NCBI RefSeq assembly: GCF_018704065.1
Contig: NZ_JAGUQP010000027.1
Coordinates: 1 to 42,703, forward strand
From: Desulfovulcanus ferrireducens
GTDB taxonomy: Bacteria > Desulfobacterota > Desulfovibrionia > Desulfovibrionales > Desulfonatronovibrionaceae
Direction: 5' to 3'
DNA length: 42,703 nt
A program made the position numbers and the translations under genes. Position 1 is the first letter of the stretch. Each line of letters begins with the position of its first letter. The notes under the pieces were generated by a model. It was not told where the DNA came from. It was given only the letters and a program-made list of their open reading frames with translations, and did not search any database. Shown here piece by piece: positions 1 through 42,703 of the stretch.

Positions 1-124
1 GACCAAAAGCTGAGTTACGGTGTCTTGATGCACCAGAAAGTTGAACGGTCTGTCACGCCTAAATTCTTATTTCTTTATCTCTTAAATTTGAAAACAGGTG
101 ATGTAAACATACGAGAAAGTTGAG
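1..124. repeat. Left terminal copy of a 124-bp inverted repeat
   Basis: These bases are the exact reverse complement of 42580-42703 at the other end of the window, and identity stops sharply after base 124. A perfect repeat lying at both extremes usually means an assembly stopped in a multicopy sequence, so the full repeat may extend outside. Bases 125-177, directly inside, resemble the interior of the intergenic palindrome at 18500-18817. No convincing gene lies in it. Confidence 0.9.
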
Positions 125-502
125 GTGGGATATTTTGATTAAACAAATATTCTTTTTATTACCGATAGTTATGCTCAACTCACTTTGAGATAAGTATTTC
201 TTGGTTTTCCAAGATATCCTTAGCTCGATTTTTATCCTCCCCTTAGGCCTGTCAGAATTTATCACCGTTTATCCATCATAAGTAATCATTGTCATAAGCT
301 GAATTTTTCTTAAAAGTTAAATTGCTGGAGTTTGTGAATTTTGTTACAAAATGTTACGCTGTTGCAATGTGCAGCTTGACAACAGGGGCAATGCTTTTAT
401 TGTAGAGCCACCCTCCATTTATTCTGGCTAGTTAAGCTACCCTTCGAAAAAGTTATCCTCCTTTATTTCGATAATAATCCTTTCGTGAGCACCATTGTTG
501 AG

Positions 503-540
503 AAACTAACATTGCATCCTGCAACGTTAGTTTGTTTGTT
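503..540 (+). terminator. Hairpin followed by T-rich tract
   Basis: Arms 503-510 (AAACTAAC) and 526-533 pair perfectly. After one A/C mismatch the stem continues with TTGCA 512-516 and TGCAA 520-524 around a 3-base loop. A T-rich run follows on the plus strand. It looks like a rho-independent terminator, but no plus-strand gene ends just before it, so it may serve a gene beyond the contig end or act in the leader of the 669 gene. Confidence 0.4.
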
Positions 541-590
541 TATTTATAATAAAAGTTAATCGTTCTGGTAGGTTAGAGGTAAATCTCTTT

Positions 591-606
591 TGGCACTGAT
601 TTTGAT
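591..606 (+). promoter_or_regulatory. Candidate sigma-54 promoter (-24/-12)
   Basis: TGGCAC at 591-596 is a perfect -24 element. Ten bases after its GG comes TTGAT at 602-606, which matches the -12 element except that the usual GC is GA. It lies about 60 bases before the Usp gene start at 669. The window encodes an NtrC-type activator, but nothing directly links it to this site. Confidence 0.35.
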
Positions 607-668
607 TATAAGCTGTCAAGAATATTTGTTTTAAATAGCAAACCTAAAGCTAGGATAAGGAGATTGAT

Positions 669-1649
669 GTGATGGGTGCAAGTTTTATAACGGACATAGA
701 GACGGCTGAGAAAGTATTAAACGATGCCAAAAGAAAAATATTGGTTGTATCTACTTATCCATACCATGGCGATAAAAATATTTTTCAGGTCATTAACCTG
801 GCTTCGAGGCTAGATAAAGAAGTAGTGTTTATGTCGGTAGATAATATATCCCGGCTTTATGATTACAAGAGACAAAGACAAAGATATATCAAAAAGTATG
901 AAGAACGAGCAAAAAGAAATTTTTGTCGTTGTGATAAGTTGTGTAAATCATTTGGTGTTAATGTGTATTATTTGGTTGTGCATGATAACTTGGACAAAAT
1001 ACTCTCGCGCATATGCAAAGCAGTCAAGCTTATTGATATGATTGTTTTAGAGCCAGATATAGATATTTATAGTATTACAAGTAAACTTCCTGTGCATTTA
1101 TACAGTATCCATGTATTGTCTGATATAGATATACAGGGATACGAAGTTGATAGTTGTAGAGAAAATATAAAAAACAAAAAAGAAGAAGATAGAGGTGGTG
1201 CCATGTTTCTAAAACTTAAAAGAAAAAGAAAGAAGAAAAAGGAAGTGGAAGAGAAAGAGCATTTAAACAAGCCTACAGCGCAGCAATCATGTGAAGAAAA
1301 CAAAATTTTGGTGGTTAGCAAAGATTCTTCATTTACCCAGGCTATTATCGAGTATGCTGTGCACATGGCTTCTAAGTTAAATGCCAAGATTGTCGCTCTA
1401 AATTTAGATGAAAAGTCTCAGAATTTTGAGGCATTTAAAAAGCAGGCAAGAGAAGCTGCTTTGGTGTTTCAAGCTAAGGCAGGAGAGAGAGGGGTAGGAT
1501 TTTCTCATCTTGTAGCCGAGGGTGAGGAGAGTGCTGTTATTCGTCAATTGCATGCTAAAGATAAAGCGATGAAGTATATTATTGATGATTCTCCGACCTA
1601 TATAGAAAAGGGACAACATTTTCCTGTTTATTGTCGTCTTCAGGTATAG
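669..1649 (+). CDS. Tandem universal-stress-protein-like protein
   Basis: Two UspA-like alpha/beta halves are visible. The first starts at KILVVSTYP (about residues 23-165). The second starts at KILVVSKDSS (about 213-326). They are joined by a very basic linker near residues 180-195 (KLKRKRKKKK). Usp proteins bind ATP or sense stress, but no clear GxxGxxxxS ATP loop is seen here, so nucleotide binding is doubtful. AAGGAG at 657-662 supports the start, GTG 669 or ATG 672. A second in-frame ATG at 1203 has a GAGGTG-like site in front and could yield the C-terminal Usp half alone. It sits 5' of an SLC13 permease, from which a short palindrome separates it. Its role may be to modulate that transporter, which is inference. 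Confidence 0.6.
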   Translation: MMGASFITDIETAEKVLNDAKRKILVVSTYPYHGDKNIFQVINLASRLDKEVVFMSVDNISRLYDYKRQRQRYIKKYEERAKRNFCRCDKLCKSFGVNVYYLVVHDNLDKILSRICKAVKLIDMIVLEPDIDIYSITSKLPVHLYSIHVLSDIDIQGYEVDSCRENIKNKKEEDRGGAMFLKLKRKRKKKKEVEEKEHLNKPTAQQSCEENKILVVSKDSSFTQAIIEYAVHMASKLNAKIVALNLDEKSQNFEAFKKQAREAALVFQAKAGERGVGFSHLVAEGEESAVIRQLHAKDKAMKYIIDDSPTYIEKGQHFPVYCRLQV

Positions 1650-1669
1650 ACTTGCAGTTTCTAGCTTTG

Positions 1670-1772
1670 AGAGTCTGTGTCCAAACCTTACTTAAGAGGG
1701 GAATTTTTCATAATTTTTTTTCAATCCTGATTTCTAATCTGGTAGTCAAAATGGGGTTTGGCCACAGACTCT
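1670..1772. repeat. Intergenic palindrome, 103-bp form
   Basis: The left arm starts agagtctgtgtccaaac and the right arm ends gtttggccacagactct, forming a long stem. The interior is the same as the 164-bp copy at 20443-20606 with the central part deleted. It lies between the Usp gene and the SLC13 gene and could also act as a transcriptional pause or processing site. Confidence 0.8.
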
Positions 1773-1842
1773 TAAGTGAGGGATGTGGACTTTCGGATCC
1801 TGACTCTGGTTTGACTGAAAACTTAACTTGAAGGGGGATTGT

Positions 1843-3642
1843 ATGACCTTTGAGATGATTTTGGTTATGGGGGTGCTTTTTGTAGCTATCCTTATGTTTA
1901 TTTTTGAGTGGGTACGTGTTGATGTAGTGGGCATTATCATGATGGTTGTTTTGCCTCTTCTTGGCTTGGTTACTCCTAAGGAGGCTATAAGCGGCCTGAG
2001 TAGTAACGCTGTTGTCTCTATTATTGCCGTAATTATTATTGGCGCAGGACTGGATAAGACTGGAGTTATGAATTCTCTGGCTCGTCTTATTTTGAAGTTT
2101 GCTGGCAAGAGCGAAAGCAGGATTATTGCCCTAATTTCAGGAACTGTCGCCTTCATATCTAGTTTTATGCAAAATATTGGAGCAGCAGCTTTATTTTTAC
2201 CTGCGGTGCGCAGAATAGCAAGGCAAACCAACATTCCGGTTCCGCGCATCCTCATGCCAATGGGCTTTTGCGCTATCATTGGCGGGTGTATTACCTTGGT
2301 TGGCTCCAGCCCCCTTATTTTACTGAATGATTTAATGAAGGTGGTTGGAGATTATCAACCATTTGGACTTTTTAGTGTTACCCCGCTTGGTCTCGCTCTT
2401 ACAGCGGCAGGCATATTATATTTTATTTTTTTGGGAAGGTATATTTTACCTGCCAAGGCCAGTGAAGAAAAATACGGTCCGTTGTCTCCAGTCTTGGCAA
2501 AGACATACGGAGAAATTGGTGATTTGTATGAACTTCATATCCCCGATAGTTTTAAGGAGCAGAGCTTAAAGGCTATTGACTTACGGCCGCTCTATTTTTG
2601 TACTGTAGTGGCAATAGCCAAGGGCACAACGCGTCAGAGAGTTTTTGCCCCTGAGCCAGATGAATTCCTGGGGCCTGGGGATGATATCGCCGTGGTCGGG
2701 CCGCGTGAGCTGGTAGAAAAACTCGCTCAAGATTACGGATGGAAATTAAAAAAGGAGCTAGAGGTTTTTGCCGAAGACCTTTCCCCTAACAACGCTGGTA
2801 TTATGGAAGCTATTGTTACTCCTCGTTCACAACTGGTTCACCATACTTTAAAGGAATTTAAGTTTCGTCGTCGTTTTGGTGTAAACCCGATGGCCATTTT
2901 TCGCAGAGACAAGATATTTATTAGCGGTATTTCGGACATAGAGTTGTTGCCTGGTGATGCGCTTTTGTTGTTTGGACGTTGGGAAAAATTTCATTTCCTA
3001 AAAGAAAAACCGGATTTTGCTTTTACAGAACCAGTGAAAGGGGAAATTATTAATACGGAAAAGGCCAAGTGGGCCCTTGGTTGCCTGGTTGTGTCTCTTG
3101 TTATGATTTTGGGCTTTCATGTGCAACTTTCAATTGCTTTGCTGACCGGTGCCTTGGGCATGGTGATTACCAAAGTCTTGACGATTGATGAGGCATATGA
3201 TTCAGTTGACTGGATGACTGTTTTTCTTCTGGGGGGCCTTATTCCTTTGGGCGTAGCTTTTCAGAATACTGGGGCAGCTAAGTTTATAGCAGATTCGATT
3301 ATGTCAGCATTAGGAAGTGTTTCTCCCCTTACATTATTTATTGTTATTGGTCTATTGACTTCATTCTTTACCCTTGTTGTTTCCAATGTGGGATGTACCG
3401 TATTAATGGTTCCTCTTTCCATGAATATGGCTATTAAGGCGGGAGCCGATCCAAGAATCGCCGCATTGGTAGTGGCTGTTGCGGCCTCCAATACTTTTGT
3501 CTTACCTACCCATCAGGTGAATGCCTTGATTATGCGGCCAGGTGGATATCGTACTATTGATTATGTAAAGGCAGGATCTGGTATGACCATCCTTTACCTA
3601 GTAGTAATGATAGCTGGGTTGGCTTTATTTTATGGTTTCTAA
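1843..3642 (+). CDS. SLC13/DASS-family anion permease with two TrkA-C domains
   Basis: This is a 599-residue inner-membrane transporter. A hydrophobic N-terminal half (about residues 1-215) and C-terminal half (about 405-599) surround two soluble TrkA-C (RCK-C) domains at about 227-300 and 323-390. Each ends in the typical GDD-IAVVG or GDALLLFG strand. This is the layout of the SLC13-related permeases common in marine bacteria. In sulfate reducers such proteins are candidate Na+-coupled sulfate or dicarboxylate importers, but the substrate is not readable from sequence. ATG 1843 is chosen because AAGGGGG at 1831-1837 sits five bases before it; an upstream TTG at 1828 overlaps that site. The TrkA-C pair suggests gating by a small ligand. 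A sodium exporter downstream fits Na+ cycling. Confidence 0.8.
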   Translation: MTFEMILVMGVLFVAILMFIFEWVRVDVVGIIMMVVLPLLGLVTPKEAISGLSSNAVVSIIAVIIIGAGLDKTGVMNSLARLILKFAGKSESRIIALISGTVAFISSFMQNIGAAALFLPAVRRIARQTNIPVPRILMPMGFCAIIGGCITLVGSSPLILLNDLMKVVGDYQPFGLFSVTPLGLALTAAGILYFIFLGRYILPAKASEEKYGPLSPVLAKTYGEIGDLYELHIPDSFKEQSLKAIDLRPLYFCTVVAIAKGTTRQRVFAPEPDEFLGPGDDIAVVGPRELVEKLAQDYGWKLKKELEVFAEDLSPNNAGIMEAIVTPRSQLVHHTLKEFKFRRRFGVNPMAIFRRDKIFISGISDIELLPGDALLLFGRWEKFHFLKEKPDFAFTEPVKGEIINTEKAKWALGCLVVSLVMILGFHVQLSIALLTGALGMVITKVLTIDEAYDSVDWMTVFLLGGLIPLGVAFQNTGAAKFIADSIMSALGSVSPLTLFIVIGLLTSFFTLVVSNVGCTVLMVPLSMNMAIKAGADPRIAALVVAVAASNTFVLPTHQVNALIMRPGGYRTIDYVKAGSGMTILYLVVMIAGLALFYGF

Positions 3643-3664
3643 GGCTATCTAACTTAAGTTTGTA

Positions 3665-3692
3665 CCGGCATGGCCGCTAAATGCCATGCCGG
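3665..3692 (+). terminator. GC-rich hairpin after the SLC13 gene
   Basis: A perfect 10-bp stem, CCGGCATGGC at 3665-3674 with its complement at 3683-3692, closes an 8-base loop 23 bases after the permease stop. There is no U-tract directly behind it, so it may be an RNA-stabilising or rho-aided terminator rather than a simple intrinsic one. Confidence 0.45.
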
Positions 3693-3753
3693 CGCGTAAG
3701 GATAGGGTTTTGTTCACATGTCTTTATCTTATAAAAAATAAGTGGAGCTATGT

Positions 3754-4209
3754 ATGTTGGTTTCTAAAATCATGCAAACAGAACTTGTGTTGGCTGATAT
3801 GGAAAGTGATTTTGTGACACTTTTATGCAAGATTAGTAACTTATCGCCAAGACAAATTTACGTAGTTGATGATCAACTAAAATTGCAGGGGATAATTACT
3901 GGGTATGATTTGTTAAAGGTGGTATTGCCTGAATATATAGATTCAAATTTATTACGTTCAATTAGAGACCAGAAAATTGATGATTATCTTTTAAAATGTA
4001 TTGACCATATAAAAGAGAAAAAAGCCAGTGAAATTATGGTTCGTGACTTTACTTATTTAAAAGAAACAGATCATGCTATGGAGGCTGAGGCTTTGATTGT
4101 TGAAAAAAGAATTAATGCTTTACCTGTACTAGATGAGAATGGAAAAATTCTTGGAGAAGTGCACAGACGTGATATTTTGAATTATATAGCCAGGCTTTGC
4201 TGTAAATAA
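3754..4209 (+). CDS. CBS-domain pair protein
   Basis: The protein has 151 residues, nearly all made of two CBS motifs: about residues 3-60 (VSKIMQTELV through GIITGYDLLKV) and about 92-148 (ASEIMVRDF through LGEVHRRDILNYI). CBS pairs bind adenosyl nucleotides and regulate transporters or enzymes. The start is ATG 3754, preceded by GGAG at 3744-3747. A GTG at 3742 overlaps that site and is less likely. It stands alone between two ion transporters, so it may report cellular energy state to one of them. That is inference; no membrane segment or other domain is present. Confidence 0.75.
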   Translation: MLVSKIMQTELVLADMESDFVTLLCKISNLSPRQIYVVDDQLKLQGIITGYDLLKVVLPEYIDSNLLRSIRDQKIDDYLLKCIDHIKEKKASEIMVRDFTYLKETDHAMEAEALIVEKRINALPVLDENGKILGEVHRRDILNYIARLCCK

Positions 4210-4311
4210 TAGACTGATATGAGAAAAAAATATTAGCAAGATTTTATATCCAGCATATTTTGTTAAACTTTTTTTTGTCCATAGTTTTTTGGGTCTTCAA
4301 TCTTGGTTTTT

Positions 4312-4376
4312 ATGGGAGTGCATCCGTTGGTTCTTCCAGATTGGGAGTTGGGATGCTTTAACCTCCCATTTTTTTG
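4312..4376 (+). ncRNA. Structured leader with U-tract upstream of nhaD-like gene (candidate riboswitch or attenuator)
   Basis: ATGGGAG 4312-4318 pairs perfectly with CTCCCAT 4363-4369. Just inside, GCATCC 4320-4325 pairs with GGATGC 4351-4356. A small TGG/CCA hairpin lies at 4328-4338. Seven T residues (4369-4375) follow the outer stem. A second TGGGAG at 4342-4347 could instead pair with CTCCCA 4363-4368, which excludes both helices. It sits 63 bases before the NhaD-type antiporter start. Na+ and Li+ riboswitch classes are known upstream of such antiporters, but membership in one is not shown. It could simply terminate the CBS gene, which ends at 4209. Confidence 0.5.
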
Positions 4377-4438
4377 TGAAATAAGTATAGTAATTGGGGA
4401 ATCCAGATATAGTTAAGTGATATTTAGGGAGGGAATAA

Positions 4439-5776
4439 ATGTTTTGGACGGCGACCTTAATATTTGTCATTTCATATGCGGTAATTGTATCTGAAAAGAT
4501 ACATAAAACCAAGGTGGCGCTGTTTGGAGCTGCCCTGGTTTTAATTACAAAAATCCTTTTGCAACACGAGGCTCTGCACGACATTGAGCTTGGTGTAGAT
4601 TGGAACGTTATCTTTTTGCTCATTTCAATGATGATCATCATCAATGTTATGACCAAAACAGGGGTTTTTCAATATGTAGCCATCAAATCTGCCAAGGTAG
4701 CCAAAGGAGAGCCATATACCATAATGGCCATCTTTGCCGTGATTACTGCCATTGGTTCGGCCTTTCTGGACAATGTAACCACTGTTCTTCTTCTGGCTCC
4801 GGTAACTCTGTTAATTGCAGAACAACTGGAAGTGGACCCGGTCCCTTACCTGATTACCGAGGCCCTGGCTTCAAATATTGGCGGGACTGCCACGTTAATT
4901 GGTGACCCCCCAAATATCATGATCGCATCTAAAGCGGGTCTGAACTTTATGGACTTTATTGTCCATCTTACCCCGGCCATTATTATCATCTTTGTTATCT
5001 GGATGCTTTGCTGGAAAATCATTTTTGGCAAGCGTCTTCATGTTAAGCAGGAAAACAGAGAGCGCGTCATGGCCATGAATGAAAACGAGCTTATCAAAAA
5101 TCCTGTCCTGCTCAAAAAATCACTCTTTGTTCTAGCCTTAACCATTACTGGTTTTATCCTGCATGGGGTATTTCACTACGAACCAGCCACAGTAGCCTTG
5201 ATGGGTGCAGCCACATTGTTGCTTATTTCCGGAGAAGAGCCGCATGAAATCCTGGCCGAAGTGGAATGGCCAACCATTTTCTTTTTTATTGGCCTGTTCA
5301 TCATAATTGGCGGCACGGTCAAAGTCGGACTTATTGAACTCATGTCGCAAAAAATGATCCAAATAACCAACCCCCAACCGGATAACATGTTCACCCTTTC
5401 CATGGTGATGGTCTGGTTCTCTGCAATTGCCTCAGCTATTGTGGACAATATCCCCTTTGTGGCCACTATGAATCCATTGCTCATTGATATGGTCCACAAG
5501 GTTTACGGTTTAACTGACGCTGCAACAATGGAGCACATCCAGCACGCAGCCATGATGCCGGTCTGGTGGGCCTTGGCCTTAGGTGCTTGTCTTGGGGGTA
5601 ATGGTTCTCCCATTGGGGCCTCCGCCAATGTTATTGTTGTTGGTATGAGCGAAAAGGCAGGGCATAAAATAACCTTTGTTCGCTTTTTAAAATATGGTGT
5701 GCCAGTAACGGTTTTGACTATTGTTATATCTATGCTTTATATTTATGTACGGTATTATGTGTTGGGTTGGGTATAA
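4439..5776 (+). CDS. NhaD/ArsB-superfamily Na+/H+ antiporter
   Basis: The protein has 445 residues with about a dozen membrane segments. It shows the inverted-repeat signature of the ion-transporter superfamily: SAFLDNVTTVLLLAP with GGTATLIGDPPNIM in the first half, SAIVDNIPFVATMNP with GGNGSPIGASANVIV in the second. The paired DN motifs and the GDPPN loop are typical of NhaD-type antiporters and also of ArsB-like permeases. NhaD (Na+ or Li+ out, H+ in) is favoured by length and by the neighbouring SLC13 permease. GGGAGGG at 4427-4433 precedes the ATG. The leader at 4312-4376 may control it. No ars genes are nearby. Confidence 0.75.
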   Translation: MFWTATLIFVISYAVIVSEKIHKTKVALFGAALVLITKILLQHEALHDIELGVDWNVIFLLISMMIIINVMTKTGVFQYVAIKSAKVAKGEPYTIMAIFAVITAIGSAFLDNVTTVLLLAPVTLLIAEQLEVDPVPYLITEALASNIGGTATLIGDPPNIMIASKAGLNFMDFIVHLTPAIIIIFVIWMLCWKIIFGKRLHVKQENRERVMAMNENELIKNPVLLKKSLFVLALTITGFILHGVFHYEPATVALMGAATLLLISGEEPHEILAEVEWPTIFFFIGLFIIIGGTVKVGLIELMSQKMIQITNPQPDNMFTLSMVMVWFSAIASAIVDNIPFVATMNPLLIDMVHKVYGLTDAATMEHIQHAAMMPVWWALALGACLGGNGSPIGASANVIVVGMSEKAGHKITFVRFLKYGVPVTVLTIVISMLYIYVRYYVLGWV

Positions 5777-5931
5777 AAAGCGATTTATTGCCGTATTTTT
5801 GTAAGTGATAGGCTAAAAAAATAAATGTGAATGGTTAATTCCTGTTTTTTGCTAGTTATAAATGTTATTGTACGTGTTTTGATGTTGTGAGCTTAATAAA
5901 AATTGAACAAGACTAACATAATAAATAAGTT

Positions 5932-6190
5932 ACTCAGCTTTCTGAGTTAATTTGCGAGCGCATTTTCTTCAATGCTAACAAAGACTTGGACAGATCTAAG
6001 GCTTGCTTGCGGGCTGTGCATAATGGGGTTAGTCAATAGAATATTATTTAATGCTTTTTCTGTTGTTATGATGGGTTTCGAAAGTTCGATGGAATAACCT
6101 CCCTATGCACAGCACTTCCGCAATCTTCGCCAAGATGTGTTACCCAACCCGTTTGTAATGCATTTCAGAAAATGCTCTCTTCAATTGTGT
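5932..6190. repeat. Long imperfect palindrome (interior type)
   Basis: The left arm (gcgcattttcttcaatgctaac, then gcttgcttgcgggctgtgcat) pairs imperfectly with the right arm (atgcacagcacttccgcaat, then the gcatttcagaaaatgctct region). The reverse complement of 6110-6172 closely matches 18548-18612, which places it in the same family as the 18.5-kb element. Its first 54 bases recur inverted at 40226-40279. Confidence 0.65.
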
Positions 6191-6248
6191 AGTAATTTGA
6201 GGATGTTAATCATGTCAGCAAGTTGAGTAAGTTATCATCAACACCTAA

Positions 6249-6809
6249 AGAGACTGTGGCCAAACTTTACTTAAGAGGCCAAATTTTCATCAATCCTGAT
6301 TTCTTTCATGCTGGTGCAAATGCCTGGACCCATCTATAGTTTGCTTGCGAGCAGAGCATGAAGGGATACTTTGGGTAAACAAATAGGCTTTTAATTATAC
6401 TCAAGTTGAGCGATTTTCAGTCAATGGGTGAGATTGCCACGGACAGCTTCGCTGCCCTCGCAATGACAATCTCGCTCCTGTCATGGCGAGCGGAACAAAG
6501 TGAAGCGAAGCAATTTCAAGGTTTGAACTGCAAAAAAATCGCTCAATTTACACGATAGATAGTTATAGTAAGGCCCGTAAGGTAGTTAACTTTGTCGCCC
6601 CGATGCTCTGCTTATCCTCAAGCTTCGTCCCGCACCCATTTTGACTGAGTATCTGAAAAGCGATGAGCATCGATGGTTTTAAAGTTAATTTTTTGCTTTG
6701 TCACAAAATTTGCTGAAAATGGGCGCGGGATTACCCTGCCCTTTGCAATGCATTCAAGAAACCAGGATTTTCAATCATAGTAGTGAAATGGGGTTTGGCC
6801 ACGGACTCT
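6249..6809. repeat. Composite palindrome with nested interior
   Basis: The left part, 6249-6334, and right part, 6738-6809, are the two halves of the 164-bp element seen intact at 20443-20606. Between them lie about 400 bases that themselves resemble the interior of the 18.5-kb element (tttgcttgcgagcagagcat near 6341; the complement of its other arm near 6602-6640). A REP-like hairpin sits at the centre. It is read as one long-form palindrome or as a repeat inserted in a repeat. Confidence 0.65.
6431..6517. repeat. REP-like hairpin (gattgcc / cttcgct / cgcaatgac type)
   Basis: The left arm 6431-6468 (agattgccacggacagcttc onward) and right arm 6480-6517 (tgtcatggcgagcggaac onward to gcgaagcaattt) are imperfect complements. 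The words cttcgct, cgcaatgaca and gcgaagcaat are those of a short interspersed repeat that occurs in many unrelated bacterial genomes. Confidence 0.6.
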
Positions 6810-6860
6810 AAAATGTAATATTTCCTCAAAAAACGGGGGGATTTAGGGGTTCCTGTTATT

Positions 6861-8888
6861 ATGTTTTTTAGAAAAAAAAATCGTATTATAGAAACGGACT
6901 TGCCATCAACGCCTCCACAGGAACTCTTGCGTTTGGATCCCTTGGAAAGCTTAAAGAAGAAGGTTGAAGAAGCAAATCTGACTTTCCCAGCCAAGGATGC
7001 TGTCAGAAATGAATTGCGTAAGCTAGAGAAAACAGATCCTGCCTTACCAGACTATACGATTGGCCTTAATTACATTGACTTCGTCCTCAGTTTACCGTGG
7101 CAAAAAAGTACACCTGACCGTTTTGATCTTCTTTCTGTAGAGCAAATTCTACAAAAAACTCATTACAGTTTGCGGGAGGTAAAGGAGAGGGTACTGGATT
7201 TTCTGGCATCCAAGGTTTTACACCAACTTAATCATAGTCATATTTTGGTGGTAGATGATGAAGAAATAACCCGTTCCAACTTAAAATATGCCTTGAGCAA
7301 AGATGGATATAATGTTTTAACCGCGGCTAATGGCAGCGAAGCCCTTGATATACTCAACAAATGCAGGATCGATGTATTAATCTCAGACCTTAAAATGGAA
7401 CAGATCAACGGGGAACAACTTTTGGAAGAGGTGAAGAGAGTATCTCCCTCTACCCGTTTTATTATGATCACTGGGTATGCAACCGTTGACTCTGCTGTAT
7501 CGATCTTAAAAAAGGGAGCTGTGCATTATTTACGCAAGCCCGTTGATTTGAACGAACTGCGAAAATGTGTGAGGATGGCTTTAGATTACTCTTCGGCTTA
7601 TATTGCCAGAGGAACTGTCCTTTGCTTTGCCGGGCCTCCAGGTACAGGCAAGACCTCAATAGGCCAGACTATTGCCCAAGCCATGGGCAGAAAATTTATT
7701 TGTTTTTCAATGGCCGGTTTGCGTGATGAAGCAGAACTTAAAGGACACCGTAGAACTTATATTGGTGCCATGCCAGGCCGCATTATCAGTGAAATAAAAA
7801 AGGCCGGTGTGAACAACCCTGTTATTATGCTTGATGAGGTCGATAAACTCGGTACTGACTTTAGAGGATATGCTTCTGCTGTTTTACTGGAAATTTTAGA
7901 TCCTGCTCAGAACCATAACTTTATTGATTTTTTTCTGGACGTTCCTTTTGATCTTTCTAAAGTTTTTTTTATCGCAACGGCCAATGAAATAGAGCGCTTG
8001 CCAAGGCCATTGCTGGATCGAATGGAAGTAATCTATTTCCCCAGTTATTCAGAAGAAGAAAAAATAGCTATAGCCAAACATCATCTTGTCCCTCGACAGC
8101 TTAAAGAATGTGGGCTCGCTATTGGTGACGTAATGTTTCAGGAAGATGCTCTCCAGGAAGTTATTCGGAGTTACACACAGGAGGCAGGGTTAAGGGAGTT
8201 GGAACGTCAGATAGCCAAAATTTGTCGTAAATTAGCCAGGAAAAAATTGAGACGGGAAGAAAACTCTTTTCTTATCGACAAGGAGGAAGTGTATCGTCTT
8301 CTGGGACCGAAAAGAGTTTACAGGCCTTTATTAAAACCGAAGCAACGTGTTGGAGTAGCCAGGGGACTGGTCTGGTCTGAATTTGGAGGCGAGGTGATTT
8401 TGGTTGAGGCCTGTAGAATGCAGGGCAATAAGCAGCTTTTGCTTACTGGTTCCCTTGGACGTGTCTTGCGAGAGTCTGCCCGGATTGCCCTTAGCTTTAT
8501 TCGTACAAATGCCAGTCAGCTTAAATTAGCGCCGGATTTTTTTGCCAACTCTGATATCCATGTACATATTCCAGCAGGTAGTGTGCCCAAAGATGGTCCT
8601 TCTGCAGGGCTGACTATCGTCATGGCCTTGATCTCGTTACTTGCCGATATACCTATATTTAGTGATGTGGCTATTTCGGGAGAGATAACTTTAAGCGGAG
8701 AAGTTATGGCTGTAAGCGGTTTGCGCGATAAACTTCTTGCAGCTAAAAGAGCGGGAATAAATAAAGTTATTTTGCCTTTAGCTAATAAGGAAAATGTATT
8801 ATATATGTCAGATGATGTTAAAAAGGGGCTGGAAATTGTCTTTGTAGATGAGATCTTGGATGCTGTCCCTTATGTTTTAAGTCGATAG
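6861..8888 (+). CDS. Lon-like ATP-dependent protease with inserted receiver domain
   Basis: The protein has 675 residues. In order: a Lon-type helical bundle with the SLPW element (about 25-120), a response-regulator receiver domain (about 127-243), Lon AAA+ (about 250-480) and S16 protease (about 497-670). Receiver residues are D132/D133, phosphoacceptor D176, T204 and K226. Walker A is G258-T265 (GPPGTGKT) and Walker B LDE is 324-326. The catalytic dyad is S581 (KDGPSAG) and K624; their spacing of 43 equals that of S679/K722 in E. coli Lon. The usual N-terminal LON substrate-binding domain (about 200 residues) is absent. The receiver interrupts the segment that in E. coli Lon runs from the LAVQ helix into the first AAA+ strand. 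The enzyme is predicted to be an active cytoplasmic protease gated by phosphorylation, with the kinase at 10328-11731 as likely partner. AGGGG about 10 bases upstream is a weak ribosome site. Confidence 0.88.
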   Translation: MFFRKKNRIIETDLPSTPPQELLRLDPLESLKKKVEEANLTFPAKDAVRNELRKLEKTDPALPDYTIGLNYIDFVLSLPWQKSTPDRFDLLSVEQILQKTHYSLREVKERVLDFLASKVLHQLNHSHILVVDDEEITRSNLKYALSKDGYNVLTAANGSEALDILNKCRIDVLISDLKMEQINGEQLLEEVKRVSPSTRFIMITGYATVDSAVSILKKGAVHYLRKPVDLNELRKCVRMALDYSSAYIARGTVLCFAGPPGTGKTSIGQTIAQAMGRKFICFSMAGLRDEAELKGHRRTYIGAMPGRIISEIKKAGVNNPVIMLDEVDKLGTDFRGYASAVLLEILDPAQNHNFIDFFLDVPFDLSKVFFIATANEIERLPRPLLDRMEVIYFPSYSEEEKIAIAKHHLVPRQLKECGLAIGDVMFQEDALQEVIRSYTQEAGLRELERQIAKICRKLARKKLRREENSFLIDKEEVYRLLGPKRVYRPLLKPKQRVGVARGLVWSEFGGEVILVEACRMQGNKQLLLTGSLGRVLRESARIALSFIRTNASQLKLAPDFFANSDIHVHIPAGSVPKDGPSAGLTIVMALISLLADIPIFSDVAISGEITLSGEVMAVSGLRDKLLAAKRAGINKVILPLANKENVLYMSDDVKKGLEIVFVDEILDAVPYVLSR

Positions 8889-8947
8889 GTGCAATTGTAA
8901 TTCAAGAATGATTCATCAATGTGGTTAGTGTCAACCGTTGCTAGTAT

Positions 8948-10306
8948 TTATATATCGCAGTCATATTTTTTTAGTTTACGCCATAGGGAAACACGGTCGA
9001 TTCCTAGAATTTTAGCTGCCTTTGTTTTATTTCCTTTTGTCATTTCCAGAACTTTTAAAATATATTGTCGTTCGTGTTCTGCCAGAGGGACAAAGTGTCG
9101 AGGCTCACTTTCTTCTATTGGAAGGATGACACTTTCCGGGTTTTGACGCAGATCTGGTGGCAGATGTCCAACATCAATAGTGTCTGCATGACACAAAGCG
9201 ATGCTCCTTTCTATAATGTTCTTCAGTTCCCTTACATTGCCTGGAAAATCATATTGCATCAGCCTGCCCAGCGCCCGATCAGAAATCTTTAGTTCTTTAT
9301 CTGGCTGCAATTGTTTCAGAAAATGGTGAACAAGTAGAGGGATGTCTTCTTTTCTTTCTCGAAGCGGAGGTACCTCTATAGTAATTACATTTAGTCTGTA
9401 ATAAAGATCCTGGCGAAAGCTGCCTTGTTCTACTTCGTAGCTTAAAATTTTATTGGTGGCGGCGAGAATTCGAACATCAAGGTCAATTTCTTTTGTCCCA
9501 CCTACCCTCATTACCTTTTTTTCCTGAAGCACGCGCAACAATTTTGCCTGCGTTGTTAATGGCATGTCTCCAATTTCATCAAAAAGCACTGTGCCCTGGT
9601 TGGCTATTTCTAAAAGCCCGGGTTTTGCGCGATGTGCCCCGGTAAAAGCACCGGCTTCATAGCCGAAGAGTTCGCTCGCCAGTAGAGATTCGCTGAATAT
9701 ACTGCAGTTGATGGCCAAAAACTTTTCTTTTGAGCGGGGACTGAGGGCATGTATCATCCGTGCTACCACTTCTTTGCCAGTGCCTGTTTCTCCAGTAATT
9801 AAAACGGTTGTATCCAGTAAAGCTATCTGAGAAATCGTTTCCTTTAGGGCAATGATTTTGGGAGATGAGCCAATGAGTTGTACACTGGATTTATTTTTTT
9901 CTTCCAGTTGTTGTCTCAGAGAGTGCACTTCTTTTTTGAGAGCACTTTTTTCCAGGGCTTTTTTGACAAGAATGCGTAGTTCTTCAATTTTAAATGGCTT
10001 TGTTAAATAATGGTAGGCACCTTCCTTCATGGCATGGACGGCCGTATTGATTGTAGCGTAGGCGGTTATAATAATTACCTCTGTTGCCGGATGCAATTCT
10101 TTGCATCTCTTTAAAACCTCAATCCCGTCTATATCTGGCAATTTTAAATCTGTTATTAGTAGGTCATAGTTATCTTTTTGAAGAAGTTCCAGAGCTTCTT
10201 TTCCAGTAAGAGAGGTAACTGTCGTATATCCTTCTTTTTGTAAGATATAGGCAATATTGTCCAGAGTGATTTGTTCGTCGTCGCATATAAGTATTTTGAT
10301 GCTCAT
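8948..10306 (-). CDS. NtrC-family sigma-54-dependent response regulator
   Basis: The 452-residue protein has the full three-domain layout. The receiver (1-117) has D9/D10, phosphoacceptor D53, T81 and K103. The AAA+ activator domain (about 142-375) has Walker A GETGTGKE at 172-179 and the sigma-54 loop GAFTGA at 219-224. A Fis-type helix-turn-helix (about 425-452) has NKTKAAKILGIDRVSLWRKL. It activates RNA polymerase carrying sigma-54 when phosphorylated. It lies 21 bases after the histidine kinase in the same operon and converges with the Lon-receiver gene, 59 bases apart. Its targets are unknown. Confidence 0.93.
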   Translation of the reverse strand: MSIKILICDDEQITLDNIAYILQKEGYTTVTSLTGKEALELLQKDNYDLLITDLKLPDIDGIEVLKRCKELHPATEVIIITAYATINTAVHAMKEGAYHYLTKPFKIEELRILVKKALEKSALKKEVHSLRQQLEEKNKSSVQLIGSSPKIIALKETISQIALLDTTVLITGETGTGKEVVARMIHALSPRSKEKFLAINCSIFSESLLASELFGYEAGAFTGAHRAKPGLLEIANQGTVLFDEIGDMPLTTQAKLLRVLQEKKVMRVGGTKEIDLDVRILAATNKILSYEVEQGSFRQDLYYRLNVITIEVPPLRERKEDIPLLVHHFLKQLQPDKELKISDRALGRLMQYDFPGNVRELKNIIERSIALCHADTIDVGHLPPDLRQNPESVILPIEESEPRHFVPLAEHERQYILKVLEMTKGNKTKAAKILGIDRVSLWRKLKKYDCDI

Positions 10307-10327
10307 TGTCGTATATGTGTGTATCGT

Positions 10328-11731
10328 TTACAATGGTAAATAAATTGTAAACGTAGTTCCTTGGCCTAATTTGCTCCTTAGTTTAAGATGGCCACCATGT
10401 TTTTTTACTACGTTATAGACAATAGAAAGACCTAATCCTGTCCCCTCAGATGGGCCTTTAGTCGTAAAAAATGGATCAAAAATCTTATCCTGAACATCGT
10501 CAGGGATACCTTTGCCATTATCTTCTATTTCTATTACTGCTTGATTGTTTATATTGTCTTTTTTGCAGCGGATAATGATGCGTCCCGGCGGCTTCTCAAT
10601 AGCCTGGATAGCATTTAAGATAAGGTTTAAAAGTGCCTCTTGCATTCGTTGTCTATCAAGAGGCAGAGTTATATCCTCTTGTATTTTTAGGTCTATGGTG
10701 ATGCCCGATGGCATTTCGCTCATAGCCAGAAGCTTGGCTCGTTCAATAAGGTTGTTTAGAGATGTTGGATTGAGTTGGAATTCCTGTTGACGAGAAAACT
10801 CTAACAACCCCTTTACAATATCTCTTGCTCGCAGACTTTCGGACTCTATGTTCGATAGATTTCTGTCCAAAAAATTTGTTTCAATATCGGGCAACTCTTC
10901 TCTAAGGATTTGAGCGGTTGTCAGGATGTTGTTTAAGGGATTATTTAACTGATGGGCGATACCCGAGGCGAGGATACCGATGGATGACATTTTTTTAGCT
11001 TGAATAAGCTGTTGCTGATGTATTTTTAACTCTTGAACCATTTTGTTAAAAGCATCAATAACCAGTTGATTCTCGTCATAAGTAGTTAGAGGGGGAATTG
11101 GTTCGAAGGAGCCATGGGCAATCATATTCGCCGCATCCATGACAGTAGTTAATGTTTTAAAGACTCCTTTGAACAGGATAAAAAAGATAATCATACCTGT
11201 TAAAATGGTCAAAATCCCGGTAAAAATAAGTTGTAGCTTCAAATTTCTAACGATTCTATCCAGCTCTTTTTTTTCCGAGTCGGTAATAGTTTTTGTCAAT
11301 TGGAGCATCGACTGAGCAACTGACCTTAGGTCTGTAATAAGCTCTGATTTTTTTGTGGGATGTGAGGAATAAGCTTTAATATCGTTAAATATTTTTTTGT
11401 ATTTTGGGATTAACTCTTTTAGCTTGACTAATGGGTCGTGTATATGCTTTGACTGCGGTATAATATTGTTTAATATATTTAAGGAGTTGTCAAGGTAGAT
11501 GATTGTTTTGCGAAAATCGTTATCATCTTTATATAATAAAAAATTTTTTTCGTATCTTCTTACTTGAAGAAGGTTATTTCTAAACTCTTCACTCTTTTCC
11601 AGAAAAATAAGTTTATCGTTTATTTTGTTCAAATTAATATAAGAAAGACACCCTATTATCAATTGAGATACGGTATAAAAAATAAATATTATTATTATTT
11701 TTTGTTTGAGTGTTAATCTGAATATTTTCAT
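10328..11731 (-). CDS. Membrane sensor histidine kinase
   Basis: The 467-residue protein has two membrane helices (about 11-29 and 168-187) enclosing a roughly 135-residue helical periplasmic sensor. A HAMP linker (about 188-240) and HisKA follow, with phospho-acceptor H260 in SGIAHQLNNPLNN. The HATPase domain shows the N box (NLILNAIQA), G1 (DNGKGIP), F box (FDPFFTTK) and G2 (GTGLGLSI). The helical sensor resembles four-helix-bundle chemoreceptor sensors; its ligand is unknown. It is upstream of, and co-oriented with, the NtrC-type regulator, its likely partner. It is also the nearest candidate to phosphorylate the receiver in the Lon-like protease. No strong ribosome site is seen. Confidence 0.92.
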   Translation of the reverse strand: MKIFRLTLKQKIIIIFIFYTVSQLIIGCLSYINLNKINDKLIFLEKSEEFRNNLLQVRRYEKNFLLYKDDNDFRKTIIYLDNSLNILNNIIPQSKHIHDPLVKLKELIPKYKKIFNDIKAYSSHPTKKSELITDLRSVAQSMLQLTKTITDSEKKELDRIVRNLKLQLIFTGILTILTGMIIFFILFKGVFKTLTTVMDAANMIAHGSFEPIPPLTTYDENQLVIDAFNKMVQELKIHQQQLIQAKKMSSIGILASGIAHQLNNPLNNILTTAQILREELPDIETNFLDRNLSNIESESLRARDIVKGLLEFSRQQEFQLNPTSLNNLIERAKLLAMSEMPSGITIDLKIQEDITLPLDRQRMQEALLNLILNAIQAIEKPPGRIIIRCKKDNINNQAVIEIEDNGKGIPDDVQDKIFDPFFTTKGPSEGTGLGLSIVYNVVKKHGGHLKLRSKLGQGTTFTIYLPL

Positions 11732-11890
11732 CTCTGTCTATAGCTCGCAGATTTTTATGTTAAAAACGCTATGTATGAACGTGACAAATTTTAAATATAG
11801 TTTCTATGTATTGAGAGGTCTCAACAATAGTTCGGAAATAAGTAACTAAATTGCCTGATATTACATTTCGTATTACACAAATTTGCGTTT

Positions 11891-13732
11891 TTATTCAAAC
11901 AAGTCAAGTAAGTTCTCTTTTAATTCATTGTCTAATTTTTTTTCCCATGGTAGATAGTGGTCCATATAGGCTGTGGCCGGGAGAAGGAAAGATTCCAGCC
12001 CTTTTTTGTTCATGTAAGAAAGCATGCCCTTCCATTTTGGTATAAGGCCTTTTGTCTCATCCAGGAGAATGCGTTTAACCCTATGTTTATCCTCTCCCAG
12101 GGCTTGCCAGAATCTATCTCCGTTGATCCATAACAATCCTTTTTCTTTGATCTTTTGTATGCCGAGCCAGTCCAGCTCAGTTTTAAGGTCATTTGCTGGT
12201 TTTTCCCAGTCTGAAATAAGTTCCTTCTCAAAGATGTCTTCGTCTTTGCGTAGAAATAGAAGTAGATCATTATAGGCATGGATAACTTCACCCAGGCGTG
12301 CATGCACTTCCTCCATGGCCTGGACTATTTTTAAGGGCAGTACCTGGCCAAACACCTTCTTTAATTCTATATTCACTTTGCCCCGATCCTGGCTGAACCA
12401 GTTACTGGCTGAGGTGTAGGTATGACCATTAATATTTAAAATAGCATCAGAACCGGGTCTGGCTGTGCTTTTCATGCCTAAAAGAGCGAGAGGTGAATTG
12501 TTGCCGTCCTTTAAATACATTCGCTGGCCAATTTTAGGCTCTTTTAAATTGACTTCCAGAAATAGTTTGGAGGTATAAAGGGTTTTGTCCTGGCTATAGT
12601 CCGGAACGTCACGCTTGCTTACATTTACCTGGACGTTTGTGAGTGATGAATTGAGATAGCGGGCCAGGCCGGATAATAAATCTTCGTATGTGCTCTCCGG
12701 GAAAACAACCAGCCCTTGTCCGCTAAGTTGTGAGACAGTTGAAGCCCAGGTAGCATTATCGTCTATTTGACTGCTATTAAAGGTTAAATTGGATACTTTA
12801 GTTTCCCAATCTGCTGTGTCCTTGACCAGGGCCTGAGGGTCCTGCGCCAGGGTTTGTGCTTCTTCCCAGGTGTTTTTATCAACAACAAATACAGATATAT
12901 TTGTCGTAGTTTGATCTACGTTTATACTGAAAGTGTATTTTTTTATGCCCCAGTTTATTTCTCGGTTGGCAGAAAACCCTGATGATGTATAAAGAGAAGG
13001 GCTATTAATACTTTGTCCTTGTAAAAGGTATGTTTTAATCTTGGCTCCGGGGATTGGTTCATTAACAGGATACAGGCCAAGTTTTTTGAGCAAAAGGCCA
13101 TTTGTGTCTTTAATCTCCAGTTTTTGTTCTGCATTGGGATGATTTACACTGATAGCTAAAATTCGACCCAGAGAAGGCGAACTTACTGCTTGATATGGAG
13201 AATAATGGTGTACAGTCTCGGCCTGTACAGGCAATGAACTGGCATTGATTACATTTTTTACTGTGTCCAAAACCTTAGCGTATGTTTGTCCATCCGGAAT
13301 GGTTAGGCTGAGGGTCTGCTCGCGACCATTAATTTTCAGGCTGAATCTATAGGTTCCAGCCGGGATATTGGCGGTTCGATTAGCTGGAAAAGCACGCGAA
13401 AGATATTGGTATGGCGGGATGATTTGGTGTGGTGTAATGGCTTTGACTTTGTCTTGAAGTGTAGAATCTGCGCGGGTTAAAGTTGATTTGTGCCAGGGTA
13501 AACCATCAGCAGGCCAGTCAAATTTGTCCAATGCATTCTGAAGCCCATTTAATTTTTGTTCCAGGGAAAGCACAAAAGGTTTGGCCAGACGCAGGTAACT
13601 TTTTTTTGCCCTGTTTCTTTGTTCTTTTTGAGCCCATATAGATGATGTCCACAGTCCTGTTTTGTTCAGGATACTGTTGGTGCCTTCAAAAAGGCGGTTT
13701 AAAAAAGGATTGATGAACTTGATATTGACCAT
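11891..13732 (-). CDS. FliD-like flagellar hook-associated/cap protein (divergent)
   Basis: The protein has about 613 residues. FliD-like features are a hook-IN-type repeat (GTYRFSLKINGREQTLSLTI, about residues 125-160), the motif ILNINGHTYTSASNWF about 435-450, close to the FliD pattern A..-NG-x3-T-S-N followed by G-x-V-x-I-x-L, and a helical C-terminus with a xLLWINGDRFWQAL segment. FliD caps the growing filament. The N-terminus lacks the usual G-x-GSG-hD start, so this is a remote or specialised member. The gene follows truA directly: ATG 13732 begins one base after the truA stop, while an alternative TTG at 13744 overlaps it. The FliJ and MotE-like genes upstream support a flagellar role. 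A family-specific unknown structural protein is the alternative. Confidence 0.55.
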   Translation of the reverse strand: MVNIKFINPFLNRLFEGTNSILNKTGLWTSSIWAQKEQRNRAKKSYLRLAKPFVLSLEQKLNGLQNALDKFDWPADGLPWHKSTLTRADSTLQDKVKAITPHQIIPPYQYLSRAFPANRTANIPAGTYRFSLKINGREQTLSLTIPDGQTYAKVLDTVKNVINASSLPVQAETVHHYSPYQAVSSPSLGRILAISVNHPNAEQKLEIKDTNGLLLKKLGLYPVNEPIPGAKIKTYLLQGQSINSPSLYTSSGFSANREINWGIKKYTFSINVDQTTTNISVFVVDKNTWEEAQTLAQDPQALVKDTADWETKVSNLTFNSSQIDDNATWASTVSQLSGQGLVVFPESTYEDLLSGLARYLNSSLTNVQVNVSKRDVPDYSQDKTLYTSKLFLEVNLKEPKIGQRMYLKDGNNSPLALLGMKSTARPGSDAILNINGHTYTSASNWFSQDRGKVNIELKKVFGQVLPLKIVQAMEEVHARLGEVIHAYNDLLLFLRKDEDIFEKELISDWEKPANDLKTELDWLGIQKIKEKGLLWINGDRFWQALGEDKHRVKRILLDETKGLIPKWKGMLSYMNKKGLESFLLPATAYMDHYLPWEKKLDNELKENLLDLFE

Positions 13733-13733
13733 C

Positions 13734-14480
13734 CTAATACTCAACCTGTTCCAGACATAATCCTTGAGCCGGGGCCGTTGCTGGAGCCAATGTTCTGTCT
13801 TTTTTATGGATGATGTCTTTTACTTTTTGCAGAGGAAGTTCTTTTTTGCCAATACACTTTATGAGGCCGGCAATATTTCTGACCATTTGTTTTAAAAAGC
13901 CATTGGCCTGGATAGACATGACCAGTTCCTGCGGATAAAAACCAGGCCTGAATTCAAGCATGTATACGTTTCTGACCGTATTTTTAACCGGTGTACCAAC
14001 ATTCATAAAAGATTTGAAGTCATGCTCGCCTAAAAGATAAGCACTTGCCTTTTGGAGCAGGTCCAGATCCATGGGCCCAACCGGCCAGACATAATCTTTG
14101 CGCCACGGGAGGACATATTTTTTTTCTGTCCAAAAGGTATAGGTATAGGTTTTAGATTTGGCGCTGTACCGTGCGTGAAAGTTTTGTGATACAAACTCGG
14201 CTTTTACCACACTAATATCTTTTGGCAAAAGTGAATTTAAGGCCTTTTGCCAGGGAATGCTAGCTTTGTCAGTGGGCACATCAAAGTGCGCCACCTGGCC
14301 TAAGGCGTGTACCCCCGCATCAGTGCGCCCTGAGCCATGTACACGGATAAATTGCTGACAGATTTTTGTAATGGCCTCTTCCAGAGTACCCTGAATTGTA
14401 GGGCCATTTTTCTGCACCTGCCATCCGCAAAAATTGGTTCCGATATAAGCCAGAGTGAGCTTTATACGTTGCAGGCTCAT
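13734..14480 (-). CDS. truA: tRNA pseudouridine(38-40) synthase TruA
   Basis: The 248-residue protein has the usual TruA length. It carries the catalytic motif GSGRTDAGVHA with the nucleophile D54, the N-terminal strand YIGTNFCGWQ and the C-terminal region FLKQMVRNIAG. It makes pseudouridine at positions 38-40 of the tRNA anticodon arm. Its start overlaps the MotE-like stop by four bases (ATGA), and the FliD-like gene begins at its end, so it is embedded in a flagellar run by translational coupling. That is probably a matter of expression rather than shared function. Confidence 0.96.
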   Translation of the reverse strand: MSLQRIKLTLAYIGTNFCGWQVQKNGPTIQGTLEEAITKICQQFIRVHGSGRTDAGVHALGQVAHFDVPTDKASIPWQKALNSLLPKDISVVKAEFVSQNFHARYSAKSKTYTYTFWTEKKYVLPWRKDYVWPVGPMDLDLLQKASAYLLGEHDFKSFMNVGTPVKNTVRNVYMLEFRPGFYPQELVMSIQANGFLKQMVRNIAGLIKCIGKKELPLQKVKDIIHKKDRTLAPATAPAQGLCLEQVEY

Positions 14481-15139
14481 TTTTTATCTTCAGCAAATGG
14501 GGCGTGAAGCTGGGTCAACTTCTCAGAGAGCTTGGCAGCTTTTTTAGCCTCGACATAGGAGAGTATCTCGCCTGCTTTGCGCCCACGCATTCCGGACAGA
14601 ATTTTGACAGCCAAATCTTCGTCCACTGTTGACAGGACCTGTGCGGCTTGTTTGGGTTTCATATTGGCATACATATCTACCAGATGTTTGATTTTTTTGT
14701 CCTTTAATACGTTGGCTTCCTCAAGCATCTTCTTTAGACGGGCCTCAACTTTTTGCAACTGCTTCAGTTTGGCATTGAGTTCTTTTTCAAGAAGTTTAAG
14801 ACCTTGTTCCTTCTGGGCCAGTTCCTTTTCTTTGGCTTTAAGACGCTTTAGCTCAGCAGAGAGATTGACTGGTTGAGTTTTTTTAGGCGGAGCACTTTTT
14901 TTCTGTTCTTTGGGCTTGGAAGCGGCAATGGCCGGCTTTGTCAGTTGCAGATGCGTTCCTTGTTTGGCCGGATCATATTCTGGCTGGATAGCGATACCTA
15001 GAAAAAAGGCCAGTTTTATGACGCCGACAGCCATCACAACCTGAAGCAACCTGGAAGGTTTGAGACTAGCGCTGTTGAAAACGCAAGACAGCCATCTCGT
15101 CAAATTCTTTTTGTTCTTTTTGTTTTTGTTCATACTCAT
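14477..15139 (-). CDS. MotE-like protein (MgtE-N-type domain, flagellar)
   Basis: The protein has 220 residues if translation begins at ATG 15139. It has a lysine-rich N-terminus, one membrane segment (about 31-51), a Pro/Lys-rich stretch, a long coiled coil (about 92-150) and a C-terminal MgtE-N-like helical domain (YANMKPKQAAQVL to LSEKL). This is the layout of MotE, a chaperone for the motor protein MotC in rhizobia and found beside fliJ in many bacteria. The long start overlaps fliJ by 74 bases with no ribosome site. An ATG at 15034 with CAGG in front is an alternative but would cut into the membrane segment. It overlaps truA by four bases. Confidence 0.7.
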   Translation of the reverse strand: MSMNKNKKNKKNLTRWLSCVFNSASLKPSRLLQVVMAVGVIKLAFFLGIAIQPEYDPAKQGTHLQLTKPAIAASKPKEQKKSAPPKKTQPVNLSAELKRLKAKEKELAQKEQGLKLLEKELNAKLKQLQKVEARLKKMLEEANVLKDKKIKHLVDMYANMKPKQAAQVLSTVDEDLAVKILSGMRGRKAGEILSYVEAKKAAKLSEKLTQLHAPFAEDKK

Positions 15140-15503
15140 GTCTAATCATTTGTTTTTGTTTAAATTTTTCAAGCAGCTTCCTTTCTTTGCTTCTTAAAAT
15201 AACTTCCTGCCGGCATGTATTTACTTTTTGAGCTAAAAGATGCAGTTTTTTTTCCGCAACGGCAAGGTCAGCTTTTAAGTTATCCCGATACGTTGTCCAT
15301 AGCCATAATTCAGCAGGAGTTAAATTTTTTTGGGCTAAGAATTTGGCTTGGTGCTGATGCAGTTCATTTTTTATTTTTTTTACCAACTCGGTTTGGGTTT
15401 GATATTCAAGCTTGGCCCGGGCTAGATTTTGTTGAGCCTGTTCTTCACGCTGAATCCGCAGATCCAAGATCTTTTCTAAAGAAAATTTAAAAGGTTTAGA
15501 CAT
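15066..15503 (-). CDS. fliJ: Flagellar export protein FliJ
   Basis: The 145-residue, almost fully helical coiled-coil protein is of typical FliJ length. It begins FKFSLEKILDLR and is rich in Gln, Lys and Glu. FliJ is the stalk-like component that joins the FliI ATPase ring to the export gate and escorts chaperones. No fliI is in the window, since the gene upstream is transcribed away. It heads a run with the MotE-like, TruA and FliD-like genes. No clear ribosome site precedes the ATG. Confidence 0.8.
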   Translation of the reverse strand: MSKPFKFSLEKILDLRIQREEQAQQNLARAKLEYQTQTELVKKIKNELHQHQAKFLAQKNLTPAELWLWTTYRDNLKADLAVAEKKLHLLAQKVNTCRQEVILRSKERKLLEKFKQKQMIRHEYEQKQKEQKEFDEMAVLRFQQR

Positions 15504-15839
15504 ATTTAAACATTGGTTAAGTTGAGGTGTCTTTTATTTATTACTCTTTTATTGAGGAGTATGCAACTTTTGCGCCATGATTGTTAATGGTTGAGAGTCG
15601 ATGTCGGGCTTGACTGCTGAGTAAAAAAAGACTCAACAAGCTCAATAAAGCCAACAAACGGGTGTGTCCTCAAAAAATCAAAGGGTGAACTCAAGACTGA
15701 TACACACCTTGCACCTTCTATCTTATGAGATTTTTTCTTCACTTCGCTCAGAATGAGGCAAGTCAAAAGACCAATTTACGCATTGCCAAATAATGTGCAT
15801 TTTCATATGGATGCGTTTTAATTTTAAAAAGGAGCTTTT
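15504..15839. other. Divergent spacer between fliJ and the MoeA gene
   Basis: These 336 bases hold no credible gene. The segment 15729-15758 (cttcacttcgctcagaatga) resembles a dispersed REP-type repeat. AAGGAG at 15828-15833 is the ribosome site of the MoeA gene. Promoters for both directions must lie here, but no clear consensus boxes were recognised. Confidence 0.5.
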
Positions 15840-17783
15840 ATGTCCAATAAACGTCATATTTATCTGCAAACCATAGAAATAGAGGAAGCTATTCATAAGG
15901 TAAAACATGTCCTTCAACCCAGTCAATTAGTGCAAAAAGAAATGGTGCCGACCCATGATGCCGTAAGGAGAATTACAGCCGCTCCCATCTGGGCGAAGTA
16001 CTCATCCCCTACCTTTCATAGTGCGGCCATGGATGGGGTGGCAGTAAAAGCAGACAAGACATTTCAGGCCAGGGAAGGCAGTCCCGTGTATTTAAAGAAG
16101 GAGCAGGATTATATTGAAGTAAATACAGGCAACCCCCTGCCAGAAGGTATGGATGCAGTGATCATGATTGAAAATATAGTCCAGGTCGATGATGATACTA
16201 TTGCTATAGAACAGCCTGCTTTTCCCTGGCAGCATGTTCGTCGAATCGGGGAAGATATCGTGGCCACGGAGCTCCTTCTCCCCCAGAATCATGAACTTTC
16301 GCCCTATGATATCGGAGCACTTTTAAGTGCTGGCATTTGGGATGTAGAAGTGTGGGAAAAGGTGAAGATTCTCATCATTCCTACAGGCGACGAAGTCCTG
16401 GACTTTCGCTTGCGCCCCAAGCCTAAAGCCGGCCAAGTAGTGGATAGTAACTCTCAAGTTCTGGCCAGTATGGCCAAATCCTGGGGATGTGATGTCCAAA
16501 CCATTGCCCCTGTGCCTGACGATGTGAATAAACTTGAGGCAGCCGTGGACCAGGCCTTGAACTCTTCTGCCCATGTTGTGGTCATTGGCGCAGGGTCTTC
16601 TGCAGGGAGTAAAGATTTTACGCGCCAGATTATGGAGCGCTTTGGTCAGGTGTTGGTTCACGGCATTAAGGCCATGCCAGGTAAACCATCTCTTTTGGGC
16701 GAGGCCAGGGGAAAGTTGTTGGTTGGTGCACCTGGTTATCCTGTCAGTGCGGTCATCTGTTTTGAGCAATTGTTAAAGCCCATTGTTCATTGGCTTGGGC
16801 GCAAAGTTTTATCTGAGCCAGAAAAAATAGAGGTTGAATTAACTAGGCGGGTGCCGTCTAAACTTGGAGTGCGCGAATTTTTGCGTTTGTCCATTGGGCG
16901 GGTGGGGGATAAATATGTGGCCACACCTCTGGCCAGAGGCGCTGGAATGATTACAACTTTAACAAAGGCCCAGGGCATGACCATTATTGAGGAAAAAAAA
17001 GAGGGTTTGGAAGAAGGCGCCATTGTGCCAGCTGTTCTTTTGCGCAACAAAAAGGAATTGGATCAAGTCCTGGTGGCTGTTGGCAGTCATGATAACACTC
17101 TGGATTTGTTGGCAAATGAACTAATGGGTCTGAGCCAGCCCATCCGGCTTTCTTCCACCCATGTGGGCAGTATGGGCGGCCTTATGGCGGTCAAAAAAGG
17201 TTCCACGCATTTAGCCGGCATACATTTATTCGACCCGGAAACAGGAGATTATAATTTCCCCTTTATTGATAAATATATCCCCGGGTTAGAATTTAAATTG
17301 ATTAACCTGGCAATCAGACATCAGGGCCTGATTGTGGCAAAGGGAAATCCAAAAAACATAAAAGGGATTGATGACCTGACCAGAAAAGATGTTCGGCTTA
17401 TTAATCGCCAGCGTGGGGCCGGTACGCGTATTCTTTTAGACCATCATCTTAAAACAGCCGGGATCAGCCCTAACCAGGTAAATGGTTACGATAAGGAGGA
17501 ATTTACGCATATGGCTGTGGCAGTAAATGTACTTAGCGGAGCTGCTGATTGTGGTCTGGGAATCTATGCGGCGGCTAAAGCCCTGGGTCTGGATTTTGTG
17601 CCTTTGGCCAAGGAGCGCTATGATCTTCTTATCCCGGATTTTGTAATGCAGGATGAAAAAGTGCAAGCCGTGTTGGAGTTTTTAAATAACGATGCCTTTA
17701 AAAATAAAATTCTCGCTTTGGGCGGTTACGAGGTGGACTTGACCGGACAGGAGATGAAGCCGTCCGGCCAGAGGCTGGATTGA
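15840..17783 (+). CDS. MoeA-type molybdopterin molybdotransferase fused to a PBP-like domain
   Basis: The 647-residue protein has MoeA in the first about 410 residues and a periplasmic-binding-protein-like domain from about 425 to 625. MoeA signs are FHSAAMDGVAV, the MoCF part with IIPTGDEVLD, GAGSSAGSKDF and MPGKPSLLG, and GAPGYPVSAVICF. The C-terminal part shows the PBP pattern NRQRGAGTRILLDHHL and AADCGLGIYAAAKALGLDF. MoeA inserts molybdate (or tungstate) into adenylated molybdopterin. The fused domain probably binds molybdate or tungstate, or regulates; it has no signal peptide, so it is cytoplasmic. This fusion is known in archaea and sulfate reducers. AAGGAG 7 bases upstream fixes the start. 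It converges with the nitroreductase. Confidence 0.9.
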   Translation: MSNKRHIYLQTIEIEEAIHKVKHVLQPSQLVQKEMVPTHDAVRRITAAPIWAKYSSPTFHSAAMDGVAVKADKTFQAREGSPVYLKKEQDYIEVNTGNPLPEGMDAVIMIENIVQVDDDTIAIEQPAFPWQHVRRIGEDIVATELLLPQNHELSPYDIGALLSAGIWDVEVWEKVKILIIPTGDEVLDFRLRPKPKAGQVVDSNSQVLASMAKSWGCDVQTIAPVPDDVNKLEAAVDQALNSSAHVVVIGAGSSAGSKDFTRQIMERFGQVLVHGIKAMPGKPSLLGEARGKLLVGAPGYPVSAVICFEQLLKPIVHWLGRKVLSEPEKIEVELTRRVPSKLGVREFLRLSIGRVGDKYVATPLARGAGMITTLTKAQGMTIIEEKKEGLEEGAIVPAVLLRNKKELDQVLVAVGSHDNTLDLLANELMGLSQPIRLSSTHVGSMGGLMAVKKGSTHLAGIHLFDPETGDYNFPFIDKYIPGLEFKLINLAIRHQGLIVAKGNPKNIKGIDDLTRKDVRLINRQRGAGTRILLDHHLKTAGISPNQVNGYDKEEFTHMAVAVNVLSGAADCGLGIYAAAKALGLDFVPLAKERYDLLIPDFVMQDEKVQAVLEFLNNDAFKNKILALGGYEVDLTGQEMKPSGQRLD

Positions 17784-17798
17784 TTGGCGGACAATATT

Positions 17799-18368
17799 TT
17801 AGTCAACTATAATTTCCTCCAGCGTCCGTTTGGGCACATGGTGTTTACCGTCTTGGTCTCGCCAGTATTTGATATCTCCGTCAGGGCCGACAGACTCCAG
17901 GACAACAACCTCCCTGGGCTTACCAAGGGCAATGACGAGAAGAATTTCAAATTGAGCGGGGAGGTTTAAGGCTTGCTCCAACTTTTTTCGGTTAATGGAG
18001 CCGATAATACATGCACCTAAGCCTTTTTCGGTTGCTCCCAGACGGATTGTCTGCGCAGCTATCCCATGATCGCAGCCAAAAGATTGACTAATATTTTTGT
18101 CACCCAGAATAATGATGTACGCTGAAGGCCTCTCGCCAGGGGCAGGTCCGGACCACTCCGGGATGTAAGCTGCCCAGCCAAGATGGGGGAAAATCAGGGA
18201 GTTTTTTTTGGGTTCGCAGGAAATGAAGTATTTTAGTGGCTGGATATTCCCTGCCGAAGGGGAAAATCTGGCAAGATCTATAAGCTCGAGAAGGGTTTCT
18301 CTGGCTATACTTTCTTCCTCATAAAAGCGGCGATAACTTCTGTTTTTGAGTACAAGGTTTTTGAACAT
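17799..18368 (-). CDS. Nitroreductase-family flavoprotein
   Basis: The 189-residue protein has the FMN-binding pattern of the family: NRSYRRFYEE near the N-terminus, the loop SPSAGNIQPLKYFI, and GATEKGLGACIIGSINR near residue 120. Such enzymes use NAD(P)H and FMN; the substrate cannot be told from sequence. ATG 18368 is chosen because AGGAGG lies seven bases in front; a TTG six bases upstream overlaps the spacer. It ends 15 bases from the MoeA stop on the opposite strand. Confidence 0.85.
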   Translation of the reverse strand: MFKNLVLKNRSYRRFYEEESIARETLLELIDLARFSPSAGNIQPLKYFISCEPKKNSLIFPHLGWAAYIPEWSGPAPGERPSAYIIILGDKNISQSFGCDHGIAAQTIRLGATEKGLGACIIGSINRKKLEQALNLPAQFEILLVIALGKPREVVVLESVGPDGDIKYWRDQDGKHHVPKRTLEEIIVD

Positions 18369-18374
18369 TTTCAA

Positions 18375-18846
18375 GCCTCCTTTATTTCCTGATCCTCGTA
18401 GACTCTAGGAGGATCAGGATGGGAAAGCAACCTATATCCTTTCCTTATCGTTGTTAAAAAAACTTGCTGCAAGTTTTTAAAGAAAAAAGTTTGACTTGTA
18501 GAGTCTGTGGCCAAACGCTATTTTAAGCGCTGATTGAAAGTCTTGGTTTCTGAAATGCCTTACAAACGGCTTGGGTAACCCATCTTGGCGAAGCTTGCGG
18601 AAAAACAGAGCATCGGGATGAAAGGGGTAAATACTTTGCGATGTTAACCATGACTATCGATATTAAAAAGAATTTTTGTTTACTCAAAATATCCCATTAT
18701 GCTCTGTCCGCAAGCAAGTTTTAGATGGGTCCAAGTCTTTGTACCAGCATGAAAGAAACCAAGACTTAGAATAAGCCATGAAAATTAAGTTGATAAAAAG
18801 GTTTGGTTACAAGCTTTGGTATTGTTTTCCCCAGTGTTTTTTTACC
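18375..18846. other. Spacer with a long intergenic palindrome
   Basis: No gene is supported. A hairpin around 18386-18420 (tcctgatcctc / gaggatcagga) lies just upstream of the nitroreductase. The rest is occupied by the palindrome at 18500-18817. Confidence 0.6.
18500..18817. repeat. Intergenic palindrome, long form (about 318 bp)
   Basis: It starts agagtctgtggccaaac. The inner arms pair imperfectly: gtcttggtttct with agaaaccaagac, acccatcttggcgaagcttgc with gcaagcaagttttagatgggt, and acagagcat with atgctctgt. The right terminus (gtttggttacaagctttgg) is a decayed form of gtttggccacagactct. The interior is shared with 5932-6190, 6249-6809 and 125-177. Confidence 0.75.
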
Positions 18847-19584
18847 TTATGAAACAAGCAGAACACAAAAAAGACCGCTGATTTCTCCCCAGATAATTGC
18901 TGCCCCAAGAAAATCACCGTTCAATCCTTCCTGTTTCCTGGCTAGCTTGTAAAGCCTTAGCAGTCCAGGGCCAAGGATTAGAAAGGAGAAAACGACCTGC
19001 TCAATATTTAAGATAGACAGTCCTAGAAGGAGGCTTAAGAAGAGATTTAAGAACAGGACTTTTGGGGTGGCGCCTTGAAGAAAATATTTGCCCATGCCGG
19101 GTCTTAAAAGGTTTCTTCCCGAAAATGCGAGAATAACCGCTGCTGTCCGGCCCAGGACAATGGCCCAGATGATGATGGCCCATTTGTTAGCTGCTGCAAT
19201 TTCATAATTTAAAATAAGTTGGCCAGTGAGCCCCAGGATGAGACCGATTACCCCAAAGGCACCAGTATGGCTGTCTTTAACTATGGTCCAAAATTTTTCT
19301 CCTTGCGCATTACTTCCTAAGCCGTCCCAGATATCTGCCCAGCCATCCCAGTGCAGGGCCCTGGTCAAATAGATGTTTAAGCATAATATGAGCCAGGCCT
19401 GGACAAGTGGATGTCCCTGGCCCAGACCCAGATAAAAGGGTAGAGTGATAATAAGCCCTAAAATGAGACTTACAGGGAAAAAATAGATCATGCACCGGCT
19501 CATGTCTTGAGGAGTGGCCATAGGAGCTTTGCCAATCCGCGATAGAAAAGATAGCGTCAATAGAAACAAGTTTTTATGGTTCAT
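18847..19584 (-). CDS. cobS: Adenosylcobinamide-GDP ribazoletransferase CobS
   Basis: The 245-residue integral membrane protein has the CobS signature LHWDGWADIWDGLGS (D80, D84, D87), then KDSHTGAFG and a GRTAAV segment. It joins adenosylcobinamide-GDP and alpha-ribazole to make the nucleotide loop of cobalamin. Its ATG overlaps the stop of the upstream SAM hydroxide adenosyltransferase gene by four bases, so the two are translationally coupled. No other cobalamin gene or cobalamin riboswitch is visible nearby. Confidence 0.93.
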   Translation of the reverse strand: MNHKNLFLLTLSFLSRIGKAPMATPQDMSRCMIYFFPVSLILGLIITLPFYLGLGQGHPLVQAWLILCLNIYLTRALHWDGWADIWDGLGSNAQGEKFWTIVKDSHTGAFGVIGLILGLTGQLILNYEIAAANKWAIIIWAIVLGRTAAVILAFSGRNLLRPGMGKYFLQGATPKVLFLNLFLSLLLGLSILNIEQVVFSFLILGPGLLRLYKLARKQEGLNGDFLGAAIIWGEISGLFCVLLVS

Positions 19585-20360
19585 TTTTGAAGAGTCAAAG
19601 AGATTTTTTGTCCTATTGAAAGGTTTAGTCTTTTCTGGGCACTGGCCTGGTTTAAGGCCAGCTCATACATTTTTTGACTGCCAGGGATAAGCCCTAGTTC
19701 ATTTGTCGGTATATGGCCATAAGTGGAAACCAGATGAAGTTGAAGTTCATTAAAAAAGAGTCGAGAGTGCTGCTCAAGAGTTGTCTCCCAACTGGTAATA
19801 GGTAGATTGAGGACTATATTGCCAAAATGATCAATATGTAAAACAGTAGTGGTTATTTTCTGTTCTTTATACTCTGGCTGTATATTGGGTAGCATATAAA
19901 TGCTGTCCGGATTAATTTCTTTACCCAGGTCATGCGCTTCTTTTCCAAGGCTTAAGCGCGCGGCCAAGGGTGCAAAAATGTCGCGGCCATGGAAAGTGCT
20001 GCTGGCCAGAAAATCTTCATGTGAGACAGTATAGACTTTATCCAATAGATGTTCATGGGCCAGCATCGTTAGCAGGCCGTTGTCCGGAGCAAGGAAAAGT
20101 CGGGTTTTGTTTTTAGCTATAAGAATTCTCCTTTTTGTGCCTACGCCTGGATCTACAACGCAGACAAAAATGGAGTCTTCAGGAAAATAGTTATAACTTG
20201 ACCATAAAAAATATGCCCCTTGGAGAATATTGAAGGGCTGGATGTGGTGGGTTAAATCGATAACTTTTATTTGGGGGTTATAGTGGGAGATAACACCTTT
20301 TAGCTGGCCCACATACATATCTTCCAGGCCAAAATCAGTTAGCAGGACTATGGGTTTCAT
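19581..20360 (-). CDS. SAM hydroxide adenosyltransferase (DUF62 family)
   Basis: The 259-residue protein starts MKPIVLLTDFG. It has the family catalytic set D70 and R77 in VVDPGVGTKRR and H124 in STFHGRDIFAP, and the PDNG motif at 92-95. Family members cleave S-adenosylmethionine with water to adenosine and methionine; they are related to fluorinases and chlorinases. The D-R spacing of seven is the hydroxide-enzyme pattern. The gene is coupled by a 4-base overlap to cobS. A metabolic link could be adenosine or SAM supply to corrinoid metabolism, but this is only inference. Confidence 0.9.
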   Translation of the reverse strand: MKPIVLLTDFGLEDMYVGQLKGVISHYNPQIKVIDLTHHIQPFNILQGAYFLWSSYNYFPEDSIFVCVVDPGVGTKRRILIAKNKTRLFLAPDNGLLTMLAHEHLLDKVYTVSHEDFLASSTFHGRDIFAPLAARLSLGKEAHDLGKEINPDSIYMLPNIQPEYKEQKITTTVLHIDHFGNIVLNLPITSWETTLEQHSRLFFNELQLHLVSTYGHIPTNELGLIPGSQKMYELALNQASAQKRLNLSIGQKISLTLQK

Positions 20361-20442
20361 AACAAAGTCTATGGGTTAAGGAGTTAAAAGGTTAAAGTGT
20401 GAAGAGCTAAGAAGACAGAAAAAGTTAACTTCTTAGCCTTTT

Positions 20443-20606
20443 AGAGTCTGTGGCCAAACCCTACTTAAGAGGACAATTTTTATAATTTTTTTCAATCCTG
20501 ATTTCTTTCAAGCTGGTGCAAATGCTTGGACCCAGCCCATTGCAATGTATTCAAGAAACCAGGATTTTCAATCTGGTAGTCAAAATGGGGTTTGGCCACA
20601 GACTCT
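20443..20606. repeat. Intergenic palindrome, complete 164-bp form
   Basis: The outer arms (agagtctgtggccaaacc and ggtttggccacagactct) are perfect complements. Inner arms (aatcctgatttctttcaa and ttcaagaaaccaggatt) pair with a few mismatches around a loop containing ggacccagccc. This is the clearest copy and serves as reference for the family. It lies between the yitT-like gene and the SAM hydroxide adenosyltransferase gene. Confidence 0.85.
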
Positions 20607-20613
20607 TTAATCT

Positions 20614-21477
20614 TTAATAGACTTTTCTTTTGGAAAATCCGCGGCCTATGACATTTAATGTGTTTTCAAAAATGACAAAGGCTTCCGGGTCAATGGAAAA
20701 GATTATTTCTTCAAGTCTTTTGAGTTGGATATTGTTGACCACGGTCATGACGATTTTTTTGCGCTGACCAGTATATGCTCCCTCACCATAGATGAGAGTT
20801 GAACCGCGGCGTAAGTTTTCATTTATGCTTTTAGCGATGGCATCTGGGGAGTTACTGATGATGAGGACCATTTTGCGTTGGTTAAATAAGGACATAAAAT
20901 ATTCACTGACAAAGGAAGAAACAAAGACTGCTGCCAGTGAAAAGAGCACCAGGTCCGTATCTAAAAAAGCAAAGCTTAAAGCAAAAATGATGAAATTAAA
21001 TAGAAAGTTTGTTTGGCCAATACGCAGGTTAAATTTTTGATGCAAAATGATAGTCAGGATACTTGCGCCACCTGTTGACCCCAGAGTTCGAAAGGCTATG
21101 CCGCCTCCAGCACCTGCAATACAACCGTAACTTAGTGCTGCCAGAAAGTGATCATGAATAATAATGCGAAAGTTGATGACCTCCAGAAAAAAGGTCATGG
21201 CCAGCATTCCAAAGAGGCTATAAAGAAAAAATCTTCGGCTGACAAAAATGAGTCCGAGGACAAATACGGGTATGTTTAAGAGAAAAAACCAGATGCTTGG
21301 ACTTAGTTTATGCGTGGAGTAATAAAAAAGAAGGCTTAAGCCCGAAATCCCGCCGCAAATAAACTGATGATCCAGGGCAATGGCCTTAATGGATGTTGCA
21401 ATAAGAAAGGCCGCCAGAGTCAGGAGCCCAAGGTTCCATGGAATGGAAAAAGTAAAATCGCGAATGCTTTTTTTCAC
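20614..21477 (-). CDS. YitT-family membrane protein (DUF161 + DUF2179)
   Basis: The protein has 287 residues: five or six membrane segments in the first about 200 residues, including the conserved STGGASIL segment (GIAFRTLGSTGGASILTI), then a soluble DUF2179 domain (MVLIISNSPDAIAKSI to the end). The function of YitT proteins is not established. GTG 21477 is chosen since GGAGG 21487-21491 lies nine bases ahead; the in-frame TTG at 21501 is less likely. A structured leader and a perfect palindrome lie just upstream. Confidence 0.85.
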   Translation of the reverse strand: MKKSIRDFTFSIPWNLGLLTLAAFLIATSIKAIALDHQFICGGISGLSLLFYYSTHKLSPSIWFFLLNIPVFVLGLIFVSRRFFLYSLFGMLAMTFFLEVINFRIIIHDHFLAALSYGCIAGAGGGIAFRTLGSTGGASILTIILHQKFNLRIGQTNFLFNFIIFALSFAFLDTDLVLFSLAAVFVSSFVSEYFMSLFNQRKMVLIISNSPDAIAKSINENLRRGSTLIYGEGAYTGQRKKIVMTVVNNIQLKRLEEIIFSIDPEAFVIFENTLNVIGRGFSKRKVY

Positions 21478-21500
21478 TTCAACTCGCCTCCAGGCATCCA

Positions 21501-21517
21501 AACCAGATAATCTGGTT
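21501..21517. promoter_or_regulatory. Perfect 17-bp palindrome upstream of yitT-like gene
   Basis: Arms aaccagat and atctggtt meet at a single central base, 24 bases upstream of the GTG start. It could be an operator for a dimeric regulator or a short hairpin in the leader RNA. Confidence 0.4.
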
Positions 21518-21539
21518 TTAGTTGCCCTATCTTCGATTT

Positions 21540-21660
21540 GTGTGCTCGGCCTTCGACATGTAAGCGCACAAAGACCTACCGGTCCTTTAGCCTTTGTGTC
21601 TGCTTGATACCCTGTGATTGGTTATTTCGGCATTAAACGAGCCCTTCCTCTTTGAAGGGC
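21540..21660 (-). ncRNA. Structured leader candidate of the yitT-like gene
   Basis: On the minus strand several helices can form: a perfect 7-bp stem 21641-21647/21654-21660 (GCCCTTC/GAAGGGC), a stem CACAAAG 21567-21573 with CTTTGTG 21592-21598 enclosing GACC/GGTC 21573-21576/21581-21584, and a TGTGC/GCACA pairing at 21541-21545/21566-21570. Some of these exclude each other. It resembles a regulatory leader, but no riboswitch class was recognised. Confidence 0.3.
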
Positions 21661-21810
21661 AATGGTTTAGTCTTTTCGTCAAAAAAACAATTCTTATTTG
21701 GTTGACCAGCGAAAAAGAGTCACCTAGCCTATATAGTTTGGGGCTGCAGGTGCAGATTGCAATTAGTTAATACATCGATTTTTTTAAGGGAACTCACGAA
21801 TCACAAAGTT

Positions 21811-22677
21811 ATGAATTTTGTTAACGTAGCGCTTTCAAGACAGGATGAATATAATAATTTCTTTTGTCAATGTGCACAAAAGGCATCAGATTATAGTTTT
21901 GCCAATATTTGGGGATGGGCAGAAGAATATGGGATAAAATGGTCTTTTGCTGATAACTTGGTCTGGCTCAAACAAACCAGACCGGAAGAAGTTTTTTGGG
22001 CCCCTGTTGGCGATTGGAACCTGGATTGGAGAAAAATTTATACTCGTATCAAGAAACCTGTTCGCTTTATCCGAGTCCCTGAGAAGTTAAAGCAAATCTG
22101 GCTTGAGCAACTGCCGGAGATCATGGTGCAAGAAGCCAGAAACCATTGGGATTACCTTTATCTTGTTCAGGAACTTATAGAGCTAAGGGGGAACAAATTT
22201 CATAAAAAGAAAAATCTATTGAATCAGTTTGTAAAAAAATATGATTTTACTTATGTTGAACTTGATCAAAAATATATTGAACATGCCCTTGCCTTACAGA
22301 CTGAATGGTGCTTGTGGAAAGAGTGTTTCAATTCGCCTGCGTTGGATGCAGAGAATAAGGCCATCATAAGGATTTTTCACGATTTTGATAGAATAAAAGG
22401 TTTATTTGGAGCTGGACTTTTAGTTGATCAGAAAATGATCGCCTACACAGTGGCTGAGGAGTTGGAACCAGACACCCTGGTTATTCACTTTGAAAAGGGA
22501 TGTCCCAATTATAAAGGGGTTTATCAGGCTATAAACCAGCTATTTTTAAAAAATTCTGCTTCGAGATATAAGTTTGTAAACAGAGAACAGGACCTGGGTG
22601 ATCTTGGACTGCGCAAGGCCAAGGAATCCTATCATCCGGTAGGCTATTTAAAGAAATATGAAGTTATTTGGAAATGA
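21811..22677 (+). CDS. DUF2156 (phosphatidylglycerol lysyltransferase C-terminal-like) protein
   Basis: The 288-residue soluble protein has the tandem acetyltransferase-like fold of DUF2156. Recognisable parts are SDYSFANIWGWAEEYGI near the start, ARNHWDYLYLVQELIELRG and KFHKKKNLLNQF in the middle, and FVNREQDLGDLGLRKAKESYHP near the end. In related proteins this domain transfers aminoacyl groups from tRNA to lipids or peptides; here there is no membrane part, so the substrate is open. ATG 21811 is chosen; the ribosome site is weak (AAGGGA is 19 bases away), and in-frame upstream codons cannot be excluded. Confidence 0.75.
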   Translation: MNFVNVALSRQDEYNNFFCQCAQKASDYSFANIWGWAEEYGIKWSFADNLVWLKQTRPEEVFWAPVGDWNLDWRKIYTRIKKPVRFIRVPEKLKQIWLEQLPEIMVQEARNHWDYLYLVQELIELRGNKFHKKKNLLNQFVKKYDFTYVELDQKYIEHALALQTEWCLWKECFNSPALDAENKAIIRIFHDFDRIKGLFGAGLLVDQKMIAYTVAEELEPDTLVIHFEKGCPNYKGVYQAINQLFLKNSASRYKFVNREQDLGDLGLRKAKESYHPVGYLKKYEVIWK

Positions 22678-22742
22678 TATTTGTTTGACTGTTCCGCCTC
22701 CGGCGGGATTAGGTTGACTGGCTTGTTTGATAGTTTAAAAGG

Positions 22743-23591
22743 CTATGAGTTATTTAACGTGTCATTAGGGATCAAGGCACACAGATAACTGGCTAGAGTA
22801 GTAAAGGCATCGCTGTTGCGGTGGTTATAGCGAAATTCTAGTTCTTTAAAGTAGAGTAAAAAGCGTTGGGGATTCATTGTTTTGAACCGTTTGAGCCTGG
22901 GCTTGGCAAAGGCCCAGAAATTTTTGTTGCCATCAATGGCGAGAGATTTCCCATTGTGTTTTAAACCGTATTGGGCAGAGATCCCGTCATCGTAAAATAA
23001 GATGCTTAAGTATTCTTTATACCGGTCAGAATAGACAATGTGCCCGATATTTTTAGTTTGTAGATGAAAATTAAGTTTAAAGTGAATTACTGTCTCTAGG
23101 CTTAAATCTGGTAAAAAATCCACAAAGACCTGGTCTGACCGTTCCAAGATACCCAAAATCGGACTGATCCTTCTGGCAGGTGGTTTGTTTTTCAAAAGAG
23201 AAAGCAGGGATAGGGAAGCAATAATCTGCGGTCCATCCAGGGAATGGGCTAGGATTGCCAGGCGAAGGACTGTCAGGGCCTTACGAACAGTATTATAGCT
23301 AACATCCAGCTGTTTGGCCATAACATCCGTGGTTACCTCCAGTTCAAAGAGTTTTAAAAATCTCAACCATTGCCGGGGAGAAAGTTGACCATAATTGATA
23401 AATCTGCGGCTGAAGTCATGGAAAGTATAGCCACACTTGGAACAGCGTCTTTTGCCGCTGGAAAGTTTATACAGCTTCCGACAGCGGCAGCGTGGACAAA
23501 AGCGTTGATAGTTTTTCCAGCAAAACTTGAGTAGAAATTTTTGAGCTGCAGCTCTGGTTTTTATTATTTTTTCGTAATCATAAAGGTACAT
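22743..23591 (-). CDS. IS1595-type transposase relative, catalytic acids lost
   Basis: The 282-residue protein keeps the IS1595/ISXO2-like framework: zinc ribbon (C32, C35, C50, C53), helix-turn-helix (DVMAKQLDVSYNTVRKAL, about 90-107), GILER strand and the middle aspartate D189 in VYSDRYKEY. At the first acid, where the family has a DE pair after G-x-(I/V)-E-(V/I), it reads IIAS (123-126). In the NGIENFW motif it reads DGNKNFW, putting K223 at the final glutamate. Two of three catalytic positions therefore appear lost in an otherwise intact frame. No terminal inverted repeats were found around it. It is probably inactive as transposase and perhaps retained as a DNA-binding protein. Confidence 0.75.
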   Translation of the reverse strand: MYLYDYEKIIKTRAAAQKFLLKFCWKNYQRFCPRCRCRKLYKLSSGKRRCSKCGYTFHDFSRRFINYGQLSPRQWLRFLKLFELEVTTDVMAKQLDVSYNTVRKALTVLRLAILAHSLDGPQIIASLSLLSLLKNKPPARRISPILGILERSDQVFVDFLPDLSLETVIHFKLNFHLQTKNIGHIVYSDRYKEYLSILFYDDGISAQYGLKHNGKSLAIDGNKNFWAFAKPRLKRFKTMNPQRFLLYFKELEFRYNHRNSDAFTTLASYLCALIPNDTLNNS

Positions 23592-23718
23592 AGTTTACGT
23601 GTTTAGGAATATAGGATGTTGGGAAGCTTGGAAGTCAAGTTCATGTTAAAAAGTGAGTAGAATGCTTGCTGAATTTTTGCACCTCCCCTTTTTTGTTCTT
23701 TTTAATCTTCCCATCTTC

Positions 23719-25986
23719 CTATTCAATCTTTTCCCAGTACCGGCATCCTTTTTCAGGACAGGCAAGATGCTCTCCTCTGGCCTTGGTGGTTTTTTTGACC
23801 AGAATTTTTGACCCGCACTCAGGACACTCTCTCTCCACGGGAAAATCCCAAACAGCATAAGTGCATTCGGGGTATTGGTCGCATCCGTAAAAGATTTTTC
23901 CGCGGCGAGAACTTCTTTCCACTAATTCCCCCGGACAGCCGGGGGCAGGACATGGAACATGGGTGGAAAATGGCTTTGTATAATTGCATTCTGGATAACC
24001 TGTACAGGCAATGAACCGGCTGCCTGTACGCGCTTTTTTTTCCACCAAGTCGCGGCCACATTTTGGACAGGTTCCTACTTTCTTTAATTCTATGGGCTCT
24101 GAAGGGATAATTTGAATTTTGCCTGATTCATCCCGTGTAAAATTGGCTGTATTTTTACACTCCGGATATCCAGAACAGGCCAGAAAGGTTCCGTTTCGAC
24201 CAAAACGAATAAGCATGGTCTGGCCACATTTGCTGCATTTTATATCAGTTTCTTTGCCAGCCTTAACTTCAGCCATTTCTTTTTGGGCTTTTTCCAACGT
24301 AGGGTAAAATTCTTGAGCAAATTTCTGTAAAACATCGACCCAATTCTTATCTCCCAGGGCAATGGTATCCAGGTCTTTCTCCATAGCTGCAGTAAAGCTT
24401 GCATCCATGAGTTTGGGGAAATGTTTGACAAGGAGATCGCACACTACATTACCTAGTTCAGTGGGAACAAACTGCTTTTCCTGCCTGGTTACGTAATCTC
24501 GGTCTGTAAGGGTCGAAATGATGGTGGCATAAGTTGAAGGACGGCCAATGCCCAATTCTTCCAGTTTACGCACCAGGGAAGCCTCTGTAAAGCGGGATGG
24601 AGGTTGGGTAAATTTTTGTTCTTTGGAAAGTTCCAGGAGATTTAAACCTTGGCCTTCTTTCAGTTCAGGTAATTCTTTGTCGGCCTGATTTTCGCCATTA
24701 GCATAATAAATCTTTAAAAAACCCGGGAAAATTTGTCTCTGTCCCTTGGCGCGCCAGAGAGTATTCCCGGCTTTAATGGTCACCACTGTATCCCAGAATC
24801 GGGCTGGAGCCATTTGCGAGGCCATAAACCGTTGCCAGATGAGTCTATATAAACGAAAGTGATCAGCCGGAAGATAGGCTTTGACCATGTCCGGGGTGAG
24901 GCTGGGATCCACTGGGCGGATAGCCTCGTGTGCATCCTGTGCTGCAGCCTTGGTTTTAAAATTTCTTGGCTTTGGCGGGCAGAACTTCTGCCCCAGGTTC
25001 TCCAGGATCCAGGCTCTGGCTGCTTCCTGGGCTTCTTTAGCAATGCGTACAGAATCTGTGCGCATATAGGTAATCAGAGCTGTTGTTCCCATATCCCCCA
25101 GGTCAACACCCTCATACAGTCTCTGAGCTACGGTCATGGTCTTTTTGGCTGAAAAATTTAGTCTGGTGCTGGCTTCCTGTTGCAGTGTGGAAGTAATGAA
25201 AGGGGGCTTTGGTTCTTTTTTCCTTTCTTTTTCCGTGAGCTCTGAAATTACAAACGACGACTTACGGACTTCCTGTTCAAGCTCTTGTGCTTTTTGGGCG
25301 GAAGGAATGTGGGCCTTTTTTTTGTTGATCTTCCAGAGTTCGGCCACAAAGTTTTTCCCTGGGGCCGCTGAAGGCTCTTTATTATTTTCTGCCTCTAGCT
25401 TGGCTTTGAATAGCCAATATTCCTCGGGAACAAATTTTTGCCGTTCCCTTTCTCTGTCCACGATAAGGCGTAACGCCACAGACTGAACTCGACCAGCGGA
25501 TAGACCTCTTTTGACCTTTTTCCATAAGATAGGGGAAATCTTATACCCGACAAGGCGATCCAGAATGCGCCGTGCCTGCTGGGAGTTAAACAGGTTTTCG
25601 TTCAAGGGCCGGGGGTGTTTCAGAGCTTCCTTTACTGCCCTGGCAGTGATTTCGTTGAATTGAATGCGGTTATAATTGGGATTTTTATCTTTGATAAGCT
25701 CAGCTATATGCCAGGCTATGGCTTCACCTTCCCGGTCCGGGTCCGGAGCAAGAAATACCTGGTTGGCCCGTGAAGCTGTTGCACGCAACTTATTGACGAT
25801 TTTTTTCTTGCCAGGAATAATTTCATACTGGGGTTGGAAATTATTGTTTTCATCTACTCCCAGGCTTTTTGTGGGTAGGTCGCGTACATGACCTACTGAT
25901 GCTTCAACCAGATAATCCTGACCCAGAAATTTTTTTATGGTCTTTACCTTTGCCGGCGATTCAACAATGATTAAATCTTTACTCAT
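23719..25986 (-). CDS. topA: DNA topoisomerase I
   Basis: The 755-residue protein starts MSKDLIIVESPAKVKTI (Toprim domain) with the metal site DPDREGEAIAWH. The active tyrosine lies in TALITYMRTDS. GIGRPSTYA and the HEAIRPVD motif are present. Four C-terminal zinc-ribbon repeats follow, each with paired cysteines (CSKCGQ, CPKCGR, CPAPGCPG, CPECGS). It relaxes negative supercoils. ATG 25986 is chosen because the protein family starts there; the in-frame TTG 39 bases upstream has no ribosome site either. Confidence 0.97.
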   Translation of the reverse strand: MSKDLIIVESPAKVKTIKKFLGQDYLVEASVGHVRDLPTKSLGVDENNNFQPQYEIIPGKKKIVNKLRATASRANQVFLAPDPDREGEAIAWHIAELIKDKNPNYNRIQFNEITARAVKEALKHPRPLNENLFNSQQARRILDRLVGYKISPILWKKVKRGLSAGRVQSVALRLIVDRERERQKFVPEEYWLFKAKLEAENNKEPSAAPGKNFVAELWKINKKKAHIPSAQKAQELEQEVRKSSFVISELTEKERKKEPKPPFITSTLQQEASTRLNFSAKKTMTVAQRLYEGVDLGDMGTTALITYMRTDSVRIAKEAQEAARAWILENLGQKFCPPKPRNFKTKAAAQDAHEAIRPVDPSLTPDMVKAYLPADHFRLYRLIWQRFMASQMAPARFWDTVVTIKAGNTLWRAKGQRQIFPGFLKIYYANGENQADKELPELKEGQGLNLLELSKEQKFTQPPSRFTEASLVRKLEELGIGRPSTYATIISTLTDRDYVTRQEKQFVPTELGNVVCDLLVKHFPKLMDASFTAAMEKDLDTIALGDKNWVDVLQKFAQEFYPTLEKAQKEMAEVKAGKETDIKCSKCGQTMLIRFGRNGTFLACSGYPECKNTANFTRDESGKIQIIPSEPIELKKVGTCPKCGRDLVEKKARTGSRFIACTGYPECNYTKPFSTHVPCPAPGCPGELVERSSRRGKIFYGCDQYPECTYAVWDFPVERECPECGSKILVKKTTKARGEHLACPEKGCRYWEKIE

Positions 25987-26045
25987 AATAGGGCGGCTAT
26001 ATCCAGATGGTGTGGTATTTTGCAAGTAGAAAAATGATCAAAAAT

Positions 26046-26076
26046 AAAAAAGTGAGGCTAATGGCCTCACTTTTTT
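26046..26076 (-). terminator. Intrinsic terminator after mucR-like gene
   Basis: A stem AAGTGAGGC/GGCCTCACTT around a TAAT loop is flanked by A and T runs, so it can terminate in both directions. It lies 31 bases beyond the MucR-like stop and ahead of topA on the same strand. Confidence 0.8.
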
Positions 26077-26106
26077 GTAACAAAATTGGCTTGTGGTTTA
26101 ATTAAT

Positions 26107-26496
26107 CTATTTCTTTTTTCTCTTTTCCCATAACCTCATGTCTTGCATTTTTTTTCTTCTTTCTCTAGCCAAACCTTTGGCAACCAAAGAAGTGTTCTTT
26201 TTATAACCCCATTTTTCTTTGTATTCTTCTGGGGTTAGTTCGTGGGAAGCAAGGTGTTTTTTGGTCAATACTTTAAAGGACTTTCCACATTCCAGACAGA
26301 CAATACTTTTTTCACGAATGGCTTTCTTTGGGTCAACAGCGGGTTTTGTGGCTTCTTGTTTTTGTTCTCCTTCTGCCACGTTTCGGATACCTTCGGCAAG
26401 TGTTCTAACCATAGAAGTAATTTCGTCTTCGGTCATATTACGTACACTTGCCTGAGCTTTAACAATTTCTAGCGCTTGTTTTAAATACTCTTCCAT
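26107..26496 (-). CDS. MucR/Ros-family transcriptional regulator
   Basis: The 129-residue protein has an N-terminal helical oligomerisation region and a C2H2-type finger with C67, C70, H81 and H85, then the family motif ASHELTPEEYKEKWGY and a basic tail ending KRKKK. MucR/Ros proteins bind AT-rich DNA and act like H-NS as repressors, often of their own gene. GGAGG about 10 bases before the ATG is the ribosome site. An extremely AT-rich 460-base spacer follows upstream. Confidence 0.88.
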   Translation of the reverse strand: MEEYLKQALEIVKAQASVRNMTEDEITSMVRTLAEGIRNVAEGEQKQEATKPAVDPKKAIREKSIVCLECGKSFKVLTKKHLASHELTPEEYKEKWGYKKNTSLVAKGLARERRKKMQDMRLWEKRKKK

Positions 26497-26958
26497 TTTT
26501 ACTAACCTCCAATGTTTTATTAATTTAAAAAAAAAGATATATGAGCAATATAACTTTATTAAACACAGAGTTTTTTTTTGTCAATAAGAAAAGAAAATCT
26601 TTCAGGTTTTGATTATTGTTTAGAACCTTTTTTTTTCTATAAACATATTTGTAAAAAAATGTAAAGATAAGCAATTTTTTCATATCTCTTTAAAACCCGA
26701 AGGTTTATTTTTGACCTCATTAAAAATATGTTTGCTTTCTATAAAAAGCGTACCTGTTTTTTGTATGATTGTTATTATTTAATATTATTTTAAAAAAGGT
26801 GTTTTTTGGAAAAATAGGATGTTGATCTATAGCAACATGGATAGTGGCTGTTTTATGTGTAAGCTATTTAATTATAATTGTTTTTTTTTATTGCCTGGTA
26901 ACTGTAAAGTCGATAGCTTTATTCTTAGCAGGGGTAACTAAAAGATAAGGAGATACTT
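26497..26958. other. Very AT-rich divergent spacer between the mucR-like gene and the 163-aa gene
   Basis: These 462 bases contain many A and T runs and almost no GC-rich words. No gene is supported. The composition is what a MucR-type or H-NS-like protein would bind, so autoregulation and control of the 163-aa gene are plausible. AAGGAG at about 26946 serves that gene. Confidence 0.5.
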
Positions 26959-27450
26959 ATGGAGAACAAGATTCAAAGTGCAGTAAAAGAGGTCTCGAAA
27001 CCTTTTAAATTCGAGCATTGGCTGAGGTTTTATTTTGTTCATCAAGCTGGAGAAGATCTGGTTATTTTTTTAAGTCCCGAGCATGTTCAGAAATTAAAGG
27101 AGAAATACGGTCAGCTGTCTAGATTGGCCGAAGAGTTAAATGGTAAGGTAATATCTCCGCAGCTTTCACAACAGACTATTGTTCAATATATTCAGCAAGT
27201 TTACGATGGCACTAAATACGAGGTAGGGTTTATTCCCAGGGTTTTGGATAGCTTGGAATTTAATACTGAAATACATGGCTTTAATATTTGGGTTTCCTTA
27301 CACGAAGAACAGCTGGATAAGAAGGTGCTTGATTTTGATACGTGGTTGGAAATTTATGATGAGTGGAAAAAAACAGAAAATGCTCAGAAGATAATTATGT
27401 CTTTGAAAGTTAATGGGATGCAAAATGTCGGCTCAAATAAGCTAAATTAG
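26959..27450 (+). CDS. Unknown 163-aa soluble protein
   Basis: I do not recognise this protein. It has 163 residues, no signal peptide and no membrane segment, and is fairly rich in aromatic, Glu and Lys residues. It begins MENKIQSAVKEVSKPFKF and has helical stretches such as VQKLKEKYGQLSRLAEELNG. The reading frame is credible: AAGGAG eight bases ahead, normal codon use and no overlap. It is transcribed away from the MucR-like gene across an AT-rich spacer, making it a possible MucR target, and converges with a lipoprotein gene 13 bases away. Confidence 0.6.
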   Translation: MENKIQSAVKEVSKPFKFEHWLRFYFVHQAGEDLVIFLSPEHVQKLKEKYGQLSRLAEELNGKVISPQLSQQTIVQYIQQVYDGTKYEVGFIPRVLDSLEFNTEIHGFNIWVSLHEEQLDKKVLDFDTWLEIYDEWKKTENAQKIIMSLKVNGMQNVGSNKLN

Positions 27451-27463
27451 GCCTTTAATAAAA

Positions 27464-27973
27464 CTACCTCGTTAGCGCCCCCTGGCTGGCATAAAAGACT
27501 CTAGTCTCTTCTCCTGTCAGGGGGCGGTCAGTTACTTTGACAAACTGGTGGGGGGTTAGTTGCATACTGTAGCCAAAAGTGACGAACAAGGGGCCTGCCG
27601 AGGGGAGTTTCTCCGGCTGGAGCTGAAACTCGAATTGTACTCCTTTGAGGTAATCTAATTTGCTTGGTAGATAGACTTTAAGATCTTTGGCCACCACATG
27701 TCCATTTATATCACTTAAATAGGCAGAGAACCATAGGTCTTGAATCCACTCTGCCCAAGCGGGAATAACTTCTTTTTTGGGATAGGCAACCCCTTTGATA
27801 TTATAGGAGTTGTCTATAAAAAAAGTCTTATACTCGAAGGTCCAAAAACGCATATCCAATGTTTGGCTGGTATTTAATGACCAGGGGTTTTTGCTCAAAT
27901 GTTTTACGCTCAAATGCGTACAACCGAGGAAGAACAGTAGAGGGAGTAAAGCTAAAAGATATTTTTTCATCAT
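27464..27973 (-). CDS. Putative lipoprotein of unknown function
   Basis: The 169-residue protein starts with a signal peptide MMKKYLLALLPLLFFLGC; the lipobox is LFFLGC with the lipid cysteine at residue 18. The mature part is not recognised; it has a beta-rich look (MRFWTFEYKTFF, VQFEFQLQPEKLP). ATG 27973 follows the stop of the YkgJ-like gene by four bases. A longer frame starting at 28012 would put an unlikely polar extension before the signal. It is the last gene of a run that starts at the liv operon. Confidence 0.65.
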   Translation of the reverse strand: MMKKYLLALLPLLFFLGCTHLSVKHLSKNPWSLNTSQTLDMRFWTFEYKTFFIDNSYNIKGVAYPKKEVIPAWAEWIQDLWFSAYLSDINGHVVAKDLKVYLPSKLDYLKGVQFEFQLQPEKLPSAGPLFVTFGYSMQLTPHQFVKVTDRPLTGEETRVFYASQGALTR

Positions 27974-27977
27974 TAGC

Positions 27978-28589
27978 TTATCTTGCGACAAGTTTTGGCG
28001 GCCCGAGTACAATCATCTCGGCCAGCGTTAAATTTACTTTAGGCATGTTTTTGATTTTGGGCCCGACAAAAGCCATTTCCAAGTGAGCCAATTGTGTGTA
28101 GAAGTTTGTCCGGTCCAAAACCGGATAGTCTTGCAAAGAACTACACAATTCCTGGCAACGGTAACAACCTGGGAAAGAGAGCGTTTGGTTGTCAGGTCTG
28201 GTCAAAGAGTTGGGTACGCCATGCATCCGGCAGATCATTAATCGATATTTATACAGGACGCATAGGCCATCTTCATTAACAGGGCACATAATGTCTGGTC
28301 TTATGCCCTTGTTGAGATTTTCTTTGGCTTTTTGGACATAATTTTTGGCCCGCTCAATAATTCTATCCTTCAGGTCGTGAGGACAGGCGTTCAACCCTTT
28401 CCAGAAATAGGCCCATTCTAGATAGGTGTGATGCTGAAAAAAGCTAGAACAGCAGTTATCCGGACATTCCTGGCATGTAAGGCCAATCTTTTCAGCGCAT
28501 TTTTTATAAACTTCCTCCATTTGAGCATAGAGTTGTTCTAATCTATTGAAGGCGATTTTAGGCAGAATTTTTTTTATTTTTTTAGCCAT
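27978..28589 (-). CDS. YkgJ-family cysteine-cluster protein
   Basis: The 203-residue protein has a CxxC-x3-CC cluster (CQECPDNCC, about 39-47) and further cysteines at CPVNEDGLC, ICRMHG and CYRCQELC. This is the pattern of the YkgJ family, which binds zinc or an iron-sulfur cluster; its biochemical role is unknown. It overlaps the kinase gene upstream by 16 bases and runs into the lipoprotein gene. Confidence 0.75.
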   Translation of the reverse strand: MAKKIKKILPKIAFNRLEQLYAQMEEVYKKCAEKIGLTCQECPDNCCSSFFQHHTYLEWAYFWKGLNACPHDLKDRIIERAKNYVQKAKENLNKGIRPDIMCPVNEDGLCVLYKYRLMICRMHGVPNSLTRPDNQTLSFPGCYRCQELCSSLQDYPVLDRTNFYTQLAHLEMAFVGPKIKNMPKVNLTLAEMIVLGPPKLVAR

Positions 28590-29104
28590 TGTTCAATTAG
28601 TTGCACACATTCCTGAGGCGAATTCTGATCGGTACTGACTACAAAATCAGCATATTGTTCATATAGCGGTTTTCTTTGCAGGTAAATGTCTTCCAGGGTT
28701 TGTCCTTTGTCCATAGCCAGGCCACGGGTGGAGACATTCTGTACTCGTTTTAGTATGGTTTGCAGATCTGCATGCAGATATATGATTGGACCCAGACTTT
28801 TTAAAAAGTCCATGGCGGGTGCGCTGTAAACTACACTGCCGCCGGTAGAGATAACACACCGGTTGAGTCTAAGGTCCAAAACTACCTTTTCTTCGGCCTG
28901 AAGGAATCCCTTAAGCCCCAGATGATCGCGAATGGATTGCAGATTTGTTCCCCACCATGCTTCCAGGAGCCAGTCTGTGTCAACATGTGCCCAGGACAAA
29001 CTCTGGCTGAGTAGCTTGCCCAGGGTTGATTTTCCTGAACCAGCCATGCCTATCAAGGCGATGCATGGCCTTTTCCGGACATAAAAGGACGATTTTGAAC
29101 TCAT
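28574..29104 (-). CDS. Shikimate-kinase-like protein, probable homoserine kinase
   Basis: The 176-residue P-loop kinase of the shikimate kinase fold has Walker A GMAGSGKS (19-26), DTD at 42-44, lid arginine R127 (TRGLAM) and R144 (LQRKPLYEQYA). Two shikimate-binding features are altered: the FR of the FRxxE motif is F67-L68, and the GGG loop is GGS (88-90). From memory, shikimate-kinase-like proteins in Desulfovibrio have been genetically linked to homoserine phosphorylation in threonine synthesis. The position 10 bases after livF suits an amino-acid role. Shikimate kinase remains possible because no other copy can be checked here. Confidence 0.6.
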   Translation of the reverse strand: MSSKSSFYVRKRPCIALIGMAGSGKSTLGKLLSQSLSWAHVDTDWLLEAWWGTNLQSIRDHLGLKGFLQAEEKVVLDLRLNRCVISTGGSVVYSAPAMDFLKSLGPIIYLHADLQTILKRVQNVSTRGLAMDKGQTLEDIYLQRKPLYEQYADFVVSTDQNSPQECVQLIEQWLKK

Positions 29105-29114
29105 GAAAAATGGT

Positions 29115-29840
29115 CTAGCCTCCCAGATAAGCCTTTTTGATATCTGGGTTTTCCATTAATTCCTGAGAAGTGCCCTGCATAACTATTTCGCCGGTATCAA
29201 GGACATAACCCCTATGGGCAAAGTTCAAAGCCACCCGGGCATTCTGTTCAATGAGCAAAATGGTCATGCCTTGCCTGTTTAGTTCTTTTAAAGCCCTGAA
29301 CATATCGTACATTAAAAGAGGTGCCAGACCCATAGATGGTTCATCAAGGAGAATAAAGTTAGCTCCTGTCATCAGGGCACGACCCACGGCGAGCATTTGC
29401 TGCTCACCTCCGCTTAGTGACTCGCTACGCTGCTTGCGCCGCTCATAGAGCCGGGGAAACAGATCATAGACCCGTTTGAAATCATTTTTGATGTTTGGGT
29501 CATTTTTACGAGCATAAGTTGCCAGGACCAAATTTTCTTCCACGGTCAAGTTCCCAAAAATATGTCTGCCTTCCGGAGCCAGCGCAATTTTTAATTTATG
29601 AACCACATCATGAGGTTCTACTTTGAGGATTGATTCGCCCTTGTATAAGATATCCCCTTTGGTCACTTTTGGTCCTTCAGGCGGGGGAACGCGAGTAATG
29701 GTGTGCAAGGTGGTAGTTTTGCCTGCACCATTAGCTCCGATGAGGGTAACAATTTCACCTTCATTTACATGAAAAGAAATACCATGCAGGGCCTCAATAT
29801 TTCCATATTTGACGTGTAGCTCTTTAATTTCGAGTAACAT
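29115..29840 (-). CDS. livF: Branched-chain amino-acid ABC transporter ATPase LivF
   Basis: The 241-residue ATPase has Walker A GANGAGKTT, signature LSGGEQQMLAVGRALM, Walker B ILLDEPSMGL and switch histidine region LIEQNA. The short form and the phrase MGLAPLLM are typical of LivF. Its ATG overlaps the livG stop (TAATG), indicating coupled translation. It works with LivG, LivH and LivM in the inner membrane. Confidence 0.95.
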   Translation of the reverse strand: MLLEIKELHVKYGNIEALHGISFHVNEGEIVTLIGANGAGKTTTLHTITRVPPPEGPKVTKGDILYKGESILKVEPHDVVHKLKIALAPEGRHIFGNLTVEENLVLATYARKNDPNIKNDFKRVYDLFPRLYERRKQRSESLSGGEQQMLAVGRALMTGANFILLDEPSMGLAPLLMYDMFRALKELNRQGMTILLIEQNARVALNFAHRGYVLDTGEIVMQGTSQELMENPDIKKAYLGG

Positions 29841-30607
29841 TAGATTGTCTCATCTCCCAAATAGGCTTTGATTACTTGTGGATTGTTCTGAATTTCCTCT
29901 GGGGTACCTTCGGCAATAGTGGCCCCAAAGTCGATTACCTTTAGCCAGGAGCAGAGGGTCATGACCACTGTCATCTGGTGTTCAATCATCCAGATGGTGA
30001 TCTTAAATTCTTCATGGATCCACTTAATCAGTCGGATCAGGTCCTTGACATCAGCAGAATTCAAACCTGCAGCCGGCTCGTCTAAAAGCAAGAGATCCGG
30101 TTTGATAGACAGAGCTCTTGCAATTTCCACTTTTCTTTGCATCCCATAAGGCAGGTTTTTAGGCTTTTCATGGATATATTTTTTCAGGTCAAGTGCTTCC
30201 AGGATATCCACTGCTGTATCCAGGATGCGTTTTTCATTTTCCATGTATCTTCTGGTGCGCAGGATAGAGTCAAATAAACTATAACCGAGATTATAATGTT
30301 GAGAGATACGGATATTGTCTAAAACAGTCATTTCATGCCAGAGGCGGATGTTTTGAAAGGTTCTGGCAATACCTAATGCTGTAACCTGATGCGGTTTTAG
30401 GCCGGCAATATTTTTTCCTTTGAATATAATTTTTCCTTTTGTCGGCTTATAAAATCCGCTGACCAGATTGAAGACAGTGGTTTTACCTGCTCCGTTAGGG
30501 CCAATGAGCCCCATTAATTCACCGCCTTCAAAGCGGATGTTAAAGTCTGAAAGAGCGCATAATCCCCCAAAGTACTGGGTTAGGCCATGTATTTCCAATA
30601 AGGACAT
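29840..30607 (-). CDS. livG: Branched-chain amino-acid ABC transporter ATPase LivG
   Basis: The 255-residue ATPase has Walker A GPNGAGKTT, the LivG-type phrase GIARTFQNIRLW, LPYGMQRKVEIARAL in place of the signature, and Walker B LLLLDEPAAGLN. ATG 30607 is chosen because GGAG lies six bases ahead; an in-frame TTG at 30619 overlaps it. It is 13 bases from the livM stop. Confidence 0.95.
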   Translation of the reverse strand: MSLLEIHGLTQYFGGLCALSDFNIRFEGGELMGLIGPNGAGKTTVFNLVSGFYKPTKGKIIFKGKNIAGLKPHQVTALGIARTFQNIRLWHEMTVLDNIRISQHYNLGYSLFDSILRTRRYMENEKRILDTAVDILEALDLKKYIHEKPKNLPYGMQRKVEIARALSIKPDLLLLDEPAAGLNSADVKDLIRLIKWIHEEFKITIWMIEHQMTVVMTLCSWLKVIDFGATIAEGTPEEIQNNPQVIKAYLGDETI

Positions 30608-30620
30608 AATGTTCTCCAAC

Positions 30621-31634
30621 CTATTTGAACTTATATAATTTTCTAAGACCTGGAAAAATGTCTGATAGCTCTTTGTTGCCCATTATTCCTTCAGGACGGA
30701 ATTGCATGAGGATAATGAGGAGAAGAGGGACAACTATCCACTTGATGATTTGCAAAGGGCGTAAAAGTTCCAGAAGAAGAGTGAAAGCAATTGCCGAAAG
30801 GACTGAGCCGGATAATGATCCCATTCCTCCGAGATAGACCATGACCAGGGCTTCTGTTGACTTGAGTATGCCAAAAGAACTTGGATTTACATAGCCCAGG
30901 ACATGGGCGAACAGTGCCCCGGCCACGCCGGCCAGACCTGAAGAAATCATAAAGGCTATCAACTTCATTTTGTTGGTATTCACACTCATAATTTCAGCGG
31001 CTACTTCATCTTGGTGAATAGCAACTATCCCTTTCCCCAGAGTAGATGAAACAAAGCGGCGGATCATCCAGATTGACAGAACGGTAAAAATGAAGACCCA
31101 GATGATCATCCAGGGAAGGAAAACCACATCTTCCATGGCAAAAATAGTATTTTTCATCCCCATAAATCCTCTGGCTCCACCAATGCTGTCCAGATTGATG
31201 ATGGTGGTGATGATTATATAGTTGGCCGCTATGGTGATGATAGCCAGGTAGTCACCCCTGGTTTTAAAGGAGGGAATTGCTATCAAAAGTCCAGCCAGTG
31301 CAGCTACTATAAATGCGACGACTAAAATTAAAGGAAAACCTAAAATGGCGTATTCAGGTGAAAGTAATGGCGGGCCAAAGACCCTGTCTTGAGCGAATAG
31401 GAGAACGCTTAATACAGAAGCCACATAGGCCCCGACAGCCATGAATCCAGCATGGCCACAAGAGAATTCTCCCATATATCCATTTACTAAATTTAAGCTG
31501 CTGGCATAAATAATATTTATACCCATAAACATTAAAACAGACTGGGTATATAAATCTATTAATTCATAGTAGGATAGGCCAACAAGTAGGCCGAACAAAA
31601 GAAGCAAAGTCAAAGGAACTGTAAATCTTCGCAT
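30621..31634 (-). CDS. livM: Branched-chain amino-acid ABC transporter permease LivM
   Basis: The 337-residue permease has about nine to ten membrane segments and LivM landmarks: NLVNGYMGEFSCGHAGFMAVGAY, FKTRGDYLAIITIAAN (EAA-like coupling region) and the C-terminal LRPEG-like phrase FRPEGIMG. ATG 31634 is chosen because AAAGGA lies six bases ahead. An ATG at 31670 would add 12 polar residues. livH lies 140 bases upstream. Confidence 0.93.
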   Translation of the reverse strand: MRRFTVPLTLLLLFGLLVGLSYYELIDLYTQSVLMFMGINIIYASSLNLVNGYMGEFSCGHAGFMAVGAYVASVLSVLLFAQDRVFGPPLLSPEYAILGFPLILVVAFIVAALAGLLIAIPSFKTRGDYLAIITIAANYIIITTIINLDSIGGARGFMGMKNTIFAMEDVVFLPWMIIWVFIFTVLSIWMIRRFVSSTLGKGIVAIHQDEVAAEIMSVNTNKMKLIAFMISSGLAGVAGALFAHVLGYVNPSSFGILKSTEALVMVYLGGMGSLSGSVLSAIAFTLLLELLRPLQIIKWIVVPLLLIILMQFRPEGIMGNKELSDIFPGLRKLYKFK

Positions 31635-31736
31635 ACTTATCCTTTGTGTTGTTCCTGCAATCACGCCCATGGCGAAATTGCAGAGGGTTTTAAGTTATTT
31701 TAGTAGATTGTAAGGGTCTATATATTGCCAAAATAA

Positions 31737-31812
31737 GAGAAACTGTTTTTTGGATACGCGTCTGTTTCTCAGACTTTTTTAAACCAAATATAGAGTCTAC
31801 AGTTTAGGCTCT
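31737..31812 (-). repeat. livH-livM spacer with hairpin and a decayed repeat end
   Basis: GAGAAAC at 31737-31743 pairs with GTTTCTC about 31764-31770. At 31792-31812, agagtct-acagtttaggctct looks like a decayed short copy of the intergenic palindrome, touching the livH stop. Either could reduce read-through from livH to livM. Confidence 0.3.
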
Positions 31813-32741
31813 TAAATTTTTGTTGTTTTTGCTACGCCGAATAGCCCTGTGGGCTTAATAGAGAGAATCAATAACAGTATACTAAAGGCTATTAGATCTC
31901 TAAACGTAGATGGGAAAAAAGCCACAACCAGAATTTCCACAAATCCGAGGATGTATCCTCCGACAAAGGCCCCGCGTATATCACCGATTCCTCCGACAAC
32001 AGCGGCAATAAAGGCCTTCCAGCCTATAATGGCTCCCATGTATGGGTCTAAAATGGGATAGGACATGGCGAATAACAATCCGGCTAAACCAGCCATGGAA
32101 GAACCTAGAATAAAAGTAAAAACAATAATGGTATCTATGGGTATCCCCATTAAGGGGACAGCAAATTTATCATAGGAGATGGCCCGCATGGCCATTCCGA
32201 TTTTTGTTTTGGTAACGATAAAATGCAAAAGGCCAAATACCAGAAAGGCAGAAATTATTACGGCAATTTTTAGGTTGGTCACACTGATGGAACCGAACGT
32301 GTACACTACTTTGTCAATGAGTTCAGGAAACTTGCGTCGACTAGCGCCTAAAAGGGCCAGGTTGCCGTTTTCCAGAATCAATCCGCACATGAGTGCGGTG
32401 ATGACTACGTACAGTCGGTTGGCTCCTTTTCGGCGTAAAGGGCGATAAGCGACTCTTTCAATGAACACGCCCACGCAGGCAGTGAGAACCATGGTCAGTG
32501 GGATAGTCAGTGCCAGGACTGCCCACTTGGGCAGGGCCAGTGGCAGACCAAATGAATATTGGCCCAGGAAGAAAGTGGCCACAAAAAAAGCAATATAAGC
32601 ACCAACCATGAAAATATCGCCATGGGCAAAATTAATGAGTAGGAGTACTCCATAAACCAGACAATAACCCAAAGCTATTAATGAGTAATAACTGCCCCAT
32701 TGTAAGGCATTGAAAATGTTTTGTATAATACTTTCGAACAC
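31812..32741 (-). CDS. livH: Branched-chain amino-acid ABC transporter permease LivH
   Basis: The 309-residue permease starts at GTG 32741 with GAGGT about seven bases ahead. LivH landmarks are LLLINFAHGDIFMVGAYIAFF, ERVAYRPLRRKGANRL and GAIIGWKAFIAAVVGGIGDIRGAFVGG. About eight membrane segments. It forms the channel with LivM. Confidence 0.95.
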   Translation of the reverse strand: MFESIIQNIFNALQWGSYYSLIALGYCLVYGVLLLINFAHGDIFMVGAYIAFFVATFFLGQYSFGLPLALPKWAVLALTIPLTMVLTACVGVFIERVAYRPLRRKGANRLYVVITALMCGLILENGNLALLGASRRKFPELIDKVVYTFGSISVTNLKIAVIISAFLVFGLLHFIVTKTKIGMAMRAISYDKFAVPLMGIPIDTIIVFTFILGSSMAGLAGLLFAMSYPILDPYMGAIIGWKAFIAAVVGGIGDIRGAFVGGYILGFVEILVVAFFPSTFRDLIAFSILLLILSIKPTGLFGVAKTTKI

Positions 32742-32818
32742 CAGATTACCTCATTGGTCATGTGTTTTGAGTTCTGTGTTTTATGATTGAAAATTTGCAG
32801 TTCATTTCGATAAAAATT

Positions 32819-32907
32819 ATTTCCTGCGCAGGATAATATGCGCAGGAAGTAAAAATTCTAAAATCATAAAAAGACAAAGCGTGAAGTAAACCCTCACGCT
32901 TTGTCTA
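32819..32907 (-). terminator. Double hairpin between livK and livH
   Basis: Downstream of livK on the minus strand, a 12-bp stem GACAAAGCGTGA/TCACGCTTTGTC (32874-32907) is followed by a T-run. A second stem, TTCCTGCGCA/TGCGCAGGAA, lies at about 32820-32848. This is a typical attenuator that gives more binding protein than permease. Confidence 0.8.
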
Positions 32908-32916
32908 GCTAGTTTG

Positions 32917-34080
32917 TTATGGACATACAGATTTGGTGAAGACGAAGTCACCATTTTCATCAATACGAACCACAACGGCACATTTGATGGGGTCGCCCTG
33001 GTCATCAAACTTCATTTTGCCAGTTATGCCATCAAATTCTTTAATGTTAGCCATGGCGTCGCGGATGATCTTACGATCTTTTCTTACTCGACCGGTGAGA
33101 TGACCAGCTTCCTGAATGGCCTGGAGAACAATACGGGTTGCATCCCATGTCAGAGCGGCTACATCATCTGGGGTGTAACCATATTTGGCTTTATACCTGT
33201 CAATAAACTCTTTTGTGGCTCCGGTAGCTCCAGCAGCAGCATAGTGAGTAGAAAAGTAGTGTCCTTTACAATCGTCACCACACAAGGTCATGAGCTCAGC
33301 AGAACCCCAGGCATCAGATCCCATAAAAGGTCCATTCCAGCCGAGATCGTGGGCCTGTTTTACGATCAGGGCAACCTCATTATAGTTGTTTGGCAGAAAA
33401 ATAAAGTCTGGTTTTGCAGCAATGATTTTTGTCAACTGGGCACTGAAATCCTGATCCTTATCACCGTAGCTTTCAAAAGCGACTACAGAGCCAGGACCGT
33501 TTTTCTTTTCAAAGTCTTCCTTAAAAATTTCTGCGAGACCTTTGCTGTAATCATTGGCAAGGGCAAAAAGGACTGCAGCAGTTTTGGCTTTGAACTGTTT
33601 CATGGCGAAGTCAACAGCCACTGGCCCCTGGAATGGGTCTAAAAAGGCAGCCCTGAACACCCAGGGACGGTCCTTGGTTGTATCGGGATTGGTGGACCAG
33701 GGAGAAATCATCGGAGTCCGGTTGTCATTACAGACTTGACCGGCCGGTACAGCCTGTTTACTTGAGTTTGGTCCGACAATGGCCAGTACCTGATCTCTCT
33801 CAATCAGTTTTAAGGCTGCAGCAACAGCGGACTCGGCTTTGGATTCATTATCTTCATAAATGAATTCCAATTTGTATTTTTCACCGCCGACTTCGAGTCC
33901 ACCTTGACCATTGATATCCTCTTTAAGCATTTCTGCAGCTAACTTGGACGATTCGCCTACCTTGGGGATATCTCCCGTCAGGGGGATGTTAAAGCCAATT
34001 TTAATTGTTTTCCCAAAGGCGAATCCAGAAACCAACAACACAAAGCAGGAAACAACAGTGGCGAAGAGCAACTTCCTCAT
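32917..34080 (-). CDS. livK: Branched-chain amino-acid ABC transporter binding protein LivK
   Basis: The 387-residue protein has a signal peptide (MRKLLFATVVSCFVLLVSGF, cut near AFG) and a type-I periplasmic fold starting KTIKIGFNIPLTGDIPKVGESS. The words VGPNSSKQAVPAGQ and MISPWSTNP line the ligand cleft. It delivers amino acids to LivHM; exact specificity cannot be read. AAGGAGG lies six bases before the ATG. It leads the operon livKHMGF. Confidence 0.93.
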   Translation of the reverse strand: MRKLLFATVVSCFVLLVSGFAFGKTIKIGFNIPLTGDIPKVGESSKLAAEMLKEDINGQGGLEVGGEKYKLEFIYEDNESKAESAVAAALKLIERDQVLAIVGPNSSKQAVPAGQVCNDNRTPMISPWSTNPDTTKDRPWVFRAAFLDPFQGPVAVDFAMKQFKAKTAAVLFALANDYSKGLAEIFKEDFEKKNGPGSVVAFESYGDKDQDFSAQLTKIIAAKPDFIFLPNNYNEVALIVKQAHDLGWNGPFMGSDAWGSAELMTLCGDDCKGHYFSTHYAAAGATGATKEFIDRYKAKYGYTPDDVAALTWDATRIVLQAIQEAGHLTGRVRKDRKIIRDAMANIKEFDGITGKMKFDDQGDPIKCAVVVRIDENGDFVFTKSVCP

Positions 34081-34279
34081 CGTAAACCTCCTTAATAAGT
34101 TTTCCAGAGGCTATAATAAAAAAAGATATAAAAAAAAAGAGAAAAATTGCCCAAAAATTGGTTTGATGGATTTGTTTTTTAAGTATAAAATAAAAAAATA
34201 ATCCATGATTTTCTATGAGCTTATTGATTTGTCTTTCATAAAATTTTGCTATAAAAAATATATAGTTAAGGAGTATGTT

Positions 34280-34900
34280 ATGCCTGATCAGGCACTGACT
34301 ATTATCAGCGAGCATGCGCAAAAAGGTGTTCTTGTCCGGGAGAAGTTTTTTAAAGAAAATGCACAGGTTTTGGTCGAAGTTGCTAGGATCATGGCTATTA
34401 GTCTGGCCCGGGGAGGTAAGATACTTTTTTGTGGCAATGGCGGAAGTGCAGCAGATGCCCAGCATTTGGCTGCCGAATTTGTTAACCGTTTTTTAATGGA
34501 AAGGCCTCCCCTCCCGGCTCTGGCCTTGACAACTGATACTTCTGTCCTAACTGCAGTGAGTAATGATTATAGTTTTAACGAAGTATTTGCTAAACAGGTT
34601 AAAGCTTTGGGGCAGGCTGGAGATGTCCTGGTAGGGATTTCTACTTCGGGCAGCAGCCACAATGTGAATAAGGCCTTGAGTCAAGCCAGGGAGTTGGATA
34701 TGATTACCGTGGGTTTGAGTGGGAAAAATGGGGGCGAAATGACCGATTACTGTGATTATGTTTTAAGTGTCCCGGATAAAAATACACCTATAATTCAAGA
34801 GGTACACATTGCTGCCGGGCATCTATTATGCCGCCTGGTAGATTACTATTTGTTCGAAGCTGTCTCTGAATTGGAGAAGTACCTTGTGAGTGATGAGTAA
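34280..34900 (+). CDS. gmhA: Phosphoheptose isomerase GmhA
   Basis: The 206-residue SIS-domain protein has GNGGSAADAQHLAAEFVNRF, TTDTSVLTAVSNDYSF, GISTSGSSHNV and the metal ligand region QEVHIAAGHLLC. It converts sedoheptulose 7-phosphate to D-glycero-manno-heptose 7-phosphate for lipopolysaccharide core. ATG 34280 with AAGGAG ahead is the start; the open frame reaches further upstream but lacks family sequence. It is divergent from livK. Confidence 0.95.
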   Translation: MPDQALTIISEHAQKGVLVREKFFKENAQVLVEVARIMAISLARGGKILFCGNGGSAADAQHLAAEFVNRFLMERPPLPALALTTDTSVLTAVSNDYSFNEVFAKQVKALGQAGDVLVGISTSGSSHNVNKALSQARELDMITVGLSGKNGGEMTDYCDYVLSVPDKNTPIIQEVHIAAGHLLCRLVDYYLFEAVSELEKYLVSDE

Positions 34901-35042
34901 GCCTTAAAGCGGACAGTTGAGAAAAGCGAAGAGCGGATAAAAAAGCTGTAGAAGCGGCACATACACGCCCTGAGGTGATGCGTGTAAATAGCGTCACAAA
35001 AATTTGCATAAGAGCCTGTGTATAACGGGTTAAAATGATTGA

Positions 35043-35080
35043 AGAGTCTGTGATCAAAATGGAGTTTGGTCACAGACTCT
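35043..35080. repeat. Intergenic palindrome, minimal 38-bp form
   Basis: agagtctgtga 35043-35053 pairs perfectly with 35070-35080 and the stem continues inward with ATCAAA/TTTGGT (one G-U). It contains only the termini of the palindrome family. It lies between gmhA and the FmdB-like gene and may act as a terminator-like hairpin. Confidence 0.8.
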
Positions 35081-35153
35081 GAAAATATAGACCGCAAAAA
35101 TTTTATGCTGTCTCGGTTAGGGAGATAATCCATGAGAATCAGGAGGATATGAT

Positions 35154-35399
35154 ATGCCTATATATGAATTTCTTTGCAACAAGTGTAAAAGAGAGTTTGA
35201 AGAACTGGTTTTTAAAGAAGATGAGCAGGTTCAGTGTCCTGACTGTGGCTCTCAGGATACCCAAAAATTGATGTCTGCCTGTAAGTTCAGGACTGGCGGT
35301 CCCATTGTTTTGGGCAAGCCTTCTTCTAATGCCATTACAACCAGAGGCAAGGCTGGCTGCGCCAGTTGTTCCGGCGGCAATTGTTCCTCCTGTGGTTGA
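35154..35399 (+). CDS. FmdB-family zinc-ribbon protein
   Basis: The 81-residue protein starts MPIYEFLCNKCKREFEE with a zinc ribbon made of CNKC (8-11) and CPDC (about 28-31). A cysteine-rich tail, CASCSGGNCSSCG, follows. The family is widespread and mostly uncharacterised; the FmdB name comes from a formamidase regulator. AGGAGG lies in front of the ATG. It is 52 bases ahead of hemC and probably co-transcribed. Confidence 0.85.
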   Translation: MPIYEFLCNKCKREFEELVFKEDEQVQCPDCGSQDTQKLMSACKFRTGGPIVLGKPSSNAITTRGKAGCASCSGGNCSSCG

Positions 35400-35451
35400 T
35401 AGGTGACAAATTCCAGAAAACACAAGTTCCAAGTAATCAGTGGTAAAGACA

Positions 35452-36372
35452 ATGAATAGAATTATTATTGCTACTAGAGGTAGTAAACTGGCTTTGTGGC
35501 AGGCTGAGCATATAGCTGGGCAGCTTATGTCCCGCTATCCTGATCTTGAGGTGAGGTTGCTAAAAATTAAAACCAAAGGGGATAAAATATTGGATGTCCC
35601 CCTAGCCAAGGTGGGGGGGAAAGGTCTTTTTGTTAAAGAAATTGAAGAAGCGCTTATGGATGGTCGGGCTGATATTGCTGTTCATAGCATGAAAGATGTG
35701 CCCACAGAGCTTCCTGCGGGGCTTAAACTAGGCATTATTCCTGAGCGTGAAAGCCCAGAGGATCTGCTCTTGTCCTGTAAATATGAAAATTTAATGGAGT
35801 TGCCTGAGAAGGCTAGAGTAGGCACATCCAGTTTACGCAGGCAGGCGCAGCTTTTGCAATTAAGACCGGATCTGGATGTGGTTTCCCTGCGGGGAAATCT
35901 GGATACGCGGGTTAGAAAATTAAAGGAAGGGCAGTTTGATGCCATTGTTGTGGCCAAGGCTGGCATGCGTCGGTTGGGCCTGACAGTAGATTATGAATTT
36001 GAACTCGCACCTCCAAGTTTTTTGCCAGCGGTGGCACAAGGAGCTTTGGGCATTGAATATGCTGAAGGGCGTCAGGACTTGGATGAACTTTTGGGTTTTA
36101 TGGATCACGCCCCTACCAGATTTTGTGTCCAGGCGGAAAGGGCTTTTCTGCATGGCCTAGATGGAGGCTGTCAGGTGCCCATTGCCTGTTACGCCCGCTA
36201 CGGAGATGACCAATTGCGCATAAGCGGTCTGGTAGCTGATCTTAAGGGTGAGAGAATGGTGAGAAAAGAAAAGACAGGTAAACCTGAGGATGCTTGGCAG
36301 TTGGGGCATGAGCTTGCCCAGGAAGTTTTAAAGGCCGGGGCGAGAGAGATTCTAGGTGAACTTTATGCTTAA
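35452..36372 (+). CDS. hemC: Hydroxymethylbilane synthase (porphobilinogen deaminase)
   Basis: The 306-residue protein has [11 protein letters not shown], the catalytic aspartate region [38 protein letters not shown] and the cofactor cysteine in [10 protein letters not shown]. It condenses four porphobilinogens into hydroxymethylbilane for heme, siroheme and cobalamin. ATG 35452 is preferred over GTG 35440; neither has a strong ribosome site. A terminator follows at once. Confidence 0.97.
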
Positions 36373-36394
36373 AGTTAAGCAAACATTTATTAGA

Positions 36395-36423
36395 AAGAGC
36401 CCTGCATTAGCGGGGCTTTTTTG
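36395..36423 (+). terminator. Intrinsic terminator after hemC
   Basis: Stem AGCCCTGC/GCGGGGCT around ATTA, followed by six T residues, 25 bases beyond the hemC stop. It also separates hemC from the converging gene that ends at 36431. Confidence 0.85.
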
Positions 36424-36430
36424 TTGATAG

Positions 36431-37591
36431 TTAGTTTAAATTGGTTTTGGACACAGTGTTTAATTGGGCCTTCAAGTCGAGGCAAGTTTTTTTACCTAGG
36501 CATAATTTTAGATATTCAAGATTGAGGAGAGCTTCTAAATGATGACGGTTTATTTTTTGTAGATAAAGGCCACTTGTAAACTCTTTTTGTATGTCTTTAC
36601 TGTTTAACAGAGATGTGCAGGGACTAATTATGGCCAGTTGTTGAAAATAAGCAGCTAATTCTTGCCGTAACTCAGCTGTAGTTTTCTGCCTGATTTGTTT
36701 GTTAAATTTTATTAAATTCTGCACGGGGGGCAAATTTGGCGAGTGAATAATGGTTTTTACCCCTTGAGCAAATCTTTTTAATCCAGCCAGAATATGCTCT
36801 GGTTGTACAAAATTTATGTTCATCCATCCTGCTTTCAACCAGTTGAAAAAGGCGCATTTTGTTTTGTTTGGCCCAGTTTGAATGTAAATCCCTATTGAGG
36901 CTGACTTGTAAATATATGAATCAACCCAGCCTAAGCCAGCTTTGGTTAAGCCTGGCTTTTCTGAATAAAAATAGTTCCAGTTTTCGTCCGGGCCAATGAT
37001 TTCCCCTTTCTGGCCAACTTTTGACTTGTTTTTTTGTCTGGAGATGGAAATAAGAACTCTTGTCTGGGCAAAGGGCATAAGTATAATGACTCTGTCCAGA
37101 TCGTAACCATAGTATCCACCGGAAAACAGGTCCGGAGTATTTTCTTCGTATTCCACCCCGGAAAAGATAATGGGTTTACTTAGACGGTCTACCTGGCTCC
37201 ATAAGCTAGCTAGCTCCAGTCCGTCGCTGCTAGAAATTTTTTTCCAATAGGCAAGGCGAATAGATGATGGACGCAGAATGTTGGATGGTAGCTGGGGGTT
37301 AAACCCATAAGCCAAAATTTTTTTTAAGTCAGACTTAAGGGTGAATTGATAAAAAGCCCCTGTCATATTGGCTCGTTGGGGAAGGGTAAAGGATGAATTT
37401 TGGTTGTGAAGAACAAAATTTAAGATGGATTCAATGGACTTATGAACAAGGGGCTGAGTAGGATTTTCGCTCAGGGAGAGCAAATAGGAAAAATTTAGAT
37501 TTATTGCCTCAGGGAATGGTTGGGTGTGCCCAAGATGAGATTCAGCCAAAAAAAAGAAAAACAGACAAAAGGTAAATATACGTTTTAACAC
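36431..37591 (-). CDS. Unknown exported protein, 386 aa
   Basis: I do not recognise the family. The protein starts with a signal peptide (MLKRIFTFCLFFFFLAES, cleavage likely near residues 18-24) and has no further membrane segment, so it is predicted to be periplasmic. It contains a Gly/Tyr/Asp-rich block (FSGGYYGYDLDRVIILMPF) and four or five cysteines in the last third (KCAFF, SPCTS, KLCLGKKTCLD) that may form disulfides. It converges with hemC and is divergent from the rhomboid gene. Confidence 0.6.
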   Translation of the reverse strand: MLKRIFTFCLFFFFLAESHLGHTQPFPEAINLNFSYLLSLSENPTQPLVHKSIESILNFVLHNQNSSFTLPQRANMTGAFYQFTLKSDLKKILAYGFNPQLPSNILRPSSIRLAYWKKISSSDGLELASLWSQVDRLSKPIIFSGVEYEENTPDLFSGGYYGYDLDRVIILMPFAQTRVLISISRQKNKSKVGQKGEIIGPDENWNYFYSEKPGLTKAGLGWVDSYIYKSASIGIYIQTGPNKTKCAFFNWLKAGWMNINFVQPEHILAGLKRFAQGVKTIIHSPNLPPVQNLIKFNKQIRQKTTAELRQELAAYFQQLAIISPCTSLLNSKDIQKEFTSGLYLQKINRHHLEALLNLEYLKLCLGKKTCLDLKAQLNTVSKTNLN

Positions 37592-37721
37592 AGTGCCTCA
37601 TAGCTAACTAAAAAGTTGTGATATGCAAAAACATATCTCTCCTAACTTAAGCGGAAACAGTCAATAGGGCAAGAGCTTTTTAATCAAATCCAATTTTTGG
37701 GGCAAAACCTGTAAGGCATCA

Positions 37722-38681
37722 ATGGACAGAGACAAAAAAACGTTTAATCCTAAGCCTAACGAATCAAAAGACGACATAAGTATGCAAAAGGGATATGCTG
37801 ACATAGCAGAACATGTGCAAGATGAAATGCGAGTTGAATTTAAAGCCGAGTGGGAGTTGATACTTTTGGCGTTGGGTATTGACTATCATTGGGGCAAAAA
37901 AGGAGAACTTTTGGTTCCCAACGAAGTAGTTGCGAGAGCTGTTCGGGAGATAGAAGAGTATGAGGAGGAAGTGTTTCAAGAAAGGCAAAAAATGACAATG
38001 GAAATTCCCGATTTAAATGACAATAAAAAAGCTTGGTTCAATTTACTTGTTCTATCTTTTTTATTGCTATTTTATACTTTAATCGAGAAAAATATTTTTC
38101 GGTTGACTTTAGAGAATTGGACAATTTTGGGGGGTGTTGACGGAGAAAAAATTCGTGCAGGTCAATGGTGGCGTGTAATAACCGGTCTTACATTGCACAG
38201 CGATCCGGCACATGTCTTGTCCAATGTAGTATTTGGAGCGCCATTTGTCGTTGGTGTTTGTGCCAGGTGGGGGCTGGGCTTGGGCTGGATGACCATAATT
38301 CTTTCCGGTGCCATAGGCAATTTGGTAAATGTTTTTGTTTTAGGTCCTAGACACTTGAGCATAGGTTTTTCCACAGCGGTGTTTGGGGCGGCAGGCATTT
38401 TGGCCACCAATCTTTTAACAGAAACAAGAGGGTTTGGTAGTTGGTTTAAGTGTATTTTCTACGGCCTGAGTCTGTTGGCTTTACTTGGAGGTGGAGGGCC
38501 AAAAGTTGATCTGGGAGCACATTTTTTTGGTTTGGTTTCGGGCTTGTTTTTAGGGATTATTCTGCATAAATTGAATTTTTTTGATCCCAAGAAAAAATTA
38601 ACTGAAATAATTTTGTTTTTGTCTGTCTTAGCCATTGTCTTGTGGGCGTGGGCTACCACCATACTTAATCACTCAATTTAA
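37722..38681 (+). CDS. Rhomboid-family intramembrane serine protease
   Basis: The 319-residue protein has about 105 cytoplasmic residues, then about six membrane helices. The rhomboid catalytic serine is S217 in GFSTAVFGAAG and histidine H267 in LGAHFFGL. The HxxxN pair of the oxyanion site is H164/N168 in HSDPAHVLSN. It cleaves membrane-anchored proteins within the bilayer; the substrate is unknown. TAAGG about six bases before the ATG is the ribosome site. The N-terminal extension (acidic helices, EEYEEEVFQERQ) resembles no domain I know. It is 11 bases ahead of the MATE gene, likely co-transcribed. Confidence 0.9.
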   Translation: MDRDKKTFNPKPNESKDDISMQKGYADIAEHVQDEMRVEFKAEWELILLALGIDYHWGKKGELLVPNEVVARAVREIEEYEEEVFQERQKMTMEIPDLNDNKKAWFNLLVLSFLLLFYTLIEKNIFRLTLENWTILGGVDGEKIRAGQWWRVITGLTLHSDPAHVLSNVVFGAPFVVGVCARWGLGLGWMTIILSGAIGNLVNVFVLGPRHLSIGFSTAVFGAAGILATNLLTETRGFGSWFKCIFYGLSLLALLGGGGPKVDLGAHFFGLVSGLFLGIILHKLNFFDPKKKLTEIILFLSVLAIVLWAWATTILNHSI

Positions 38682-38692
38682 GGACGGAGTCT

Positions 38693-40051
38693 TTGCAGAA
38701 AAAAAATCAAACCAAAACGCCATATAGAACCATCTGGGAGCTTGCCTGGCCCCAGGTGTTGATGATGTTCTTTCATTTTTTGATTGGTTTTGTGGATGTG
38801 TGGGTGGCCGGAAGGCTTGGCCGGGAAGTCCAAGCCTGTATGGGGTTGATCACTCAAGCCCTATTTTTCTTTCTTGTTGTGGCCATTGCAGTGGCCAATG
38901 GTAGTGTGGCGGCCATTAGTCAGTCTTTGGGTGCTGGTCTGAGAAGGAGGGCCCAGCGTTATATCGGCCTTGGTTTAGAAGTAGGTATTGTCTTGGGGGT
39001 GGTTATTCTAGGGGCTGGTTATATGGCCAAGGATTTGTTTTTGGATTTGTTGCAAATACCAGAGAGTATCTCGCCCATTGCCAGCTATTTACTCCAAGTT
39101 TACCTCTATATTTTACCTGCTTACTATCTTTTTATTGTCAGTAATGCCTTTTTTCGGGCTCAAAAAAAAGTCATGTGCCCTTTTTATGCCATGATAATTG
39201 TCACCATTGTCAATACCTTGGGTGATTTTGGTCTGGGCTTAGGACTGTGGGGGTTGCCAAAACTTGGTTATAAAGGCCTTGCCTGGAGTACCTTTGCCTC
39301 TATTATGTGCGGGACTGTTTTTAACCTTTCTCTCCTCATACGTGCCAAAATGTTGGTACGGCAGAGTTTTGCTCCCTGGCGCTGGACAAAAAAGGCTTGG
39401 CCCTATTTATTTAAGGTAGCCTGGCCAGCAGGCCTTATGCAAATTGTCTGGCATTCAGCCTATATGGTTCTGTATGGAATTGTTGCTTCGCTGCCCAGGG
39501 GCAGTGTAGTTGCCCTGGCCGGTATGAGCGCAGGGATCAGGGTGGAATCATTTTTATTTTTACCTGGTTTTGCTTTTAATTTTACGGCCTCTATTTTGGT
39601 GGGCCACTACCTGGGGGCCAAGGATGTGGCAGGGGCCAAAAAGATTGGCTATCGGGTCATGCTTTTAGGAGTTACCTTGGTATGCTTTATGACTATCTTG
39701 TTGTGGTTGGCGATAGAACCCATTGCCAGTTTTATTGCCCCTGATCCACAAGTTAAGATGGAGGCCATCAACTATTTGAAATACAATATGGCCGCCATGC
39801 CGTTTTTGTTGCCGGCAATAATTTTAGGCGGGGCTTTGACCGGGGCCGGGGCCACTATTTATCAAATGGTTGTCATGGGCACTTCTGCCTGGTTAGTGCG
39901 CATTCCTTTGGCCTATTTCCTTGGACATATTTATCTTGAGCAGGCTACAGGAGTGTGGCTGGCAATGTTTTTGTCCATGGTTTTTCAGGCAGGGCTTATG
40001 CTTTATTTTTATCAATTTAAGGATTGGCCCAAGTTTGCCATGCGCAAGTAA
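38693..40051 (+). CDS. MATE-family multidrug/cation exporter
   Basis: The 452-residue, twelve-helix membrane protein starts at TTG 38693 with GGACGGAG ahead. MATE signs are ELAWPQVLMMFFHFLIGFVD at the first helix, VANGSVAAISQSLGAG, and a second half starting FKVAWPAGLMQIVWHS. Such exporters use Na+ or H+ to extrude organic cations; the substrate is not readable. Confidence 0.92.
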   Translation: MQKKNQTKTPYRTIWELAWPQVLMMFFHFLIGFVDVWVAGRLGREVQACMGLITQALFFFLVVAIAVANGSVAAISQSLGAGLRRRAQRYIGLGLEVGIVLGVVILGAGYMAKDLFLDLLQIPESISPIASYLLQVYLYILPAYYLFIVSNAFFRAQKKVMCPFYAMIIVTIVNTLGDFGLGLGLWGLPKLGYKGLAWSTFASIMCGTVFNLSLLIRAKMLVRQSFAPWRWTKKAWPYLFKVAWPAGLMQIVWHSAYMVLYGIVASLPRGSVVALAGMSAGIRVESFLFLPGFAFNFTASILVGHYLGAKDVAGAKKIGYRVMLLGVTLVCFMTILLWLAIEPIASFIAPDPQVKMEAINYLKYNMAAMPFLLPAIILGGALTGAGATIYQMVVMGTSAWLVRIPLAYFLGHIYLEQATGVWLAMFLSMVFQAGLMLYFYQFKDWPKFAMRK

Positions 40052-40054
40052 GAT

Positions 40055-40081
40055 GCGCCTGCAAAAGTCCCTTTTTGCAGG
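40055..40081 (+). terminator. Hairpin after the MATE gene
   Basis: A perfect 10-bp stem GCCTGCAAAA/TTTTGCAGGC surrounds a short loop, four bases after the stop. No long U-tract follows, so termination strength is uncertain. Confidence 0.55.
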
Positions 40082-40225
40082 CAATGTTGAATTTTGAATG
40101 ATAAATGTTGAATTATTTGAATAGGTTGCAAGGTGGGGTTGTTTGTCAGAACTGTAAAATTTTAATTATTGCAGTTGCATCAAGTAAAGGACTTGGTTTT
40201 AATCTCAAGGTATCAAAGATACATT

Positions 40226-40279
40226 GTCTTTGTTAGCATTGAAGAAAATGCGCTCGCAAATTAACTCAGAAAGTTGAGT
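40226..40279. repeat. 54-bp repeat, inverted copy of 5932-5985
   Basis: By eye it differs from the reverse complement of 5932-5985 by one base. It ends in the near-palindrome aactcagaaagttgagtt. It is only one end of the long element; the remaining parts are absent here. It lies just upstream of fxsA. Confidence 0.75.
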
Positions 40280-40302
40280 TTAAAAAAAGTAGGTATGATG
40301 TA

Positions 40303-40701
40303 ATGTTTATTAAATTTTTCTTGCTTTTTGCTTTGGTTCCAATGCTGGAACTGTATATTCTAATCAAGGTCGGCTCTATTATTGGGGCAGGACCAACTAT
40401 TGTCCTGGTCATTTTAACTGCCATCGTTGGAGCTTATTTGGCCAAGCAACAAGGGATGCATACGATGTACAGGATAAGACAAAGCCTGAGTCAAAATATG
40501 TTGCCGGCTGAGGAATTGGTTGATGCATTCTTGATTTTGATTGCTGGGCTGGTTCTTCTCACGCCAGGTTTTATTACAGATTTGCTTGGATTACTTATTC
40601 TTTTTCCGCCTACACGTAAAAGTTTTAAGATTTGGCTATATAAAAAAAATTCCCAGTGGATTGATAAGGGGGATGTCCATGTTTATTATCGCAAATGGTA
40701 G
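40303..40701 (+). CDS. fxsA: FxsA-family membrane protein
   Basis: The 132-residue protein has three to four membrane helices and the family phrases VPMLELYILIKVGSIIG, ILTAIVGAYLAKQQG and LTPGFITDLLGLLILFPPTR. FxsA was named for suppressing F exclusion of phage T7 in E. coli; its normal role is unknown. It is 21 bases from the UbiD gene and co-oriented. Confidence 0.88.
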   Translation: MFIKFFLLFALVPMLELYILIKVGSIIGAGPTIVLVILTAIVGAYLAKQQGMHTMYRIRQSLSQNMLPAEELVDAFLILIAGLVLLTPGFITDLLGLLILFPPTRKSFKIWLYKKNSQWIDKGDVHVYYRKW

Positions 40702-40722
40702 ATTATTTTCAGGGAGAGATTA

Positions 40723-42573
40723 ATGGGCTTTAGAAATTTAAGTCAGTGTTTACAGGCCCTGGAAGAAAGGGGCGAACTGATTCGCATTGACCAGGAAGTG
40801 GATGCCAACCTGGAGATTGGCGCCATACAGCGGCGCGTATTCAGGGCTAATGGCCCGGCCCTTTTGTTTACCCGGGTCAAGGGCTGTGCCTTTCCCATGG
40901 CCGGAAATATTTTCGGGACCAAGGATCGGATAAGATTTATCTTCGAGGACAGTTTAAAGGCCATAGATAAGCTCATTAAGCTCAAAATAAGTCCCTGGGA
41001 ACTTTTAAAAAGACCATGGCAACTGTTCGACGTACCCAAAGCTCTTTTTCATACTCTGCCCAAATGGGTGAAAACCGGCCCGGTGCTTGAGGGTGAAACT
41101 AAAATCAGCCATCTGCCACAGCTTAAATCCTGGCCCATGGATGGAGGAGCCTACATAACCCTGCCCCAGGTTTATACTGAGAGTCCGGAGAAACCAGGTA
41201 TAGCCTGCTCCAACCTGGGTATGTACCGCGTGCAACTTGGTGGCAATGAATACGAGCAGGATGTGGAAGTCGGGCTGCATTATCAGATACATCGTGGGAT
41301 TGGCGTTCATCATCAACAGGCCTTAAAACAAGGTACACCTTTAAAGGTGAATATTTTTGTAGGCGGACCACCGGCCATGACCTTGGCAGCCATAATGCCT
41401 TTGCCTGAAGGGGTGGCTGAAATTCTTTTTGCCGGGGTGCTGGCTGGGCATAGAATAGAGTTGATTAAAAGACCTAACCATCTCCCCATCTTGGCCCAGG
41501 CAGATTTTTGTATTGTTGGTCATATTGATTCAGGAGGGGAGAAGCCAGAAGGTCCCTTCGGCGACCACCTGGGTTATTACAGCCTGAAACATGACTTTCC
41601 TGTGCTCAAAGTGGAAAAGGTTTACCATCGTCATGGTGCTATCTGGCCCTTTACTACCGTGGGCCGCCCCCCCCAGGAAGATACAATTTTTGGGACCTTT
41701 ATCCATGAGTTGACAAAAGAATTGGTTCCCACGGTGTTTAGCGGAGTCAGAGAAGTGCATGCCGTGGATGCTGCGGGGGTACATCCTTTGCTTTTGGCCA
41801 TTGGCCGGGAAAGTTATGTCCCCTATGCCCGGGAAAGACAACCCCAGGAGCTTTTAACCTGTGCCATGTCATTATTGGGCCAGACCCAGACAGCTCTCTC
41901 CAAATATGTATTTATTGCTGCCCGGGAAGATGACCCCGGGCTGAGTGTGCAGCATATCCCCAATTTTTTTAAACATGTTTTGGAGCGAATCGACCTAGGA
42001 AGAGATCTTCATTTCATTACCAGGACAACCATGGATACCCTGGACTACTCTGGTATCAGTCTAAATCAGGGCTCAAAATTGATTGTTGCTGCTTGTGGCC
42101 CGAAAAAAAGGGAATTGGGTCTGCGACTGCCTGATGATAGTGGTAGCCTTTATCTCCCTTCAGATTTTGGACGGATAAAGTTTTTTGCTCCTGGAATTGT
42201 TGTTTTGCAGGGGCCAAAACATAAACAGAAAAGAGATACGCAGGATCCTAAATTGAAGGAATTGGCCGCGGTCCTTGAAAAGACCAAAAGCCTAAAAGAT
42301 TTTCCCCTGCTGGTTGTAGTGGATGACAGTGAATTTACCGCAGCAAACTGGGACAATTTTTTATGGGTGGTATTTACCCGCTCTGACCCGGCCACGGATA
42401 TTTATGGTGCAGGCGAATTCACTCACTGCAAGCATTGGGGCTGTGCAGGCCCTCTTATTATTGATGCAAGGTTGAAAAGTTATCACGCGCCGCCGCTTGC
42501 GCCTGACCCGGAGATAGAAAGAAAGGTGGATAGGTTGGGAGAGCCTGGCGGTCCTCTACATGGTATTATTTAG
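40723..42573 (+). CDS. UbiD-family decarboxylase
   Basis: The 616-residue protein has the UbiD core with the prenylated-FMN and acid region EGPFGDHLGYYSLKHDFPV, TVGRPPQEDTIFG and CSNLGMYRVQ. UbiD enzymes decarboxylate aromatic acids using prenyl-FMN made by UbiX. The length above E. coli UbiD and the sulfate-reducer context suggest a role in menaquinone formation (the futalosine branch), but this is inference. AGGGAGAG lies in front of the ATG. The stop is six bases from the terminal repeat. Confidence 0.88.
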   Translation: MGFRNLSQCLQALEERGELIRIDQEVDANLEIGAIQRRVFRANGPALLFTRVKGCAFPMAGNIFGTKDRIRFIFEDSLKAIDKLIKLKISPWELLKRPWQLFDVPKALFHTLPKWVKTGPVLEGETKISHLPQLKSWPMDGGAYITLPQVYTESPEKPGIACSNLGMYRVQLGGNEYEQDVEVGLHYQIHRGIGVHHQQALKQGTPLKVNIFVGGPPAMTLAAIMPLPEGVAEILFAGVLAGHRIELIKRPNHLPILAQADFCIVGHIDSGGEKPEGPFGDHLGYYSLKHDFPVLKVEKVYHRHGAIWPFTTVGRPPQEDTIFGTFIHELTKELVPTVFSGVREVHAVDAAGVHPLLLAIGRESYVPYARERQPQELLTCAMSLLGQTQTALSKYVFIAAREDDPGLSVQHIPNFFKHVLERIDLGRDLHFITRTTMDTLDYSGISLNQGSKLIVAACGPKKRELGLRLPDDSGSLYLPSDFGRIKFFAPGIVVLQGPKHKQKRDTQDPKLKELAAVLEKTKSLKDFPLLVVVDDSEFTAANWDNFLWVVFTRSDPATDIYGAGEFTHCKHWGCAGPLIIDARLKSYHAPPLAPDPEIERKVDRLGEPGGPLHGII

Positions 42574-42579
42574 TTTTAA

Positions 42580-42703
42580 CTCAACTTTCTCGTATGTTTA
42601 CATCACCTGTTTTCAAATTTAAGAGATAAAGAAATAAGAATTTAGGCGTGACAGACCGTTCAACTTTCTGGTGCATCAAGACACCGTAACTCAGCTTTTG
42701 GTC
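42580..42703. repeat. Right terminal copy of the 124-bp inverted repeat
   Basis: It is the exact reverse complement of bases 1-124 and begins six bases after the UbiD stop. The flanking sequences differ at once, so the identical segment is precisely 124 bp as far as the window goes. Confidence 0.9.

Follow-up and report, generated by a model that had tools for sequence, protein, structure and literature searches.

Where two-component systems are known to control proteolysis, they do so through separate adaptors: RssB and CpdR are response regulators that act on ClpXP. In other proteins a receiver is coupled to an AAA+ ring, as in the NtrC/DctD activators, where it lies ahead of the AAA+ domain and the protein acts by activating sigma-54. 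A Lon protease that carries a receiver of its own (here, RR-Lon) resembles both arrangements and differs from both. It shares with RssB and CpdR regulated proteolysis as a phosphorelay output (predicted for RR-Lon), but its receiver lies within the protease chain; it shares with NtrC/DctD the coupling of a same-subfamily receiver to an AAA+ ring, but that receiver sits within the AAA+ domain and the output would be proteolysis. If this holds, a receiver in the Lon ATPase domain would place the protease motor under direct phospho-control.

The closest described system is that of D. vulgaris. In 2011, Rajeev et al. (PMC3333781) reported DVU3303 to be an unusual Lon-containing response regulator that forms a three-component system together with kinase DVU3304 and the sigma-54 regulator DVU3305, and proposed that it may need phosphorylation for protease activity. 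According to the same study, DVU3305 controls the operon in which it lies as well as DVU3302-3298, with Usp-type genes among the targets; a 2015 paper placed this regulon under sigma-54 (PMC4641369). In D. vulgaris, DVU3303-3305 showed pairwise cofitness above 0.9 and were all detrimental in chlorate, where the target transporter DVU3299 was important (Trotter et al. 2023; PMC10102598). This cofitness is not clean proof, since the Lon gene is listed first of the three and insertions in it may be polar. Our search of the open-access literature found no biochemistry of any receiver-Lon.

Here, we analyzed a 42,703-nucleotide stretch of DNA from Desulfovulcanus ferrireducens (the window). A preliminary description of its RR-Lon gene knew of no functional account of the architecture; given the 2011 and 2023 reports, that statement is out of date. 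By analogy of architecture and neighborhood, we identify the window RR-Lon as a DVU3303-type protein. The kind of system is not new, having already been described, and RR-Lon is a further example of the DVU3303 family. What is new is that the Lon receiver groups with that of the partner regulator, that the two have kinase-specificity residues in common, and that the palindrome TTGCA-N3-TGCAA recurs upstream. Because the family is common, with members in about one-third of the order's sampled genomes, and genetic data exist in a tractable sulfate reducer, the question of whether phosphorylation gates the Lon motor is a testable one.

A receiver domain is inserted within the ATPase domain of Lon

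RR-Lon is encoded by a single uninterrupted open reading frame with an ATG start, 675 codons for amino acids, and no internal stops (Table 1). Pfam matched, in order, Response_reg (residues 128-237; E = 2.5e-27), AAA (254-393; 1.6e-24), Lon_lid (415-467; 4.3e-19), and Lon_C (472-671; 2e-67), each with a score well over the cutoff, confirming the earlier observation that a receiver and the Lon AAA+ and protease parts occupy one chain. The NCBIfam model for endopeptidase La (TIGR00763) scored 658 bits against a cutoff of 608. Alignment recovered all LonA hallmarks (Walker A and B, sensor, and serine/lysine dyad), and the receiver hallmarks (the DD pair, phospho-acceptor aspartate, T/S, lysine, and receiver fold) were all found by Pfam, alignment, and the structure model. 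The individual residues named in the preliminary description (D132/D133, D176, T204, K226, the Walker A motif, and S581/K624) were likewise all present in the translation and alignment.

Table 1. Coordinates of features in the window
Feature	Position	Strand	Basis or remark
Palindrome GTTGCA-ATG-TGCAGC, 1 mismatch, candidate regulator site	361..375	.	
Palindrome ATTGCA-TCC-TGCAAC, within longer dyad AACTAACATTGCA/TGCAACGTTAGTT (504-532)	511..525	.	
Weak sigma-54-like element TGGCAC-N5-TTGAT (GA, not GC, at -12)	591..606	+	~60 bp before the start at 669
Universal-stress-protein-like gene, weak; first in adjacent transport cluster	669..1649	+	Usp E = 0.0011, below cutoff
CitMHS (SLC13-like) anion transporter with TrkA_C domains	1828..3642	+	Pfam, locus comparison
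CBS-domain protein, conserved neighbor	3742..4209	+	Pfam, locus comparison
Second CitMHS/ArsB-like transporter	4439..5776	+	Pfam, locus comparison; conserved only in same-genus locus L043
RR-Lon: three-helix segment, receiver, AAA+, lid, S16 protease	6861..8888	+	ORF, Pfam, structure model
Lon three-helix segment and HYSLREVKERVLDFLASKVL helix, residues 26-124	6936..7232	+	Aligns with T. thermophilus Lon (7p6u) 248-345
Inserted receiver domain, residues 125-245	7233..7595	+	Pfam, alignment, model; absent from canonical Lons
D176, predicted phosphorylation site	7386..7388	+	Conserved 53/53
AAA+ core and lid, residues 251-467	7611..8261	+	Pfam, alignment
Walker A GPPGTGKT, residues 258-265	7632-7655	+	Alignment
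Lon_C protease domain, residues 472-672	8274..8876	+	Pfam, alignment
S581 of dyad	8601-8603	+	Dyad spacing 43
K624 of dyad	8730-8732	+	Dyad spacing 43
NtrC-type sigma-54 response regulator, 452 aa, DVU3305-like, GAFTGA motif	8948..10306	-	Pfam, locus comparison
Histidine kinase, 467 aa, DVU3304-like; HisKA and HATPase_c; weak HAMP, 4HB_MCP-like N terminus	10328..11731	-	Domain search

RR-Lon has the AAA+, lid, and S16 protease parts of canonical LonA (E. coli; T. thermophilus, 7p6u; M. taiwanensis, 4ypl/7fd4). However, ~245 residues are missing from its N terminus, and a 128-residue insertion with the receiver stands ahead of AAA+ strand 1. In T. thermophilus Lon (7p6u), positions 248-345 correspond to RR-Lon residues 25-122, and positions 353-771 to residues 251-669. 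RR-Lon therefore lacks the N-terminal substrate-binding region, and the Pfam scan gave no match to such a domain. The insert stands where 7p6u has a 7-residue loop; in an alignment with five ordinary Lons it falls between the HYxL...KERILEYLxVRxL helix and GPILCF (AAA+ strand 1). The helix that precedes the insert (HYSLREVKERVLDFLASKVL) is counted in the large domain of the AAA+ ATPase, which places the receiver within the motor domain. The preliminary description had set it in front of the motor.

An AlphaFold2 model (mean pLDDT, 84.1; pTM, 0.75) shows helix 105-124 continuing into receiver strand 1 at residue 127, and receiver helix 230-243 followed by a weaker linker and the AAA+ strand at 253-257. 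The top structural matches of this model were Lon structures (Z ~30-32), over residues ~21 to 675. The first 25 residues were modeled with pLDDT below 50. Within this otherwise low-confidence tail, an MFFxKK-like motif (residues 1-6; 6861-6878) is conserved in homologues, with F3 invariant in 50 aligned sequences; it is possibly a targeting or adaptor motif.

The architecture and both sets of active-site residues are conserved

Within the family, 5 of 18 genomes encode a protein of the same architecture; the four besides the window protein are 77% and 48% identical to it. Across the order, 103 of 297 sampled genomes encode an RR-Lon, plus one broken copy (~104), and 48 of 395 genomes of the phylum do so at E <= 1e-200. 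A sequencing frameshift or misassembly joining two genes had also been considered. This possibility is excluded by the single open frame and by more than 100 homologues of the same architecture from independent genomes, and we regard its probability as negligible.

Among 53 aligned RR-Lons, the receiver residues D132, D176, and K226 were conserved in all and D133 and T204 in 52; P227 and the Walker residues G258/K264/T265 were invariant as well, as were S581 and K624 (each 53/53). The catalytic parts are therefore intact, as first described, and the invariant phospho-site rules out a decayed or decorative receiver. The receivers of the window protein and its same-genus orthologue share 79% of their residues; dN between the two proteins is 0.131 in the receiver, 0.100 in the AAA+ part, and 0.172 in the protease (dS, ~1.4 to 1.6, is close to saturation); purifying selection on the receiver is comparable to that on AAA+. 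The Walker A motif of RR-Lons reads GPPGTGKT (T in 91%), versus GPPGVGKT in canonical LonA (V in all of 30 ordinary Lons, a contrast that is partly by construction, since these 30 were chosen by the GPPGVGKT motif).

The genome also encodes two Lons of ordinary length (open frames of 827 and 821 aa), to which RR-Lon is 49 to 50% identical over the AAA+ and protease part; RR-Lon is thus an extra, specialized copy. A scan of a collection of genome contigs returned receiver matches only, and a plasmid search gave only canonical Lon-type matches, none spanning 80% of the query. We conclude that the RR-Lon architecture is real, that it is conserved, and that it is probably functional.

Receivers that act as phosphate sinks exist, and the Lon receiver might likewise be a sink or scaffold that tunes the kinase only, leaving Lon activity indifferent to phosphorylation. 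None of our results favors this reading, and we consider it very unlikely: a separate single-domain receiver would be enough for such a role, and insertion within the ATPase domain, together with joint conservation of the receiver and Lon active sites in 53/53 proteins, points to coupling.

RR-Lon lies beside a histidine kinase, a sigma-54 regulator, and anion transporter genes

As in DVU3303-3305, the Lon-containing response regulator of the window is found beside a kinase and an NtrC-type regulator, with Usp-type (a weak match in the window) and anion transporter genes nearby. The arrangement differs: the three D. vulgaris genes carry consecutive numbers and are handled as a single run, whereas in the window the regulator and kinase genes, 22 bp apart, form a separate pair convergent to RR-Lon. 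RR-Lon is transcribed separately from both, so that polarity of the kind that may affect the D. vulgaris genes is avoided, which would allow a cleaner test.

Of the 53 RR-Lon loci, 39 contain a partner-type regulator (identity of 47.5% or higher across more than 400 aa). The CitMHS/TrkA_C transporter is a neighbor, 59 to 86% identical, in the other RR-Lon genomes of the family, and another genus of the family keeps the RR-Lon module in rearranged form. Among the 18 family genomes, the regulator (at least 50% identity) and the transporter (at least 59%, about 60%) occur exactly in the 5 genomes with RR-Lon, and the remaining 13 lack all three. This co-occurrence is supportive rather than independent evidence, because the RR-Lon genomes represent only two genera.

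The gap between transporter and RR-Lon is 1,084 bp in the window versus ~167 bp in L043, owing in part to an element of ~300 bp at 5930-6231. This element has near-matching ends (TTACTCAGCTTTCTG and the reverse complement TTACTCAACTTGCTG) and nested inverted repeats; ~38 more copies occur in the genome, nearly all at 94 to 98% identity and many at contig ends, and it resembles a MITE at which the assembly breaks.

The Lon receiver groups with the receiver of the partner regulator

The best match to the Lon receiver in this genome is the receiver of the partner regulator (46%, 102.9 bits; next match, 86 bits). In a tree of 129 receivers built from a short alignment, one clade of 92 rows (support, 91/81) took in every one of the 53 Lon receivers together with 39 of 40 partner receivers; the 20 other receivers taken from this genome fell outside it. 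Within the clade, Lon and partner receivers were not cleanly split, with two label changes on this short-alignment tree, so that the history of the receiver may comprise one fusion, conversion, or more than one event.

In other systems, kinase specificity is set by alpha-1 positions 14, 15, 18, 21, and 22 (Spo0F numbering). At these five positions, Lon receivers matched their same-locus partners at 0.56 versus 0.05 for other receivers, compared to overall identities of 0.46 and 0.33, respectively. This match fits one kinase acting on both receivers, although shared ancestry also predicts such likeness. A test at these positions for lineage-specific coevolution between Lon and partner receivers of one locus gave no signal, as same-locus pairs were no closer than cross-locus pairs (permutation P = 0.82).

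Receivers of the NtrC class commonly dimerize. This property, the sister-like position of the Lon and partner receivers on the tree, and the missing N-domain would all suit a receiver that replaces the Lon N-domain as a substrate-docking module and recruits the partner regulator, by receiver-receiver pairing, for degradation in a negative feedback. Feedback degradation predicts opposite fitness signs for Lon and regulator, yet in D. vulgaris the mutants share their sign with cofitness above 0.9 (PMC10102598), and a sign common to Lon, kinase, and regulator speaks against simple feedback degradation, unless polarity is the explanation. In addition, an invariant phospho-site is not needed for pairing alone. 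We therefore consider docking and feedback unlikely.

A proposed model for phospho-controlled proteolysis by RR-Lon

The preliminary description proposed a two-component system whose output is protein degradation, switched on or off at D176. An intact, conserved receiver in a catalytically complete Lon, with a histidine kinase nearby, is consistent with such a system; that this kinase donates the phosphate, which way the switch works, and which proteins are degraded are parts of the proposal that we infer. Our preferred reading, held with moderate confidence, is that a single kinase feeds a phosphorelay with two outputs, of which RR-Lon is the proteolytic one, and that RR-Lon is switched on by phosphorylation. 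The kinase would phosphorylate the NtrC-type activator, which would then drive stress and anion transport genes, and the same kinase would also phosphorylate D176 of the receiver inside Lon. Phosphorylation of D176 would turn the protease on toward a narrow set of substrates, the general substrate capture of the usual Lon N-domain having been lost and housekeeping left to the two ordinary Lons. As the receiver is bordered on one side by a helix next to the nucleotide pocket and on the other by AAA+ strand 1, allosteric action on ring assembly or ATPase activity would be the most likely route. A more specific version, plausible but put forward tentatively, is that phosphorylation directly gates the ATPase ring from within the AAA+ large domain, that the receiver derives from the partner transcription factor, and that one kinase sets both transcription and degradation.

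The sign of the switch could also be reversed, with unphosphorylated RR-Lon active and the signal turning degradation off. No sequence feature sets the sign, and both signs occur among receiver-AAA+ proteins (NtrC versus DctD/NtrC1). The resemblance of D. vulgaris Lon mutants to kinase and regulator mutants, a point that polarity weakens, nevertheless favors action in the same direction, and we give little probability to a repressing receiver.

A palindrome recurs upstream of RR-Lon genes

Among gapped palindromes in the 350 bp upstream of RR-Lon, an unbiased count ranked TTGCA-N3-TGCAA first. It occurred exactly in 21 of 53 loci and with at most one mismatch in 33 of 53, versus 0.02 and 0.5 expected from base shuffles, respectively. 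The palindromes of the window precede the Usp-transporter cluster that starts at 669 and do not stand directly before RR-Lon, where the best site has two mismatches; no convincing strict sigma-54 promoter was found near RR-Lon. The DVU3303-3305 system has a conserved regulator site, and the recurring palindrome is a candidate counterpart.

The whole genome contains four exact palindrome sites, versus two for a reversed control pattern. At locus L140 (G000:C8:49844-49856), an exact site lies ~200 bp before a gene for a TrkH-type cation transporter. According to the 2011 report, DVU3305 also targets potassium uptake genes (PMC3333781); the parallel is suggestive, although a single site cannot prove it.

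An Rfam scan of the window gave no match. Beside a tRNA pseudouridine synthase gene, an ORF at 11891-13744 is FliD_C-like (just above cutoff) and another at 14477-15139 is MgtE_N-like (just below); both are possibly flagellar genes. The gene at 15840-17783 encodes a MoeA that bears a PBP-like domain (PF12727) at its C terminus, as described for DVU0951 of the chlorate/tungsten-cofactor pathway (PMC10102598).
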